A stretch of 55,805 bases of DNA from contig NZ_PXZT01000017.1 in assembly GCF_003008695.1 (NCBI RefSeq), forward strand, positions 1 to 55,805, read 5' to 3'. This document shows, piece by piece, positions 1 through 55,805 of the stretch. The notes beneath the pieces were generated by a model, which saw only the letters and a program-made list of their open reading frames with translations, did no database searches and had not been told where the DNA came from. The position numbers were made by a program, and so were the translations under genes. Each line of letters starts with the position of its first letter. Position 1 is the first letter of the stretch. Source of the DNA: Trichococcus alkaliphilus. Lineage in GTDB: Bacteria > Bacillota > Bacilli > Lactobacillales > Aerococcaceae.

Positions 1-47
1 ATTTTTGTTAATCCTTTTATGTTATCTAAGCTACTTTTTCAGCAGCC

Positions 48-127
48 TCAATAGGTTTTGGCGGGGTATCTCGTGTTGCCCTTGGACATTTTACCCCGCC
101 AAATAGATTTTGACGGGGAATCTCTGA
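48..127. repeat. Two copies of a ~28-bp repeat spaced 52 bp (family C)
   Basis: Two similar blocks start with a T-rich run followed by GGCGGGGTATCTCGTG (from 60) and GACGGGGAATCTCTGA (from 112), exactly 52 bp apart. The first forms a hairpin, GGCGGGGTA (60-68) with TACCCCGCC (92-100). It lies beside the terminator of the minus-strand gene that follows. The 52-bp spacing equals that of the family A arrays at 6032 and 21689, so I group them by architecture; the stem sequence differs. With only two copies, chance is not excluded. Confidence 0.45.
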
Positions 128-143
128 GCATACATTCAATTCC

Positions 144-167
144 AAAAAAAAAGCCCTGATCAGGGGC
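144..167 (-). terminator. Rho-independent terminator of the DUF4828-like gene
   Basis: On the minus strand a GC-rich hairpin built on CCCTGATCAGGG (153-167) is followed by a run of nine T residues (complement of 144-152), 24 nt past the stop codon of the minus-strand gene. Confidence 0.75.
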
Positions 168-190
168 GTCGGTGTGGCATTAACGATTCG

Positions 191-553
191 TTATTTGTCG
201 GTTTCGCGCTTGAAGTAGAATTCTTGCTCTTCCGCTTCATCGTAGAGGGTCAGCGTAGGCGATGTATCTTTTTTCAGTATCAGGTAATAGCCGAAATGGT
301 CGCGGAAGACCAGTTCGTTGGGTTTGGCTTCTTCAAGGGTTGCTTTTAATTTTTTGTTGTTCAGGAGAATCTCCAGATTATCAGTAATTTCAACCTTCAA
401 GGACTGTGCGTCGTTTTTCCATGTGCCGATGTAAGGGGTATACGATGTTGATTGGCTCTTACCGGCATTGCGATTTGACTTGAACAAAGCAGAGCTGATG
501 CTTGCGATTACGGATAATCCGACTACGATCCTCCAAGGATTATTTTTTTTCAC
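191..553 (-). CDS. DUF4828-like small membrane-anchored protein
   Basis: A 120-residue protein with a short cytoplasmic start (MKKNNPW), one hydrophobic segment at about residues 8-24 and a polar C-terminal domain containing YIGTWKND and a charged tail. The pattern resembles the DUF4828 family of lactic acid bacteria, whose function is unknown; this recognition is from memory of the family. I prefer the GTG at 553 because GGGAGG lies 10 nt upstream; the GTG at 571 would overlap that site. It is divergent from the aspartate kinase gene and is followed by its own terminator, so it is probably monocistronic. Confidence 0.7.
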   Translation of the reverse strand: MKKNNPWRIVVGLSVIASISSALFKSNRNAGKSQSTSYTPYIGTWKNDAQSLKVEITDNLEILLNNKKLKATLEEAKPNELVFRDHFGYYLILKKDTSPTLTLYDEAEEQEFYFKRETDK

Positions 554-666
554 TGATTTGAAACCTCCCACATTAAGTTAACTCATAGTATATTCCTTTT
601 TTTGCAAATGGCCATAGCATTAACAATACAAATATGTTACAAATGATGTAAAGTTTGAAAAGGTAA

Positions 667-695
667 TTGCCATAGCCATGATATGATGATATTCT
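667..695 (+). promoter_or_regulatory. Promoter of the aspartate kinase gene
   Basis: TTGCCA (667-672), a 17-bp spacer and TATTCT (690-695), about 70 bp upstream of the aspartate kinase start. No lysine riboswitch-like structure or T-box core is visible between it and the gene. Confidence 0.55.
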
Positions 696-765
696 AAAGC
701 ATAAATGAAAATACAATTACAAAATTAAAAAAAGATTAAAGAAATCAAGTGAGGAAGTGTTCGGT

Positions 766-2127
766 TTGAAGGTTATCAAATTTGGCGGGAGTTCCCTTGC
801 GAATGGGACTCAATTGAAAAAAGTATTGCAGATTGTGAAAGATGACGCAGACAGAAGAATTGTGGTCGTTTCAGCACCCGGAAAGCGCAACGACTCGGAC
901 GAGAAGGTTACCGATCTGCTGATCAAGCTGGCCGATGAGGTACAAAATAAAGAAGATCACCAAAAAACCCTGAAGACGATCCTGAAAAGATATCAAGATA
1001 TCGTCGATGAATTGGAGATCGATCCGAGCGTCATGGACATCATTTCCAAAAACTATAAGAAATTGATCCAGACGAAATTCTACAACGAATTGTATGCGCT
1101 GGATGCGTACAAAGCAAGCGGTGAAGACAACAGCGCCATCCTTGTAGCTGCATTTTTCAACAAAGAGGGAATCCCCGCCAAATACGTCAACCCGAAGGAT
1201 GCAGGCCTTTTGGTCAGCGACAACCCAGGGAACGCACGCGTATTGCCGGAATCTTTCAAGAATCTATATGCATTGCGGGATTCGAAAGAAATCATCGTTT
1301 TCCCAGGATTCTTCGGTTATACGAAGGATGGACAATTACTTACCTTCTCAAGAGGGGGATCGGACATCTCCGGCGCAATCGTCGCAAATGGTGTCAAGGC
1401 CAGCCTGTATGAAAACTTTACGGACGTGGATGCCATTTATGTGGCAAACCCTAAAATGGTCAAACACCCGAAAAAAATCAAGCAATTGACCTATCGTGAA
1501 ATGCGTGAATTATCCTACAGCGGATTCTCAGTCTTTCATGATGAAGCTTTGCAGCCGGCTTTCAGCGCCGGAATCCCTGTGGTCGTCAAAAACACAAACA
1601 ACCCGGCTGCACCCGGTACGAGCATCACAAGAACGAAGCCTGAAAACAAACAGATCGTTTCCGGTATCGCAAGTTCGACCGGCTTCATGAGCATCTACAT
1701 CGGCAAATATCTGATGAACCGAGAAGTCGGTTTCGGCCGCAGAGTGCTGCAGATCTTCGAAGATTTCAACCTGAACTTCGAGCACATGCCATCCGGTATC
1801 GACGATTTGTCGATCATCTTGCGCGCCAATCAGATGACGATGCAGCAGGAACAAGAGTTGCTGTATCGCTTGAAGAACGAATTGGAAGCGGACGACGTAA
1901 ATGTCAAGGGCGGTATCTGCTTATTGATGATCGTCGGCGAAGGCATGGTCAATTCCGTCGGGACAGTAGCGAAAGCCTGTACCGCTCTAGCTGAAGCGGA
2001 CATCAACCTGGAAATGATCAACCAAGGTTCATCAGAAGTCAGCATCATGTTCGGGATCGACGAAAAGGACGAAGCCAGAGCAGTCAAAGTGCTGTATGAC
2101 GCATTCTTCCCAGCAAAAAAAGACTAG
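766..2127 (+). CDS. lysC: Aspartate kinase (monofunctional, ACT-regulated)
   Basis: Phosphorylates L-aspartate to 4-phospho-aspartate, the committed step to lysine/diaminopimelate, threonine and methionine. The N-terminus shows the amino-acid kinase signature KFGGSSLA. The nucleotide-binding part contains SRGGSDISGAI near residue 200. Tandem ACT domains occupy roughly residues 300-450 (VGFGRRVLQIFEDF; CLLMIVGEGM...VGTVAKACTAL). At 453 residues it matches the monofunctional YclM/LysC class. A GTG at 757 is in frame, but GTGAGGA sits only 2 nt before it. The TTG at 766 has proper spacing and gives the family-typical MKVIKFGGSSL, so I use it. Which amino acid inhibits it cannot be read from the sequence. 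It stands alone between its promoter and a strong terminator. Confidence 0.95.
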   Translation: MKVIKFGGSSLANGTQLKKVLQIVKDDADRRIVVVSAPGKRNDSDEKVTDLLIKLADEVQNKEDHQKTLKTILKRYQDIVDELEIDPSVMDIISKNYKKLIQTKFYNELYALDAYKASGEDNSAILVAAFFNKEGIPAKYVNPKDAGLLVSDNPGNARVLPESFKNLYALRDSKEIIVFPGFFGYTKDGQLLTFSRGGSDISGAIVANGVKASLYENFTDVDAIYVANPKMVKHPKKIKQLTYREMRELSYSGFSVFHDEALQPAFSAGIPVVVKNTNNPAAPGTSITRTKPENKQIVSGIASSTGFMSIYIGKYLMNREVGFGRRVLQIFEDFNLNFEHMPSGIDDLSIILRANQMTMQQEQELLYRLKNELEADDVNVKGGICLLMIVGEGMVNSVGTVAKACTALAEADINLEMINQGSSEVSIMFGIDEKDEARAVKVLYDAFFPAKKD

Positions 2128-2138
2128 CATGAACAGAA

Positions 2139-2174
2139 CAGGCATCGATGAATGACATCGATGCCTGTTTTTTT
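2139..2174 (+). terminator. Terminator after the aspartate kinase gene
   Basis: A perfect 12-bp stem, CAGGCATCGATG (2139-2150) with CATCGATGCCTG (2156-2167), a 5-nt loop and seven T residues. It separates convergent genes. Confidence 0.9.
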
Positions 2175-2208
2175 GTTTTGTTTTCAGCTGCCACTAGCAT
2201 GAGCAAGA

Positions 2209-4152
2209 TTATTTTTCGTTCACGAGTCCGGTGCTCGAAGTCTTTCCGTCCGATTTGGCAGTGCCCTGAAAGTGGTGGGTAGGTATGTTCGCCAACAGCC
2301 TCAAACTGTTCATGATAACCAGTATCGTGCTGCCTTCGTGTCCGACCACCCCGAGCGGAAGGTTGATGAGTTGGAACAGATTTGAAACGATCAGAATGAG
2401 AATGACGGTGATCGAAAAGATGATATTCTGCATGGTGATTTTTTTCAGCTTCTTCGACAATCCATAACAATATTCCAGTTTGTCCAGTTCACTCTTCATC
2501 AGCACCACATCTGCCGTTTCCATGGCGATGTCCGTTCCTTCTCCCATAGCGATGCCAATGTCGGCGTTTGCCAGTGCAGGGGCGTCGTTCACGCCGTCTC
2601 CGACCATGCCGACCAGTTTATATTTCTCCTGAAGATCTTTCAGGATGGTAGTCTTATCTTCGGGAAGACAATTTGCGCGGATTTCATCCACACCCAATTG
2701 ATTACCGATCGTTTGCCCGGTTGCTTCATTGTCACCAGTAATCATGATTGTATGGACACCATTGGCTTTGAAAAAGGCGATCATATCTTTTGCCTCTGAC
2801 TTAGGCGTATCCAATAAAGCGTAATAGGCCACGACCTTATCATCCTGCGAAACGTAAATGACGGTCTTTCCTTCGTTCTGGAGCGCGAAAGCCTCCTTCA
2901 CGAACGACGGCTCGTTCAGTTCATCGGATACGACGAAGGTCTTTTTGCCGATTTTCCATTGGCTTCCGAATGCTTCACCGGCCAACCCGTAACCGGTAAG
3001 GTCCTGGATTGAATCCATCTGGGACTTCTCATATTCCTTCGTATCGAGATGTTGGACCAACGCGGAAGCGATCGGGTGGGTTGAAGAGTGCTCTAACGCA
3101 TAGACAACGGACATGATGTGTTTTTCATCGGTGCCTGCCAGGTAGATGGCTTCCGTCACTACAGGTTTGCCTTCCGTCAGCGTGCCTGTTTTGTCGAATG
3201 CGATGCAATCCATGGCCGAGAAGTTCTCGATCGCGATGCCGCCTTTGAACAGGATGCCGCGCTTGGCTGCATTGGAAATGGCGGAAAGGACAGCAGGAGT
3301 GGCCGAAGCCACCAATGCGCAAGGGGAGGCGACCGTCAACAGCACCATGCCGCGATAGAATGATTCATTCCAACCCCAATCCAGGAGGAAATAAAAAACG
3401 GCGATCATGACCGGCACAAAAACGAGAACGATTTTGACATAGGTGTTTTCGATGCGGTTGATGAAGCTTGCCGTCTTCGAAGGGGTCTTTTGCGCTTCTT
3501 CCACCATGCGGATGATCTTGGCGAACAGGGTATCCTTGGATTCCTTCGAGACAGTCATGGTCAGCGCTTCGCTCAAGTTGATTGTGCTGCCGAAGATATC
3601 ATCGCCAACAGTCTTTTCGACAGGGACGGATTCGCCGGAAATGGCGGCTTCATCAATCAGGCCTTGGCCCGATGCGATCGTGCCGTCGATAGGGATGCTG
3701 GCGCCTTTAGGTACCATTAATGTATCGCCGACTTTCAGATCCTTGACTGCAACGTCTTCGATTGAGCCATCCGGATTGATGCGTTTTGCGATTTCAGGGA
3801 CAATGTTCATCAATGCTGTGATCGCTTGGGTACTTTTCTCGGTCGCATATTCCTCAAGTGAACCGGAGAGCGAGAAGATGAAGATGAGCAGTGCGCCTTC
3901 CATCCAGTAGCCGATCAGTGAGGCGCCTACTGCGGCAAGCACCATCAAGATATCGACGTTCAAGTGTTTATTTTCAACTGTATCGATGAAACCTTCTTTT
4001 GCTTGTTTATAGCCGCCTATGATGAATGATAACACGAAAATGATGGCTGCAGCTGTATCAAAGTTTTGCCATTGCAACACAATGCCAAGAATGATGAGAA
4101 TGCCACTGATCGTGGTTGCGATCATCGCTTTATTCTTGAATAAGTCTTTCAT
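2209..4152 (-). CDS. P1B-4 type heavy-metal efflux ATPase (PfeT/ZosA-like)
   Basis: A 647-residue P-type ATPase that probably exports a transition metal ion (Fe2+, Co2+ or Zn2+) using ATP. Visible motifs are the membrane metal-site motif SPCALVAS (not CPC), the phosphorylation site DKTGTLTEG near residue 319, the nucleotide-domain motif SSTHPIAS, GDGVNDAPALANADIG, and HEGST in the last membrane region. SPC together with HEG(G/S)T is the signature of P1B-4 pumps, as in Bacillus PfeT. No N-terminal HMA domain or CXXC is present. GGAAGGAG precedes the ATG. Two PerR/Fur-like boxes lie upstream (4206 and 4329), which favours an iron-efflux role. Substrate assignment is inference; a cadmium/zinc exporter is the main alternative. 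Confidence 0.9.
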   Translation of the reverse strand: MKDLFKNKAMIATTISGILIILGIVLQWQNFDTAAAIIFVLSFIIGGYKQAKEGFIDTVENKHLNVDILMVLAAVGASLIGYWMEGALLIFIFSLSGSLEEYATEKSTQAITALMNIVPEIAKRINPDGSIEDVAVKDLKVGDTLMVPKGASIPIDGTIASGQGLIDEAAISGESVPVEKTVGDDIFGSTINLSEALTMTVSKESKDTLFAKIIRMVEEAQKTPSKTASFINRIENTYVKIVLVFVPVMIAVFYFLLDWGWNESFYRGMVLLTVASPCALVASATPAVLSAISNAAKRGILFKGGIAIENFSAMDCIAFDKTGTLTEGKPVVTEAIYLAGTDEKHIMSVVYALEHSSTHPIASALVQHLDTKEYEKSQMDSIQDLTGYGLAGEAFGSQWKIGKKTFVVSDELNEPSFVKEAFALQNEGKTVIYVSQDDKVVAYYALLDTPKSEAKDMIAFFKANGVHTIMITGDNEATGQTIGNQLGVDEIRANCLPEDKTTILKDLQEKYKLVGMVGDGVNDAPALANADIGIAMGEGTDIAMETADVVLMKSELDKLEYCYGLSKKLKKITMQNIIFSITVILILIVSNLFQLINLPLGVVGHEGSTILVIMNSLRLLANIPTHHFQGTAKSDGKTSSTGLVNEK

Positions 4153-4205
4153 GATTTGACACTCCTTCCTTATATGCCTTCATGATAGCACTAAAGAAAT
4201 ACAGA

Positions 4206-4220
4206 TTATAATCATTACAA
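4206..4220. promoter_or_regulatory. PerR-box-like operator upstream of the metal ATPase
   Basis: TTATAATCATTACAA matches the 15-bp PerR consensus TTATAATNATTATAA at all but one defined position. It lies 54 bp upstream of the ATPase start codon. In Bacillus and Listeria the related iron exporters are controlled by PerR or Fur, so control of this pump by such a regulator is likely. Confidence 0.6.
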
Positions 4221-4328
4221 TCAAACGGAAATGAATCTCATTCTCAATATCCATATGTCAGACACAATTTGAAAGGGCAGAAAATTACGTACAGCAATAA
4301 AATATGAAGAATCTCTAAAAAATGCAGA

Positions 4329-4343
4329 TTATATTTATTATCA
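4329..4343. promoter_or_regulatory. Second PerR/Fur-like box
   Basis: TTATATTTATTATCA differs from the PerR consensus at two positions, and its complement begins with a perfect Fur half-site, TGATAAT. It lies 177 bp upstream of the metal ATPase start and just downstream of the uppP terminator. The stretch 4221-4328 between the boxes shows no gene; an imperfect inverted repeat (GAATCTCATTC, 4231-4241) could be a further Fur-like half-site pair. Confidence 0.45.
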
Positions 4344-4375
4344 ATAAGGACTCCGAATGTTTTGGATGACAAAAT

Positions 4376-4400
4376 AAAAAGCCATCCCAAAAGGAATGGC
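4376..4400 (-). terminator. Terminator of uppP
   Basis: On the minus strand the stem GCCATTCC/GGGATGGC (4381-4400, one wobble) is followed by TTTTT, 12 nt past the uppP stop codon. Confidence 0.85.
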
Positions 4401-4412
4401 GAAACTTAATTT

Positions 4413-5234
4413 TTAGACAAACAGGAAATAAACCAGGACGATTGCTCCAAGTACGATCCGGTACCAACCGAACGCTTTGAAGTCGTTGCGTTTCAGGTAG
4501 CCGATCAGGAACTTGATGGCGACGATCGAAACGAGGAAAGCAGTGATCATGCCTGACAAGAGAACGGCGAATTCAAGACCGGTAAAGTCGAAGCCGAATT
4601 TGATGATCTTCAAAAAGCTGATCCCGAACATGATCGGAATGCTCATGAAGAAGGAGAATTCAGTCGCGATAAAGCGGGAAGTCCCCAACACGATGCTCCC
4701 CAGAATGGAAGAACCGGAGCGCGATGTACCCGGAATGATCGAGAGCGCTTGGAACAAGCCGATCTGGAAAGCCTTCATATAGGTCAACTCGCTGAATTCG
4801 GTGATGCTTGGTTCGCGATCCTTATGCTTGTTTTCGATCACGATGAACAGAATCCCGTAGATGATCAGCGCCAAAGCCACAACTGTCGCGTTCAGGAGGT
4901 TTTCGTCCGCCCAATCGTTCAAGGGCAAGCCGATGACTCCAGCCGGAATGCACCCGATGACCACTTTTTTCCAGATATCCCAAGTCTGAGTCTTCTCTTC
5001 CTTCGTTTTGCTTGGGGAGAAGGGATTCAGTTTGTGAAAATAAATGACGACGACCGCGAGGATGGCACCTAGCTGAATGACGTAGAAGAACATCTCTTTG
5101 AATGCCTGCGAAAGATCCAATTGGATGAACTCTTCAACCAGGATCATGTGGCCCGTGCTGCTGATGGGCAGCCATTCAGTGATACCCTCAACAATGCCGA
5201 GGATGATTGCTTTCAGTATTTCCATAAATTCCAT
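4413..5234 (-). CDS. uppP: Undecaprenyl-diphosphatase (BacA/UppP)
   Basis: Integral membrane enzyme that dephosphorylates undecaprenyl pyrophosphate, recycling the lipid carrier for peptidoglycan and wall polymers and giving bacitracin tolerance. Family motifs are present: [17 protein letters not shown] near the N-terminus, and [13 protein letters not shown] in the second half, with multiple hydrophobic segments throughout. I set the start at 5234, where AAAGGA lies 6 nt upstream of ATG, giving the usual 273 residues. An upstream in-frame ATG at 5276 lacks a ribosome site. It has its own promoter and terminator, so it is likely monocistronic. Confidence 0.96.
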
Positions 5235-5278
5235 ATAATATCCTTTCTGTTGTGCATTTTTTTGATACTCCACCATCT

Positions 5279-5307
5279 AGTATAGCGAAATGAAAAAGAT
5301 TAGCCAA
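5279..5307 (-). promoter_or_regulatory. Promoter of uppP
   Basis: Minus-strand TTGGCT (complement of 5302-5307), a 17-bp spacer and TATACT (complement of 5279-5284), 45 bp upstream of the uppP start. Confidence 0.65.
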
Positions 5308-5350
5308 TCCTTTTCATGGATTCTTAAGGAATTGTAGGAGCGCTTTTGGA

Positions 5351-5400
5351 TGTAAGCGGTGCTAAAAAAATTCACAATGCTAGTCGGTTTATGTTAAAAT
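5351..5400 (+). promoter_or_regulatory. Promoter and possible cre site of the EIIA gene
   Basis: An extended -10 element TGTTAAAAT (5392-5400) has TTCACA 18 bp upstream. Just before it, TGTAAGCGGTGCTA (5351-5364) matches 12 of 14 positions of the CcpA cre consensus TGWAANCGNTNWCA. The promoter is fairly convincing; the cre call is weak. Confidence 0.45.
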
Positions 5401-5452
5401 GAAGTATACCAATTTTCACAAAAGCTCATTTACATAAGGAAGAGGCGATAGC

Positions 5453-5962
5453 ATGTTTGGCTTTTTTAAGAAGGATGACAAAAAGGGAAAACTGCCGGTT
5501 GAGAAGGAAATCTTGTACTCACCAGCCAACGGTGTAGTGGTACCTGTTTCGGATGTTGCAGACCCAGTGTTTTCCCAAAAAATGATGGGTGACGGTTTCG
5601 CTGTCATTCCTGCAGACGGAAACATCTATTCTCCTGCAAAAGGAAAAGTGCTGAGTGTATTTCCGACAAAGCATGCGGTAGGCATTTTGTTGGACAGCGG
5701 ATTGGAACTTTTATTGCACATGGGATTGGATACGGTTGAACTGAACGGGAAACCATTCGAAATCTTCGTGAAGGAAGGCCAAGCGTTGACTGCGGATACT
5801 CTGATCGCCAAAGTCGATCTGGCACAACTGCAGGAAGCCGGCAAAGACTCCGCGATGGTCGTCGTCATCACGAATATGGAGAAAGTAAAAAACTTCAGTT
5901 TGGATGTGACCGGTGAGGCTGCCGTAAAAGCAGAAATCGGAAGCGTCCTGCCGAAGGAATAA
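5453..5962 (+). CDS. crr: Soluble glucose-type PTS EIIA component
   Basis: A single-domain cytoplasmic phosphocarrier of 169 residues that accepts phosphate from HPr-His-P and passes it to an EIIB of a glucose-family PTS permease. The EIIA-Glc fold motifs are clear: SPANGVVVPVSDV...DPVFSQKMMGDGFA, and the two active-site histidines H74 (in TKHAVGI) and H89 (in HMGLDTVEL, the phosphorylated one). No EIIB or EIIC domain is linked or adjacent, so it must serve permeases encoded elsewhere. The ATG at 5453 is preceded by GGAAGAGG. It has its own promoter and terminator. Confidence 0.93.
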   Translation: MFGFFKKDDKKGKLPVEKEILYSPANGVVVPVSDVADPVFSQKMMGDGFAVIPADGNIYSPAKGKVLSVFPTKHAVGILLDSGLELLLHMGLDTVELNGKPFEIFVKEGQALTADTLIAKVDLAQLQEAGKDSAMVVVITNMEKVKNFSLDVTGEAAVKAEIGSVLPKE

Positions 5963-5974
5963 CAGAATATATGC

Positions 5975-6013
5975 AAAAAAGCTTCATCCGGGGATTGCCG
6001 GATGAAGCTTTTT
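5975..6013. terminator. Bidirectional terminator between EIIA and flavin reductase genes
   Basis: A perfect 11-bp stem GCTTCATCCGG (5981-5991) with CCGGATGAAGC (5998-6008), flanked by A6 before and T5 after. It can stop both the plus-strand EIIA transcript and the opposing minus-strand operon. Confidence 0.9.
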
Positions 6014-6031
6014 CGTCGCTATGCGTGTAAA

Positions 6032-6103
6032 GAGCCGACGCCACGCCGATCTGTCGGCTGAACGGAACCTGATATATTCTGAACAACCGAGACAACGGCT
6101 TTT
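6032..6103. repeat. Hairpin repeat, family A (one full unit plus part)
   Basis: A 52-bp unit beginning at 6032 has the hairpin AGCCGAC (6033-6039) with GTCGGCT (6053-6059), then a spacer ending in GAA. A degenerate second unit starts at 6084. The unit aligns over its whole length with the three-unit array at 21689-21817 (hairpin arm, TGTCGGCTGAAC block and GAA ending). It sits between convergent genes directly after their shared terminator. Confidence 0.65.
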
Positions 6104-6119
6104 GCCAACATTCAACCCG

Positions 6120-6737
6120 TTAAGGACGTTCCAGCGAAAAAATCTCCCCGAGCTTTGTATAGTCGTTGCCGGCCAGCCTTGCGACCGGCTCCAATTTGTC
6201 GGCCAAAACGTACTGTTTCTCTTGGTCGAACACCGATTCATCGAAAAGGAAATCTTCGACGCGCAGGATGAACAGGTCCGTCAGCACGTTGCCCTCAGCA
6301 TCCGTCAGAGGTACATATTGGTGTACGGTTGTTTCCATGCGGATTTTCGCCTCTTTGATGGCGGGTACAGCGACTGTATGGCTGGCGGTCAACGTCAACT
6401 CGGTCAGATCGATTTCGCTCTCCGTATCCGGCAGTTGGGCGGCCGTCTTATTCATCTCCTCAACCAAGTCCTCGCTGACGATATGGACGACGCCTTGTCG
6501 GGAAGCCAGCAGGTTTTTGGCGGAATCTTTGATTTTTCCGTCATTCCTCAGAATGGCTACGCTGATCAGCGGCAGCACATTCGAAGCGACACTGAAAAAA
6601 CTGAAGGGCGCGGCATTGACTACTTGCGTTTCCGGGTTCTGGGTGGTGATCCAGGCAATCGGGCGGGGAATGATGCTCCCGGTCAAAAATTTATACATCT
6701 GTTTCGTGTTGAGTTCTTCGGTATTGAAATGCTGCAT
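6120..6737 (-). CDS. Flavin reductase-like FMN-binding protein
   Basis: A 205-residue protein of the flavin reductase-like (DIM6/NTAB) family, which binds FMN and typically reduces flavin or acts with a monooxygenase or dioxygenase partner. The N-terminal signature GSIIPRPIAWITT (about residues 21-33) and AAPFSFFSVASNVLPL are typical. It begins 4 nt after the stop of the ring-cleaving dioxygenase gene, so the two are an operon, probably for detoxifying or modifying aromatic or quinone compounds. The exact substrate is unknown. Confidence 0.85.
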   Translation of the reverse strand: MQHFNTEELNTKQMYKFLTGSIIPRPIAWITTQNPETQVVNAAPFSFFSVASNVLPLISVAILRNDGKIKDSAKNLLASRQGVVHIVSEDLVEEMNKTAAQLPDTESEIDLTELTLTASHTVAVPAIKEAKIRMETTVHQYVPLTDAEGNVLTDLFILRVEDFLFDESVFDQEKQYVLADKLEPVARLAGNDYTKLGEIFSLERP

Positions 6738-6741
6738 GGGA

Positions 6742-7644
6742 TCACTTCTTTCTGTTCAGGATAGTGGCTTCGATAGTCTTTCGTTTTGGTTCCAGAAAAT
6801 CAGGAAGAGCAAACGTCTCGCCTAATTTTTCCAGTGGTTCATCAAGCGTGAAGCCTGGTTGTTCGGTTGCAATTTCGATGCGCAATCCGCTCGGTTCGCG
6901 CAGATACAGGCTTTGAAAGTAACCGCGGTCGATTATTTTTTCCACGGTAATATTATTTTCTTTTGCCTTTTCGAGGATCTGGTCCAGATCTTTGCGGTCC
7001 GACACGCTGTAGGCGATGTGATCGATGGCTCCTCTGCCGAGACGGGTAGGCTTCAGGCTAGCGGACTGGATCAGTCGACTTTCCTCTCCAGGCGCAAGGA
7101 TTGGATGGGCAATACGGTCTTTCAGCAGCATGCCCAGCACATCATGGAGAAACGCCTTGGTTTTTTCCAGATCGGACACGGTATAATGGATGCCTTGGAT
7201 TCCGATGATCTGGTATTCGGCGGGCACATCGCTATGACGCGTCGCCTGATCGGGCGCAATCATTCCCGGCATTTCGACCAAGCTGATTTTCATGTCGTCC
7301 GGATCCAGGAAAGTGCAGCTAGCTTCATCGTTTCCAATCAAACGAACGGCCCCCGCGGTCAGGCGTTTTTTCCAGAACGGCAGACTGCCTTGAGGGATCT
7401 TCAGCAGCACTTCATGGATGAAGCTGTCTTCTTCGTGACGTTGGCCGACTCTCGGCAACTCGAAAAAAGTCAATATCGTACCGGGAGTTCCCTTGTAGTC
7501 CCCATAAAAAAGGTGGGGATCTGTCAAATTATCCTGATTGACCGTCTGCTTGACGAGACGCAACCCTAGGATATCGGTGTAAAAAGTCTTATTCTTCTCC
7601 GCATCTTTGGTGATTGCGGTGAGATGGTGAAAACCAGTAATCAT
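6742..7644 (-). CDS. Ring-cleaving dioxygenase, VOC superfamily (MhqO-like)
   Basis: A 300-residue protein with two vicinal-oxygen-chelate domains. The first is at about 1-130 (ITGFHHLTAIT..., FYTDILGLRLVKQTVNQD); the second at about 145-270 (GIQGIHYTVSDLEKTKAFLHDVLGM, DHIAYSV, IEIATEQPGF). Metal-ligand candidates are the His in FHHLT and HYTV and the Glu in RIEIAT. The closest well-known relatives are Bacillus MhqA/MhqO, hydroquinone-type dioxygenases induced by quinones. An upstream in-frame ATG (7662) overlaps the ribosome site; the ATG at 7644 follows AGGGATAAT and gives the family-typical MITGFHHLT. First gene of a two-gene operon with the flavin reductase-like gene. Confidence 0.88.
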   Translation of the reverse strand: MITGFHHLTAITKDAEKNKTFYTDILGLRLVKQTVNQDNLTDPHLFYGDYKGTPGTILTFFELPRVGQRHEEDSFIHEVLLKIPQGSLPFWKKRLTAGAVRLIGNDEASCTFLDPDDMKISLVEMPGMIAPDQATRHSDVPAEYQIIGIQGIHYTVSDLEKTKAFLHDVLGMLLKDRIAHPILAPGEESRLIQSASLKPTRLGRGAIDHIAYSVSDRKDLDQILEKAKENNITVEKIIDRGYFQSLYLREPSGLRIEIATEQPGFTLDEPLEKLGETFALPDFLEPKRKTIEATILNRKK

Positions 7645-7782
7645 ATTATCCCTAGCCTCCATTCAAATAATCCATAAGTCGAGTATACAGGAGAGTTCCT
7701 CAGCGAGGTAACTATTCTGCTCAGCGGGGGCGGAAGAACTGGACCCTTGGGTGGAAATAAATGAAACCAACGGAATGATATC

Positions 7783-7813
7783 AAAAAACCTCCACGTTCA
7801 TCAGAACGGGAGG
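7783..7813 (-). terminator. Terminator of the 6-phosphogluconolactonase gene
   Basis: Minus-strand hairpin with arms CCTCC and CGTTC paired to GAACG and GGAGG (7789-7813), followed by six T residues, 16 nt past the gene's stop codon. Confidence 0.85.
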
Positions 7814-7828
7814 CTTATTGATATCATT

Positions 7829-8860
7829 TTAGTAGAAAACGCAAACGCACTCTGGCGCGTAGACGTCTTTTTGCAGCAACGTCAATTTGCCTGTTTCTGC
7901 ATCGCGTTCGAACAAAGTCAGGTTGTCTGAATCCTGATGAGCCACGATCACAAATTGGCCGCTTGGATCCAAGTTGAAGTCACGCGGGATATTTCCTTCA
8001 GTAGGTACATATTCCACCAATGACAATGTTTCTCCGTCTTCGGATACCGCATAGACAACCAATGAATCATGACCTCGGTTGGAAGCATAAACGAACTTGC
8101 CATCAGCGGAAATGCGGATAGCCGCGCCGCCATTGAAACCGGTATGCTCTTCAGGGATAGTCGTGATGACTTGCAATAATGAGAAAGTGCCTGCTGCTGC
8201 ATCATAAGCCAACACTTCGACATCGCTGCTCAATTCGCCGAACAAGTAAGCCACTTTGCCGTTCGGATGGAAAACCAAGTGACGCGGGCCAGTGCCAGGA
8301 GTCGCTTTATAGCGGGCAACTTCGGTCAGTTTGCCTTCATCGGAAACTGTGTAGGTATACACTTCATCGGTTCCCAAATCGCATGACAGCAAGTATTTTT
8401 TGTCCGGAGAAAGCGCGCTGTAATGTACATGCGGAATGTTTTGGTTTTCATGGATGCTTGAACCTTCATGTTGCGCACGGTCAGTCATCGTGAAGGAGCC
8501 GTCAGCATTCTCTTTGTAGACAGTCAAGTATCCGCCGTGGTAATTGGCAGTGAAGATCAATTTTTTGTCTTCGTCGAAGTAGATGTAGCAAGGCGCAGAT
8601 CCTTCGGCAGAAATTTCGGCTACCTTGTCATAGGTTCCGTTTTCATTTTTCTTGAAAGAAGTGATGCCGCCGCCTTCGTCTGTTTTGGAAATCGCGTACA
8701 GTGTTTCTTTGTCCGCAGATAAGTCCAGATAAGTAGGGCTGTCGACTTCCGCAATCAAGCGATAATCACGCAATTCTTTTTTATCGGTGTCCAAAATGAT
8801 TTGATGAACCCCTTTACTTTCTCTTTTCGTGTAAGAGCCAAGATATAAAACTTGTTCCAT
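7829..8860 (-). CDS. pgl: 6-phosphogluconolactonase, beta-propeller (YkgB/Pgl) type
   Basis: Hydrolyses 6-phosphogluconolactone to 6-phosphogluconate in the oxidative pentose phosphate pathway. The 343 residues start LYLGSYTKRESKGVHQI, as in the seven-bladed lactonase family (PF10282). They show repeated blade motifs (SPTYLDLSADKETLYAIS, NIPHVHYSALSPDKKYLLSCDLGTD, GPRHLVFHPNGKVAYLFGE, NIPRDFNLDPSGQFVIVA). It is cytoplasmic, with no signal peptide. AGGAGGT precedes the ATG. No other pentose phosphate gene is adjacent, and members of this family with other lactone substrates exist, so the reaction is inferred from the family. Confidence 0.85.
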   Translation of the reverse strand: MEQVLYLGSYTKRESKGVHQIILDTDKKELRDYRLIAEVDSPTYLDLSADKETLYAISKTDEGGGITSFKKNENGTYDKVAEISAEGSAPCYIYFDEDKKLIFTANYHGGYLTVYKENADGSFTMTDRAQHEGSSIHENQNIPHVHYSALSPDKKYLLSCDLGTDEVYTYTVSDEGKLTEVARYKATPGTGPRHLVFHPNGKVAYLFGELSSDVEVLAYDAAAGTFSLLQVITTIPEEHTGFNGGAAIRISADGKFVYASNRGHDSLVVYAVSEDGETLSLVEYVPTEGNIPRDFNLDPSGQFVIVAHQDSDNLTLFERDAETGKLTLLQKDVYAPECVCVFY

Positions 8861-8891
8861 CCAAAGACCTCCTAAATATTATGATAATTCC

Positions 8892-8900
8892 ATTATAACA
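8892..8900 (-). promoter_or_regulatory. Extended -10 promoter of the lactonase gene
   Basis: Minus-strand TGTTATAAT is an extended -10 element (TGnTATAAT) about 32 bp upstream of the gene. No good -35 is visible. Confidence 0.5.
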
Positions 8901-9034
8901 AACGCCATTCACAATTACAGGGAAAAAAGCTTGTAAAGCAAATAAAGTTGGATTCAATGGCATAATCAATGGTTTGCCAAAAAAACTGTGATAGAATAGT
9001 AGTTGTAAAATGTGTCTGAAAAGGGGATATGTCA

Positions 9035-9394
9035 ATGCAAAGCAAAGTAATTCAAATTGGAGAAAAAGCGATAGATATAAAGGAACCGATGATCATCCTG
9101 TTCGATGACAGCGCAACGGAACTGTTGCAGGAGGTTTCCGTCATCCATCGTTTTGTGGAGCCGCAGGAATGGTTCGAGCTGGCGGACGGTGACCGGATTT
9201 TGTTTGACGACCAGGAATACCGCATATCCTATGTCGGTTCGCATGTCCTGAAAAATCTGCAGTCGATCGGCCACACGACCATGATTTTCAAAAATTGGGA
9301 TGATGAACGCCTGGAAACAAGCATCTATTTGACTCCTTACGTTTTGCCGGCAATAACGGACGGCACCACCATTACTTATAAGAAGAAAGATTGA
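9035..9394 (+). CDS. Orphan PTS glucitol/sorbitol-type EIIA domain protein
   Basis: A 119-residue cytoplasmic protein that resembles GutA/SrlB, the EIIA of glucitol PTS permeases. It shares the start V-x-x-IGEKAID, a central VIH (the likely phosphorylated histidine), VGSHVLKNLQSIGHTTMIF and the TDGTTITYK ending. No EIIB, EIIC or sorbitol dehydrogenase gene is nearby. It begins an apparent operon with an AI-2E transporter, sppA and an RDD protein, so its job may be regulatory rather than sugar uptake. The ATG at 9035 is 8 nt from AAGGGG; the earlier ATG at 9029 is too close. Confidence 0.8.
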   Translation: MQSKVIQIGEKAIDIKEPMIILFDDSATELLQEVSVIHRFVEPQEWFELADGDRILFDDQEYRISYVGSHVLKNLQSIGHTTMIFKNWDDERLETSIYLTPYVLPAITDGTTITYKKKD

Positions 9395-9405
9395 AGGTGA
9401 GTCCC

Positions 9406-10605
9406 ATGGAAAGAGCTCCGCGTAGAGGAACGAAATCCGGGAATCGGTTGTCGTGGTTCGAAAGATGGTTTCTGAACAATAAATTCGTGACTGTCCTGTT
9501 GATCACTTTACTGCTTCTCCTGATCGTTTTGGTATTTTCAAAAGTATCTTATCTTTTAGGGCCGATAGGCAGCTTCTTCAGTGTCATCGGCTTTCCGCTG
9601 ATAATGGCGGGTATTTTTTATTACATGCTGAATCCGTTGGTTACGCTGATGGAGAAGCGGGGCATCAAGCGTTTTGCCGGAACGTGGATCGCTTTCGTGC
9701 TGGTTTTGCTGCTGATGATCTGGGGGTTTGCGATCTTGATTCCGATAATCCGTGATCAGACGATAGGCATTGTCCGCGAATTTCCGGCTTATTGGCAGGC
9801 GCTCGAGAGCATGACGATCGAATTGGTCAATTATGATTGGTTCACCTCCCTGCAGGATCAGATCAACGAAATCAATGCGGACATCTTCAACAGCGTTTCT
9901 GCGAAATTGAATGAAGTCTTGTCGAACACGGTCAGCGGCTTGGGCAGTGTCGTCGGATTGTTGACGAATGCGTTTGTGGGAATCATCACGATGCCGATCA
10001 TTCTGTATTATCTGCTGAAAGAAGGAGAGAAGTTGCCGCTGACTTTTCTGCAATTCTTTCCCACAAATCTGAGGGAATCGATTGGGGAACTGTTGAAGAA
10101 AATCAATACACAGATTAGCCAATACGTGCGCGGCCAGATAATAGTTGCTTTCTTTGTCGGGCTGATGTTTGTCATCGGCTATGCCATCGTCGGAATGAAG
10201 TTCGGCATCGTCTTGGGGATACTCGCAGGTTTCCTGAACATCATCCCGTACATGGGGTCCTTCATTGCGATGATACCAGCGGTGATCGTTGCGATTGTGG
10301 ATTCACCGCTGATGTTGGCAAAAGTGATGCTTGTTTTCTCGATTGAGCAATTCATCGAGGGGCGCGTCATTTCGCCGCAGGTACTCGGCAGCAATCTCGA
10401 GGTCCATCCCGTAACGATCATTTTCGTATTGCTTACGGCAGGAAAACTGTTCGGCCTGACCGGATTCATCTTGGGCATTCCCGGTTATGCTGTCCTCAAA
10501 GTGCTGTTCATGCATATTTTCGATTGGTACAAAGAGATTTCCGGATTGTATTTGGATGAACCTGAAGTCGAAGAAGAACCGGACGAAGATTATGTTCAAG
10601 AATAA
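9406..10605 (+). CDS. AI-2E family transporter (YdiK/PerM type)
   Basis: A 399-residue polytopic membrane protein of the autoinducer-2 exporter-like (PF01594) family. Known members export AI-2 or act as Na+/H+ antiporters, so the substrate is open. A basic N-terminus is followed by paired hydrophobic helices (FVTVLLITLLLLLIVLVFS; SFFSVIGFPLIMAGIFYYML). A soluble segment spans about residues 120-190, then come GIITMPIILYYLLKEGE and the conserved C-terminal run GILAGFLNIIPYMGSFIA...EGRVISPQVLGSNLEVHP. The tail is strongly acidic (EVEEEPDEDY). I use the ATG at 9406 with AAGGTGAG 4 nt upstream; an in-frame TTG at 9391 overlaps the preceding stop. Confidence 0.9.
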   Translation: MERAPRRGTKSGNRLSWFERWFLNNKFVTVLLITLLLLLIVLVFSKVSYLLGPIGSFFSVIGFPLIMAGIFYYMLNPLVTLMEKRGIKRFAGTWIAFVLVLLLMIWGFAILIPIIRDQTIGIVREFPAYWQALESMTIELVNYDWFTSLQDQINEINADIFNSVSAKLNEVLSNTVSGLGSVVGLLTNAFVGIITMPIILYYLLKEGEKLPLTFLQFFPTNLRESIGELLKKINTQISQYVRGQIIVAFFVGLMFVIGYAIVGMKFGIVLGILAGFLNIIPYMGSFIAMIPAVIVAIVDSPLMLAKVMLVFSIEQFIEGRVISPQVLGSNLEVHPVTIIFVLLTAGKLFGLTGFILGIPGYAVLKVLFMHIFDWYKEISGLYLDEPEVEEEPDEDYVQE

Positions 10606-10630
10606 TCGAAACGAAAAGGGGTAATGCTTC

Positions 10631-11671
10631 ATGAACAAAAAGAGATGGATTGCGGTGGCAATCGCGCTTGTGCTTTTCGTTGCATCACTTGGCTCGCAAT
10701 TCCTGTCGACCCGGTTGGCTGATCAAACCGAAGATTCACTGAGCCAACTTACCGGCAACCTGATACCAGGGACGAGCCTGCAGGAAAGTGTTCTGGAAAG
10801 CGGCGATGCCAGCAACCGGATTGCGGTTCTGCATATCGAAGGCACGATCCAATCAGGTGCTGGCAGTATGCTGACGGACGGTTCCAGCTATGATCACGAC
10901 CTTTTCTTGGAGCAGTTGAAAGCCATCGAAGAGGATGACACGATCAAAGGGATTTTCCTGATAGTGGACAGCCCGGGTGGTGGGGTATATGAAAGTGCGG
11001 AGGCGCACGATAAATTGTACCGCATCGCTGCTGAGAAGGAACTTCCGGTCTATGCTTCGATGCAAGGTACGGCCGCAAGCGGGGGCTACTACATTTCCGC
11101 TGGTGCGGACAAAATTTATGCTACAGCTGAAACGACTACCGGTTCGATCGGTGTCATCATGCAAGCAATCGAATACTCTGGCCTGCTTGAAAAATTGGGT
11201 ATCGAATACAATACGATCAAGTCAGGCAGCCTCAAGGATATCGGGTCGCCGGATCGGGATATGACGGAAGAAGAACGTGCGTTGCTTCAGGCATACGTCG
11301 ATGAGGCTTATCAGCGTTTCGTCACCGTCGTATCGACGGGAAGGGATATGCCGGAAGAAGAGGTCCGCGCTGTTGCGAACGGCATGATTTATTCGGGAAC
11401 CCAAGCCCAGTCGCTAGGGTTGGTGGATGAGATAGCCTACACGGATGATGCCTTGAAAGCGATGAAAGCAGCTTATGACCTCGAGGATGCGGAAGTGTTC
11501 GACTATACTTCGACACCTGGCTTGTTTTCTGATTTTTCTTGGTTGTTCGCTCAGGCGGCTGCCAAACTGACTAGCCAGGACAACCAGACGCTTTCTGAAC
11601 TGCAGCTGCTCCGTGACACTTTCGGGACAACTGCCGCTCCGAGATTGCTTTATCTCTACGGAGGTGAGTGA
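10631..11671 (+). CDS. sppA: Signal peptide peptidase SppA
   Basis: Membrane-bound serine protease that degrades cleaved signal peptides. An N-terminal hydrophobic anchor (residues 5-22) precedes the protease domain. Motifs in order: VDSPGGGVYES, the nucleophile Ser in TAASGGYYISAGADKIYA, TTTGSIGVIM, and the catalytic Lys in IKSGSLKDIGSPDRDMTEEE, the Ser/Lys dyad arrangement of Bacillus SppA. At 346 residues it is the short, single-domain form. AAGGGG lies 9 nt before ATG. It shares one base with the start of the downstream RDD gene (TGATG), consistent with translational coupling. Confidence 0.94.
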   Translation: MNKKRWIAVAIALVLFVASLGSQFLSTRLADQTEDSLSQLTGNLIPGTSLQESVLESGDASNRIAVLHIEGTIQSGAGSMLTDGSSYDHDLFLEQLKAIEEDDTIKGIFLIVDSPGGGVYESAEAHDKLYRIAAEKELPVYASMQGTAASGGYYISAGADKIYATAETTTGSIGVIMQAIEYSGLLEKLGIEYNTIKSGSLKDIGSPDRDMTEEERALLQAYVDEAYQRFVTVVSTGRDMPEEEVRAVANGMIYSGTQAQSLGLVDEIAYTDDALKAMKAAYDLEDAEVFDYTSTPGLFSDFSWLFAQAAAKLTSQDNQTLSELQLLRDTFGTTAAPRLLYLYGGE

Positions 11672-12237
11672 TGATGGAAGAGCAAACCACTACGCATGAA
11701 GAACGCTTGGAAGAGATCCGGAAAAAGAAAGTAGCCTGGGAGGAAGCCGAGCGCTTTTCCGACCAGCAGGAACGCCCGTTTCACCGCTATCCGGATTACG
11801 TTTTCGCCGGTTTTTGGATCCGGTTCTTTGCCTACCTCGTCGACCTGCTTGTCGTGCAGGCTTTGGTGGCGATCCTGATCAAGCCAATCTTCGCTTTGGG
11901 CGGCATCAATATGCAAGGGAACGATCCCTTAAGCTTGTACGGATTTTTTCAGTTGCTTATCTTTGTCGGGTATTTCATATTGATGACGAAATATACGAAC
12001 GGCCAAACACTTGGAAAAATGATCTTCGGCATCCGTGTCGTCTGCTTCAAGGAAGAAAAACTCAGTTGGCAGACTATCCTGATCCGCGAAGGCGTCGGCC
12101 GCTATATCGGCAAAGTCGTGGCTGTGATCTATCTGGTCGCTGCCTTCCAAAACAAGAAACAACATCCGATCGATATGCTTTGCGATACGTCGGTCGTGAC
12201 TGAAAACAGCATCAGGGCTTTGCAAGAAAGTTACTAA
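11671..12237 (+). CDS. RDD family membrane protein
   Basis: A 188-residue protein with a charged N-terminal region of about 40 residues followed by the RDD domain. GFWIRFFAYLVDLLVVQALVAIL contains the Arg and Asp residues that name the family. The second pair of helices is FFQLLIFVGYFILM and the third region has GQTLGKMIFGIRVV. Several RDD proteins work in Na+/H+ exchange or transport, but the role here is unknown. ATG codons at 11671 and 11674 both follow GGAGG; a GTG at 11668 is closer. The next gene downstream lies beyond a strong terminator. Confidence 0.88.
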   Translation: MMEEQTTTHEERLEEIRKKKVAWEEAERFSDQQERPFHRYPDYVFAGFWIRFFAYLVDLLVVQALVAILIKPIFALGGINMQGNDPLSLYGFFQLLIFVGYFILMTKYTNGQTLGKMIFGIRVVCFKEEKLSWQTILIREGVGRYIGKVVAVIYLVAAFQNKKQHPIDMLCDTSVVTENSIRALQESY

Positions 12238-12270
12238 AAGTTACTAGTAGAGAGAACAAATGTGGAAAAA

Positions 12271-12309
12271 CGGCATGCGACCGGTGGTTATCGGTCGCAT
12301 GCCGTTTTT
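12271..12309 (+). terminator. Terminator of the sppA-RDD operon
   Basis: A perfect 13-bp stem CGGCATGCGACCG (12271-12283) with CGGTCGCATGCCG (12292-12304), an 8-nt loop, then T5. Confidence 0.93.
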
Positions 12310-12334
12310 GTGTTGTGGTAATTTTTTTGCGGGA

Positions 12335-12515
12335 TGGTCGGAGGAGAACGTGAATAATAGTGTTGAACTCCGGCGACGCCGTCGTTCGCCGGAGAAGAGC
12401 GGTAAACCACAGAATGTCCTCCGGCGAGGACCTGCTCATCGGAAGACATATATCACTCTTCCCTCTCCTCCGGGGAAGCTTGCTTTAACCGAAGGAGGCG
12501 GCAGCGCACCGCTTT
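12335..12515. repeat. Hairpin repeat array, family B (three units plus a half)
   Basis: Units start at CTCCGG at 12368, 12419 and 12468 (spacing 51 and 49 bp). Each is an imperfect hairpin followed by a spacer of about 22 bp; the first is CTCCGGCGA (12368-12376) with TCGCCGGAG (12386-12394). The block before 12368 (GGAGGAGAAC...) matches the 3' half of a further unit. The array fills the gap between the RDD terminator and the YtrA-type gene promoter. The same units recur at 32980 and 50021. Confidence 0.75.
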
Positions 12516-12519
12516 CTGC

Positions 12520-12558
12520 TTGCAAATTCCACCGCTAGTGTTATACTTGTTATATAAC
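12520..12558 (+). promoter_or_regulatory. Promoter and likely autoregulatory operator of the YtrA-type gene
   Basis: TTGCAA (12520-12525), a 16-bp spacer and TATACT (12542-12547). The perfect inverted repeat GTTATA-N7-TATAAC (12540-12558) covers the -10 element. GntR/YtrA regulators commonly bind such palindromes over their own promoter, so autorepression is probable. Confidence 0.6.
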
Positions 12559-12575
12559 GAACAGGAGGGGTAAAT

Positions 12576-12977
12576 ATGTTCATCGAAATTCTCCCGAACA
12601 GCGATACGCCGATCTACACGCAACTGATGTACCAGATCAAAATTGGCATCCTCAAACGGGAATGGTCATATGGGGATGGATTGCCGAGCGTCCGGAGCCT
12701 GGCCAGTGAATTGGGCATCAACATGCATACCGTGAATAAAGCGTATAATCTATTGGCGGACGAAGGCGTGCTGGAAAAAAACCAGAAAGGCTATTTCGTC
12801 AGCGAACGCGCGACGATGGCATCCAATGATCGCACGAAAGCGGCGATGCAGGATAAGCTCAAGGAAATCCTGATCGACAAACAGATTTTTGAAGTCAATG
12901 AAGAAGCGTTCAACGGATGGCTGAACGAAATCGAGAAAGAATTGGAAGGGGAAGGGAAAGCAGATGCTGATATTTAG
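12576..12977 (+). CDS. GntR-family transcriptional regulator, YtrA subfamily
   Basis: A 133-residue DNA-binding protein. The N-terminal winged helix-turn-helix has the GntR signature PIYTQLMYQIKIGI, LPSVRSLASELGINMHTVNKAYNLLADEGVLEKNQKGYFV (residues 12-75). A short helical tail of about 50 residues replaces a ligand domain, as in YtrA-type repressors that react to cell-wall stress. AGGAGGGG lies before ATG. It overlaps the downstream membrane protein gene by 14 bp, so the two are co-transcribed; such regulators often control the membrane or ABC genes next to them. Confidence 0.9.
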   Translation: MFIEILPNSDTPIYTQLMYQIKIGILKREWSYGDGLPSVRSLASELGINMHTVNKAYNLLADEGVLEKNQKGYFVSERATMASNDRTKAAMQDKLKEILIDKQIFEVNEEAFNGWLNEIEKELEGEGKADADI

Positions 12978-14100
12978 TTGGTTCATGGTGATCATGTTTT
13001 TGATTATTGGGGTTGTCAACGGCATTACGCCATATTATAGCCGGTTAGGTACGCCGTTTGGAGTTACCGTTCCGACATCGCATCAAAAGGACCCCTATGT
13101 TTTGAAGCTTAAAAAAGCCTACCTTTATCAAAATATATTTGGGAGTATACTGCTCGCTGCTCCAATCTTTTTCTTCCTTCTCTGGGATGATGAGGAGAAA
13201 GTGGAGATGGTCACCAGCATCTATGTGACGGTCGCGATGTTCGTTTTCATCTTCCTTTCGTTCCTGCTTTACCTGCAGAAAAGGAAGCAGCTCCGCAGTT
13301 GGAAAACAGCAAACGACATCACAATTGAACTGAAAAAACCCAAAATCGTCATCGATACCGCCTATCAAAAAGATCTGAAGGTGGTCTCCCATTCGGTCTT
13401 CGTTTCGGCTCAATTGTTCATCCTGTTGGTGACGGTGGCGGTCACGCTTTATTTCTATGACCTGATACCCGAGCGTTTCCCAGTTCACTGGAACAGCTCG
13501 AATGAACCGGATCGGATCGTCGATAAAACGTATGTGAATGTATTCATGTTGCCGGCGATACAATTGTTGATGATTCCGATGATGTTTTTCAGTCACTATT
13601 CCTTCATCAAATCGAAACAGAAGATTTCACCCTATCTGTCCGACCTCTCCAGCAAGCAGAGCAAATTGTTCCGTCAGGCTTGGTCCTATTACTTCCTCGT
13701 CGTGACGGTGCTGACGCAGCTCTTGTTGAGCGGCATCCATTTCTTTTCCTTGTTCTTCGCAGACAAGGGTGCCCAGTGGATCATCGGTATGACGATTCCG
13801 TTCGTGGTCATCATAGTTGGGTACAGCGTCTATCTGACCTGGAAATACGGCCAAGGCGGTGAAAAATTGTTCCTGAACGAAGCGGGTGAACTGCCGGATG
13901 AAGTGACGGAAGCGGACGAAGAGCGTTACTGGAAGTGGGGCGTATGGTATTACAACCCGGAAGATCCATCGATATTTGTCGAAAAACGCTTCGGCATCGG
14001 AAGCACACTGAATATGGCGAGATGGCAATCATGGGCTTTCGTCGCCGGTCTGTTGGCCTTTGTAGTGCTGACGATTGTGCTTTCGTTCGCGATGGAATAA
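12964..14100 (+). CDS. DUF1648/DUF5808 multi-pass membrane protein
   Basis: A 378-residue membrane protein with about eight hydrophobic helices. The central part has IPERFPVHWNSSNEPD, the core of DUF1648 (SdpI-like immunity region). The C-terminal part has YWKWGVWYYNPEDPSIFVEKRFGIGSTLN, typical of DUF5808. Related proteins sit next to YtrA- or ArsR-type regulators and in one case (SdpI) give immunity to a toxin. Here it overlaps the YtrA-type regulator gene, so an envelope-stress or immunity role under that regulator is plausible but unproven. Confidence 0.83.
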   Translation: MLIFSWFMVIMFLIIGVVNGITPYYSRLGTPFGVTVPTSHQKDPYVLKLKKAYLYQNIFGSILLAAPIFFFLLWDDEEKVEMVTSIYVTVAMFVFIFLSFLLYLQKRKQLRSWKTANDITIELKKPKIVIDTAYQKDLKVVSHSVFVSAQLFILLVTVAVTLYFYDLIPERFPVHWNSSNEPDRIVDKTYVNVFMLPAIQLLMIPMMFFSHYSFIKSKQKISPYLSDLSSKQSKLFRQAWSYYFLVVTVLTQLLLSGIHFFSLFFADKGAQWIIGMTIPFVVIIVGYSVYLTWKYGQGGEKLFLNEAGELPDEVTEADEERYWKWGVWYYNPEDPSIFVEKRFGIGSTLNMARWQSWAFVAGLLAFVVLTIVLSFAME

Positions 14101-14114
14101 CGATAAGCATATAC

Positions 14115-14154
14115 AAAAACAGAGGCCGGGACATTTGTCCCGACCTCTGTTTTT
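14115..14154. terminator. Bidirectional terminator between convergent genes
   Basis: Stem arms ACAGAGG (14119-14125) and CGGGAC (14127-14132) pair with GTCCCG (14137-14142) and CCTCTGT (14144-14150), with A5 before and T5 after. It ends both the YtrA operon and the murT-gatD operon. Confidence 0.9.
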
Positions 14155-14158
14155 CAGT

Positions 14159-14821
14159 TTATTTTTTAATCTTTTTGTTATGTTGGGCAATGGCCATATC
14201 GACGATGCGGTTAGCCAGGTGGATGTTGCGGACCAACAGGGGCCCGTGGAAATAGGAACAGAAGACATTTTTGTAGCGGGCGCCTTCGGTCTTATCTTCC
14301 CCGTTATTGCCCATCCCTTTTTCGACTTTTCCGAGCGGGCGCATGTTTTCGCCAAGGAAGGTCCGTCCGTTATGGTTTTCGAATCCCTCATAGGTCTCAT
14401 TGAATTCCTCGCTGCGGATCGTGATGTCGCCGATGAACCGGTTGTTGTCCTGGCTCAATGTATAGTGATCCAGGGCACTGATGCCGGAAATTTTGTTGCC
14501 GGAAGCATCCATATAATAGTGGCCCAACAATTGGTAGCCACCACAGATGGCCAATACCACGCCATCATTTTCGATATATTCCTTGATTCCTTCTGCTTTA
14601 TCCTGAATGTCTTTGGAGACGATGTACTGTTCGTAATCCTGGCCGCCCCCGAAAAAGACGAGGTCATATTTTTCTGGATCGAAAGGCTGGTCCAAACTGA
14701 TGATTTCCGTTTCGAAATCAACGCCTTTTTCACGGGCACAGTACTGGAGCATCAAGAGATTCCCATTGTCGCCGTATGTGTTCAGCAGGTTGCCGTACAA
14801 GTGGCAAATACGTAGTCGCAT
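14159..14821 (-). CDS. gatD: Lipid II isoglutaminyl synthase, glutaminase subunit GatD
   Basis: Class I glutamine amidotransferase (CobB/CobQ type) of 220 residues that supplies ammonia to MurT for amidating the alpha-carboxyl of D-Glu in the peptidoglycan stem. The nucleophile is C93 in AICGGYQLLGHYY and the likely catalytic histidine is H192 in FHGPLL. GGGQDYEQ (about residue 58) is also family-typical. Its ATG follows the murT stop codon directly (0 nt), which fits tight coupling of a 1:1 complex. It acts at the cytoplasmic face of the membrane on lipid II. Confidence 0.95.
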   Translation of the reverse strand: MRLRICHLYGNLLNTYGDNGNLLMLQYCAREKGVDFETEIISLDQPFDPEKYDLVFFGGGQDYEQYIVSKDIQDKAEGIKEYIENDGVVLAICGGYQLLGHYYMDASGNKISGISALDHYTLSQDNNRFIGDITIRSEEFNETYEGFENHNGRTFLGENMRPLGKVEKGMGNNGEDKTEGARYKNVFCSYFHGPLLVRNIHLANRIVDMAIAQHNKKIKK

Positions 14822-16174
14822 TTATTTCATCCTTTCCGCTATATAGCCTTGGTTCGCCAGCTCTTTACGGAGTTGCAGCACAGCGGTGTAAGTTGCCATC
14901 ACATAGATTTTTTTCGTCGGAGACTTTTTGAAAGCTTTGATGACATCCGTGATTTCCGGCAAAACTTCCAGTTTTTCTTCCGGAATACCGGCAACCTTCA
15001 TCCGTAAAGTCAACTCTTTTTGACGGATACCGCTGACAGTCACTTTTGGGATGTCAAAATCCAAAAACTTCTCGTAATTCCCGTCCCAGATCCAACTGAC
15101 ATCGGTTCCGTCTGCCGGGCGGTCATTCAGGATCGAGACGACGCTGAACGGTTCTTCTTCGTAATGCAGAAGATCGATGACCTGATTCAGACCGACCGGA
15201 TTTTTGATCAGGTTCAGGATGATTTCCTTGTCATCGACGGTGATCGTTTCCTGACGGCCGAATTTTTGCTGGGCAGCCGAGAAACCGGCTTGGATCTCTT
15301 CCGGAGTCAAGCCGAAATGTTTGCCGACGGAATAGGCAGCCAAGGCGTTATAGACGTTATAGAGACCGGCGATATTCGTGTGGAACGGATGTCCATCGAT
15401 TTCAAATGAAGAACTCTTGTGCGTCAATTTGTCCACTTTGGTGACAGCGTAAGCCAATTCCGGACGTTTGAAATCGCAATGAGCGCAGTAATATTTTCCT
15501 AGGTTGCTGTAGGTATTGAATTTGTAGCGCAATATGTGCTGGCATTTCGGACAAAGCACGCCGTCCGTGTTGTAATGCGCCAAGGTGTCGCCATCCGGTT
15601 CGTGATTGAAACCGAAATAGATTTGTTTGTTGACCAACTCTTTGGAGTTGAAGATCGGGCTGTCACCGTTCGCCAGGATGACGGCATCAGGTGCCAGAGC
15701 AGCGCCATCGACCATTTTTTGGTAGATTGTGTAGATTTCGCCGAATCGGTCCATCTGATCGCGGAAAACATTCGTGTTGACGATGACTTTCGGCTTGATG
15801 AACTTCGTCACCTTGACCAGGCTAGCTTCATCAACCTCAAGAACAGCAAAGGCTCTTTCCTTTTTTACTTTACGCGAATAGCCTTCCAGGAACGAGGAGA
15901 TGATGCCTTGCTCCATGTTGGCGCCGGTAGGATTCGTCAAGATATGCGGGTATTTTTGCTGCAGGACATGATAAGTCAACGAAGTCGTCAGTGTTTTGCC
16001 GTTCGTGCCGGTGATGATGACGACATCAAAATTTTCAGAAAGGTGTTGCAACACGTCGGGATCCAATTTGACGGCCAGTTTGCCGGGCAGACTGGTTCCG
16101 CCTTTAGTGAAAGTCTGAAGACCCCACTGGGCGATTTTGCCGATATTGATTGCTAGTGAACCGCGGATAGTCAA
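14822..16174 (-). CDS. murT: Lipid II isoglutaminyl synthase, ligase subunit MurT
   Basis: Mur-ligase family enzyme of 450 residues that activates the D-Glu carboxyl of lipid II with ATP and amidates it with ammonia from GatD. Seen: the P-loop VVIITGTNGKTLTT (about residue 54), VLEVDEASL, NVFRDQMDRFGE, and a Cys4 zinc-ribbon insertion (CPKCQHILRY...YYCAHCDF) special to MurT. The C-terminal DUF1727 part contains LIKNPVGLNQVIDLL and ILNDRPADGTDVSWIWD. The true start is TTG at 16174 (AAGGAG 9 nt upstream, MTIRGSLAINIGKIAQW). Upstream in-frame codons back to 16291 lack a ribosome site and would add an unrelated 39 residues. Confidence 0.95.
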   Translation of the reverse strand: MTIRGSLAINIGKIAQWGLQTFTKGGTSLPGKLAVKLDPDVLQHLSENFDVVIITGTNGKTLTTSLTYHVLQQKYPHILTNPTGANMEQGIISSFLEGYSRKVKKERAFAVLEVDEASLVKVTKFIKPKVIVNTNVFRDQMDRFGEIYTIYQKMVDGAALAPDAVILANGDSPIFNSKELVNKQIYFGFNHEPDGDTLAHYNTDGVLCPKCQHILRYKFNTYSNLGKYYCAHCDFKRPELAYAVTKVDKLTHKSSSFEIDGHPFHTNIAGLYNVYNALAAYSVGKHFGLTPEEIQAGFSAAQQKFGRQETITVDDKEIILNLIKNPVGLNQVIDLLHYEEEPFSVVSILNDRPADGTDVSWIWDGNYEKFLDFDIPKVTVSGIRQKELTLRMKVAGIPEEKLEVLPEITDVIKAFKKSPTKKIYVMATYTAVLQLRKELANQGYIAERMK

Positions 16175-16344
16175 ATAAATTCGCTCCTTACTTATGTATC
16201 TCTTGCCATCATAGCATATAACAAGGCTTTTTTCGATAGCGTAAGTATAGCAGAATTTGCCTGGATTGAATATTTTTAGATGCCTTTGCATGTAAGGAAT
16301 GGGTGTTACGATTGCCGGAGGACAGCTGATGATCGTGAATTTTA

Positions 16345-16373
16345 TTGACTTTGGAGCTATTTCCTACTATCAT
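16345..16373 (+). promoter_or_regulatory. Promoter of tdk
   Basis: TTGACT (16345-16350), a 17-bp spacer and TATCAT (16368-16373), about 175 bp upstream of the tdk start. The rest of the 374-bp gap is the minus-strand murT upstream region and the tdk leader. Confidence 0.7.
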
Positions 16374-16399
16374 TATACGGGATGTTATTCAGTTTTTTT

Positions 16400-16504
16400 A
16401 TCATTCGGTAACCTTGCCGGAGCGGAATGATGAAGGTGAGATAATAGCGGGTCGGAAGCAGGATGACACAAGGGCATCCTTTCTTTTTGCAGGAAATTCC
16501 GACC
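16400..16504 (+). other. Structured tdk 5' leader with two hairpins
   Basis: Hairpin 1 pairs ATCATTC (16400-16406) with GAATGAT (16425-16431). Hairpin 2 pairs GGTCGGAA (16450-16457) with TTCCGACC (16497-16504) and encloses an inner stem AGGATG/CATCCT (16460-16465/16475-16480) followed by a T-rich run. The inner stem plus T-run could be an attenuator. I recognise no known riboswitch. Confidence 0.4.
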
Positions 16505-16548
16505 GATTTATGAAAAATAGGCAAGACGCTGTTGGAAAGGTGGACATA

Positions 16549-17121
16549 ATGGCACAGTTATTTTTTAAATATGGGGCGATGAACAGCGGGAAATCGATCG
16601 AGATCCTGAAGGTTGCCTACAATTATGAAGAGCAGAACAAATCGGTGATGATCTTTACGAGCGCGATAGATGACCGTGATGGTGTAGGCTATGTCTCGAG
16701 TCGGATCGGATTGAAGCGCGAAGCCATTCCGATTGCGGATGATACGGATGTATTCTTGGAAGTCAGCAAAAATCCGAAAAAGCCGGCCTGCATTTTGATA
16801 GATGAATCCCAATTCCTATCCAAAACGCATGTCATCCAACTAGCGCGTATCGTGGATGAATTGGCAATTCCGGTGATGGCGTTCGGATTGAAGAATGATT
16901 TCCAGAACGAGTTGTTTGAAGGCTCCAAATATCTGTTGCTTTACGCGGATAAGATAGAAGAAATCAAAACCATCTGCTGGTACTGTCACAAAAAAGCGAT
17001 CATGAACATGCGTGTCGTGGACGGAAAACCAGTATATGCCGGCGAACAGATCCAGATCGGCGGAAACGAATCCTATCTTCCCGTCTGCCGTAACCATTAC
17101 CACCATCCGCCCTTGTCCTAG
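16549..17121 (+). CDS. tdk: Thymidine kinase
   Basis: Salvages thymidine to dTMP with ATP. The 190 residues include the P-loop GAMNSGKS (residues 9-16), the catalytic DESQF, and the lasso/zinc region with Cys pairs CWYC and C...H near the C-terminus, as in type II (TK1-like) kinases. The ATG at 16549 has GAAAGGTGG just upstream and gives the family length; longer in-frame extensions run through the leader hairpins and promoter. First gene of the tdk-prfA-prmC-ywlC cluster typical of Firmicutes, 42 bp before prfA. Confidence 0.96.
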
Positions 17122-17163
17122 AACAGATACTCAGAAACATAAAAAGAGGAGTTTGAAAAAATT

Positions 17164-18243
17164 ATGTATGATCAATTAGATGCATTCATTATCCGTTATG
17201 AAGAGCTTTCCGAATTATTGAGTGATCCGGAAGTCCAGGCTGACACAAAACGGTTCTTGGGATTGACCAAAGAAGAAGCAGGGCTGCGCGAGAAAGTCGC
17301 GACCTTCAATCGCTATAAAGAGGTGGAAGGGGAAATTGCCGACACCGAAGAAATGTTGTCAGAAAATTTGGATGATGACATGGCTGCTATGGCTAAAGAG
17401 GAATTGAGCGATTTAAAGAAAGAGAAGACCGATCTTGAAGAGCGCATCAGAGTTTTGTTGCTCCCTACCGATCCGAACGATGACAAAAACATCATCATGG
17501 AGATCCGCGGGGCTGCCGGCGGGGATGAGGCTGCTTTATTCGCCGGAAAGCTGTTTGGGATGTACAGCAAATTCGCTGAAAACCAAGGCTGGCGTGTTGA
17601 GGTCATGGATGCGAACATTACCGGCATCGGCGGCTACAAAGAGATCATTCTTATGATCAGCGGAAACGGTGCCTACTCCAAACTGAAATATGAGAGCGGT
17701 GCACACCGTGTCCAACGTGTCCCGGAAACAGAATCTCAAGGACGTGTGCATACCTCCACTGCCACCGTTGTCGTCTTGCCTGAAGCGGAAGAGGTCGAAT
17801 TGAACATCGAAGACAAAGACATCCGTACAGATATCTACCATGCCAGCGGAGCCGGCGGACAGCACGTCAACAAGACGGCATCCGCGGTCCGTTTGACCCA
17901 CTTGCCGACCGGAATCGCCGTTGCCATGCAGGATGAGCGTTCCCAAATCAAAAACCGCGAGAAAGCGATGAAAATTTTACGCACGCGTGTCTACGACAAA
18001 ATTTCTTCAGATGCACAATCAGAATACGATGCGACGCGTAAATCCGCAATCGGTACAGGCGATCGTTCCGAACGGATCCGCACCTACAACTTCCCGCAAA
18101 ACCGTGTCACGGATCACCGTATCGGCTTGACCTTGCAAAAGTTGGATACGATTTTGAGCGGAAAATTGGATGATGTCATCGATGCGTTGATCATGGCAGA
18201 TCAAACGCAAAAATTGGAGTCCTTGAACAATGGGTCAATCTAA
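17164..18243 (+). CDS. prfA: Peptide chain release factor 1
   Basis: Recognises UAA and UAG stop codons in the ribosomal A site and triggers hydrolysis of the finished peptide. The 359 residues carry the universal GGQ in [17 protein letters not shown] (about residue 230), the methylation target of PrmC, and the preceding [25 protein letters not shown] precedes the ATG. Its 3' end overlaps prmC by 14 bp, which fits the functional pairing of factor and modifying enzyme. Confidence 0.98.
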
Positions 18244-19078
18244 GGAGCTCACTTACCAGCAAGCATTGCAGAATGGCGCGCTTTTTTTGGAACAAAACGA
18301 GAAAAGTCCGTTGGCTGCTGAAAGGCTGCTTTTGGATCGCTTGGGTTGGACGAAAACGGATCTGTTGATGCGTTTTGCCGAGACGATAACGGAGCAGGAA
18401 TACAAGCAGTATTTCAGCGACATAAATGAGTATGTCGCTGGTAAACCGATCCAGTACATCGTAGGCGTCGAATGGTTCTATGGTTATCCCTTGAAAGTCA
18501 CGGAAGCAACGTTGATTCCGCGTCCGGAAACGGAAGAGCTCGTGCAACGGGCGCTAAAATGCCTGGAAGGGAAAGGGCCGCAGAAGGTCCTCGACATCGG
18601 GACAGGGTCAGGCGCCATTGCCATTGCGATGAAAAAGGAACGCCCGCAGGATGAAGTGACAGCCACCGACCTTTCTGAAGAAGCGTTGGCCGTCGCGAAA
18701 GAGAACGCGGAGCAATTGGATGCCGACATCCGCTTCCTGCAAGGGGATCTGCTGGAACCTGTGCAGCTGGAAACGTTCGACTGTATCCTCAGCAATCCGC
18801 CTTACATCAGCGAAGATGAAATCGGCTTGATGGACCGCTCCGTTTTGGAGTACGAACCGCATTCGGCTTTGTTCGCCGATCATGACGGGTTGGACCTATA
18901 CCAAAAGATGGCCTTCACGCTGCCGTTCCATTTGAAAACGGACGGGTGCCTTTTCATGGAAATCGGGTTCAGCCAAGGTGAAAAATTATTGGAACTCTAC
19001 AAAAAAGCTTTCCCGGATAAAACGGTCACGATCGAAAAAGATCTGTCCGGCCTCGATCGCATGCTGATAGTCAAATAA
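18230..19078 (+). CDS. prmC: Release factor glutamine methyltransferase PrmC
   Basis: Methylates the glutamine of the GGQ motif in release factors using S-adenosylmethionine. The 282-residue protein has an N-terminal helical domain (about 1-85) and a Rossmann methyltransferase domain with [14 protein letters not shown] (SAM site, about residue 121) and the catalytic SNPPYIS (about residue 188). The start ATG lies inside the end of prfA, with GGAG 10 nt upstream. Confidence 0.97.
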
Positions 19079-19111
19079 GAAAAGAGTCGCCTGTTATCCA
19101 TGGGCAAAAAA

Positions 19112-19144
19112 TGGCTGCGGGCAATTGCCCCGGCTATTTTTTTA
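19112..19144 (+). terminator. Possible terminator or attenuator upstream of ywlC
   Basis: ATGGCTGCGGGC (19112-19123) pairs with GCCCCGGCTAT (19128-19138), with wobble pairs and one bulge, followed by T7. It lies between prmC and ywlC, so it may reduce read-through into ywlC. Confidence 0.6.
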
Positions 19145-19194
19145 ACCTGAACAGCGACGCTGCGTGCCAAACCATTCAGAAAGGAGCATTTATT

Positions 19195-20223
19195 ATGGAA
19201 ACAAAAATATACGAAACAGCAACAATCGATGAGGCAGCCGAATTGCTGAAAGCCGGACAATTGATCGCCTTCCCGACAGAGACTGTCTACGGTCTGGGCG
19301 CTATCGCATCAAATGACGAAGCCGTCAAAAATGTATATAAAGTAAAAGGAAGACCCAGCGATAATCCGTTGATCGTTCATGTATCCGATCGGGAGATTGC
19401 TGAATATGTAGCCTTTGTACCGCAACAAGCAGAAGCCTTGATGGAGGCTTTTTGGCCAGGGCCTTTGACATTGATTTTCCCGATGAAAGAAGGGGTTTTT
19501 GCGCCTACCGTCACTGCAGGCCACAATACCGTCGCGTTGCGCATGCCCGCGCAAGAACAGACGCTGGAATTGATCAGAAAAACCGGTTTTCCTTTGGTCG
19601 GACCAAGTGCGAACACATCAGGAAAACCGAGCCCTACGACAGCCCAACACGTGATGCATGACCTTGCGGGCAAGATTGCGGGCATACTGGATGGAGGGGA
19701 AACCCAGATCGGTTTGGAATCAACCGTGCTGGACTTGACCAATGCTGAAGGACCCGTCATTTTGCGCCCGGGTGCCATCACGGAAGTGCAGCTGGAGCCG
19801 ATCATCGGTAAACTGGCAGGCAGTGCGCAATCAACAAATGAAGCAGAGGCTCCGAAAGCCCCAGGGATGAAGTACCAACATTATGCCCCCGCGCAACCGG
19901 TCGTCCTTATTGATGGAACGGCCGCCGATTGGGCAGCCGTTATTGAAGCGTATAGCGGTGAAGGCAAGCAAATCGGCATTTTGGCATCGGAAGAACAGCT
20001 GGCTGTGCATAAGGATGCAGCGCTAGCTACCTATTCATTGGGATCGAAGGATGATGTGGCGGCTGCATCGCAGCGCCTCTATGCTGGATTGCGTTATCTC
20101 GATGAACAGCCGGTCGATGTGATTTTGGCGGAAGCCTATGACCTTGCCGGCCTCGGGAAGGCATTCATGAATCGTCTGGAAAAAGCGGCTTCTTCAAAAT
20201 ATCCGAAAAAACAGGCGGAATAA
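19195..20223 (+). CDS. ywlC: L-threonylcarbamoyladenylate synthase (Sua5/YwlC)
   Basis: Makes threonylcarbamoyl-AMP from threonine, bicarbonate and ATP for the t6A37 modification of ANN-decoding tRNAs. The TsaC/YrdC domain (residues 1-200) shows AFPTETVYGLGA, KVKGRPSDNPLIVHV, FWPGPLTLIF and GPSANTSGKPSPT. A C-terminal Sua5 domain follows a PGMKYQHYAP linker, making this the longer 342-residue form. The ATG at 19195 has AAAGGAG 8 nt upstream; codons further upstream run through the terminator-like hairpin. Confidence 0.95.
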   Translation: METKIYETATIDEAAELLKAGQLIAFPTETVYGLGAIASNDEAVKNVYKVKGRPSDNPLIVHVSDREIAEYVAFVPQQAEALMEAFWPGPLTLIFPMKEGVFAPTVTAGHNTVALRMPAQEQTLELIRKTGFPLVGPSANTSGKPSPTTAQHVMHDLAGKIAGILDGGETQIGLESTVLDLTNAEGPVILRPGAITEVQLEPIIGKLAGSAQSTNEAEAPKAPGMKYQHYAPAQPVVLIDGTAADWAAVIEAYSGEGKQIGILASEEQLAVHKDAALATYSLGSKDDVAAASQRLYAGLRYLDEQPVDVILAEAYDLAGLGKAFMNRLEKAASSKYPKKQAE

Positions 20224-20305
20224 TCGCCTAATATCCGTCTTTAGCTTACTTTTTACACAAAATATTCAAATCCAGGGGCTTATATGTTTTATTTCTGAAA
20301 ATTTA

Positions 20306-20314
20306 TGCTATACT
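20306..20314 (+). promoter_or_regulatory. Extended -10 promoter of glyA
   Basis: TGCTATACT is an extended -10 element, 58 bp upstream of the glyA start, without a clear -35. No glycine or purine riboswitch-like structure is visible in the 149-bp gap. Confidence 0.5.
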
Positions 20315-20372
20315 CAACTTACATTTTTTATATGTTTAAAATTTTGGAATAATGTGATGGAAGGGTGCAAAC

Positions 20373-21611
20373 ATGGATAAAGAATTATTTGCAGCAATTG
20401 AAAAAGAACGCGAAAGACAAGAGAACGGAATCGAGCTGATTGCTTCCGAAAACTTTGTATCTGAAGATGTTATGAGAGCGCAAGGCAGCATCTTGACCAA
20501 CAAATATGCTGAAGGCTACCCTGGTCGTCGTTACTACGGTGGTTGCGAGTTTATCGATATCATCGAAAATTTGGCGATCGATCGTATAAAAGCTATTTTT
20601 GGTGCAGAATACGCCAACGTACAACCGCATTCCGGTTCGCAAGCAAATATGGCAGCTTACCGTGCATTAGTTCAACCAGGCGACAAAATTTTGGGTATGG
20701 ATCTGAGCCACGGCGGTCACTTGACGCATGGTGCATCCGTGAACTTCAGCGGTCAGACATATGACTTCGTTGCTTATGGTGTGGAAAAAGAATCAGAAAC
20801 AATCAATTATGACACTGTCAGAGAGATTGCCCTGAAAGAACAACCAAAATTGATCGTTGGCGGCGCCAGCGCTTACTCGCGCGCAATCGATTTCAAACGT
20901 TTGAGAGAAATAGCTGATGAAGTCGGCGCTTACTTCATGGTGGATATGGCTCATATCGCAGGACTTTGCGCAACAGGACATCACCAAAATCCGGTTGAAT
21001 ATGCCCACATCGTAACCACAACAACACACAAAACACTTCGCGGCCCGCGCGGCGGCGTCATCTTAGCCAAAGAAGAATTCGGCAAAAAGTTGAACAGCGC
21101 TGTCTTCCCAGGCATCCAAGGCGGCCCTCTGGAGCACGTCATTGCCGCTAAAGCTGTATCATTCTTTGAAGCTGCAACACCAGAATACACGGAATATATC
21201 GGACAAGTCATCAAAAATGCCCAAGCAATGGCTGATGTCTTCAATGCATCCGACCTGCGCGTCATCAGCGGCGGAACAGACAATCACCTATTATTGTTGG
21301 ATGTTACAAGCAGCGGCTTGAACGGAAAACAAGTAGAAAAATTGTTGGATACCGTTGAGATCACTGTCAACAAAAATACGATTCCTTTCGAAACGCTTGG
21401 CGCCAACAAAGCCAGCGGCATCCGTATCGGCACACCTGCCATCACAACAAGAGGCCTGAAGGAAGCAGAAGCACGCAAGATTGCTGAATTGATCGTGGAG
21501 ACTATCCAAAACCACACAGATGAAGCGAAATTGGATGAAGTCCGTGCGGCTGTCAAAGCCATCACTCAAGGTTTCCCATTGCACAAAAAATTAGCTGCAA
21601 CTGAAGCTTAA
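20373..21611 (+). CDS. glyA: Serine hydroxymethyltransferase
   Basis: PLP enzyme interconverting serine plus tetrahydrofolate with glycine plus 5,10-methylene-tetrahydrofolate, the main source of one-carbon units for dTMP and purine synthesis. The 412 residues include the PLP-lysine motif [15 protein letters not shown] (about residue 225), [13 protein letters not shown] and [16 protein letters not shown]. Codon use is strongly biased, as expected for a highly expressed gene. AAGGG precedes ATG. The tdk-prfA-prmC-ywlC-glyA-upp-atp order is conserved in Firmicutes. Confidence 0.98.
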
Positions 21612-21622
21612 TAGATTATCGA

Positions 21623-21650
21623 AGAGCTGTCCCTGGTGGGCAGCTCTTTT
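21623..21650 (+). terminator. Terminator of glyA
   Basis: AGAGCTGTCC (21623-21632) pairs with GGGCAGCTCT (21638-21647), one wobble, followed by T residues. Confidence 0.85.
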
Positions 21651-21654
21651 CTTC

Positions 21655-21817
21655 GGTCGGAGCAGATCGTAGAGTTGAAAATAGCGAACAGCCGACGAAA
21701 GACCGCTATGTCGGCTGAACAGAGTACAAAGGTTACCGAAGAGCAAACGAACGACCACTATGTCAGCTGAACGTAAAGTGAACAACACCGAACAGCCGAC
21801 GACCGCATCCCTCATCC
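21655..21817. repeat. Hairpin repeat array, family A (three units, exact 52-bp period)
   Basis: Units start at 21689, 21741 and 21793, exactly 52 bp apart. Unit 1 has the hairpin CAGCCGAC (21689-21696) with GTCGGCTG (21710-21717). Unit 2 keeps TGTCAGCTGAAC and unit 3 restarts with CAGCCGAC. Each spacer ends in ACCGAA or a close variant. The sequence from 21655 to 21688 resembles the 3' half of an earlier unit. It directly follows the glyA terminator and is homologous to the unit at 6032. The remaining gap to upp holds no gene. Confidence 0.75.
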
Positions 21818-21953
21818 TAAAAACAAGAATAACCGGAGTTGGTCCATCTCTAAACTTAGCTTTCAGTGTTTTCTCATCGTTTTATTTCTGGTATTTGTAG
21901 CGGTTTTCCATTACAATAGGTTGAGCAAAAATAGGAAAGTGGGGCAAAAGTAT

Positions 21954-22589
21954 ATGGGAGAATTCCATGTAATGAATCACCCGTTGATTCAACACAAATT
22001 AACAATCATCCGCGAGAAAGACTGTGGTACAAAGGTATTCCGTGAAGTAGTAAGCGAAATCGCGATGTTGATGGCTTATGAAGTAACAAGGGACATGCCT
22101 TTGGAAGACATCGAGATCGAAACGCCATTGGTGAAGACGACTCAAAAAACATTATCAGGTAAAAAGGTTGCCATCATTCCGATCTTGCGTGCAGGTTTAG
22201 GGATGGTAGACGGTTTCTTGGCGATGCTCCCTGCTGCAAAAGTTGGCCATATCGGCATGTACCGTGACCATGAAACATTGGAACCAGTCGAGTATTTCGT
22301 GAAATTACCGACAGACATCCAAGAACGTCAATTGTTCATCGTTGACCCTATGTTGGCGACAGGCGGATCAGCTATCGCAGCCATCGAAGCTTTGGAAAAG
22401 AGAGGCGCATCGCCATCATCCATGAAGTTCATCTGTCTTGTGGCAGCTCCAGAAGGAATGGAAGCATTGCATGCAGCTTATCCGGATGTGGATATCTATG
22501 CAGCATCTTTGGATGAAAGATTGGACGAAAACAGCTACATCCTGCCTGGGTTAGGTGACGCTGGCGACCGGTTGTTCGGCACAAAATAA
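21954..22589 (+). CDS. upp: Uracil phosphoribosyltransferase
   Basis: Salvages uracil to UMP with PRPP. The 211 residues show the family start [31 protein letters not shown] and the PRPP loop [15 protein letters not shown] (about residue 130). The C-terminal [13 protein letters not shown] belongs to the uracil-binding part. The ATG at 21954 is chosen because it gives this conserved N-terminus and follows GTGGGG; an in-frame ATG at 21921 has no ribosome site. TACAAT at 21912-21917 may be its -10. It ends with a strong terminator, so it is separate from the atp operon. Confidence 0.97.
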
Positions 22590-22697
22590 GCGTTCAAAAT
22601 GGCATCGAGGCAATTGTGTCCATAATTGTCGAACAGTCAATATTATCATGAGAACGATCTTCCCATTTACACAATCTTGAAAAATGAATATAAAGAG

Positions 22698-22740
22698 CTG
22701 AGCCGGAAATCCGATGGGTATTTCTGGCTCAGTTTTTTTT
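22698..22740 (+). terminator. Terminator of upp
   Basis: CTGAGCCGGAAAT (22698-22710) pairs with ATTTCTGGCTCAG (22720-22732), one mismatch pair, followed by T8. Confidence 0.9.
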
Positions 22741-22983
22741 GTGCAAGTTAAGTTTGTTATACTTCAATCGCTTAATGTTACAGTGCCGACGGGTTTGAAG
22801 GGTAGTATGAAAGGCAATAAATTTGCTTTTATTTCCCCAGTCGAATCACTTTTTGATCAGCCATCGAATTTTCATAATTCTATAAATATATTTATGTATT
22901 GAGTATCTTTGATTATGAAGGCGGTATCTTTTCATCATTTTCATAAAAAGGCCGAAAATATCCTTATATTCTGTAGATTTGCT

Positions 22984-23012
22984 TTGAATTTAGATAAACT
23001 TGGTGTTATGAT
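22984..23012 (+). promoter_or_regulatory. Candidate promoter of the atp operon
   Basis: TTGAAT (22984-22989), a 17-bp spacer and TATGAT (23007-23012), about 180 bp upstream of atpB. The 22741-23190 region is AT-rich and holds no convincing gene. In particular no atpI is seen where many Firmicutes have one. Confidence 0.55.
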
Positions 23013-23175
23013 TAGCGATGTTGAACAGATGTGCAAAGAAACTTATGAAATAGCCACTTATTGTGACTAGAGTATGGGAGGTCCAGCTGAATTAGTTGTC
23101 TACTTTTACGAATGTCTTTTAAAATAGTGTAGCATGGACTAGGTTTGGCGTAGCTGTTTTTTTTATTTGTATTGA

Positions 23176-24181
<1,006 letters not shown>

Positions 24182-24220
24182 TAGGGACCAGAAAGACAGA
24201 TAACTACAGGAGGGATGATA

Positions 24221-24724
24221 ATGACAGCCAATCTCGTATTGGGAGAGATCACCGCTTTAGGTGATACGATTGTCACGCTGTTGTCATTTCTGATATTGAT
24301 GGCTCTTATCAAGAAATTCGCATGGAAGCCTTTGATGAAGATCTTAACGGATCGGGAAGAAATGATACACACAAATATTGATAAAGCAGCAACAGCGCGC
24401 GAGAATGCCGAGAAGAAACACGCGGAAGTCGATGCGCAGCTGATAGAAGTCAGAACAACAGCGAGCGATATTTTGAACAGGGCTCAAGCGGAAGGCAATG
24501 AAATACAAAAGAACATCATCAAAGAAGCAAAAGAAGATGCACTACGGATCAAACAAGTGACCCAAAAAGAGCTCGAACTCGAAAGAAAACAAGCTCTTGA
24601 AGGATTGCGCGCCGAAATTGGAGTCATATCATTGGAAATTGCTGAAAAGATCCTCGACAAGGAGATCAATCATGAAGACCAACAAACTTTGATCGAAGCA
24701 TTCATTGAAGGGCTGGATGATTGA
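24221..24724 (+). CDS. atpF: ATP synthase Fo subunit b
   Basis: Peripheral stalk subunit of 167 residues: one N-terminal membrane helix (DTIVTLLSFLILMALIKKFAW) followed by a long charged coiled coil with many Ala, Glu and Lys residues. The ATG at 24221 has AGGAGGG 7 nt upstream; an in-frame ATG at 24215 would abut the ribosome site. Its 3' end overlaps the atpH start. Confidence 0.95.
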   Translation: MTANLVLGEITALGDTIVTLLSFLILMALIKKFAWKPLMKILTDREEMIHTNIDKAATARENAEKKHAEVDAQLIEVRTTASDILNRAQAEGNEIQKNIIKEAKEDALRIKQVTQKELELERKQALEGLRAEIGVISLEIAEKILDKEINHEDQQTLIEAFIEGLDD

Positions 24725-25244
24725 TATGGACAAGGACGTCAAAGCAAACGCTACTGTAGAAGCCTACGTGCAAGCCTACTATAACCGCCTGACAGATTCG
24801 AAGACTGCAGATAGACTCTATCTTGATCTGTCCCAGTTAAAGGATGCCTTCAATCATGCAGACGCCGCAGCGGGCGAGAAGCCGAATCTTGATTTGGCAG
24901 TGAAGTATCTCGCTCCTGAGACGCTTCAGTTTCTCGAGGGACTCCAAGATAACCTTGATAACGAAGGTATCTTGGCTTCCATCAAAGCGTTCAATGGACT
25001 GTATGAAAATAAAAAAGAGTTCGTGAATATGAAGTTGATTTCTGCGGTTCCTTTAACAGCGGAACAAAAAACGCGCATCATGGACAAAATGGAAAAAAGA
25101 ATCGGGGAAGCGACCTTCTTTGTGACTGAAGTGATCGATCCCACGGTGATGGGCGGCGTCCGGTTGGAGTCAGAGAACCACTATTTCGACAATACCATCG
25201 CTACAAAGTTGAAAGAAATGAAGAGACATATCCTGAAAGATTAA
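24717..25244 (+). CDS. atpH: ATP synthase F1 subunit delta
   Basis: About 175 residues linking the F1 head to the b-subunit stalk. An N-terminal helical domain ([12 protein letters not shown]...) is followed by the conserved C-terminal [26 protein letters not shown]. The start could be ATG 24717 or ATG 24726; I use 24717 because AAGGG lies 4 nt upstream, although the second is possible. Overlaps atpF by 8 bp. Confidence 0.93.
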
Positions 25245-25266
25245 TAGGGTTGAAGAGGTGAATAAT

Positions 25267-26778
25267 GTGGCTACTGAAAACGAAGATTTAAGTTCATTGA
25301 TCAAAAATAGGATCAACACTTTTCAATCTGTATCAGAGTTTGAAGAAATTGGAAAAGTTACCTACATCGGTGATGGAATCGCACGCGCGAAAGGTTTGGA
25401 GAACGTTATGTCCGGTGAATTGTTGGAGTTCTCCAACGGTTCCATCGGTATGGCCCAAAACCTGGAGATGACTGATGTCGGTATCATCATTTTTGGAGCT
25501 TATGAAAACATCCATGAGGGCGATATCGTCAAACGTACAGGCAAAATCATGGAAGTACCGGTCGGAGATGCTTTGATCGGGCGCGTTGTAGATGCGTTAG
25601 GCAGCCCGGTGGATGGCTTAGGCAGCATCGAAACAACCGGCACAAGACCGGTTGAAAATGCAGCGCCGGGCGTCATGGATCGTCAATCCGTCAGACAACC
25701 TCTTCAGACCGGCCTTAAAGCATTGGATGCTTTGGTGCCTATAGGTCGAGGCCAACGTGAGCTGATCATCGGCGACCGCAAAACCGGGAAAACAAGCATC
25801 GCAATCGATGCCATCATCAACCAACGCGGCAAGGATGTTATCTGCATCTACGTCGCAATCGGACAAAAGGAATCGACAGTCCGTAATATGACGGAAACGT
25901 TGAAAAAATATCATGCGATGGATTATACGATTGTCGTGACTGCCAGTGCCTCGCAATCCGCGCCGATGCTCTACATCGCGCCTTACGCTGCTACAGCGAT
26001 GGCAGAAGAGTTTATGCACAAAGGCAAACACGTCCTTATCGTGTACGATGATCTTTCCAAACAGGCGGCTGCTTACCGTGAAATGTCCTTGCTGTTGCGC
26101 CGTCCGCCAGGCCGCGAGGCGTATCCAGGGGATGTCTTCTACTTGCATTCCCGTCTGTTGGAACGCTCAGCAAAATTGAACGATGAATTGGGCGGCGGTT
26201 CCATCACCTCCCTGCCGATCGTTGAAACGCAAGCGGGAGATATCTCAGCTTATATTCCGACGAACGTCATCTCCATTACGGATGGCCAGATCTTCTTGGA
26301 AAGCGATCTATTCTTCTCGGGAATCCGTCCGGCACTATCTGCCGGTCTGTCGGTTTCCCGTGTCGGCGGTTCTGCTCAAATCAAAGCTATGAAAAAAGTA
26401 TCCGGCACGCTGCGTATCGATTTGGCAAGTTATCGCGAACTGGAGGCATTCACTCAGTTCGGTTCGGACTTGGATGTTTCCACACAGAAACGTCTTAGCC
26501 GCGGCCGCAGAACCGTGGAAATACTGAAGCAGGACTTGCACAAGACCTTGGATGTCGAAAAACAAGTTCTCATTCTCTATGCATTGACGCACGGATTTAT
26601 CGATTCCATTCCGGTGCAGGACATCGAGCGATATGAGTCCGAGTTATTCAAATTCGTCAAAATGTCCTATCCTGAACTGTTCTCCATCATTGCGGAGACA
26701 AAAGACTTACCACCTGCGGAAGACCTGGATGAAGCGCTTAGTGCATTCGCGGGCATCTTTATTCCGCACGTCGAGTAG
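25267..26778 (+). CDS. atpA: ATP synthase F1 subunit alpha
   Basis: Non-catalytic nucleotide-binding subunit of the alpha3-beta3 hexamer, 503 residues. It shows the P-loop [59 protein letters not shown] and the signature [17 protein letters not shown]. The P-loop has Lys where Gln is usual (GDRQTGKT). GTG at 25267 is preferred because AGAGG is 8 nt upstream; the GTG at 25258 abuts it. Confidence 0.97.
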
Positions 26779-26815
26779 ATTGGATAGCATGTACAGATAA
26801 TATTGAGGTGATAAT

Positions 26816-27736
26816 ATGGCAGAGTCTTTAATAGACATCCGGAAACGCATTGCTTCCACAAAGAAGACAAGTCAAATAACAAGCGCCATGCAAATGGTAT
26901 CTGCCTCCAAACTGATCCGCGCCGAGCAAAAGGTGCGGGGATATCAGCTTTATGCAGCAAAAATACGCGAAATCGTAACACACATAGCCAGCACGCAATT
27001 ATCTCTGCTTGAGGAGCATGGCCATGTGTCAGCAAGCGATCAAGTTCTGGTCGACTTTCACGATATGTTGATTGAACGCCCGATCCGCAAAACAGGCTAT
27101 CTGATCATTTCCTCCGATAAAGGTTTAGCTGGAGGCTACAACAGTTCGATACTGAAAGCGACAAAAGATATGCTTGCGATCGACCATGCTTCAAACGATG
27201 AGTTTGTCGTGTTGTCGGTCGGCGGAGCGGTCGCTGATGATCTCAGAAAGAGCGGCATCGAAGTTGCATTCGAAATCAGGGATCTCAATGACCAACCCAG
27301 CTTCACGGAAGTCAGTGATATCGTAGTGAAGGCAATCCAGCTTTATCGTGATGGTGCTTTTGATGAGTTGTACGTTTGTTACAAACATCATGTCAACGCT
27401 TTGATCTCAGAGTATCGGGCTGAAAAAATGCTGCCGTTGACGGACTTGGATTCCCATGAAGCGGTCGGTTACGAAGTCGATTATCTTTTTGAACCAAACA
27501 AAGAAGAAATTTTGGAAATTTTACTTCCGCAATATGCGGAAAGTTTGATTTACGGCGCCATTATCGATGCTAAATCATCCGAGCATGCTTCACGCATGAC
27601 GGCCATGAAGAGTGCCACCGATAATGCGACCAATATGATCAACGATATGACGATTCAGTACAATCGAGTGAGACAGACTGCGATCACGCAAGAAATCACC
27701 GAAATTGTCGGTGGAGCTTCTGCTCTTGAAAATTAG
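26816..27736 (+). CDS. atpG: ATP synthase F1 subunit gamma
   Basis: Central rotor shaft of 306 residues. N- and C-terminal helices form the coiled coil that turns inside the alpha3-beta3 head: N-terminal LIDIRKRIASTKKTSQITSAMQMVSASKL, C-terminal SRMTAMKSATDNATNMINDM...QEITEIVGGASAL. ISSDKGLAGGYNS is the conserved central motif. GAGGTGATA precedes ATG. Confidence 0.97.
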   Translation: MAESLIDIRKRIASTKKTSQITSAMQMVSASKLIRAEQKVRGYQLYAAKIREIVTHIASTQLSLLEEHGHVSASDQVLVDFHDMLIERPIRKTGYLIISSDKGLAGGYNSSILKATKDMLAIDHASNDEFVVLSVGGAVADDLRKSGIEVAFEIRDLNDQPSFTEVSDIVVKAIQLYRDGAFDELYVCYKHHVNALISEYRAEKMLPLTDLDSHEAVGYEVDYLFEPNKEEILEILLPQYAESLIYGAIIDAKSSEHASRMTAMKSATDNATNMINDMTIQYNRVRQTAITQEITEIVGGASALEN

Positions 27737-29188
<1,452 letters not shown>

Positions 29189-29189
29189 G

Positions 29190-29615
29190 ATGGCATACCT
29201 GCAAGTCAACGTAGTGACGCCGGATGGCATCGCCTTTCAGCATCGCGCTAAAGCGGTGACCGCCAAGACAACGGACGGCGGCATTACCATCATGCCAAAC
29301 CATACCCCAATCATTGTGCCTTTGGCGATTGCCGATCTGATCGTAACGCGTGTGACCGATGAGTTGGCGCAGAACCATATTGCCGTCAACGGTGGCATCA
29401 TGGAAGTGCGAGACAACATCGTCAACATCATTGCGAACAGTGCGGAACGCGAAAAAGATATCGATATCGACCGTGCTGAAGTCGCGAAAGAACGCGCCGA
29501 AAGACGAATGGTGGAAGCGCGTGACATCAAAAATGAAAAAGAATTCCAACGCGCGAAGATCTCGCTATCGAAAGCCATCAACCGTATCGGCGTCTCGAAG
29601 AACAGATCCAGCTGA
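29190..29615 (+). CDS. atpC: ATP synthase F1 subunit epsilon
   Basis: Rotor subunit of 141 residues that couples gamma to the c-ring and can inhibit ATP hydrolysis. An N-terminal beta-sandwich (VNVVTPDGIAFQHRAKAVTAKTTDGGITIMPNHTPII) precedes a C-terminal helical hairpin (ERAERRMVEARD...). Last gene of the operon. Confidence 0.96.
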   Translation: MAYLQVNVVTPDGIAFQHRAKAVTAKTTDGGITIMPNHTPIIVPLAIADLIVTRVTDELAQNHIAVNGGIMEVRDNIVNIIANSAEREKDIDIDRAEVAKERAERRMVEARDIKNEKEFQRAKISLSKAINRIGVSKNRSS

Positions 29616-29647
29616 AAAAAGAGGCCAGAGATGGCCTCTTTTTTTTG
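29615..29647 (+). terminator. Terminator of the atp operon
   Basis: AAAAAAGAGGCC (29615-29626) pairs with GGCCTC plus T8 (29633-29646). The following 240 bp to the next gene is AT-rich. It holds TGTAAACGATTTTC (29772-29785), a 12-of-14 match to cre that I consider weak. Confidence 0.9.
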
Positions 29648-29889
29648 TAGCCAATTATTTCCTGACAACTAATTAGTGAATGAGATAATATGCACAAATT
29701 ATCTACAGAAATAGCCCGCAATTTCATTTTGATGTATTGTAACATATTATTATACATGATTAGGAAAACAAATGTAAACGATTTTCTTAGTAAATTCTTA
29801 GCAGATGGTCGGATAAAAACGAGCTTCCTGGTTTTTTTTTCACAATATTTATGTTAGTATAGTTTGAGAATATGGGAGGAGTGCGTCGC

Positions 29890-30126
29890 TTGGACATAAC
29901 GATGTTTAACGGTATAATAGTATTGCTATCCCATATGATATTCATTTTCATTTCTTTCTGGTCGATGAAAGCCATCAGATTGGAGAAATGGATAAGGAAG
30001 GGGCACGTACGCGAAGCACGGGTGCTCTATTTCTTTCTGTCGATTGCTTTAGGCTACACAGTAAGTACGTTTCTGCTCGAGTTGGTGACGACTTCGCGGA
30101 ACATCAGTTACTTATTGTTATCATGA
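29890..30126 (+). CDS. DUF1146 small membrane protein (YwzB-like)
   Basis: About 78 residues with two hydrophobic helices (IIVLLSHMIFIFISFWSM; YFFLSIALGYTVSTFLLEL) separated by a basic loop. Length, topology and position between atpC and murA match YwzB of Bacillus (DUF1146), which has no known function. The start is taken as TTG 29890, 9 nt from GGGAGGA; the ATG at 29872 overlaps that site. Confidence 0.82.
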   Translation: MDITMFNGIIVLLSHMIFIFISFWSMKAIRLEKWIRKGHVREARVLYFFLSIALGYTVSTFLLELVTTSRNISYLLLS

Positions 30127-30246
30127 TCCGCTCACGGTTGCGCAAGAGATTGTCACTGTGCGGGCAGGTCAGAGTTCCAGTTTTATCAAATAGTTGCATA
30201 CAAACATACAAATGAAATCACAATTGACTTTCGGAGGGATTTTTTT

Positions 30247-31560
30247 ATGGAAAAAATAATTGTTCGCGGCGGTAACCGTCTTGAAGGAACAGTTAAAGTT
30301 GAAGGCGCAAAAAACGCAGTTTTGCCGATTTTGGCTGCTACACTTTTGGCAAGCGAAGGGCAATCTGTATTGACGAACGTTCCGATACTGTCTGATGTTT
30401 TCACAATGAATAATGTTCTGAAACATCTGAATGTCGGCGTTGAATTTCAAGAAAACAACAACACCATCTTAGCGGATGCATCAAACGACATTAATTTTGA
30501 AGCACCATTTGCTTATGTCAGCAAAATGCGTGCATCGATCGTCGTAATGGGTCCGCTTTTGGCACGTCTGGGGCATGCGCGCATTGCTTTGCCGGGCGGC
30601 TGTGCCATCGGAACACGTCCTATCGACCTTCACCTGAAAGGGTTTGAAGCGATGGGAGCTGACATCAAAATCGAAAATGGTTTTGTTGAAGCAAAAGTCG
30701 ACAGATTAGTCGGCGCACGCATCTACTTGGACTTCCCAAGCGTCGGTGCTACCCAGAACATCATGATGGGTGCTACTTTGGCTGAAGGAACCACTATTAT
30801 CGAAAACGTCGCACGCGAACCTGAAATCGTCGATCTGGCGAATTTCTTGAACCGCATGGGCGCGAAAGTTGTCGGAGCCGGAACAGAAACAATCCGTATC
30901 GAAGGTGTTTCATCCATGAAAGCAACAGAACATTCGATCATCCCAGACCGTATCGAGGCAGGGACATTCATGATCGCGGCTGCAGTCACGAACGGAAATG
31001 TGTTCATTGAAGATGCGATTGCCGAACACAACAAACCGCTGATTTCAAAACTGAAGGAAATGCACGTTGCCTTCCAGGAAGAAGAAAATGGCCTGCGCGT
31101 TATCGGTCCGCGTACTTTGAAAGCGACTGACGTCAAAACGATGCCGCATCCAGGGTTCCCTACAGATATGCAAGCACAAATGACGATTGCGCAATTGGTG
31201 TCCCAAGGTACCAGCACGATGACCGAAACGGTATTCGAAAACCGATTCATGCACTTGGAAGAGATGCGCCGTATGAACGCTGATTTTAAAGTCGAAGGGC
31301 AGACAGTCCTTATTCATGGCAATACAGACTTGCAAGGGGCAGAAGTAGCCGCATCGGATTTACGTGCAGCAGCTGCTTTGATCATCGCTGGTCTTGTTTC
31401 CAAAGGCTATACGCGCGTCACAAACCTATCGCATTTGGATCGCGGTTATTATGAATTCGATAAAAAGCTACAGGCATTAGGGGCTGACGTCGAACGTGTA
31501 ATGGAAGACGAAATGAAGGCTTTCAGCGATTCAGATGTGGAAGCACTTTTTGCAAAATAA
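30247..31560 (+). CDS. murA: UDP-N-acetylglucosamine 1-carboxyvinyltransferase
   Basis: First committed cytoplasmic step of peptidoglycan synthesis: transfers enolpyruvate from PEP to UDP-GlcNAc. Target of fosfomycin. The 437 residues contain the catalytic cysteine (C119) in [18 protein letters not shown], the N-terminal [14 protein letters not shown], and [13 protein letters not shown]. Cys rather than Asp at this site predicts fosfomycin sensitivity of the enzyme. CGGAGGG precedes ATG. Position after the ywzB-like gene suggests the MurAA orthologue. Confidence 0.97.
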
Positions 31561-31624
31561 GTCGGACAACTGTCGTCCGCAAGATAGCTATCGCTAAATG
31601 ATGAATGTTTGAGAGGGGAACAAC

Positions 31625-32677
31625 GTGGCCAGAGATATAGGAATCGATTTAGGTACAGCTAACGTACTGATTCACGTTAAAGGGAAAGGTATCGTTTTGA
31701 ATGAGCCTTCCGTCGTAGCAGTAGACACAAAAACCGGAAAAGTTTTAGCAGTTGGGGAAGAAGCCTATATGATGGTCGGGCGTACGCCGGCAAACATCAG
31801 AGTGATCCGTCCGTTGAAAGGCGGCGTCATCGCAGACTTTGACATCACAGAAGCAATGCTGACCCACTTTATTGATCGTTTGAATGTAAAGGGCTTTTTG
31901 ACCAAGCCGAATATTTTGATCTGTTGTCCGACGAACATCACAACGATCGAACAAAAAGCAATCATCCAAGCCGCGGAAAAGAGCGGCGGCAAAAATGTGT
32001 ATCTGGAGGAAGAACCGAAAGTTGCGGCTGTCGGAGCCGGTCTTGACATTTTTCAGCCGAACGGAAACATGGTAATCGATATGGGTGGCGGAACGAGTGA
32101 TATCGCAGTCTTATCATTGGGCGGCATTGTAACGAGCAGCTCGATCAAAACAGCCGGCGATAAACTGGATGCCGACATCATGAACTTCGTAAAAAAGGAA
32201 CACAAATTGTTGATCGGCGAGCGGACAGCTGAAAAGATCAAAATCACGATCGGAACCGCTTTGGAGCCTGAAAAGGAAGAAAAAATGGAAATCCGCGGAC
32301 GTGACATGGTGACGGGCCTTCCGCGCACCATCTACATCACTTCCAAAGAAATATATGAAGCGATGCACGAAACCTTGGTGCTCGTCGTGGAACAAGCGAA
32401 GGAAGTATTGGAAATGACGCCTCCTGAATTGGCTGCGGACATCATCAATACCGGAATCGTTTTGACAGGCGGGGGTGCATTGATCAGCGGAATCGAGAAG
32501 CTTTTCTCGAACGAGTTGAAAGTTCCTGTCTTCGCTGCGGAAAAACCTTTGGATGCTGTTGCATTAGGGACAGGTATCCTCTTGAATAACATCGACCAAA
32601 AGAACCGTCCATCCGGTGGGATTTTCGGATTGTTGGCACGATTGATCCAAAAAACAAAAATCAAAAAAGGAAGATAG
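31625..32677 (+). CDS. mbl: MreB-family rod-shape protein (Mbl-like)
   Basis: Bacterial actin homologue of 350 residues that forms membrane-bound filaments guiding side-wall synthesis. Actin-fold motifs: IGIDLGTANVLIHVKGKG (phosphate 1), VIDMGGGTSDIAVLSLGG (phosphate 2), NTGIVLTGGGALISGIE (adenosine). GTG start behind AGGGG. Placement downstream of murA, rather than in an mreBCD cluster, points to Mbl, though MreB cannot be excluded without alignment. The C-terminus is basic (QKTKIKKGR). Confidence 0.92.
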   Translation: MARDIGIDLGTANVLIHVKGKGIVLNEPSVVAVDTKTGKVLAVGEEAYMMVGRTPANIRVIRPLKGGVIADFDITEAMLTHFIDRLNVKGFLTKPNILICCPTNITTIEQKAIIQAAEKSGGKNVYLEEEPKVAAVGAGLDIFQPNGNMVIDMGGGTSDIAVLSLGGIVTSSSIKTAGDKLDADIMNFVKKEHKLLIGERTAEKIKITIGTALEPEKEEKMEIRGRDMVTGLPRTIYITSKEIYEAMHETLVLVVEQAKEVLEMTPPELAADIINTGIVLTGGGALISGIEKLFSNELKVPVFAAEKPLDAVALGTGILLNNIDQKNRPSGGIFGLLARLIQKTKIKKGR

Positions 32678-32686
32678 GTGATCGCT

Positions 32687-32866
32687 GTGAAATTTGATTT
32701 CAAACCTGTACTGTCAACAGTGATGTGGGTTTTGATTTTCATGTTGATGGCCTTCATCCTGTTCGGAGCCGGTCTGATGGTCGGGTATGGCGTCCTCGGT
32801 GACGGCAATCCGATGTTGGTTTTCAGTAAACAGACCTGGGAACATATCTTCAATTATATCCGTTAA
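32687..32866 (+). CDS. EpuA-like small membrane protein (RNA polymerase-associated family)
   Basis: A 59-residue protein with one hydrophobic helix (VLSTVMWVLIFMLMAFILFGAGLMVGYGVLG) and the C-terminal WEHIFNYI. It matches the short EpuA family that databases label DNA-directed RNA polymerase subunit beta, found downstream of murA or mbl in streptococci and enterococci. The label is misleading, because the protein is a membrane peptide. The GTG at 32687 follows AGGTGATC, an excellent anti-SD match; GTG 32678 abuts the mbl stop and is the alternative. Confidence 0.8.
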   Translation: MKFDFKPVLSTVMWVLIFMLMAFILFGAGLMVGYGVLGDGNPMLVFSKQTWEHIFNYIR

Positions 32867-32871
32867 GCAAA

Positions 32872-32920
32872 CAAGAAAGGCAGACTGGAGCGATTACGTT
32901 CCGTCTGCCTTTCTTGTTTT
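32872..32920 (+). terminator. Terminator of the murA-mbl region
   Basis: A perfect 14-bp stem CAAGAAAGGCAGAC (32872-32885) with GTCTGCCTTTCTTG (32903-32916), then T4. Confidence 0.85.
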
Positions 32921-32975
32921 TTTGAATAGGTTCGAGTGGGTGGGGGTTCGGTTTATTTCTTTCTCATTCATTTGC

Positions 32976-33130
32976 TGTGCTCCGGTGGGCGAAGGCTTCA
33001 CCAGAGCACAGACGCAATTTGGCGAGCGAACTCCTGCGAGGATGGCCTCGCAGGAGTTCGCCCCGATATCAACTAGTCTCCTCCGGCAAGCGGATGCCTT
33101 GCCGGAGCTGGGGATCGTTTCCGCAGTTGT
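32976..33130. repeat. Hairpin repeat array, family B (three units)
   Basis: Units start at 32980, 33031 and 33081 (spacing 51 and 50). Unit 1: TGTGCTC plus GGTG pair with CACC plus GAGCACA (32976-33010). Unit 2: a perfect 15-bp stem CGAACTCCTGCGAGG/CCTCGCAGGAGTTCG (33027-33060). Unit 3: a perfect 10-bp stem CTCCGGCAAG/CTTGCCGGAG (33081-33107). It lies between convergent transcription units, after the mbl-side terminator. Stems are kept although sequences vary, which suggests compensatory change. Confidence 0.78.
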
Positions 33131-33195
33131 GTTCAGGGGGAAAGCGGAAAAGGCCACATCCTGGCTGCCCAAGCACCACAAAATAACTCCAAAAT

Positions 33196-33245
33196 AAAAA
33201 GCGAAGACAATCAGCATCACTCTGCTGGTCGCCTTCGCTTTTTTC
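33196..33245. terminator. Bidirectional terminator next to clpP
   Basis: Outer arms AAAAAGCGAAG (33196-33206) and CTTCGCTTTTT (33233-33243), inner arms CAGCA/TGCTG. It serves clpP on the minus strand and stops plus-strand read-through. Confidence 0.9.
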
Positions 33246-33253
33246 GTATATTT

Positions 33254-33847
33254 TTATTTCAATGATTTTGAGTTGACCATGACTTCGTCGATCAAACCGT
33301 AATCTTTGGCTTGTTGGGCTGTCATGTAGTTGTCGCGATCGGTATCGCGTTCGATGATTTCCATCGGTTGTCCTGTGCGTTCCGCCAAAATTTTGTTCAA
33401 GCGTTCGCGGGTCTGCAGGATGTGGCGGGCTGCGATTTCGATTTCGGTTGCTTGACCTTGTGCGCCGCCAAGCGGTTGGTGGATCATGATCTCAGCATTC
33501 GGCAATGCGAAACGTTTGCCTTTTTCACCGGCAGTCAGCAAGAAGCTGCCCATGGATGCTGCCATACCCATTGCGATGGTCTGAACGTCGGCTTTGATGA
33601 AGTTCATTGTATCGAAGATGGCCAAACCGGCAGAGACGCTGCCGCCTGGAGAGTTGATGTAGATGTAGATATCTTTTTCTGAATCTTGTGCATCCAAGAA
33701 TAGTAATTGGGCGATGACCGAGTTTGCCGTATAATCGTCGATCGGGCCGCTCAACATGATGATGCGATCCTTCAGAAGACGGGAATAAATATCATACGCA
33801 CGTTCACCACGGGATGATTGTTCGATTACTGTAGGGATTAAATTCAT
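33254..33847 (-). CDS. clpP: ATP-dependent Clp protease proteolytic subunit
   Basis: Tetradecameric cytoplasmic serine protease working with Clp ATPases in protein quality control and regulated proteolysis. Catalytic triad visible: S98 in [12 protein letters not shown]123 in MIHQPLGG, D172 in RDTDRDNYM. The 197 residues are the usual length. GAGGAAACA precedes ATG. The sigma-A promoter overlaps CtsR operators (33900-33943), so heat-shock induction by relief of CtsR repression is predicted. Confidence 0.98.
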
Positions 33848-33899
33848 ATATGTTTCCTCCTCGTTCGTTTTGAATGAACAGTTTTTCTTTACAAGGTTT

Positions 33900-33943
33900 A
33901 TTTTAACTCATTGGTCAGAAAAGGTCAATTGTAATGTTTGACC
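33900..33943 (-). promoter_or_regulatory. clpP promoter with overlapping CtsR operator
   Basis: Minus-strand promoter TTGACC (complement of 33923-33928), a 17-bp spacer and TAAAAT (complement of 33900-33905). On the plus strand GGTCAGAAAAGGTCAAT (33913-33929) matches the CtsR heptad direct repeat GGTCAAANANGGTCAAA at all but two defined positions. An inverted third heptad, TTTGACC, follows at 33937-33943. CtsR binding would block the -35. Confidence 0.8.
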
Positions 33944-34062
33944 TTTAGCCTCGCGTTTTCTGGTGAAATATACCTTAGTCAATCATATCGTTTCAGTCAG
34001 CAAATGTCCAAAAATAGATTTTGAAAATGCAGATCAGATTCAGGGTGAGGCAAGAAGGAAAT

Positions 34063-34097
34063 AAAAAAAATCTCCGCTTCCGCTTGGGAAAGGAGAT
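34063..34097 (-). terminator. Terminator of the tRNA-Arg gene
   Basis: Minus-strand ATCTCC/GGAGAT arms (34070-34097), with further TTTCC/GGAA pairing inside, followed by a T8 run (complement of about 34063-34070). Confidence 0.75.
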
Positions 34098-34155
34098 CTT
34101 TTGCATTTGTTTTGCATTTAAAGTCCGAAAACGTTGATGCATCAATAAAATAGTA

Positions 34156-34227
34156 CGTCTCCTGAGGGAATCGAACCCCCATCTCAAGAACCGGAATCTT
34201 ACGTGATATCCATTACACCAAGGAGAC
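34156..34227 (-). tRNA. tRNA-Arg (anticodon CCG)
   Basis: 72 nt without an encoded CCA end. The acceptor stem GTCTCCT pairs with AGGAGAC, followed by discriminator G. The T-loop contains GGTTCGATTCC. The anticodon arm TAAGA-TTCCGGT-TCTTG places CCG at positions 34-36, reading CGG arginine codons. It is a single-gene unit with a terminator about 60 nt downstream. Confidence 0.93.
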
Positions 34228-34386
34228 AAGCAACATCAAAAATTATAACCCATAGCGTGAAAGATAGCAAGAGGAAAATTAAATCCCGAACCGCACGATG
34301 GTTTTGGCTCTTAGTCTACTTTGCAGAACCTCTAAGGTCCTGTCAGAACAACAGTCCCATTCCTCCTTAAATTAACTTCCTAACAT

Positions 34387-34424
34387 TGAAAACGATTTCA
34401 ATAAAAGCCTGTGTGTGATAAAAT
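34387..34424 (+). promoter_or_regulatory. rpoN promoter with a perfect cre site
   Basis: TGAAAACGATTTCA (34387-34400) fits the CcpA cre consensus TGWAANCGNTNWCA at every position and is a palindrome. It overlaps the -35 TTTCAA (34396-34401), which is spaced 17 bp from TAAAAT (34419-34424). Repression of rpoN by CcpA in rich sugar is predicted. The 34228-34386 stretch shows no gene. Confidence 0.7.
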
Positions 34425-34452
34425 GATTCTGAAAAGGTGAGGAGGGATTAGC

Positions 34453-35547
34453 GTGTCGGTTATGCCAAGTATGCATATGGATAAGGAAAGCTTGGAGGAA
34501 TCGCTGAGGCTGGTGGGATACGACAATGAAGAATTGTTCGCTTATTTTCAACAAAAAGCGTTAGGCAATCCTTTGATTGAAGTGAAAATCAATAAAGAAT
34601 TCGATGAACGCGCTGTAAAAGAAAAAACGGTAGTGTATAAGCCGGATAAAGATGATTCGATGGACACGGTTTCCGCTATGGATCAGGTCTTTGAAGAAGT
34701 GCCGGCGTTGGATACATTCTTATTGGAACAAATCTATGCAAATATGCGGGACACGCCCTTGCGCGACTTGGTTTTATTTTTGGTGGCATTCATCAATCCG
34801 GAGGGGTACGTCACTATCGATCTGGATGAAGCCGCGGAACAGAAGGGTGTCGAACCGATCGTGATGCTGGATGCGTTGACGCTGCTGCATCAATTGGATC
34901 CCCCTGGTATCGGGGCCCGAAATCTGCAGGAATGTCTGATGCTGCAAACGGAACGCGATGAATATGCGCCGGAAATAGCCTATTATATTCTGGAGAATTA
35001 CTTTACGGCTTTCAGTGACAAAAACTGGCAAGCAATTGCGGACGAGATGGATGTGGAACTGACTGACGTGAAGGCGGTATTTGAGTATGCCCAAACCTTG
35101 GACCCGACACCTGGATCAGCATTCGGCGATAACAGCATTTCATTGCCCAGGCCGGATCTTTACCTACAACTGGTGGATGGGCATCTGACAGTGAAATACA
35201 ATGAGTGGGCTTCTCCTTTCATTGTTTTCCAAAAAGAATATTATGAAGAGATGATGCAGCACGAAGATGAGGATGTGCAACAATTTCTGGCAGCGAAGAA
35301 AACGGAGTGGGAGCAACTGCGGTCGGCAGTTGCATTCAGAAAAGAGTTGTTACTTGCAGCGGGAGAATTGATCTGCGGTTTGCAGAAAGGCTTTTTCCTT
35401 GAAGGCCAGGAATTGGAGCCGCTCGATGTGACACGTTTGGCAGAAGATTTGGCGGTCCCGGTGACTGTTATGCGCGAAGAAATATTGGAGAAAACGATTG
35501 AAACGGACCGCGGGACATTTTTGTTGCACCAGTTATGCGGTGAATAG
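34453..35547 (+). CDS. rpoN: RNA polymerase sigma-54 factor, C-terminally truncated
   Basis: A 364-residue sigma-54 protein. The core-binding region is clear: LDPPGIGARNLQECLMLQ near residue 150 and AQTLDPTPGSAFGDNSI near 217. Functional sigma-54 proteins of Firmicutes are about 430-460 residues and end in the RpoN box (ARRTVAKYRE), which reads the -24 promoter element. This frame stops at LLHQLCGE, before that domain. The N-terminal region I is also atypical, without the usual glutamine-rich start. Decayed remains of the missing domain follow (35550-35699). The product could bind core polymerase but should not recognise -24/-12 promoters. No sigma-54 activator gene is in the window. GGAGGG precedes GTG 34453. 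Confidence 0.88.
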   Translation: MSVMPSMHMDKESLEESLRLVGYDNEELFAYFQQKALGNPLIEVKINKEFDERAVKEKTVVYKPDKDDSMDTVSAMDQVFEEVPALDTFLLEQIYANMRDTPLRDLVLFLVAFINPEGYVTIDLDEAAEQKGVEPIVMLDALTLLHQLDPPGIGARNLQECLMLQTERDEYAPEIAYYILENYFTAFSDKNWQAIADEMDVELTDVKAVFEYAQTLDPTPGSAFGDNSISLPRPDLYLQLVDGHLTVKYNEWASPFIVFQKEYYEEMMQHEDEDVQQFLAAKKTEWEQLRSAVAFRKELLLAAGELICGLQKGFFLEGQELEPLDVTRLAEDLAVPVTVMREEILEKTIETDRGTFLLHQLCGE

Positions 35548-35549
35548 GC

Positions 35550-35699
35550 TGTGAATCGACAATAATAAATGAAAAAGATGCGAAACGCTAAACAATAACG
35601 GGACGATTTTCGACCCTTATCAAAAAGTTGCTGTATCAAGGTTTTCTGAAAGCGTACGTCTAAAAGGCAATCGGATTATAGGTTACTCGTGATATATTG
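35550..35699 (+). pseudogene. Decayed 3' end of rpoN (RpoN-box remnant)
   Basis: In frame +2 relative to rpoN the sequence reads IINEKDAKR, then (after a stop) STLIKKLLYQGFLKA, then KAIGL and VTRDI, with stops or indels between them. This follows the order of a sigma-54 C-terminus: a helix with II.EEDAKRPLSD, a helix ending QG, ARRTVAKYRKAIGL, then a terminal VTR-type tail. The RRTVAKYR core itself is damaged. Three in-frame stops make a single sequencing error an unlikely cause. The match is by eye. Confidence 0.55.
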
Positions 35700-35743
35700 A
35701 ACGAATCTATTTTGAGGGAAATCGAATTTATTTGCCAAAACGC

Positions 35744-35772
35744 TTGAAACGTCTAGTGTTTACTGTTAAAAT
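35744..35772 (+). promoter_or_regulatory. Promoter of the cggR-gap operon
   Basis: TTGAAA (35744-35749), a 17-bp spacer and TAAAAT (35767-35772), a strong sigma-A type promoter. I could not identify a convincing CggR operator (CGGGAC...TGTC repeats) beside it. Confidence 0.75.
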
Positions 35773-35786
35773 GATGAAGTAAAGAC

Positions 35787-35837
35787 GAGGGAGAATAGAC
35801 GGATGCAAAAATTATTTGCAGTCCTATTCCATCTCTC
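35787..35837 (+). other. Long hairpin at the 5' end of the cggR-gap mRNA
   Basis: Three stacked stems: GAGGGA/TCTCTC (35787-35792/35832-35837), GAATAG/CTATTC (35793-35798/35824-35829) and TGCAAA/TTTGCA (35804-35809/35815-35820). It begins about 8 nt after the expected transcription start and has no T-run, so it is more likely a 5' stability or binding element than a terminator. Confidence 0.55.
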
Positions 35838-35914
35838 CTGATATGAAATAAACGAGGACCGCCTAAGATTGCAGCGGGGCGAAAAGCGTCCACGTGCAAA
35901 TGAAGAGGGTTTTT

Positions 35915-36952
35915 ATGGAAGAGTCTATTTCGGTCTTGCAGCAAATAGTCCCGGACATTATGTCAGTCCTTCAAAATCGTTACCATATCATGCGTAATAT
36001 CCAAATGTATGCTCCAGTGGGAAGACGCGTCCTGGCCGATAAAGTTTCCTTATCAGAAAGAACTTTGCGGACTGAGACAGATTTTTTGCGGAAACAAGGT
36101 CTTCTTTCCAGTTCGAAGAACGGGATGGAATTGACTGAGGAAGGCGAAGATATCTTTCGTCAACTGGAAAGGTTCATGCGGTTATTGCTGAATATGAATG
36201 CGAAAGAAAAGGCGTTAGCGGATTATCTGAACATTCAGTTTTGTAGGATTGTTTCTGGCGATAGTGATGAAGATGCATCCGTTTTGGATGAAATCGGAAA
36301 AACTGCAGCCAAAGAATTGCATGCGTTATTGCCGGCAGGCGAATTTATCGTTGCTGTTGCTGGTGGAAGTACAATGGCACAGGCTGCCGAACATTTTTCA
36401 CCCGAATTGTCACATAACAGGGAGTTCATTTTTGTCCCGACACGAGGCGGTTTAGGCGAATCTATGTCGATACAGGCCAACAGTGTCAGCGATCGTATGG
36501 CGCAATTGGTCGGCGGTGAGAACATGGCACTTTTCGTTCCCGATAATTTGAGCGATAAAGCTTATGCATCCATGAAATCCGAGCCATCAATCAAACATAC
36601 TTTATCCGTCATGAAAAAGGCAAACTGCTTGTTATATAGTATCGGTAATGCTAAAGTAATGATGGAAAGACGCAGGATGTCGCACGGGTTGATTTCGTCC
36701 CTGGAAGCGCATAATGCGGTAGGTGAAGCCTTTGGTTGTTACTTCAATGAGAACGGTGAAATCGTCTATCGATTGTCCCGGTTCGGACTCCAGATTGAAG
36801 ATATCGAAAAGATCCCGTACGCAATGGCCATTGCAGGGGGAAGCACGAAAGCCAAGGCTATTAAAGCGTTCATGAAATATGCCCCGCATCAAACATGGCT
36901 GATTACGGATGAGGGCGCAGCTAATCTGATTTTAAAAGGGGTAACCCTTTAA
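35915..36952 (+). CDS. cggR: Central glycolytic genes regulator CggR
   Basis: SorC/DeoR-type repressor of 345 residues that senses fructose-1,6-bisphosphate and controls its own operon (gap, pgk, tpi, pgm). An N-terminal winged helix-turn-helix lies at about residues 20-80 (GRRVLADKVSLSERTLRTETDFLRKQGLL). A sugar-phosphate-binding domain follows (VAVAGGSTMAQAA, FVPTRGGLGE, YAMAIAGGSTKAKAIKAFMKYAPHQTWLITDEGAA). GTG 35894 and ATG 35900 are also in frame, but ATG 35915 has AAGAGGG 5 nt upstream and gives an N-terminus aligning with Bacillus CggR. It is the first gene of the glycolytic operon. Confidence 0.95.
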   Translation: MEESISVLQQIVPDIMSVLQNRYHIMRNIQMYAPVGRRVLADKVSLSERTLRTETDFLRKQGLLSSSKNGMELTEEGEDIFRQLERFMRLLLNMNAKEKALADYLNIQFCRIVSGDSDEDASVLDEIGKTAAKELHALLPAGEFIVAVAGGSTMAQAAEHFSPELSHNREFIFVPTRGGLGESMSIQANSVSDRMAQLVGGENMALFVPDNLSDKAYASMKSEPSIKHTLSVMKKANCLLYSIGNAKVMMERRRMSHGLISSLEAHNAVGEAFGCYFNENGEIVYRLSRFGLQIEDIEKIPYAMAIAGGSTKAKAIKAFMKYAPHQTWLITDEGAANLILKGVTL

Positions 36953-36991
36953 AATAAAAATTTTGACTTATCCTAAGGAGGAAATCTCAGT

Positions 36992-37993
36992 ATGACAGTA
37001 AAAGTTGGTATTAACGGTTTTGGACGTATTGGACGTTTAGCATTCCGCCGTATTCAAGAAGTAGAAGGAATCGAAGTTGTAGCAATCAATGACTTGACTG
37101 ACGCTAAAATGTTAGCTCACTTATTGAAATATGATACAACTCAAGGCAGATTCAATGGTGATGTAGAAGTTAATGACGGATTCTTCACTGTAAACGGAAA
37201 AGACATCAAAGTGTTATCACAACGTAACCCAGCAGATCTTCCATGGGCAGAACTTGGCGTAGAGTTCGTATTGGAATGTACTGGTTTCTTCATGAGCAAA
37301 GCAGGAGCTCAAGCTCACGTTGATGCAGGCGCTAAACGTGTTCTTTTATCTGCTCCAGCTGGTAGCGACGTTAAAACAATCGTTTATAACGTTAACCATA
37401 ACGAATTAAATGCTGAAGATGTTATCGTTTCAGGCGCATCTTGCACAACTAACTGCTTGGCTCCAATGGCTAAAGTATTGAACGACGAATACGGAATCAT
37501 TGAAGGCTTAATGACTACAATCCACGCTTACACTGGCGACCAAAATACTTTGGATGCTCCACATCCTAAAGGTGACTTCCGTCGTGCACGTGCTGCTGCT
37601 GCAAACATCGTTCCTAACACAACTGGTGCTGCTAAAGCTATCGGCGACGTATTGCCTGAATTGAAAGGCAAATTAGATGGAGCTGCTCAACGTGTTCCAG
37701 TTCCAACCGGTTCATTGACTGAATTAGTCACTGTATTGGAAAAAACTGTAACTGTTGAAGAAATCAATGCTGCTATGAAAGCTGCTTCTAACGAGTCTTA
37801 CGGCTACACTGAAGACGAAATCGTTTCAAGCGACATCGTAGGCATCAACTTCGGTTCTTTATTCGATGCTACACAAACTAAAGTAATGACAGTTGGAGAC
37901 AAACAATTAGTTAAAACTGTTGCTTGGTATGACAATGAAATGTCTTACGCTTCACAATTAGTACGTACTTTAGTAGAATTTGCTAGCTTATAA
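36992..37993 (+). CDS. gap: Glyceraldehyde-3-phosphate dehydrogenase, type I
   Basis: Oxidises and phosphorylates glyceraldehyde-3-phosphate to 1,3-bisphosphoglycerate with NAD+. The 333 residues start [15 protein letters not shown] (NAD site) and have the nucleophile C151 in [14 protein letters not shown] and [15 protein letters not shown] at the end. Codon use is sharply biased (mostly GCT, TTA, AAC, GAA), unlike cggR just upstream, showing very high expression. AAGGAGG precedes ATG. A hairpin after it may tune pgk read-through. Confidence 0.99.
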
Positions 37994-38040
37994 GATCAAG
38001 TCTTTCATCTAATGAAAGCTGAATCGTAGAAGATAACAAA

Positions 38041-38070
38041 AGCGGGGAGGCAACGCGCTTCCTCGCTTTT
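38041..38070 (+). terminator. Intercistronic hairpin/partial terminator between gap and pgk
   Basis: AGCGGGGAGG (38041-38050) pairs with CTTCCTCGCT (38058-38067) with two wobbles, then T3-C. It lies inside the operon, so it is probably a leaky terminator or an mRNA 3'-end stabiliser giving more gap than pgk transcript. Confidence 0.65.
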
Positions 38071-38103
38071 CTTATGTAGATACACATATCAGGAGGCGAC
38101 GTA

Positions 38104-39294
38104 ATGACAAAGAAAGTTGTAACAGATTTAGATGTAGCTGGAAAAAAAGTATTGGTTCGTGCTGATTTCAATGTTCCCATGAAAGATGGAGCAATCACTA
38201 ACGACAACCGTATCGTTCAAGCTCTTCCTACAATCAACTACTTGATCGAAAATAACGCAAAAGTCATCCTTTTCTCTCACTTAGGAAAAGTAAAAACTGA
38301 AGAAGACAAAGCGAAGTTGAGCTTGAAGCCTGTAGCTGACCGTTTGGCTGAATTGTTGGGCAAAGAAGTCACTTTCGTTCCTGAAACACGCGGAGAAGCT
38401 TTGGAAACTGCTATCGCAGCATTGAAAGACGGAGATGTTTTAGTATTCGAAAACACTCGTTTCGAAGATGTTGACGGCAAAAAAGAAAGCAAAAACGATG
38501 CTGAATTGGGCAAATACTGGGCTAGCCTGGGCGACCTGTTCGTAAACGATGCATTCGGTACGGCTCACCGTGCACATGCTTCCAACGTCGGAATCGCTTC
38601 TAACCTTGAAAGCGCAGCTGGATTCTTGATGGAGAAAGAAATCAAGTTCATCGGCGGAGCTGTTGATGAGCCTGTTCGTCCATTCGTAGCTATCTTAGGC
38701 GGAGCGAAAGTAAGCGACAAAATCGGTGTTATCAAACACTTATTGAACAAAGCCGACAAAGTACTTATCGGCGGCGGTATGGCTTACACATTCATGAAAG
38801 CACAAGGCCTGGAAATCGGTAAATCCTTATTGGAAGCTGATAAAGTTGAATTGGCTAAAGAATTGTTGGAGAGCGCTGGCGACAAATTGATCTTGCCTAT
38901 CGATGCTAAAATGGCACACGAGTTCGGCAACGATGGAGAAATCACAATCGCCAAAAACGAAGCATTCCCTGCTGACCAAATGGCATTGGATATCGGACCT
39001 GCTTCCGTCGAATTGTTCACTAAAGAGCTTGAAGGCGCGAAAACTGTCGTATGGAACGGACCTATGGGTGTGTTCGAATTATCTAACTTTGCTCAAGGAA
39101 CAATCGGTGTCTGCGAAGCAATCGCTAAATTAAGCGATGCTGTAACAATCATCGGCGGCGGAGACTCAGCTGCAGCTGCAATGCAATTAGGCTTTGCTGA
39201 TGATTTCACGCACATCTCAACAGGTGGCGGAGCATCATTGGAATACCTTGAAGGTAAAGAATTACCAGGTGTAGCATCAATTTCTGACAAATAA
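38104..39294 (+). CDS. pgk: Phosphoglycerate kinase
   Basis: Transfers phosphate from 1,3-bisphosphoglycerate to ADP. The 396 residues contain [16 protein letters not shown] (substrate site), [30 protein letters not shown], and the nucleotide-site regions WNGPMGVFE and [10 protein letters not shown]...[13 protein letters not shown]. Strong ribosome site (AGGAGG) and highly biased codons. Third gene of the cggR operon. Confidence 0.99.
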
Positions 39295-39309
39295 GCAACC
39301 TATTCTTAA

Positions 39310-40076
<767 letters not shown>

Positions 40077-40077
<1 letters not shown>

Positions 40078-41609
40078 TGAGTAAAACACCGGTAGCAATA
40101 ATTATTTTAGACGGTTTCGGCTGGAGAAACGAAATGATGGGCAATGCGGTTAAGCTAGCAAAGAAACCGAACTTTGACCGTTATTGGAACAATTTTCCGC
40201 ATGCAACGATGCTAGCTTCCGGATTTGCTGTTGGACTGCCTGAAGGTCAAATGGGTAATTCCGAAGTAGGGCATACAAACATTGGTGCCGGACGAGTTGT
40301 CTACCAAAGTTTGACCAGAATCGACAAAGCCATCATCGATGGCGAATTCTTGACGAACGAAGCGCTGGTTGGTGCTTACGATCACGCCAACAATAACGAT
40401 TCTGCTTTGCACCTTTTCGGTCTGCTTTCTGACGGTGGTGTGCACAGTCATATCAACCATATCATTGCTTTGATCAAGAGCGCAAAAGAAAAAGGCGTCA
40501 AAAAACTTTATCTGCATGCTTTCCTTGACGGCCGCGACGTGGATCCTCACGCTGCACCAGGCTACATCGAAACAGTGGAAAAAGCGATGGAAGAAATCGG
40601 ACTTGGCGAAATTGCGACTGTTTCAGGTCGTTACTATGCTATGGACCGTGACAACCGTTGGGAACGTGTGGAATTGGCTTACAACGCAATCGCACACGGC
40701 GAAGGCGAAAAATTTGAATCTGCGCAAGCTGTTGTAGAAGCAAGCTATGCAGATGGCAAAACGGATGAATTTGTATTGCCGACTGTCATCGTCAAAGATG
40801 GCGAACCGATCGGAACTTTGAAAGATAATGATTCCATCATCTTCTTCAACTTCCGCCCGGACCGTGCAATCCAACTTTCAAATGCCTTCACTAACGAAGA
40901 GTGGACGAACTTCGAACGCGGGGAACGCGCTAAAAATGTGAAATTTGTGACGATGACTTCTTACCAAGATACTGTAATCGCGGATATCGCCTTCAAGCCG
41001 ATCCCGATGACAAACGTTCTGGGTGAAGTTCTGGCGCAACACAAACTTTCACAATTGCGTATCGCGGAAACCGAAAAATATCCGCATGTAACTTTCTTCA
41101 TGAACGGCGGACGTCACGAGCCTTTCGAAGGCGAAGGACGCATCCTGATCCCTTCACCGAAAGTTGCAACCTATGATTTGAAACCTGAAATGAGCGCTTA
41201 TGAAGTGGGCGAAGCATTAGTGAAAGAGATCAATGACGACAAATACGACGCCATCATCCTTAACTTTGCGAACCCTGACATGGTAGGCCATTCCGGTATG
41301 TTGGAACCTACAATCAAAGCAATCGAAGCAGTTGACGAGAACCTTGGAGCAGTCGTGGATGCAATCCTTGCAAAAGATGGTTATGCAATCATTTTTGCTG
41401 ACCATGGTAACGCGGATACTATGTCTACCGAAGACGGACAACCGCATACTGCGCACACAACCGTGCCAGTTCCAGTGATTGTAACGAAAAAAGGCGTCAC
41501 GTTGCGCACAGACGGCAAATTGGCCGATGTTGCTCCAACTATGCTTGATTTATTGAACGTAGAAAAACCAGCAGAAATGACAGGCGAATCGCTGATCGTT
41601 AAAGCGTAA
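40077..41609 (+). CDS. gpmI: 2,3-bisphosphoglycerate-independent phosphoglycerate mutase
   Basis: Mn-dependent enzyme of 510 residues interconverting 3- and 2-phosphoglycerate via a phosphoserine. Alkaline-phosphatase-like fold motifs: [10 protein letters not shown] at the start, the nucleophile serine in [38 protein letters not shown], and metal ligands in [12 protein letters not shown] and [10 protein letters not shown]. Overlaps the tpiA stop by 1 bp (TAATG). Last gene before the separate eno promoter. Confidence 0.98.
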
Positions 41610-41626
41610 GCAAAACGGTTCAGCTA

Positions 41627-41655
41627 TTGCATAAAGTAAGAAAATTGTCTAAAAT
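41627..41655 (+). promoter_or_regulatory. Separate promoter of eno
   Basis: TTGCAT (41627-41632), a 17-bp spacer and TAAAAT (41650-41655), 49 bp upstream of eno. eno can therefore be transcribed independently of cggR control. No terminator is seen between gpmI and eno. Confidence 0.75.
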
Positions 41656-41676
41656 GATACTTGGTAACACAAGTAA

Positions 41677-43002
<1,326 letters not shown>

Positions 43003-43020
43003 TTTTAATTGATTAACAGG

Positions 43021-43116
43021 AAGACAGCTGCTTGGAACACTGTCTTCACATAAAGACCGTCTGGAACAACCAGATGCGAAAGAAAGTCCGGCGCTTGGAA
43101 CGCCGGACTTTTTTTG
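43021..43116 (+). terminator. enolase 3' region: three hairpins, the last a terminator
   Basis: GAAGACAG/CTGTCTTC (about 43020-43047), TCTGG/CCAGA (43060-43074) and the terminator AGTCCGGCG/CGCCGGACT (43085-43109) with T8. All three loops contain GGAAC. The last is a clear Rho-independent terminator; the first two may protect the 3' end. Confidence 0.8.
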
Positions 43117-43260
43117 TTTTCCAAACCTTTAATGTTCGGATTTAAGGCGAAAAAGTTGGATTGAGTTCCAATATAATCATAATTTTGAGGTTTGTTCCTA
43201 ACATCCGCATGTAATTATTTTTGAGAAATAGGCATTTTCGCTTTCATTCGCCGCGGAATC

Positions 43261-43269
43261 TGCTATAAT
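43261..43269 (+). promoter_or_regulatory. Extended -10 promoter of serC-serA
   Basis: TGCTATAAT, a perfect extended -10 element, 57 bp before serC. The 210-bp stretch before it shows no T-box core or riboswitch that I recognise. Confidence 0.65.
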
Positions 43270-43326
43270 AAGATTAAATTATTATTAATAATTAATGAGG
43301 ACAATTGATAAGGGGGAGACAAAAGG

Positions 43327-44412
43327 ATGAAAAGAGCAAGAAATTTTTCCGCTGGTCCAGCAATACTACCAGAATCAGTCTTAGAGAAAGTACAGAGTGA
43401 AATGCTATCCTACAGAGATAGTGGCATGTCAGTTATGGAGATGAGTCACCGCTCCTCCTTGTTCGAAGAGATCATTTCAGACGCAGAGCAATTATTAAGG
43501 GAATTGATGAATATCCCTGAAGGCTATAAAGTCTTGTTCTTGCAAGGTGGCGCAAGCCTGCAGTTCTCCATGATTCCGATGAATCTTGGAAAAGGCGGCA
43601 AAGTCGGTTACATCAACTCCGGATCATGGGCTAAGAAAGCCATCTCTGAAGCTAAAATCTTAAAAGTACCGAATATGGAAGTATTGGCTAGTTCCGAAGA
43701 GGATAATTTCACTTACATTCCTGAAATTCCGGAAACAGACGAAGCCTACGATTACATCCACATCACAACAAACAACACAATCGAAGGTACAGCTTTCCAA
43801 ACAATCCCTCGTTTCGTGAATGCACCGATCGTTGCCGATATGTCTTCCAACATTTTGTCCAACCGTTACGATGTCAATGACTTCGGTTTGATCTATGCTG
43901 GCGCACAAAAAAATATTGGGCCTGCAGGATTGACGATCGTGATCGTGAAAGAAGATCTGATCCAGACCGAGAATAAATTGCCAAGCATGCTTGATTACCG
44001 TACACACATCAAAAATGATTCGTTATATAACACACCACCAAGCTTCTCCATCTACGTAGCAAAACTGGTCTTCGAATGGTTGAAGGATCTGGGCGGCGTG
44101 GAAGCGATGACGAAAATGAATGAAGAAAAAGCAGGCTTACTGTACCGCACAATCGAAGAATCAGACTTGTTCTCTTCCCCTGTTGCAGTCAAATCCCGTT
44201 CATTGACGAATATCCCATTCGTTACCGGAAACAAAGACTTGGATGCGAAGTTCGTCAAAGAAGCAACAGCACTAGGCTTCCTGAACTTGAAAGGCCACCG
44301 TTCCGTTGGCGGTATGCGCGCAAGTATCTACAATGCATTCCCTTATGAAGGCGTGAAAGAATTAACAGAATTTATGAAAGCTTTTGAAGCTAAAGAAGGG
44401 AAATTCAAATAA
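43327..44412 (+). CDS. serC: Phosphoserine aminotransferase
   Basis: PLP enzyme of 361 residues making 3-phosphoserine from 3-phosphohydroxypyruvate and glutamate. It begins [16 protein letters not shown], a family hallmark. The PLP lysine is in [16 protein letters not shown], and [19 protein letters not shown] is the C-terminal substrate motif. GGGGGAG precedes ATG. It overlaps serA by 1 bp, and both lie directly downstream of eno, so precursor 3-phosphoglycerate is made by the neighbouring glycolytic genes. Confidence 0.97.
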
Positions 44413-45581
44413 TGTTCGAGATTAAAACTTACAATGCGATTGCTCCAGAAGGCTTAAATTTACTGAACGCAGATCAATTCGTCCTTAACTCAGGCGCAAA
44501 TCCTGACGGCATCATCCTGCGCAGCGAAAAACTGCATGGCATGGAATTCCCTGAAAGTCTAAAAGGCATCGCTCGTGCCGGCGCAGGCGTCAACAATGTA
44601 CCGGTTGAAGAATGTTCCGAAGCAGGCGTGGTTGTCTTCAATACGCCTGGTGCGAATGCAAATGCGGTTAAAGAACTTGTTTTGGCTGCTATGATCATGG
44701 CTGCCCGTCCGATCAAAGAAGGAATGGAATGGGTCCAAACATTAAGCGGTGACGATGTAGAGAAGCAAGTTGAAAAAGGCAAGAGCCAATTTGCGGGGAC
44801 AGAAATCTCCGGAAAAACATTGGGTGTCATCGGCCTTGGTGCTATCGGCGCGATGTTGGCCAATGACGGATTCCGTCTAGGCATGGAAGTCATCGGTTAT
44901 GACCCGTATGTTTCTGTGGAAACAGCATGGAACATCAACCGTCGTGTCCAAAAAGCCTCTTCAATCGCTGAAGTATTGGCAAAAGCGGACTACATTTCGA
45001 TTCACGTACCTGTCAACGCCGAAACAAAAGGTATGGTTGATGCAGCCTTCCTGGCTCAAATGAAAGACAACGCTGTTCTTTTGAACTTTGCCCGCGGCGA
45101 ATTGGTCAACACGGCTGATATGTTGGCAGCATTGAAAGAAAAGAGCATCCGCAAATACGTAACGGATTTCGCTGATGAAGCTTTGCTTCACAACGATGCT
45201 ATCATTGTATTGCCTCACTTAGGAGCTTCTACAGAAGAAGCTGAAGTGAACTGCGCAATCATGGCAGCCCAAACATTGAAATACTTCCTGGAAACAGGGA
45301 ACATCGTGAATTCCGTGAACTTCCCAGGAGTCGATATCGCGATGCAATCACCGATCCGTTTGACGATCATCAACAAGAACATCCCGAACATGGTCGGCCA
45401 AATTTCTTCCGGCTTGGCTAAATACTTTATCAACATCGAAGATATCCTGAACCGCAGCCGTGGCAACTATGCCTACACTGTCATCGATATCGCCGAAACA
45501 GATGAAGCAGTACTGGCTGAAGTTGTCGAAAATTTCAAAAAAATCGACGGCATCGTAAACGTCCGCGTCATCAGAAGATAA
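44412..45581 (+). CDS. serA: D-3-phosphoglycerate dehydrogenase (short, ACT-containing)
   Basis: First step of serine synthesis, oxidising 3-phosphoglycerate with NAD+. The 389-residue form has a substrate domain (ARAGAGVNNVPVEECSEAGVVVFNTPGANANAVKELVLAAM), a Rossmann domain (GKTLGVIGLGAIGAMLAN) and the catalytic histidine region VLPHLGASTEEAE. A C-terminal ACT domain of about 70 residues follows (MVGQISSGLAKY...GIVNVRVIRR), predicting serine feedback. No serB is adjacent. Confidence 0.95.
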   Translation: MFEIKTYNAIAPEGLNLLNADQFVLNSGANPDGIILRSEKLHGMEFPESLKGIARAGAGVNNVPVEECSEAGVVVFNTPGANANAVKELVLAAMIMAARPIKEGMEWVQTLSGDDVEKQVEKGKSQFAGTEISGKTLGVIGLGAIGAMLANDGFRLGMEVIGYDPYVSVETAWNINRRVQKASSIAEVLAKADYISIHVPVNAETKGMVDAAFLAQMKDNAVLLNFARGELVNTADMLAALKEKSIRKYVTDFADEALLHNDAIIVLPHLGASTEEAEVNCAIMAAQTLKYFLETGNIVNSVNFPGVDIAMQSPIRLTIINKNIPNMVGQISSGLAKYFINIEDILNRSRGNYAYTVIDIAETDEAVLAEVVENFKKIDGIVNVRVIRR

Positions 45582-45590
45582 GAGTGCGAT

Positions 45591-45689
45591 GATTCGCGTT
45601 TAGACACCCGTACGTTGGAGAAACCAGCTGCCGTTCACCTCTTTTGTGGACGACAGCTGGTTTCGAAACGGTAGTGGTGTCTGCGAATC
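45591..45689. repeat. 99-bp nested inverted repeat (MITE-like or structured RNA)
   Basis: Successive arms pair around one centre: GATTCGC/GCGAATC (45591-45597/45683-45689), AGACACC/GGTGTCT (45602-45608/45676-45682), GAAACCAGCTG/CAGCTGGTTTC (45620-45630/45654-45664) and GTTCAC/GTGGAC (45633-45638/45646-45651). No T-run follows, so it is not an ordinary terminator, though it could end the serCA transcript. No target-site duplication is obvious. Confidence 0.6.
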
Positions 45690-45758
45690 AGAACACGTTT
45701 CAAAAAGAGTGTGAGGGATCCCATTTTAAAAGTGTGACATCCCACTAAAAAGCACGGT

Positions 45759-45815
45759 AAAAGCGTTCGGACTGTTCCCTCCAGTGGAGGTGAGCGGGTC
45801 CGGGCGCTTTTCTTT
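45759..45815 (+). terminator. Terminator-like hairpin upstream of secG
   Basis: AAAAGCG and CGGAC (45759-45772) pair with GTCCG and CGCTTTT (45798-45811), enclosing a small CCTCC/GGAGG hairpin, with more T residues after. It may end read-through from serCA. The preceding 45700-45758 holds two imperfect direct repeats with the cores GTGTGAGGGATCCCA and GTGTGACATCCCA. Confidence 0.7.
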
Positions 45816-45890
45816 TCTGAAATTGCTAGCAAAACCCTATAGTTTGTGCTAAAGTTAGTAGTAGAAAATTATTATAGGGAGGTCCATCCT

Positions 45891-46130
45891 TTGTCATTAT
45901 ACGATGTACTATTAACGGCCCTGTTGGTTGTTTCTGTGCTGTTGATCATTGTTGTGCTGATGCAGCCATCAAAAACAAATGCAGCCAGCACACTTACAGG
46001 TGGAGCGGAGCAATTATTCGGCAAACAAAAGGCAAGAGGCTTTGAAGCAGTATTGCGTCAGATCACAGTCGTTCTGGGAGCACTGTTCATCCTGATCGCC
46101 CTAGCTTTAACCTATCTATCCTCAAATTAA
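45891..46130 (+). CDS. secG: Preprotein translocase subunit SecG
   Basis: A 79-residue SecYEG channel subunit with two membrane helices (LLTALLVVSVLLIIVVLMQPSK; AVLRQITVVLGALFILIALALTYL) and the conserved loop GGAEQLFGKQKARGFEAVL. TTG 45891 is the start: GGGAGG lies 8 nt upstream and the product begins MSLYDVLLTALL. In-frame codons from 45846 have no ribosome site. The secG-est-rnr-smpB order is common in Firmicutes. Confidence 0.95.
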   Translation: MSLYDVLLTALLVVSVLLIIVVLMQPSKTNAASTLTGGAEQLFGKQKARGFEAVLRQITVVLGALFILIALALTYLSSN

Positions 46131-46139
46131 CTATTGCAG

Positions 46140-46173
46140 GCAGAAACCACATTTCCGGGTTCTGCTTTTTTTT
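46140..46173 (+). terminator. Terminator of secG
   Basis: GCAGAA plus CC (46140-46148) pairs with GG plus TTCTGC (46157-46165), with one mismatch, followed by T8. Confidence 0.8.
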
Positions 46174-46311
46174 CGCCTGAAAAGAGAGCTAGTCGAAATT
46201 ATGCGGCGAAGCTTATGAATTGCTAAAAAATTTCGTCCGCAAATATCTGATATATTAGGAAAAAAGCTGTAAATACAGTAAAATGAAGATGAACGAGTTG
46301 GGAGGAATTTT

Positions 46312-47070
46312 ATGAAAGCAATCAATTTACCAGAACCCTTTTTCTTCGAAGCTGGTCCGCGCGCCGTCCTTTTGCTGCATGCCTATACCGGCAGCGCAAA
46401 TGATGTGCGTTTGTTGGGACGCTTTTTGGAACGGAACGGGTATACTGTATATGCACCGAATTTTACGGGGCATGCGACCGGCCGTTTTGAGGACATCCTT
46501 GATTTGGGAGGGCCGGATGTCTGGTTCGCTGATGCCATGCGCGCAAAAGAAGAACTGATGGAAAAGGGCTACGATCAGCTTGCCGTATTCGGGTTGTCAA
46601 TGGGCGGCATTATGGCGACAAGAGCCATCGAAACCGGCGGATTCATCGGAGGAGGCTCCTTCAATTCACCGATCATCAGTTTTGAGGAATCGCGGGTGCC
46701 GATCAGTTTTATGCATTTCGCCAAGCTGGCGAAAAAGAAACTTGGCATGGCAAATCTGGAAATCGAGCACGAACTGGCGTTGATGAAGCCAAAATTGAAT
46801 GCCCAGCTTGCCCAAATTGATGAGTTTACGGAACTGATCAAGGCGAATCTTGCCGACATCACCGTTCCCTATTACATCGCGCAATCCGGCAAGGATGAAA
46901 TGATCAGCGCTGACTGCGGGAAATTGTTGGCGGACCGCATCCAAGATGCTGAAGTGGATTATCATTTCTTCCCGGAAGCAACGCATGTCATCACCGTTGG
47001 GAAAGACAGAAACGTATTTGAAGAAACAGTATTGGCATTTTTGAACCGACTAAATTGGAATGAGGGATAA
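46312..47070 (+). CDS. est: Carboxylesterase (Est30-like alpha/beta hydrolase)
   Basis: A 252-residue cytoplasmic serine esterase acting on short acyl esters. LLHAYTGSANDVR forms the oxyanion side. The nucleophile elbow is GLSMGG (about residue 95), the likely acid is Asp in GKDEMI and the likely base is His in ATHVITVGKDR. The family partner of secG and rnr in many Firmicutes; the physiological substrate is unknown. GGGAGG precedes ATG. Confidence 0.9.
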   Translation: MKAINLPEPFFFEAGPRAVLLLHAYTGSANDVRLLGRFLERNGYTVYAPNFTGHATGRFEDILDLGGPDVWFADAMRAKEELMEKGYDQLAVFGLSMGGIMATRAIETGGFIGGGSFNSPIISFEESRVPISFMHFAKLAKKKLGMANLEIEHELALMKPKLNAQLAQIDEFTELIKANLADITVPYYIAQSGKDEMISADCGKLLADRIQDAEVDYHFFPEATHVITVGKDRNVFEETVLAFLNRLNWNEG

Positions 47071-47072
47071 GT

Positions 47073-49439
47073 ATGAGAAAGATAGATCAGATCCAAATTG
47101 ACGTTCTTGCCTATTTTCAGGAGCATGCCGCAAAGAGCATGACGTTGAAGGAAGTAAGTGAAGCGTTGGGCTACACGGATTCCGAAGAATTCAAAGCATT
47201 GGTCAAAGTCTTTGCACAGTTGGAAGAAAGAGGCATCCTGTTGCTGAATAAGACCGGACAATTCCGTCTGAAAGTGCAAAGCGCCACTTTGACAGGTACT
47301 TTCCGCAGCAATGATCGCGGCTTTGGCTTTGTTACGGTCGATCCGAACGAAAGTGACCTCTTTGTCCCGCGCGGCAGAACCGGCAGCGCGATGGACGGCG
47401 ATACGGTCGAGGTGAAGATTACCCGTGAGGCGGAGCCTTGGAATGACAAAGGAGTCGAAGCCGAGGTAACAGCTGTTCTGACGCGCAAATCGAATCAGGT
47501 TGTAGGCGAATTTGTTCCTTACGATTCCGATCGCCGTGAAGAGACCGGCTTCTTGGGGTTCGTTGTCCCGCAAGATACGAAAATCAACAGTATCGTTGTC
47601 TACATCAAACCGGAAGGCATCCATCCTGTTGAAGGCAGTGTCTGTCTGGTGGAAATCACCAGCTATCCGACACCTGAGAATCCGGTCAAGATGGAAGGGT
47701 TGGTCACGAAAGAAATTGGCCACAAAGATGCACCAGGCGTTGATATTCTTGCCATTCTTTATAAGTTCGGCATTCCTTCCGAATTCCCGGAAGATGTGTT
47801 GGCCCAGGCTGAAAGTATTCCATTGGAGATTCCAGCCGAGGCGTTGGAAGGCAGACGTGATTTGCGTTCGGAACAGATCGTCACGATCGATGGCGCTGAC
47901 GCCAAAGACTTGGATGATGCGATTTCCTTGAAGAAACTAGAAAATGGCAATTATCTGCTGGGCGTTCACATCGCGGATGTTTCCTACTATGTGACGGAGA
48001 ATTCCCCGATCGATCGCGAAGCCTATGAGCGCGGCACCAGTGTCTATTTGACGGACCGTGTCGTGCCGATGTTGCCTCAGAAATTATCGAACGGCATCTG
48101 TTCCTTGTTGCCGCATGAAGACCGTTTGACGATGTCTTGTGAAATGGAATTGGATGCGGATGGGGAAGTGGTCGCCTATGATATTTTCCCGAGCATCATC
48201 GAGTCAAAACAACGGATGACTTATTCCGATGTCAATGCGATTTTGACGGACCACGACAAGAAACTGCGCGAAAAATACAGCGATTTTGTGCCGATGTTCG
48301 AAGAAATGGCCATCCTGCATGAGATCCTCCTGAAGAAACGCCAAAAACGCGGCGCCATCGATTTCGAATCCGATGAAGCGAAAATCATCGTGGACGAAAA
48401 CGGGCACCCGTTGGACATCTATGTGACGGATCGCGGTGTCGGCGAGCGCCTCATCGAGTCCTTCATGTTGAGCGCGAATGAAACGATCGCCCATCATTTC
48501 ACGAAGGCGAACTTGCCGTTCATCTACCGGATCCACGATCAACCGGACCCGACCAAAATGATGCGCTTCCTGGAATTCGTGACGACGTTCGGAATTCTGG
48601 TGAGCGGAACGCATGAAAACGTCAAGCCGAAGCAATTGCAGGCAGTTTTGGCGAAAGTCAAGGACGAACCATATGAAGCCGTTGTTTCGACCACACTGTT
48701 GCGCAGCATGCAGCAAGCGAAATATGATGCTGTACCGGTCGGCCACTATGGTTTGGCTGCGAAAGATTATACCCATTTCACTTCACCGATCAGAAGATAT
48801 CCCGATTTGATTGTCCACCGCTTGATCCGCACGTATGGAAAAGGCGTCGTCGATCCGAAGTTGGTTGAGAAATGGAAAGGGCAATTGCCGGATATCGCCG
48901 TTCAGAGTTCGCAGATGGAACGCCGCTCGGTTGATGCGGAACGCGAAACTGAATCGCTCAAGAAGGCAGAGTTCATGATGGACAAAATCGGCCAAGAGTT
49001 CGAGGGCGTCATCAGTTCCGTCACGAAATTCGGCATCTTTGTACAGTTGCCCAACACAGTGGAGGGTCTCGTGCACATCTCGAAAATGACGGAAGATTAT
49101 TTCAACTACATCGAAAGCCATCTGCTTCTGATGGGTGAACGCACCGGCGTTATCTATCGTATCGGCCAAAAGGTCAAAATAAAAGTAGAAAATTCGGATC
49201 CTGTCACGCGCGCTATCGATTTCTCGCTGGTCATCGACAAGGAAAAGACCCAGAGCCAGAGCGACCAGGATCTGGTCAAACAGATCCGCTCGAAGATTCC
49301 GAAGGGCAAAAAACGGAAACCGGGCCAATCCGATCGCGACAGCGGACCTCGCAAAAAGACCGAAAAAGGAAAAGAGCCGTTCTATTCCCGTCCAGGTAAA
49401 AAAGCCAAAGGGAAAAAGGAAAGAGGCAAAAAGAAGTAA
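47073..49439 (+). CDS. rnr: Ribonuclease R
   Basis: Processive 3'-5' exoribonuclease of 788 residues that degrades structured RNA and works with SmpB/tmRNA in trans-translation. Order: N-terminal helix-turn-helix (about 1-65), cold-shock domains (TLTGTFRSNDRGFGFVTVD), the RNB catalytic domain with the Mg-binding aspartates in TIDGADAKDLDDAISL, HYGLAAKDYTHFTSPIRRYPDL, an S1 domain (about 630-715, FEGVISSVTKFGIFVQL) and a very basic Lys-rich tail of about 60 residues. Starts 2 nt after est. Confidence 0.97.
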   Translation: MRKIDQIQIDVLAYFQEHAAKSMTLKEVSEALGYTDSEEFKALVKVFAQLEERGILLLNKTGQFRLKVQSATLTGTFRSNDRGFGFVTVDPNESDLFVPRGRTGSAMDGDTVEVKITREAEPWNDKGVEAEVTAVLTRKSNQVVGEFVPYDSDRREETGFLGFVVPQDTKINSIVVYIKPEGIHPVEGSVCLVEITSYPTPENPVKMEGLVTKEIGHKDAPGVDILAILYKFGIPSEFPEDVLAQAESIPLEIPAEALEGRRDLRSEQIVTIDGADAKDLDDAISLKKLENGNYLLGVHIADVSYYVTENSPIDREAYERGTSVYLTDRVVPMLPQKLSNGICSLLPHEDRLTMSCEMELDADGEVVAYDIFPSIIESKQRMTYSDVNAILTDHDKKLREKYSDFVPMFEEMAILHEILLKKRQKRGAIDFESDEAKIIVDENGHPLDIYVTDRGVGERLIESFMLSANETIAHHFTKANLPFIYRIHDQPDPTKMMRFLEFVTTFGILVSGTHENVKPKQLQAVLAKVKDEPYEAVVSTTLLRSMQQAKYDAVPVGHYGLAAKDYTHFTSPIRRYPDLIVHRLIRTYGKGVVDPKLVEKWKGQLPDIAVQSSQMERRSVDAERETESLKKAEFMMDKIGQEFEGVISSVTKFGIFVQLPNTVEGLVHISKMTEDYFNYIESHLLLMGERTGVIYRIGQKVKIKVENSDPVTRAIDFSLVIDKEKTQSQSDQDLVKQIRSKIPKGKKRKPGQSDRDSGPRKKTEKGKEPFYSRPGKKAKGKKERGKKK

Positions 49440-49464
49440 GCTAACGAAATGAAGGTGTCCGACT

Positions 49465-49923
49465 ATGCCAAAAGGCGAAGGAAAAGTTTTAGCGCAGAAC
49501 AGAAAAGCCAGCCATGATTACATCATCCTCGACACGATAGAAGCCGGGATGGTGCTGACCGGAACGGAAATCAAATCCGTCCGCAAAGCGAAAATCAACC
49601 TGAAGGACGGCTACGCAAGCATCCGGAACGGGGAAGTGTTCCTGCAGAATGTGCATATTAGCCCATTCGAACAGGGCAATATCTTCAACCATGATCCGCT
49701 GCGCACCAAGAAGTTATTGCTGCACAAAAAGCAGATCAAGTACCTGATTGAGGAGACGAAGACGACCGGTGTTACATTGGTGCCGTTGCGGGTTTACCTC
49801 AAGAATGGTGTCGCGAAAGTACTCATCGGACTCGCAAAAGGGAAGAAGAGCTACGACAAGCGTGACGCATTGAAACAAAAGGATATGAAACGCGAAATCG
49901 ACAGAGCAATGAAGGAAAGATAA
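49465..49923 (+). CDS. smpB: SsrA-binding protein SmpB
   Basis: A 152-residue RNA-binding protein that brings tmRNA to stalled ribosomes. It shows [52 protein letters not shown] and the basic C-terminal helix [19 protein letters not shown]. Located after rnr as usual. No ssrA (tmRNA) gene is seen in the following 450 bp. Confidence 0.97.
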
Positions 49924-49943
49924 GCATAAATGTGAATAACGAT

Positions 49944-49982
49944 CGCGCCTGCATTCCTGATGGAGTGCAGGCGCGTTTTTTT
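49944..49982 (+). terminator. Terminator of smpB
   Basis: CGCGCCTGCA (49944-49953) pairs with TGCAGGCGCG (49966-49975), followed by T7. Confidence 0.92.
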
Positions 49983-50020
49983 GCGGTTTTGGCGTCTGTA
50001 TGGCGGTAGGATAACCTCAG

Positions 50021-50171
50021 CTCCGGCGAAGCCGCCCTTCACAGGAGGAGAACGGAGGATTTCGCAATCACCTCCGGAGAGGCAGTCTTCGCAGGAGGAG
50101 AGCGGCGGAATCCACATTCAACTCCGACGAGGCAATCCTCGCCGGAGTTGGCAACCAGAACGGAGCTGGCT
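50021..50171. repeat. Hairpin repeat array, family B (three units)
   Basis: Units start at CTCCGG/CTCCGA at 50021, 50072 and 50122 (spacing 51 and 50). The third forms CTCCGACGAGG/CCTCGCCGGAG (50122-50132/50137-50147), 10 of 11 pairs. The first two share AGGAGGAG followed by A(A/G)CGG in their 3' halves, also seen just upstream of the 12368 unit. It directly follows the smpB terminator. The gap 50172-50378 holds only the fbp leader. Confidence 0.75.
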
Positions 50172-50378
50172 TGATCCAAAGAAACCACTCCGGACAGGTA
50201 CACAGTCGAAGTTGTGACCAATTGTGTAACTTTTGCATCTTGTCTATCATTTTTTTTTAATTCAAGCTATGATATAAGTAATCATCTTGTCAGGAAAAAT
50301 AAAGATAATCCTGTGAGCAACGTTTGCCTTGCGGGGTTCCGTTCTAAGTGAAATGACAAAAGTAGGGGTGTAATTGTA

Positions 50379-52364
50379 ATGATAACGAAAGACAAGTATC
50401 TTCGATTGCTGGCAAAGGAATATCCGACAGCAGCAAAAACAGTAACCGAAATCATCAACTTGGAAGCCATCATGAACTTGCCGAAAGCAACCGAGCACTT
50501 CATCAGCGATCTGCACGGGGAATATGACGCCGTGCAGCATGTACTCAGGAATGGATCCGGGAACGTCAAAGAAAAGATCCGGGAGATTTTTCAAGGGAGA
50601 TTGAGCACCCGCGAGATGAACCAGCTTGCGACGATCGTCTACTATCCGGAAGACAAAATCGATATGATCGTGGACAGTCTGGACTCCGAAGAGGAAATCA
50701 ATGAATTTTACTCCTTGACCTTGCTGCGCATCACGGAATTGTGCGCCTTCACCGTTTCGAAATACACGCGCTCGAAAGTCAGAAAGGCAATCCCGGCCGA
50801 TTATGCCTACATCATCGAAGAGCTGCTTTTCAAAGACACGATCATGACGAACAAAGAGGATTATTACGAAAAGATCATCAAGACCGTCATTTCCTTGGAC
50901 CGCGCGACAGAGCTCATTGCTGCCATCTCGCATGTCATCCAACGGCTGGTGGTCGATCACCTGCATGTTGTCGGTGACATCTACGACAGAGGCCCATTCC
51001 CCGACAAAATCATCGATACCTTCATGGATGGCCACGAGCTGGATATCCAATGGGGCAACCATGATGTCCTCTGGATGGGCGCTGCGAGCGGCTCAGCAGC
51101 CTGTATGGCCAATGTGATCCGCATCTCTGCCCGCTACAACAACTTGGAAATCATCGAGGATGCTTATGGCATCTCTTTGCGTCCGCTGATCACGTTTGCC
51201 GAAATGATCTACAAAGAGGACCGCTATGATCCGTTCATGCCGAAAATCAACACCGAGGACGAAAGCAAAATCTTCCCGGAAGAAATCCGTCAGATCGCCA
51301 AAATGAACCAAGCCATTTCGATCATCCAGTTCAAGCTCGAAGGGGAAATCATCAAACGCCACCCTGAATTCGACATGGCCGACCGGATGGTGCTGGACTT
51401 TATCGACTACGAAAAAGGCACGGTGAAGTTGGACGGGAAGGAATATCCGATGCTGTGTGACTATTTTCCGACGGTAGATCCAGCCGATCCTTACCGCTTG
51501 ACTGAAGAGGAGATACTGGTTGTCGAAAGGCTCATGACCGGGTTCCTGAATTCGGAAAGGCTGCAAAAGCATGTCCAGTTCCTTTTCAGCAAAGGCAGCA
51601 TGTATTTGAGCTACAATGACAATCTGTTGTTCCATGGTTGCGTGCCTCTGAATCCGGATGGCAGCTTCATGGAGATGGCGATCGCCAACGTCAAGTACAG
51701 CGGCAAAGCCCTCTTGGACAAATACGAAGAAGTGCTGCGCCGAGGCTATCTGAACCGCGAAGCAACGAGGCACAACACCCGCACACTCGATCTGATCTGG
51801 TACTTGTGGGAAGGCAAAGCTTCGTCCTTGTTCGGCAAGGATAAGATGACGACTTTCGAGCGTCTTTATGTCGCCGACAAAGAGACCCATGTCGAGAAGA
51901 AGAACCTGTATTACGAGCAGCGCGACAATGTGGAGCTGTCCTACAAAATACTGAAGGAATTCGGCCTGGATCCGAAGAAAGGCCATATCATAAACGGCCA
52001 CACGCCTGTCAAAGAAAAGATCGGCGAGAATCCATTAAAGGCGGACGGCAAACTGATCGTCATCGACGGCGGCTTTTCGAAAGCCTACCAAAATACGACA
52101 GGGTTGGCCGGCTATACGCTGCTGTACAACTCGTTCGGGATGCAGTTGGTTTCGCATCAGCCGTTCACTTCCCGTCAGGATGCCATCGAAAATGAAAAGG
52201 ATATCGTTTCGACCCGACGCATCGTCGACAAGGAATTGGAGCGCAAAACGGTAAGGCAAACGGATGTCGGCAAGAGGCTGACCCAACAAGTCATCGACTT
52301 GCAGCAGCTGCTGCGTGCCTACAAATCCGGCGAAATCGTGGAAGATCTGCTCAGCGACAAATAG
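50379..52364 (+). CDS. fbp: Fructose-1,6-bisphosphatase, class III
   Basis: Gluconeogenic enzyme dephosphorylating fructose-1,6-bisphosphate, in the Firmicute-specific class III. At 661 residues it is the usual size. Metallophosphatase motifs are clear: [12 protein letters not shown] (about residue 42), [40 protein letters not shown] and DGGFSKAYQ. Known members are Mn-dependent and respond to PEP and AMP. TATGAT at 50268 may be part of its promoter. It stands alone. Confidence 0.97.
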
Positions 52365-52464
52365 TTGCATGAAAATAGATGCAATCAGCCGCCGGAATTG
52401 TTAAGATAAGAGAAGGAAAGCAAGTATCCTAATGCGAAAGTAGCTTGAGAGAGGCGGGTTAACC

Positions 52465-53217
52465 TTGAAAAAGGGAGTAACGTTTTATTTTATGCGACAC
52501 GGAGAAACTTATCTTAATAAATACAATCGGATGCAAGGCTGGTCCGACACACCATTGACGCCCAGAGGCAGACGCGATGTCATGAGAAGCGGAGCAGGCT
52601 TGGGCGATGTCAAGTTCGATGCGGTCTATTGCAGTGACTTGAGACGGACATTTGAAACAGCGCAGATCATTTTGAAGGAAAACCAGCATGCTGACCATTT
52701 GAAAGTGGTGGCCATGCCTGAATTCAGGGAGATATTCTTTGGCTCTTTTGAAGGGCTGGATGCGAGCGAAACTTGGGGGAACCTGAATAAATTTTTGGGT
52801 AGCGCAGATGGCGAGCCTAATTATGATGCCCACCGTTCCGTCATCGAAGAGTTGAACGGATTGAAGGAAATGGATCCTTACCATGAAGCAGAAGACTATA
52901 TGACTTTCTGGCTACGCGTCGAACGCGGCTTGATCAAACTGATCAGTGAGCATCGTGATTCCGAAAGAAACATTCTGATCGTTTCCCACGGGATGACGAT
53001 CCGTAACATGATCCATGCCGTCATTCCTGATTTCTCGATCGACCGCCATCTGGATAATGCCAGCATTTCGGTCGTCCGCTATGAGGATGGCTTCTATCAC
53101 TTGGACCTTTACAACGGGACCGACCATTTTGTCGATGACTTCACACCTGGCGATGAGCAGGAACCGGAAGTCCATAAAGTGACGCCTGCCGATAAAGTCG
53201 AAGAGGACGTCAAATAA
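52465..53217 (+). CDS. Histidine phosphatase family protein (phosphoglycerate mutase-like)
   Basis: A 250-residue branch-1 histidine phosphatase. The phosphohistidine motif is FMRHGETYLN (residues 9-18). CSDLRRTFETAQIIL, the acid PEFREIFFGSFEG and the second histidine in VSHGMTIRNMIH complete the active site. It could be a mutase, a phosphatase such as CobC/PhoE type, or a sugar phosphatase; as gpmI is present, a general phosphatase is more likely. The tail of about 30 residues is acidic. TTG start with GAGAGG upstream. Confidence 0.88.
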   Translation: MKKGVTFYFMRHGETYLNKYNRMQGWSDTPLTPRGRRDVMRSGAGLGDVKFDAVYCSDLRRTFETAQIILKENQHADHLKVVAMPEFREIFFGSFEGLDASETWGNLNKFLGSADGEPNYDAHRSVIEELNGLKEMDPYHEAEDYMTFWLRVERGLIKLISEHRDSERNILIVSHGMTIRNMIHAVIPDFSIDRHLDNASISVVRYEDGFYHLDLYNGTDHFVDDFTPGDEQEPEVHKVTPADKVEEDVK

Positions 53218-53229
53218 ATTAAAGTAGTG

Positions 53230-53265
53230 CCCTTGGAACAAAACCCTTTGATTCCAAGGGTTTTT
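53230..53265 (+). terminator. Terminator of the histidine phosphatase gene
   Basis: CCCTTGGAA (53230-53238) pairs with TTCCAAGGG (53252-53260), then T5. Confidence 0.9.
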
Positions 53266-53328
53266 CTGTATTTTAGAGTCAAGAACAATTAAAAATCACA
53301 TCTTTTTTTCATTTTTTGGAAATATCAA

Positions 53329-53357
53329 TTGAAAATTCCGTCCGGATAGTCTAAAAT
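53329..53357 (+). promoter_or_regulatory. Promoter of the carAB leader
   Basis: TTGAAA (53329-53334), a 17-bp spacer and TAAAAT (53352-53357), about 50 bp upstream of the PyrR-binding loop. Confidence 0.75.
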
Positions 53358-53410
53358 TAACGTAATCCACAATACTGTACGGGATACAGCGTGGCTAGAA
53401 CGTCTTTAAA

Positions 53411-53428
53411 TTAGCACAGAGAGGCTAA
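53411..53428 (+). promoter_or_regulatory. PyrR-binding loop in the carAB leader RNA
   Basis: TTAG-CACAGAGAGG-CTAA presents the conserved CAGAGAGGCU core recognised by PyrR, closed by a TTAG/CTAA stem. With the downstream terminator it forms the attenuation switch: UMP-loaded PyrR favours termination. Confidence 0.8.
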
Positions 53429-53464
53429 CAAGGCATGTGAAACGATTAATGTAAACAACCGTTG

Positions 53465-53494
53465 AAACACGCCCAATAATAGGTGTGTTTTTTT
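53465..53494 (+). terminator. Pyrimidine attenuator terminator upstream of carA
   Basis: AAACACGCC (53465-53473) pairs with GGTGTGTTT (53482-53490), one wobble, followed by a long T-run. It precedes carA by 66 nt and acts together with the PyrR loop. Confidence 0.88.
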
Positions 53495-53560
53495 TACATT
53501 TTCCTATTTTTCATGCAAGTGAGGTACGTACCTTGTCAATCAGAAATCAGGAGGAACAAC

Positions 53561-54661
53561 ATGAAACAACGTAGATTTTTAGTTTTAGAAGATGGCAGCT
53601 GCTATCCAGGATATGCTTTCGGATCAGAAAAGGATGCAATCGGGGAGATCGTATTCAACACAGGGATGACAGGTTACCAAGAAACTTTGTCAGACCCTTC
53701 CTACACAGGCCAAATCATCACTTTCACGTATCCGTTGATCGGCAACTATGGCATCAACATAGATGACTATGAAGGCGTGCAACCGGGCTTGAAAGGGATG
53801 GTCGTGCATGAAGTAGCGGAACATCCAAGCAACTTCCGCTCCACCAAAACATTGGATGAAGCTTTGAAGGGCTTTGATGTACCAGGAATCTACGGCGTGG
53901 ACACACGCAGCATCACCAAAAAAATCCGCAATGCCGGCGTTATGCGCGGCACAATGGTAAACAATGCGGACAACTTGGATGAGATTGTCGCATCGTTGAA
54001 AGCCTACGAATTACCGGTTGACGAAATCCAATTGAATTCAACAAAAGAAATCAAAATATTTGCGGGTGAAGGCCCACGCGTCGTCTTGCTTGACTTCGGC
54101 TTCAAAGACAATATCCTTGCAGAATTATTGAAAAGAGGCTGCGAAGTCATTCTGGCTCCTTGGAACACAAGTGCAGACGAAATTTTAGCTTTCAATCCGG
54201 CCGGCATCATGTTGAGCAATGGACCTGGAGATCCGACATCCGTTCCGGAAGCCATCGAAACGATCAAGCAATTGATTGCGCAGGATAATCTGCCGATGTT
54301 CGGTATTTGCTTAGGCCACCAGCTGATCTCATTAGCCGGCGGTGCGACAACCTACAAAATGAAATTCGGTCACCGCGGCGCAAATCATCCGGTGAAGGAT
54401 CTTGCAACCGGAAAAGTCAGCCTGACGAGCCAAAATCATGGCTATGCCGTGGATGAGGACAGCCTGAGCCAAACAGACTTGGTCGCAACTCACCGCGCCC
54501 TGAACGACGGCACGAACGAAGGCGTCAAACACAAAACCAAACCGGTCTTCTCGGTTCAATACCATCCGGAAGCAGCGCCCGGACCGCACGATGCCAATTA
54601 CTTGTTCGATCATTTTGTGAATATGATGAAAGCAGTCCAAGGAGGAAAACAACATGCCTAA
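53561..54661 (+). CDS. carA: Carbamoyl-phosphate synthase small subunit
   Basis: Glutaminase subunit of 366 residues feeding ammonia to CarB for carbamoyl phosphate. The N-terminal domain starts [18 protein letters not shown]. The amidotransferase domain has the nucleophile cysteine in [16 protein letters not shown] and the catalytic His/Glu in [15 protein letters not shown] 53561 has AGGAGG upstream; longer in-frame codons run back through the attenuator. PyrR control indicates service to pyrimidine synthesis. Overlaps carB by 8 bp. Confidence 0.97.
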
Positions 54662-55805
54662 ACGTACCGACATTCAATCCATCTTAGTGATCGGCTCAGG
54701 CCCCATCATCATCGGCCAAGCCGCTGAATTTGACTATGCCGGAACGCAAGCATGTTTGGCTTTAAGAGAAGAAGGATACAAAGTCATTTTGGTCAACTCC
54801 AACCCAGCCACAATCATGACGGACGTTGAGATCGCTGATAAAGTCTACATGGAGCCACTCACTGTAGAATTCATCACGAACATCATCCGCAAAGAGCGCC
54901 CGGATGCCTTATTGCCGACATTGGGCGGCCAGACCGGTCTGAACATGGCCGTGGAATTGGATAAAGCAGGCGTATTGGAAGAATTCAATGTCGAGCTGTT
55001 GGGAACAAAATTGAGTTCCATCCAGCAAGCCGAAGATCGTGATCTGTTCCGTCAATTGATGGCGGAATTGAATCAGCCGGTTCCCGAGAGCGACATCGTC
55101 CACACAGTGGACGAGGCACTTCGCTTCGCAGCGGAAATCGGTTATCCTCTGATCGTCCGTCCCGCCTTCACAATGGGCGGCACCGGCGGCGGAATCTGCC
55201 ATAATGAAGCTGACCTGCGTGAAATCGTGGCGAACGGCTTGCGCTACTCACCAGTAACACAATGTTTGTTGGAAAAATCAATCGCCGGCTTCAAGGAAAT
55301 CGAATACGAAGTAATGCGCGACAGCAACGATAACGCCATCGTTGTCTGCAACATGGAAAACATCGATCCGGTCGGTGTCCACACAGGCGATTCCATCGTC
55401 GTGGCGCCTTCCCAAACCTTGTCCGACAAAGAGTACCAAATGTTGCGTGATGTCTCCCTGCAGATCATCCGCGCCTTGAAAATCGAAGGCGGCTGCAATG
55501 TCCAGTTGGCATTGGATCCTTACTCGTTCGACTACTACATCATCGAAGTGAACCCGCGTGTCAGCCGTTCTTCGGCTTTGGCGAGTAAAGCGACCGGTTA
55601 CCCGATTGCGAAGATGGCGGCGAAGATCGCTGTCGGCCTGACCTTGGATGAAATGAAGAACCCGGTTACCGGCACTTCCTATGCGGCTTTCGAGCCTGCT
55701 TTGGACTACATCGTTTCCAAAATCCCGCGTTTCCCGTTCGATAAATTCGAAAAGGGCGACCGGACCCTCGGAACACAGATGAAAGCGACAGGCGAAGTCA
55801 TGGCC
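54654..55805 (+). CDS. carB: Carbamoyl-phosphate synthase large subunit (partial, cut by window end)
   Basis: The first 384 codons of a protein that is normally about 1,060 residues. It begins [31 protein letters not shown], followed by the first ATP-grasp domain: [24 protein letters not shown] and [22 protein letters not shown]. It makes carboxy-phosphate, then carbamoyl phosphate, with ammonia from CarA. GGAGGAAAAC lies inside the end of carA, so the two are translationally coupled. The frame is open to the last base. Confidence 0.97.

Follow-up and report, generated by a model that had tools for sequence, protein, structure and literature searches.

Trichococcus alkaliphilus carries a large family of intergenic palindrome arrays that appear to be maintained for their sequence and not for the hairpins they can form. 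Three of these arrays lie in the 55,805-nucleotide stretch analysed here, referred to below as the window. We favour, tentatively and at a little below an even chance, the reading that the arrays are phased double-stranded DNA sites for a putative dimeric, sequence-specific protein, perhaps with a role on the scale of the chromosome. This is close to the supercoil or nucleoid site that was among the options listed in the original prediction.

The window contains nine dyads at three sites, starting at exactly the positions predicted, and no strand is assigned to any of them. Array 1 has dyads at 12368–12394, 12419–12444 and 12468–12494 (27, 26 and 27 bp), array 2 at 32980–33006, 33031–33056 and 33081–33107 (27, 26 and 27 bp), and array 3 at 50021–50047, 50072–50097 and 50122–50147 (27, 26 and 26 bp). 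The unit spacing, predicted as 49–51 bp, was measured as 51/49, 51/50 and 51/50 bp in arrays 1, 2 and 3 respectively. The arms of the second dyad of array 2 extend into a perfect inverted repeat of 16 bp with a 4-nt loop (33026–33061); a perfect stem had been described here, but as 15 bp at 33027–33060, while the 10-bp stem described at 33081–33107 was found at that length. Folding of the three arrays beats that of shuffled sequences on both strands, with z scores of −3.1 to −7.1; these good energies are given by the palindromes themselves.

Array 1 separates a tandem pair, an RDD-family gene and a GntR regulator; array 2 is flanked by the region downstream of mreB/mbl on one side and by a convergent clpP on the other; array 3 separates smpB from a fructose-1,6-bisphosphatase gene, again in tandem (the RDD-family gene, clpP and smpB were identified using Pfam). 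An inverted repeat with a T run precedes each array, as had been noted from the sequence. These terminator-like hairpins are on the forward strand, at 12266–12309 (3′ of the RDD-family gene), 32869–32919 (upstream of array 2) and 49944–49975 (3′ of smpB); at the convergent site the reverse strand carries a further one at 33196–33243, which lies 3′ of clpP and flanks array 2 from the opposite side. Sequences similar to the clpP hairpin (33196–33244) occur elsewhere in several genomes of the genus, on both strands and with scores up to about 54 bits, and perhaps form a dispersed terminator family. A separate stretch of about 139 bp within an open reading frame (34865–35003) has copies of 76–83% identity elsewhere in most genomes of the genus, which probably represent a paralogous domain.

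The palindrome units exceed chance and belong to a large family. The pattern CTCCGG-N8-24-CCGGAG occurs at 89 places in the 2.96-Mb genome, compared with 6 for the reversed control. A profile scan of 294 kb of loci, most of them fetched because they hold matches, identified 73 arrays with at least two dyads, a lower bound for the genome, whereas the same 294 kb reversed contained no such array and two single dyads. Three dyads are present in 53 of the 73 arrays, four in 11, two in one, and 5–16 in the remaining eight. The scan scored positions 1–9, allowed dyads of 25–28 bp and extended arrays in steps of 48–53 bp; within these limits 276 of 278 dyads measure either 26 bp (154) or 27 bp (122). 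The wider pattern CTCCGG-N8-24-CCGGAG, which allows 20–36 bp, gives the same result, with 48 of the 50 listed forward places being 26 or 27 bp. The variable spacer that had been put at about 22 bp is 24 bp long in 144 of 200 spacings shorter than 60 bp (25 bp in 35, 23 bp in nine, 10 or 11 bp in nine, and other lengths in three). There is also a difference between the ends and the middle of the elements: in 82 elements, end dyads are 27 bp in 108 of 164 cases, and inner dyads 26 bp in 97 of 106.

A covariance model built from 33 arrays gave 150 scored matches over both strands, all with E < 1e-11, and matched many arrays on both strands. The model searches scored the best 150 of 626 candidates in the window's genome, 676 in G005 and 921 in G001 (two complete genomes of the genus), and their counts are thus lower bounds. 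An array at C1:75098-75204 that was shown by the pattern search is absent among the model matches listed; in a 59-kb stretch of G005, all three of the three-dyad arrays from the dyad scan are also among the model matches. The prediction of a dispersed family with one architecture and a conserved spacing is therefore borne out by many further copies. The units vary both between and within arrays, in keeping with the earlier remark that they are too degenerate for CRISPR: a direct-repeat search of the three sites returned one pair, at 78%, and CRISPR was rejected because the units are not near-identical.

Dispersed copies within one genome reach 88% identity over 155 bp, and several of the longer runs consist of repeated three- or four-dyad blocks, with periods of 181 and 189 bp. 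We note runs of 21 and 16 dyads with module-like repeats at L228 5726–6837 (from Trichococcus flocculiformis DSM 2094) and L105 7843–8616, which suggest tandem amplification of whole blocks.

The pattern CTCCGG-N13-17-CCGGAG is found at 28–267 places in each of 13 out of 13 genomes of the genus. Among 47 relatives from the family and order, 44 lack it and three have it at 1–2 places (control 0–1). In 398 genomes from the phylum, the array pattern gave 48 and 45 matches in the window's genome and 1–2 per strand in 18 others, which is of the order of the control. In a wider contig collection it occurs at at least 116 loci, of which 34 are from Trichococcus, seven from ‘Sedimentibacter sp. SX930’ and 75 from other organisms. 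No three-dyad array was present in these 75 loci among the matches listed, and the 21 contig loci that do contain three-dyad arrays are all records of Trichococcus or ‘Sedimentibacter sp. SX930’, in a listing that leaves out 20 of the 34 Trichococcus loci. The ‘Sedimentibacter sp. SX930’ record (MUZD01000001.1) is most likely a misnamed Trichococcus. One of 109 viral loci (L337) has three dyads, but was rejected because its spacing of 49/68 is unlike that of the family. In the searches made, the arrays thus appear to be confined to Trichococcus, with no detection outside the genus. A literature search, with subscription journals mostly outside it, found no paper titled on such repeats or palindromes in Trichococcus.

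The consensus of 552 half-sites, read from the outside inwards, is YSWN-CTCCGRYSARS. Position −2 is either A (0.50) or T (0.48), and the two arms of a dyad choose between these freely (AA 77, TT 77, AT 59, TA 52). Because the dyad scan scores only positions 1–9, the constraint at −2 cannot have been made by the scan; conservation at positions 1–9 may be somewhat enhanced by it. We compared the window loci in 24 genome–locus rows from 10 genomes, having dropped G004 and G005 at locus C (the site of array 2), where their arrays are incomplete. Divergence is 1–19% at positions 1–6, 4% at position 9, 12% at position −2 and 41% at position 7; outside the core it is 39% at spacer centres and 40–50% at positions −8 to −4. 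A similar pattern is seen in 13 further orthologous pairs, which are the array-bearing pairs left after six of 19 with unequal dyad numbers were dropped. Here positions 1–4 diverge by 1–4% and positions 5, 6 and 9 by 11–13%; position −2 diverges by 6%, four of the five changes being between A and T. Spacers diverge by 24% and positions −8 to −4 by 24–45%. Positions 7, 8 and 10–12, at 20–29%, are about as free as the spacers, and the strongly kept half-site is therefore short. The two members of a pair agree in length at 36 of 40 dyads and at 22 of 27 spacers. Both comparisons draw on related genomes and are not independent.

The original prediction took the arms to differ while still pairing, and saw in this a suggestion that the fold is under selection. 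This was not upheld, since the arms proved to be nearly independent, both in 274 dyads and in the alignment of 33 arrays. In the dyads, stem positions 7–11 show independence between the arms, with mutual information about at the level of shuffled data. Pairing is modestly above chance at position 6 (181 vs 156 ± 7) and position −1 (101 vs 80.5 ± 7.3), and below chance at position −2 (111 vs 132.7 ± 8.2) and position 12 (55 vs 84.3 ± 7.5). In the 33-array alignment, 85.6% of cells are paired compared with 85.0 ± 0.5 after shuffling, and 52 of 500 shuffles have a covariation score as high; over five measures, the observed value was reached by 56, 70, 61, 158 and 52 of 500 shuffles. Neither paired cells nor covariation in this alignment clearly exceeds chance.

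Changes between orthologous arrays give a comparable result. At positions 1–6, one-sided changes that break or make a pair outnumber two-sided pair-keeping changes by 265 to 4 in the window loci and by 25 to 1 in the 13 further pairs, although two-sided changes are rare under independence as well. Two-sided changes at positions 1–10 of the window loci are near or below the independent expectation overall (0 vs 9.2 at position 6 and 42 vs 43.0 at position 7), being slightly above it only at position 5 (8 vs 5.7). Just outside the core, at positions −3, −2 and −1, the window loci have 24, 13 and 38 two-sided changes compared with 10.0, 3.7 and 21.3 expected, and 23, 13 and 14 of these keep the pair; the 13 other pairs have only 0, 0 and 1 pair-keeping two-sided changes at these positions. 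The excess is partly due to locus C of G012, where comparison with G000 by eye shows two double changes, both of which preserve pairing, next to the first dyad. The prediction had named three observations that would speak against it. A lack of compensatory changes is largely what we find; a lack of further copies and a lack of conserved spacing are not.

These results bear directly on the possibility that the arrays are structured RNA at mRNA 3′ ends, where hairpins produced by read-through would stabilise, process or sequester the RNA. In its favour are the strong folding, the position behind genes and terminators, and the pair-keeping double changes beside the dyads in the window loci. Codirectional sites, read in the sense of the upstream gene, have 120 G.U and 89 A.C, and this slight excess is a weak hint in the same direction. 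Against it, stem covariation is not clear. There is no strand heterogeneity between arrays in G.U versus A.C (χ2 74.8, df 71), and so even a distribution is unlike transcription of one strand. The dyad and spacer lengths are nearly fixed, which hairpin loops would not need. Moreover, 34 of the 69 arrays that could be placed are convergent, and Rfam at its gathering threshold found only a tRNA in the window and no match at the arrays. We rejected a structured RNA family on the grounds that compensatory changes in the stem do not go beyond chance, the exceptions being positions 6 and −1 and, in the window loci, −3 to −1; overall, an RNA element seems to us improbable.

The arrays are placed behind genes, often behind terminators, and away from promoters. 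Using simple open reading frame calls, and dropping three arrays at locus edges, 69 arrays with callable neighbours comprise 34 convergent, 31 codirectional and 4 divergent sites, compared with 18, 41 and 18 among 77 intergenic regions that lack arrays and are 100 bp or longer. A simple script detected a terminator-like hairpin between gene end and array at 40 of 99 facing gene ends, against 17 of 77 in the background, which extends to the family the tendency to follow terminators first described in the window. The hairpin ends within 65 bp of the array in 35 of these 40 cases, and lies within 103 bp in 37. Such a placement could indicate local transcription insulators, in which bound protein acts as a road-block against read-through between convergent or tandem genes. 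The abundance of convergent and scarcity of divergent sites, and the closeness of the terminator where one is found, are what insulators would give, but they explain neither the preference for three dyads nor the array-free zone described below, in which convergent regions are equally common. We consider insulators very improbable.

The arrays are not found throughout the chromosome. The largest gap between model matches is 602 kb in G005 (81 places) and 866 kb in G001 (95 places), the next largest being 206 and 198 kb. When places within 20 kb were counted once, leaving 42 and 41 places respectively, a gap as large as this has a chance of 0.003 in G005 and 0.0002 in G001; the two genomes are related, and these values are not independent. 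Twenty 20-kb stretches (400 kb) from each gap contained no array with two or more dyads, and only a few weak single dyads. The best dnaA matches are at 1.648 Mb in G005 and 2.398 Mb in G001, while the GC skew changes sign within the gap, at about 0.17–0.20 and 0.70–0.76 Mb respectively. The skew switch is roughly opposite dnaA, so that the gaps abut or contain the terminus, and the dnaA positions rule out an empty zone centred on oriC. The zone is one-sided: about the skew switch it measures roughly 570 + 30 kb in G005 and 620 + 240 kb in G001, and what the two genomes share is the ~0.6 Mb of a single replichore nearest the terminus. The densest array clusters (2.425–2.454 Mb in G005 and 1.476–1.567 Mb in G001) are about 90–130 kb outside the zone.

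An explanation in terms of accessory genome is disfavoured, because 16 of the 20 stretches from G005 can be aligned in a single order with those sampled from G001, at mean identities of 84.6–92.5%. Convergent intergenic regions number 8.0 and 9.8 per 100 kb in the zone, compared with 8.3 in stretches syntenic with the window. In the window's genome, contigs C11 (at least 331 kb) and C12 are not among the listed matches to the pattern CTCCGG-N8-24-CCGGAG or to the covariance model, and single gene matches suggest that they belong to the zone. Array L025 of this genome is absent at its counterpart inside the larger gap of G001. The one-sided zone and L025 both speak against a simple terminus rule.

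Single arrays are not always retained. Counting the window's own genome, array 1 is present at the same place in 9 of 11 genomes of the genus and array 3 in 9 of 11. All of array 2 is retained in 6 of 11; G004 has two of its dyads, G005 has one and three genomes have none. What look like remnants of arrays 1 and 3 persist in G008. The flanks of a fourth site, near window position 2130, were found in 10 genomes, and of these only G002, G005 and G012 have an array there. Since single arrays are lost in some genomes, none need be essential. In 22 further orthologous flank pairs, dyads are present on both sides in 19 and not in three, a ratio that is biased upwards because most partner loci were fetched as holding arrays. 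Alignment of two empty orthologous sites, L176 and L374, gave junctions that are not clean, and some losses leave remnants. In G001 the match to locus C is split in two by about 8 kb (G001:C1:302781-310689), and array 2 was not found there.

The main rival to a protein site is an old non-autonomous mobile repeat, similar to REP/BIME, MITE or EFAR and now decaying, whose copies were spread to preferred sites behind terminators by a transposase since lost or not recognisable as such. We consider this somewhat unlikely. The high identity of dispersed copies within one genome, the tandem duplication of whole modules of 3 or 4 dyads, the presence or absence of arrays at locus A and at L032/L176, and the preference for gene 3′ ends are all consistent with mobility, and the 27-bp end dyads and 26-bp inner dyads imply elements with defined ends. 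However, decay would strike half-sites and spacers equally, whereas at orthologous places it is the half-site cores that are better conserved, and gene conversion would bring the spacers along. The sites aligned have neither a clean empty site nor a target duplication, and a mobile repeat leaves some 0.6 Mb of core sequence without arrays unexplained. All Y1 transposase matches in the genome fall in a single broken gene, whose 3-kb loci contain no dyad. This gene (L103 / G000:C9:9597-9949) is IS200-like and was matched in two pieces, one of which has an in-frame stop.

We return to the reading that we favour, of phased sites for a dimeric protein. One site would be a pair of inverted half-sites YSWN-CTCCGRYSARS, with cores 20 or 21 bp apart, or about two helical turns, such that a dimer could contact both on one face of the helix. 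The next site is 50–51 bp further on, and the putative protein would assemble on what are mostly three sites per array. We infer protein binding and the dimeric state from the independence of the half-sites, the indifference of the A/T position to orientation, the separation of the cores and the phasing. Indifference of A/T to orientation fits readout of the minor groove or of DNA shape. The number of arrays, the dispensability of single ones, their position off promoters and the empty zone together point to action on the chromosome scale, and not on neighbouring genes. The arrays may thus mark or organise those parts of the chromosome that lie outside the terminus-proximal domain, much as sites for nucleoid occlusion or nucleoid organisation do. 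The more specific proposal, of a genus-specific chromosome marking in which exclusion of the arrays from the ~0.6-Mb domain lets the putative protein on its three-dyad arrays distinguish that domain, is rather unlikely as it stands; if true, it could serve to time division or to organise segregation. A Noc model matched in 12 of 13 genomes of the genus, and none of the 13 reached the 315-bit cut-off (best 243.7). The main ParB/Noc-family match in G005 comes directly after a ParA-like reading frame, named by eye, and is probably ParB/Spo0J. The analysis yielded no candidate for the protein that would bind the arrays.

Sites for Noc of B. subtilis and SlmA of E. coli are described, in passages of PMC4726725, as palindromic double-stranded DNA that occurs chromosome-wide and is scarce in the terminus region; the same source gives about 70 sites for Noc, whose palindromic consensus is 14 bp long, and about 24–52 sites for SlmA. 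The Trichococcus arrays resemble these in being palindromic and scattered. The gap that they leave beside the terminus in two complete genomes is mostly in one replichore. They differ in consisting of mostly three long degenerate dyads and in having a one-sided empty zone.

REP/BIME sequences are short intergenic palindromes of high copy number, mainly downstream of coding regions and sometimes in clusters or tandem reiterations, and GTAG repeats are listed in Proteobacteria, Cyanobacteria, Chloroflexi and the PVC group, according to parts of PMC3733652. The Trichococcus dyads are likewise short, intergenic, high-copy palindromes downstream of genes, with tandem reiterations, but unlike REP/BIME (GTAG/CGTC) they are phased at 50–51 bp in mostly three units. 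We rejected a GTAG-type REP, because the 552 half-sites are flanked by the same YSWN whichever side is considered, without a one-sided GTAG or CGTC tag, and because no RAYT gene with flanking dyads was found, PF01797 matching only the broken Y1 gene on contig C9. Efa-1 (163, type I) is listed, and a pair of adjacent stem-loops described, in part of PMC2267715. Compared by description only, EFAR / Efa-1 of Enterococcus faecalis is similar in being an intergenic repeat with several hairpins, found in a lactic acid bacterium, but the Trichococcus arrays have three or four dyads in phase, and in these the half-sites are conserved and the arms show no clear covariation. A 2007 paper on EFAR reportedly describes modular assembly and integration into stem-loops.

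Dispersed bacterial palindromes are usually read as selfish hairpins or RNA elements. A simple test separates selection for a hairpin from selection for half-sites, and here the outcome is mostly half-site, in a family that avoids one chromosomal domain. If the protein is found, Trichococcus, a lineage with no detected dedicated Noc, would provide an independent example of sequence-encoded chromosome domains.
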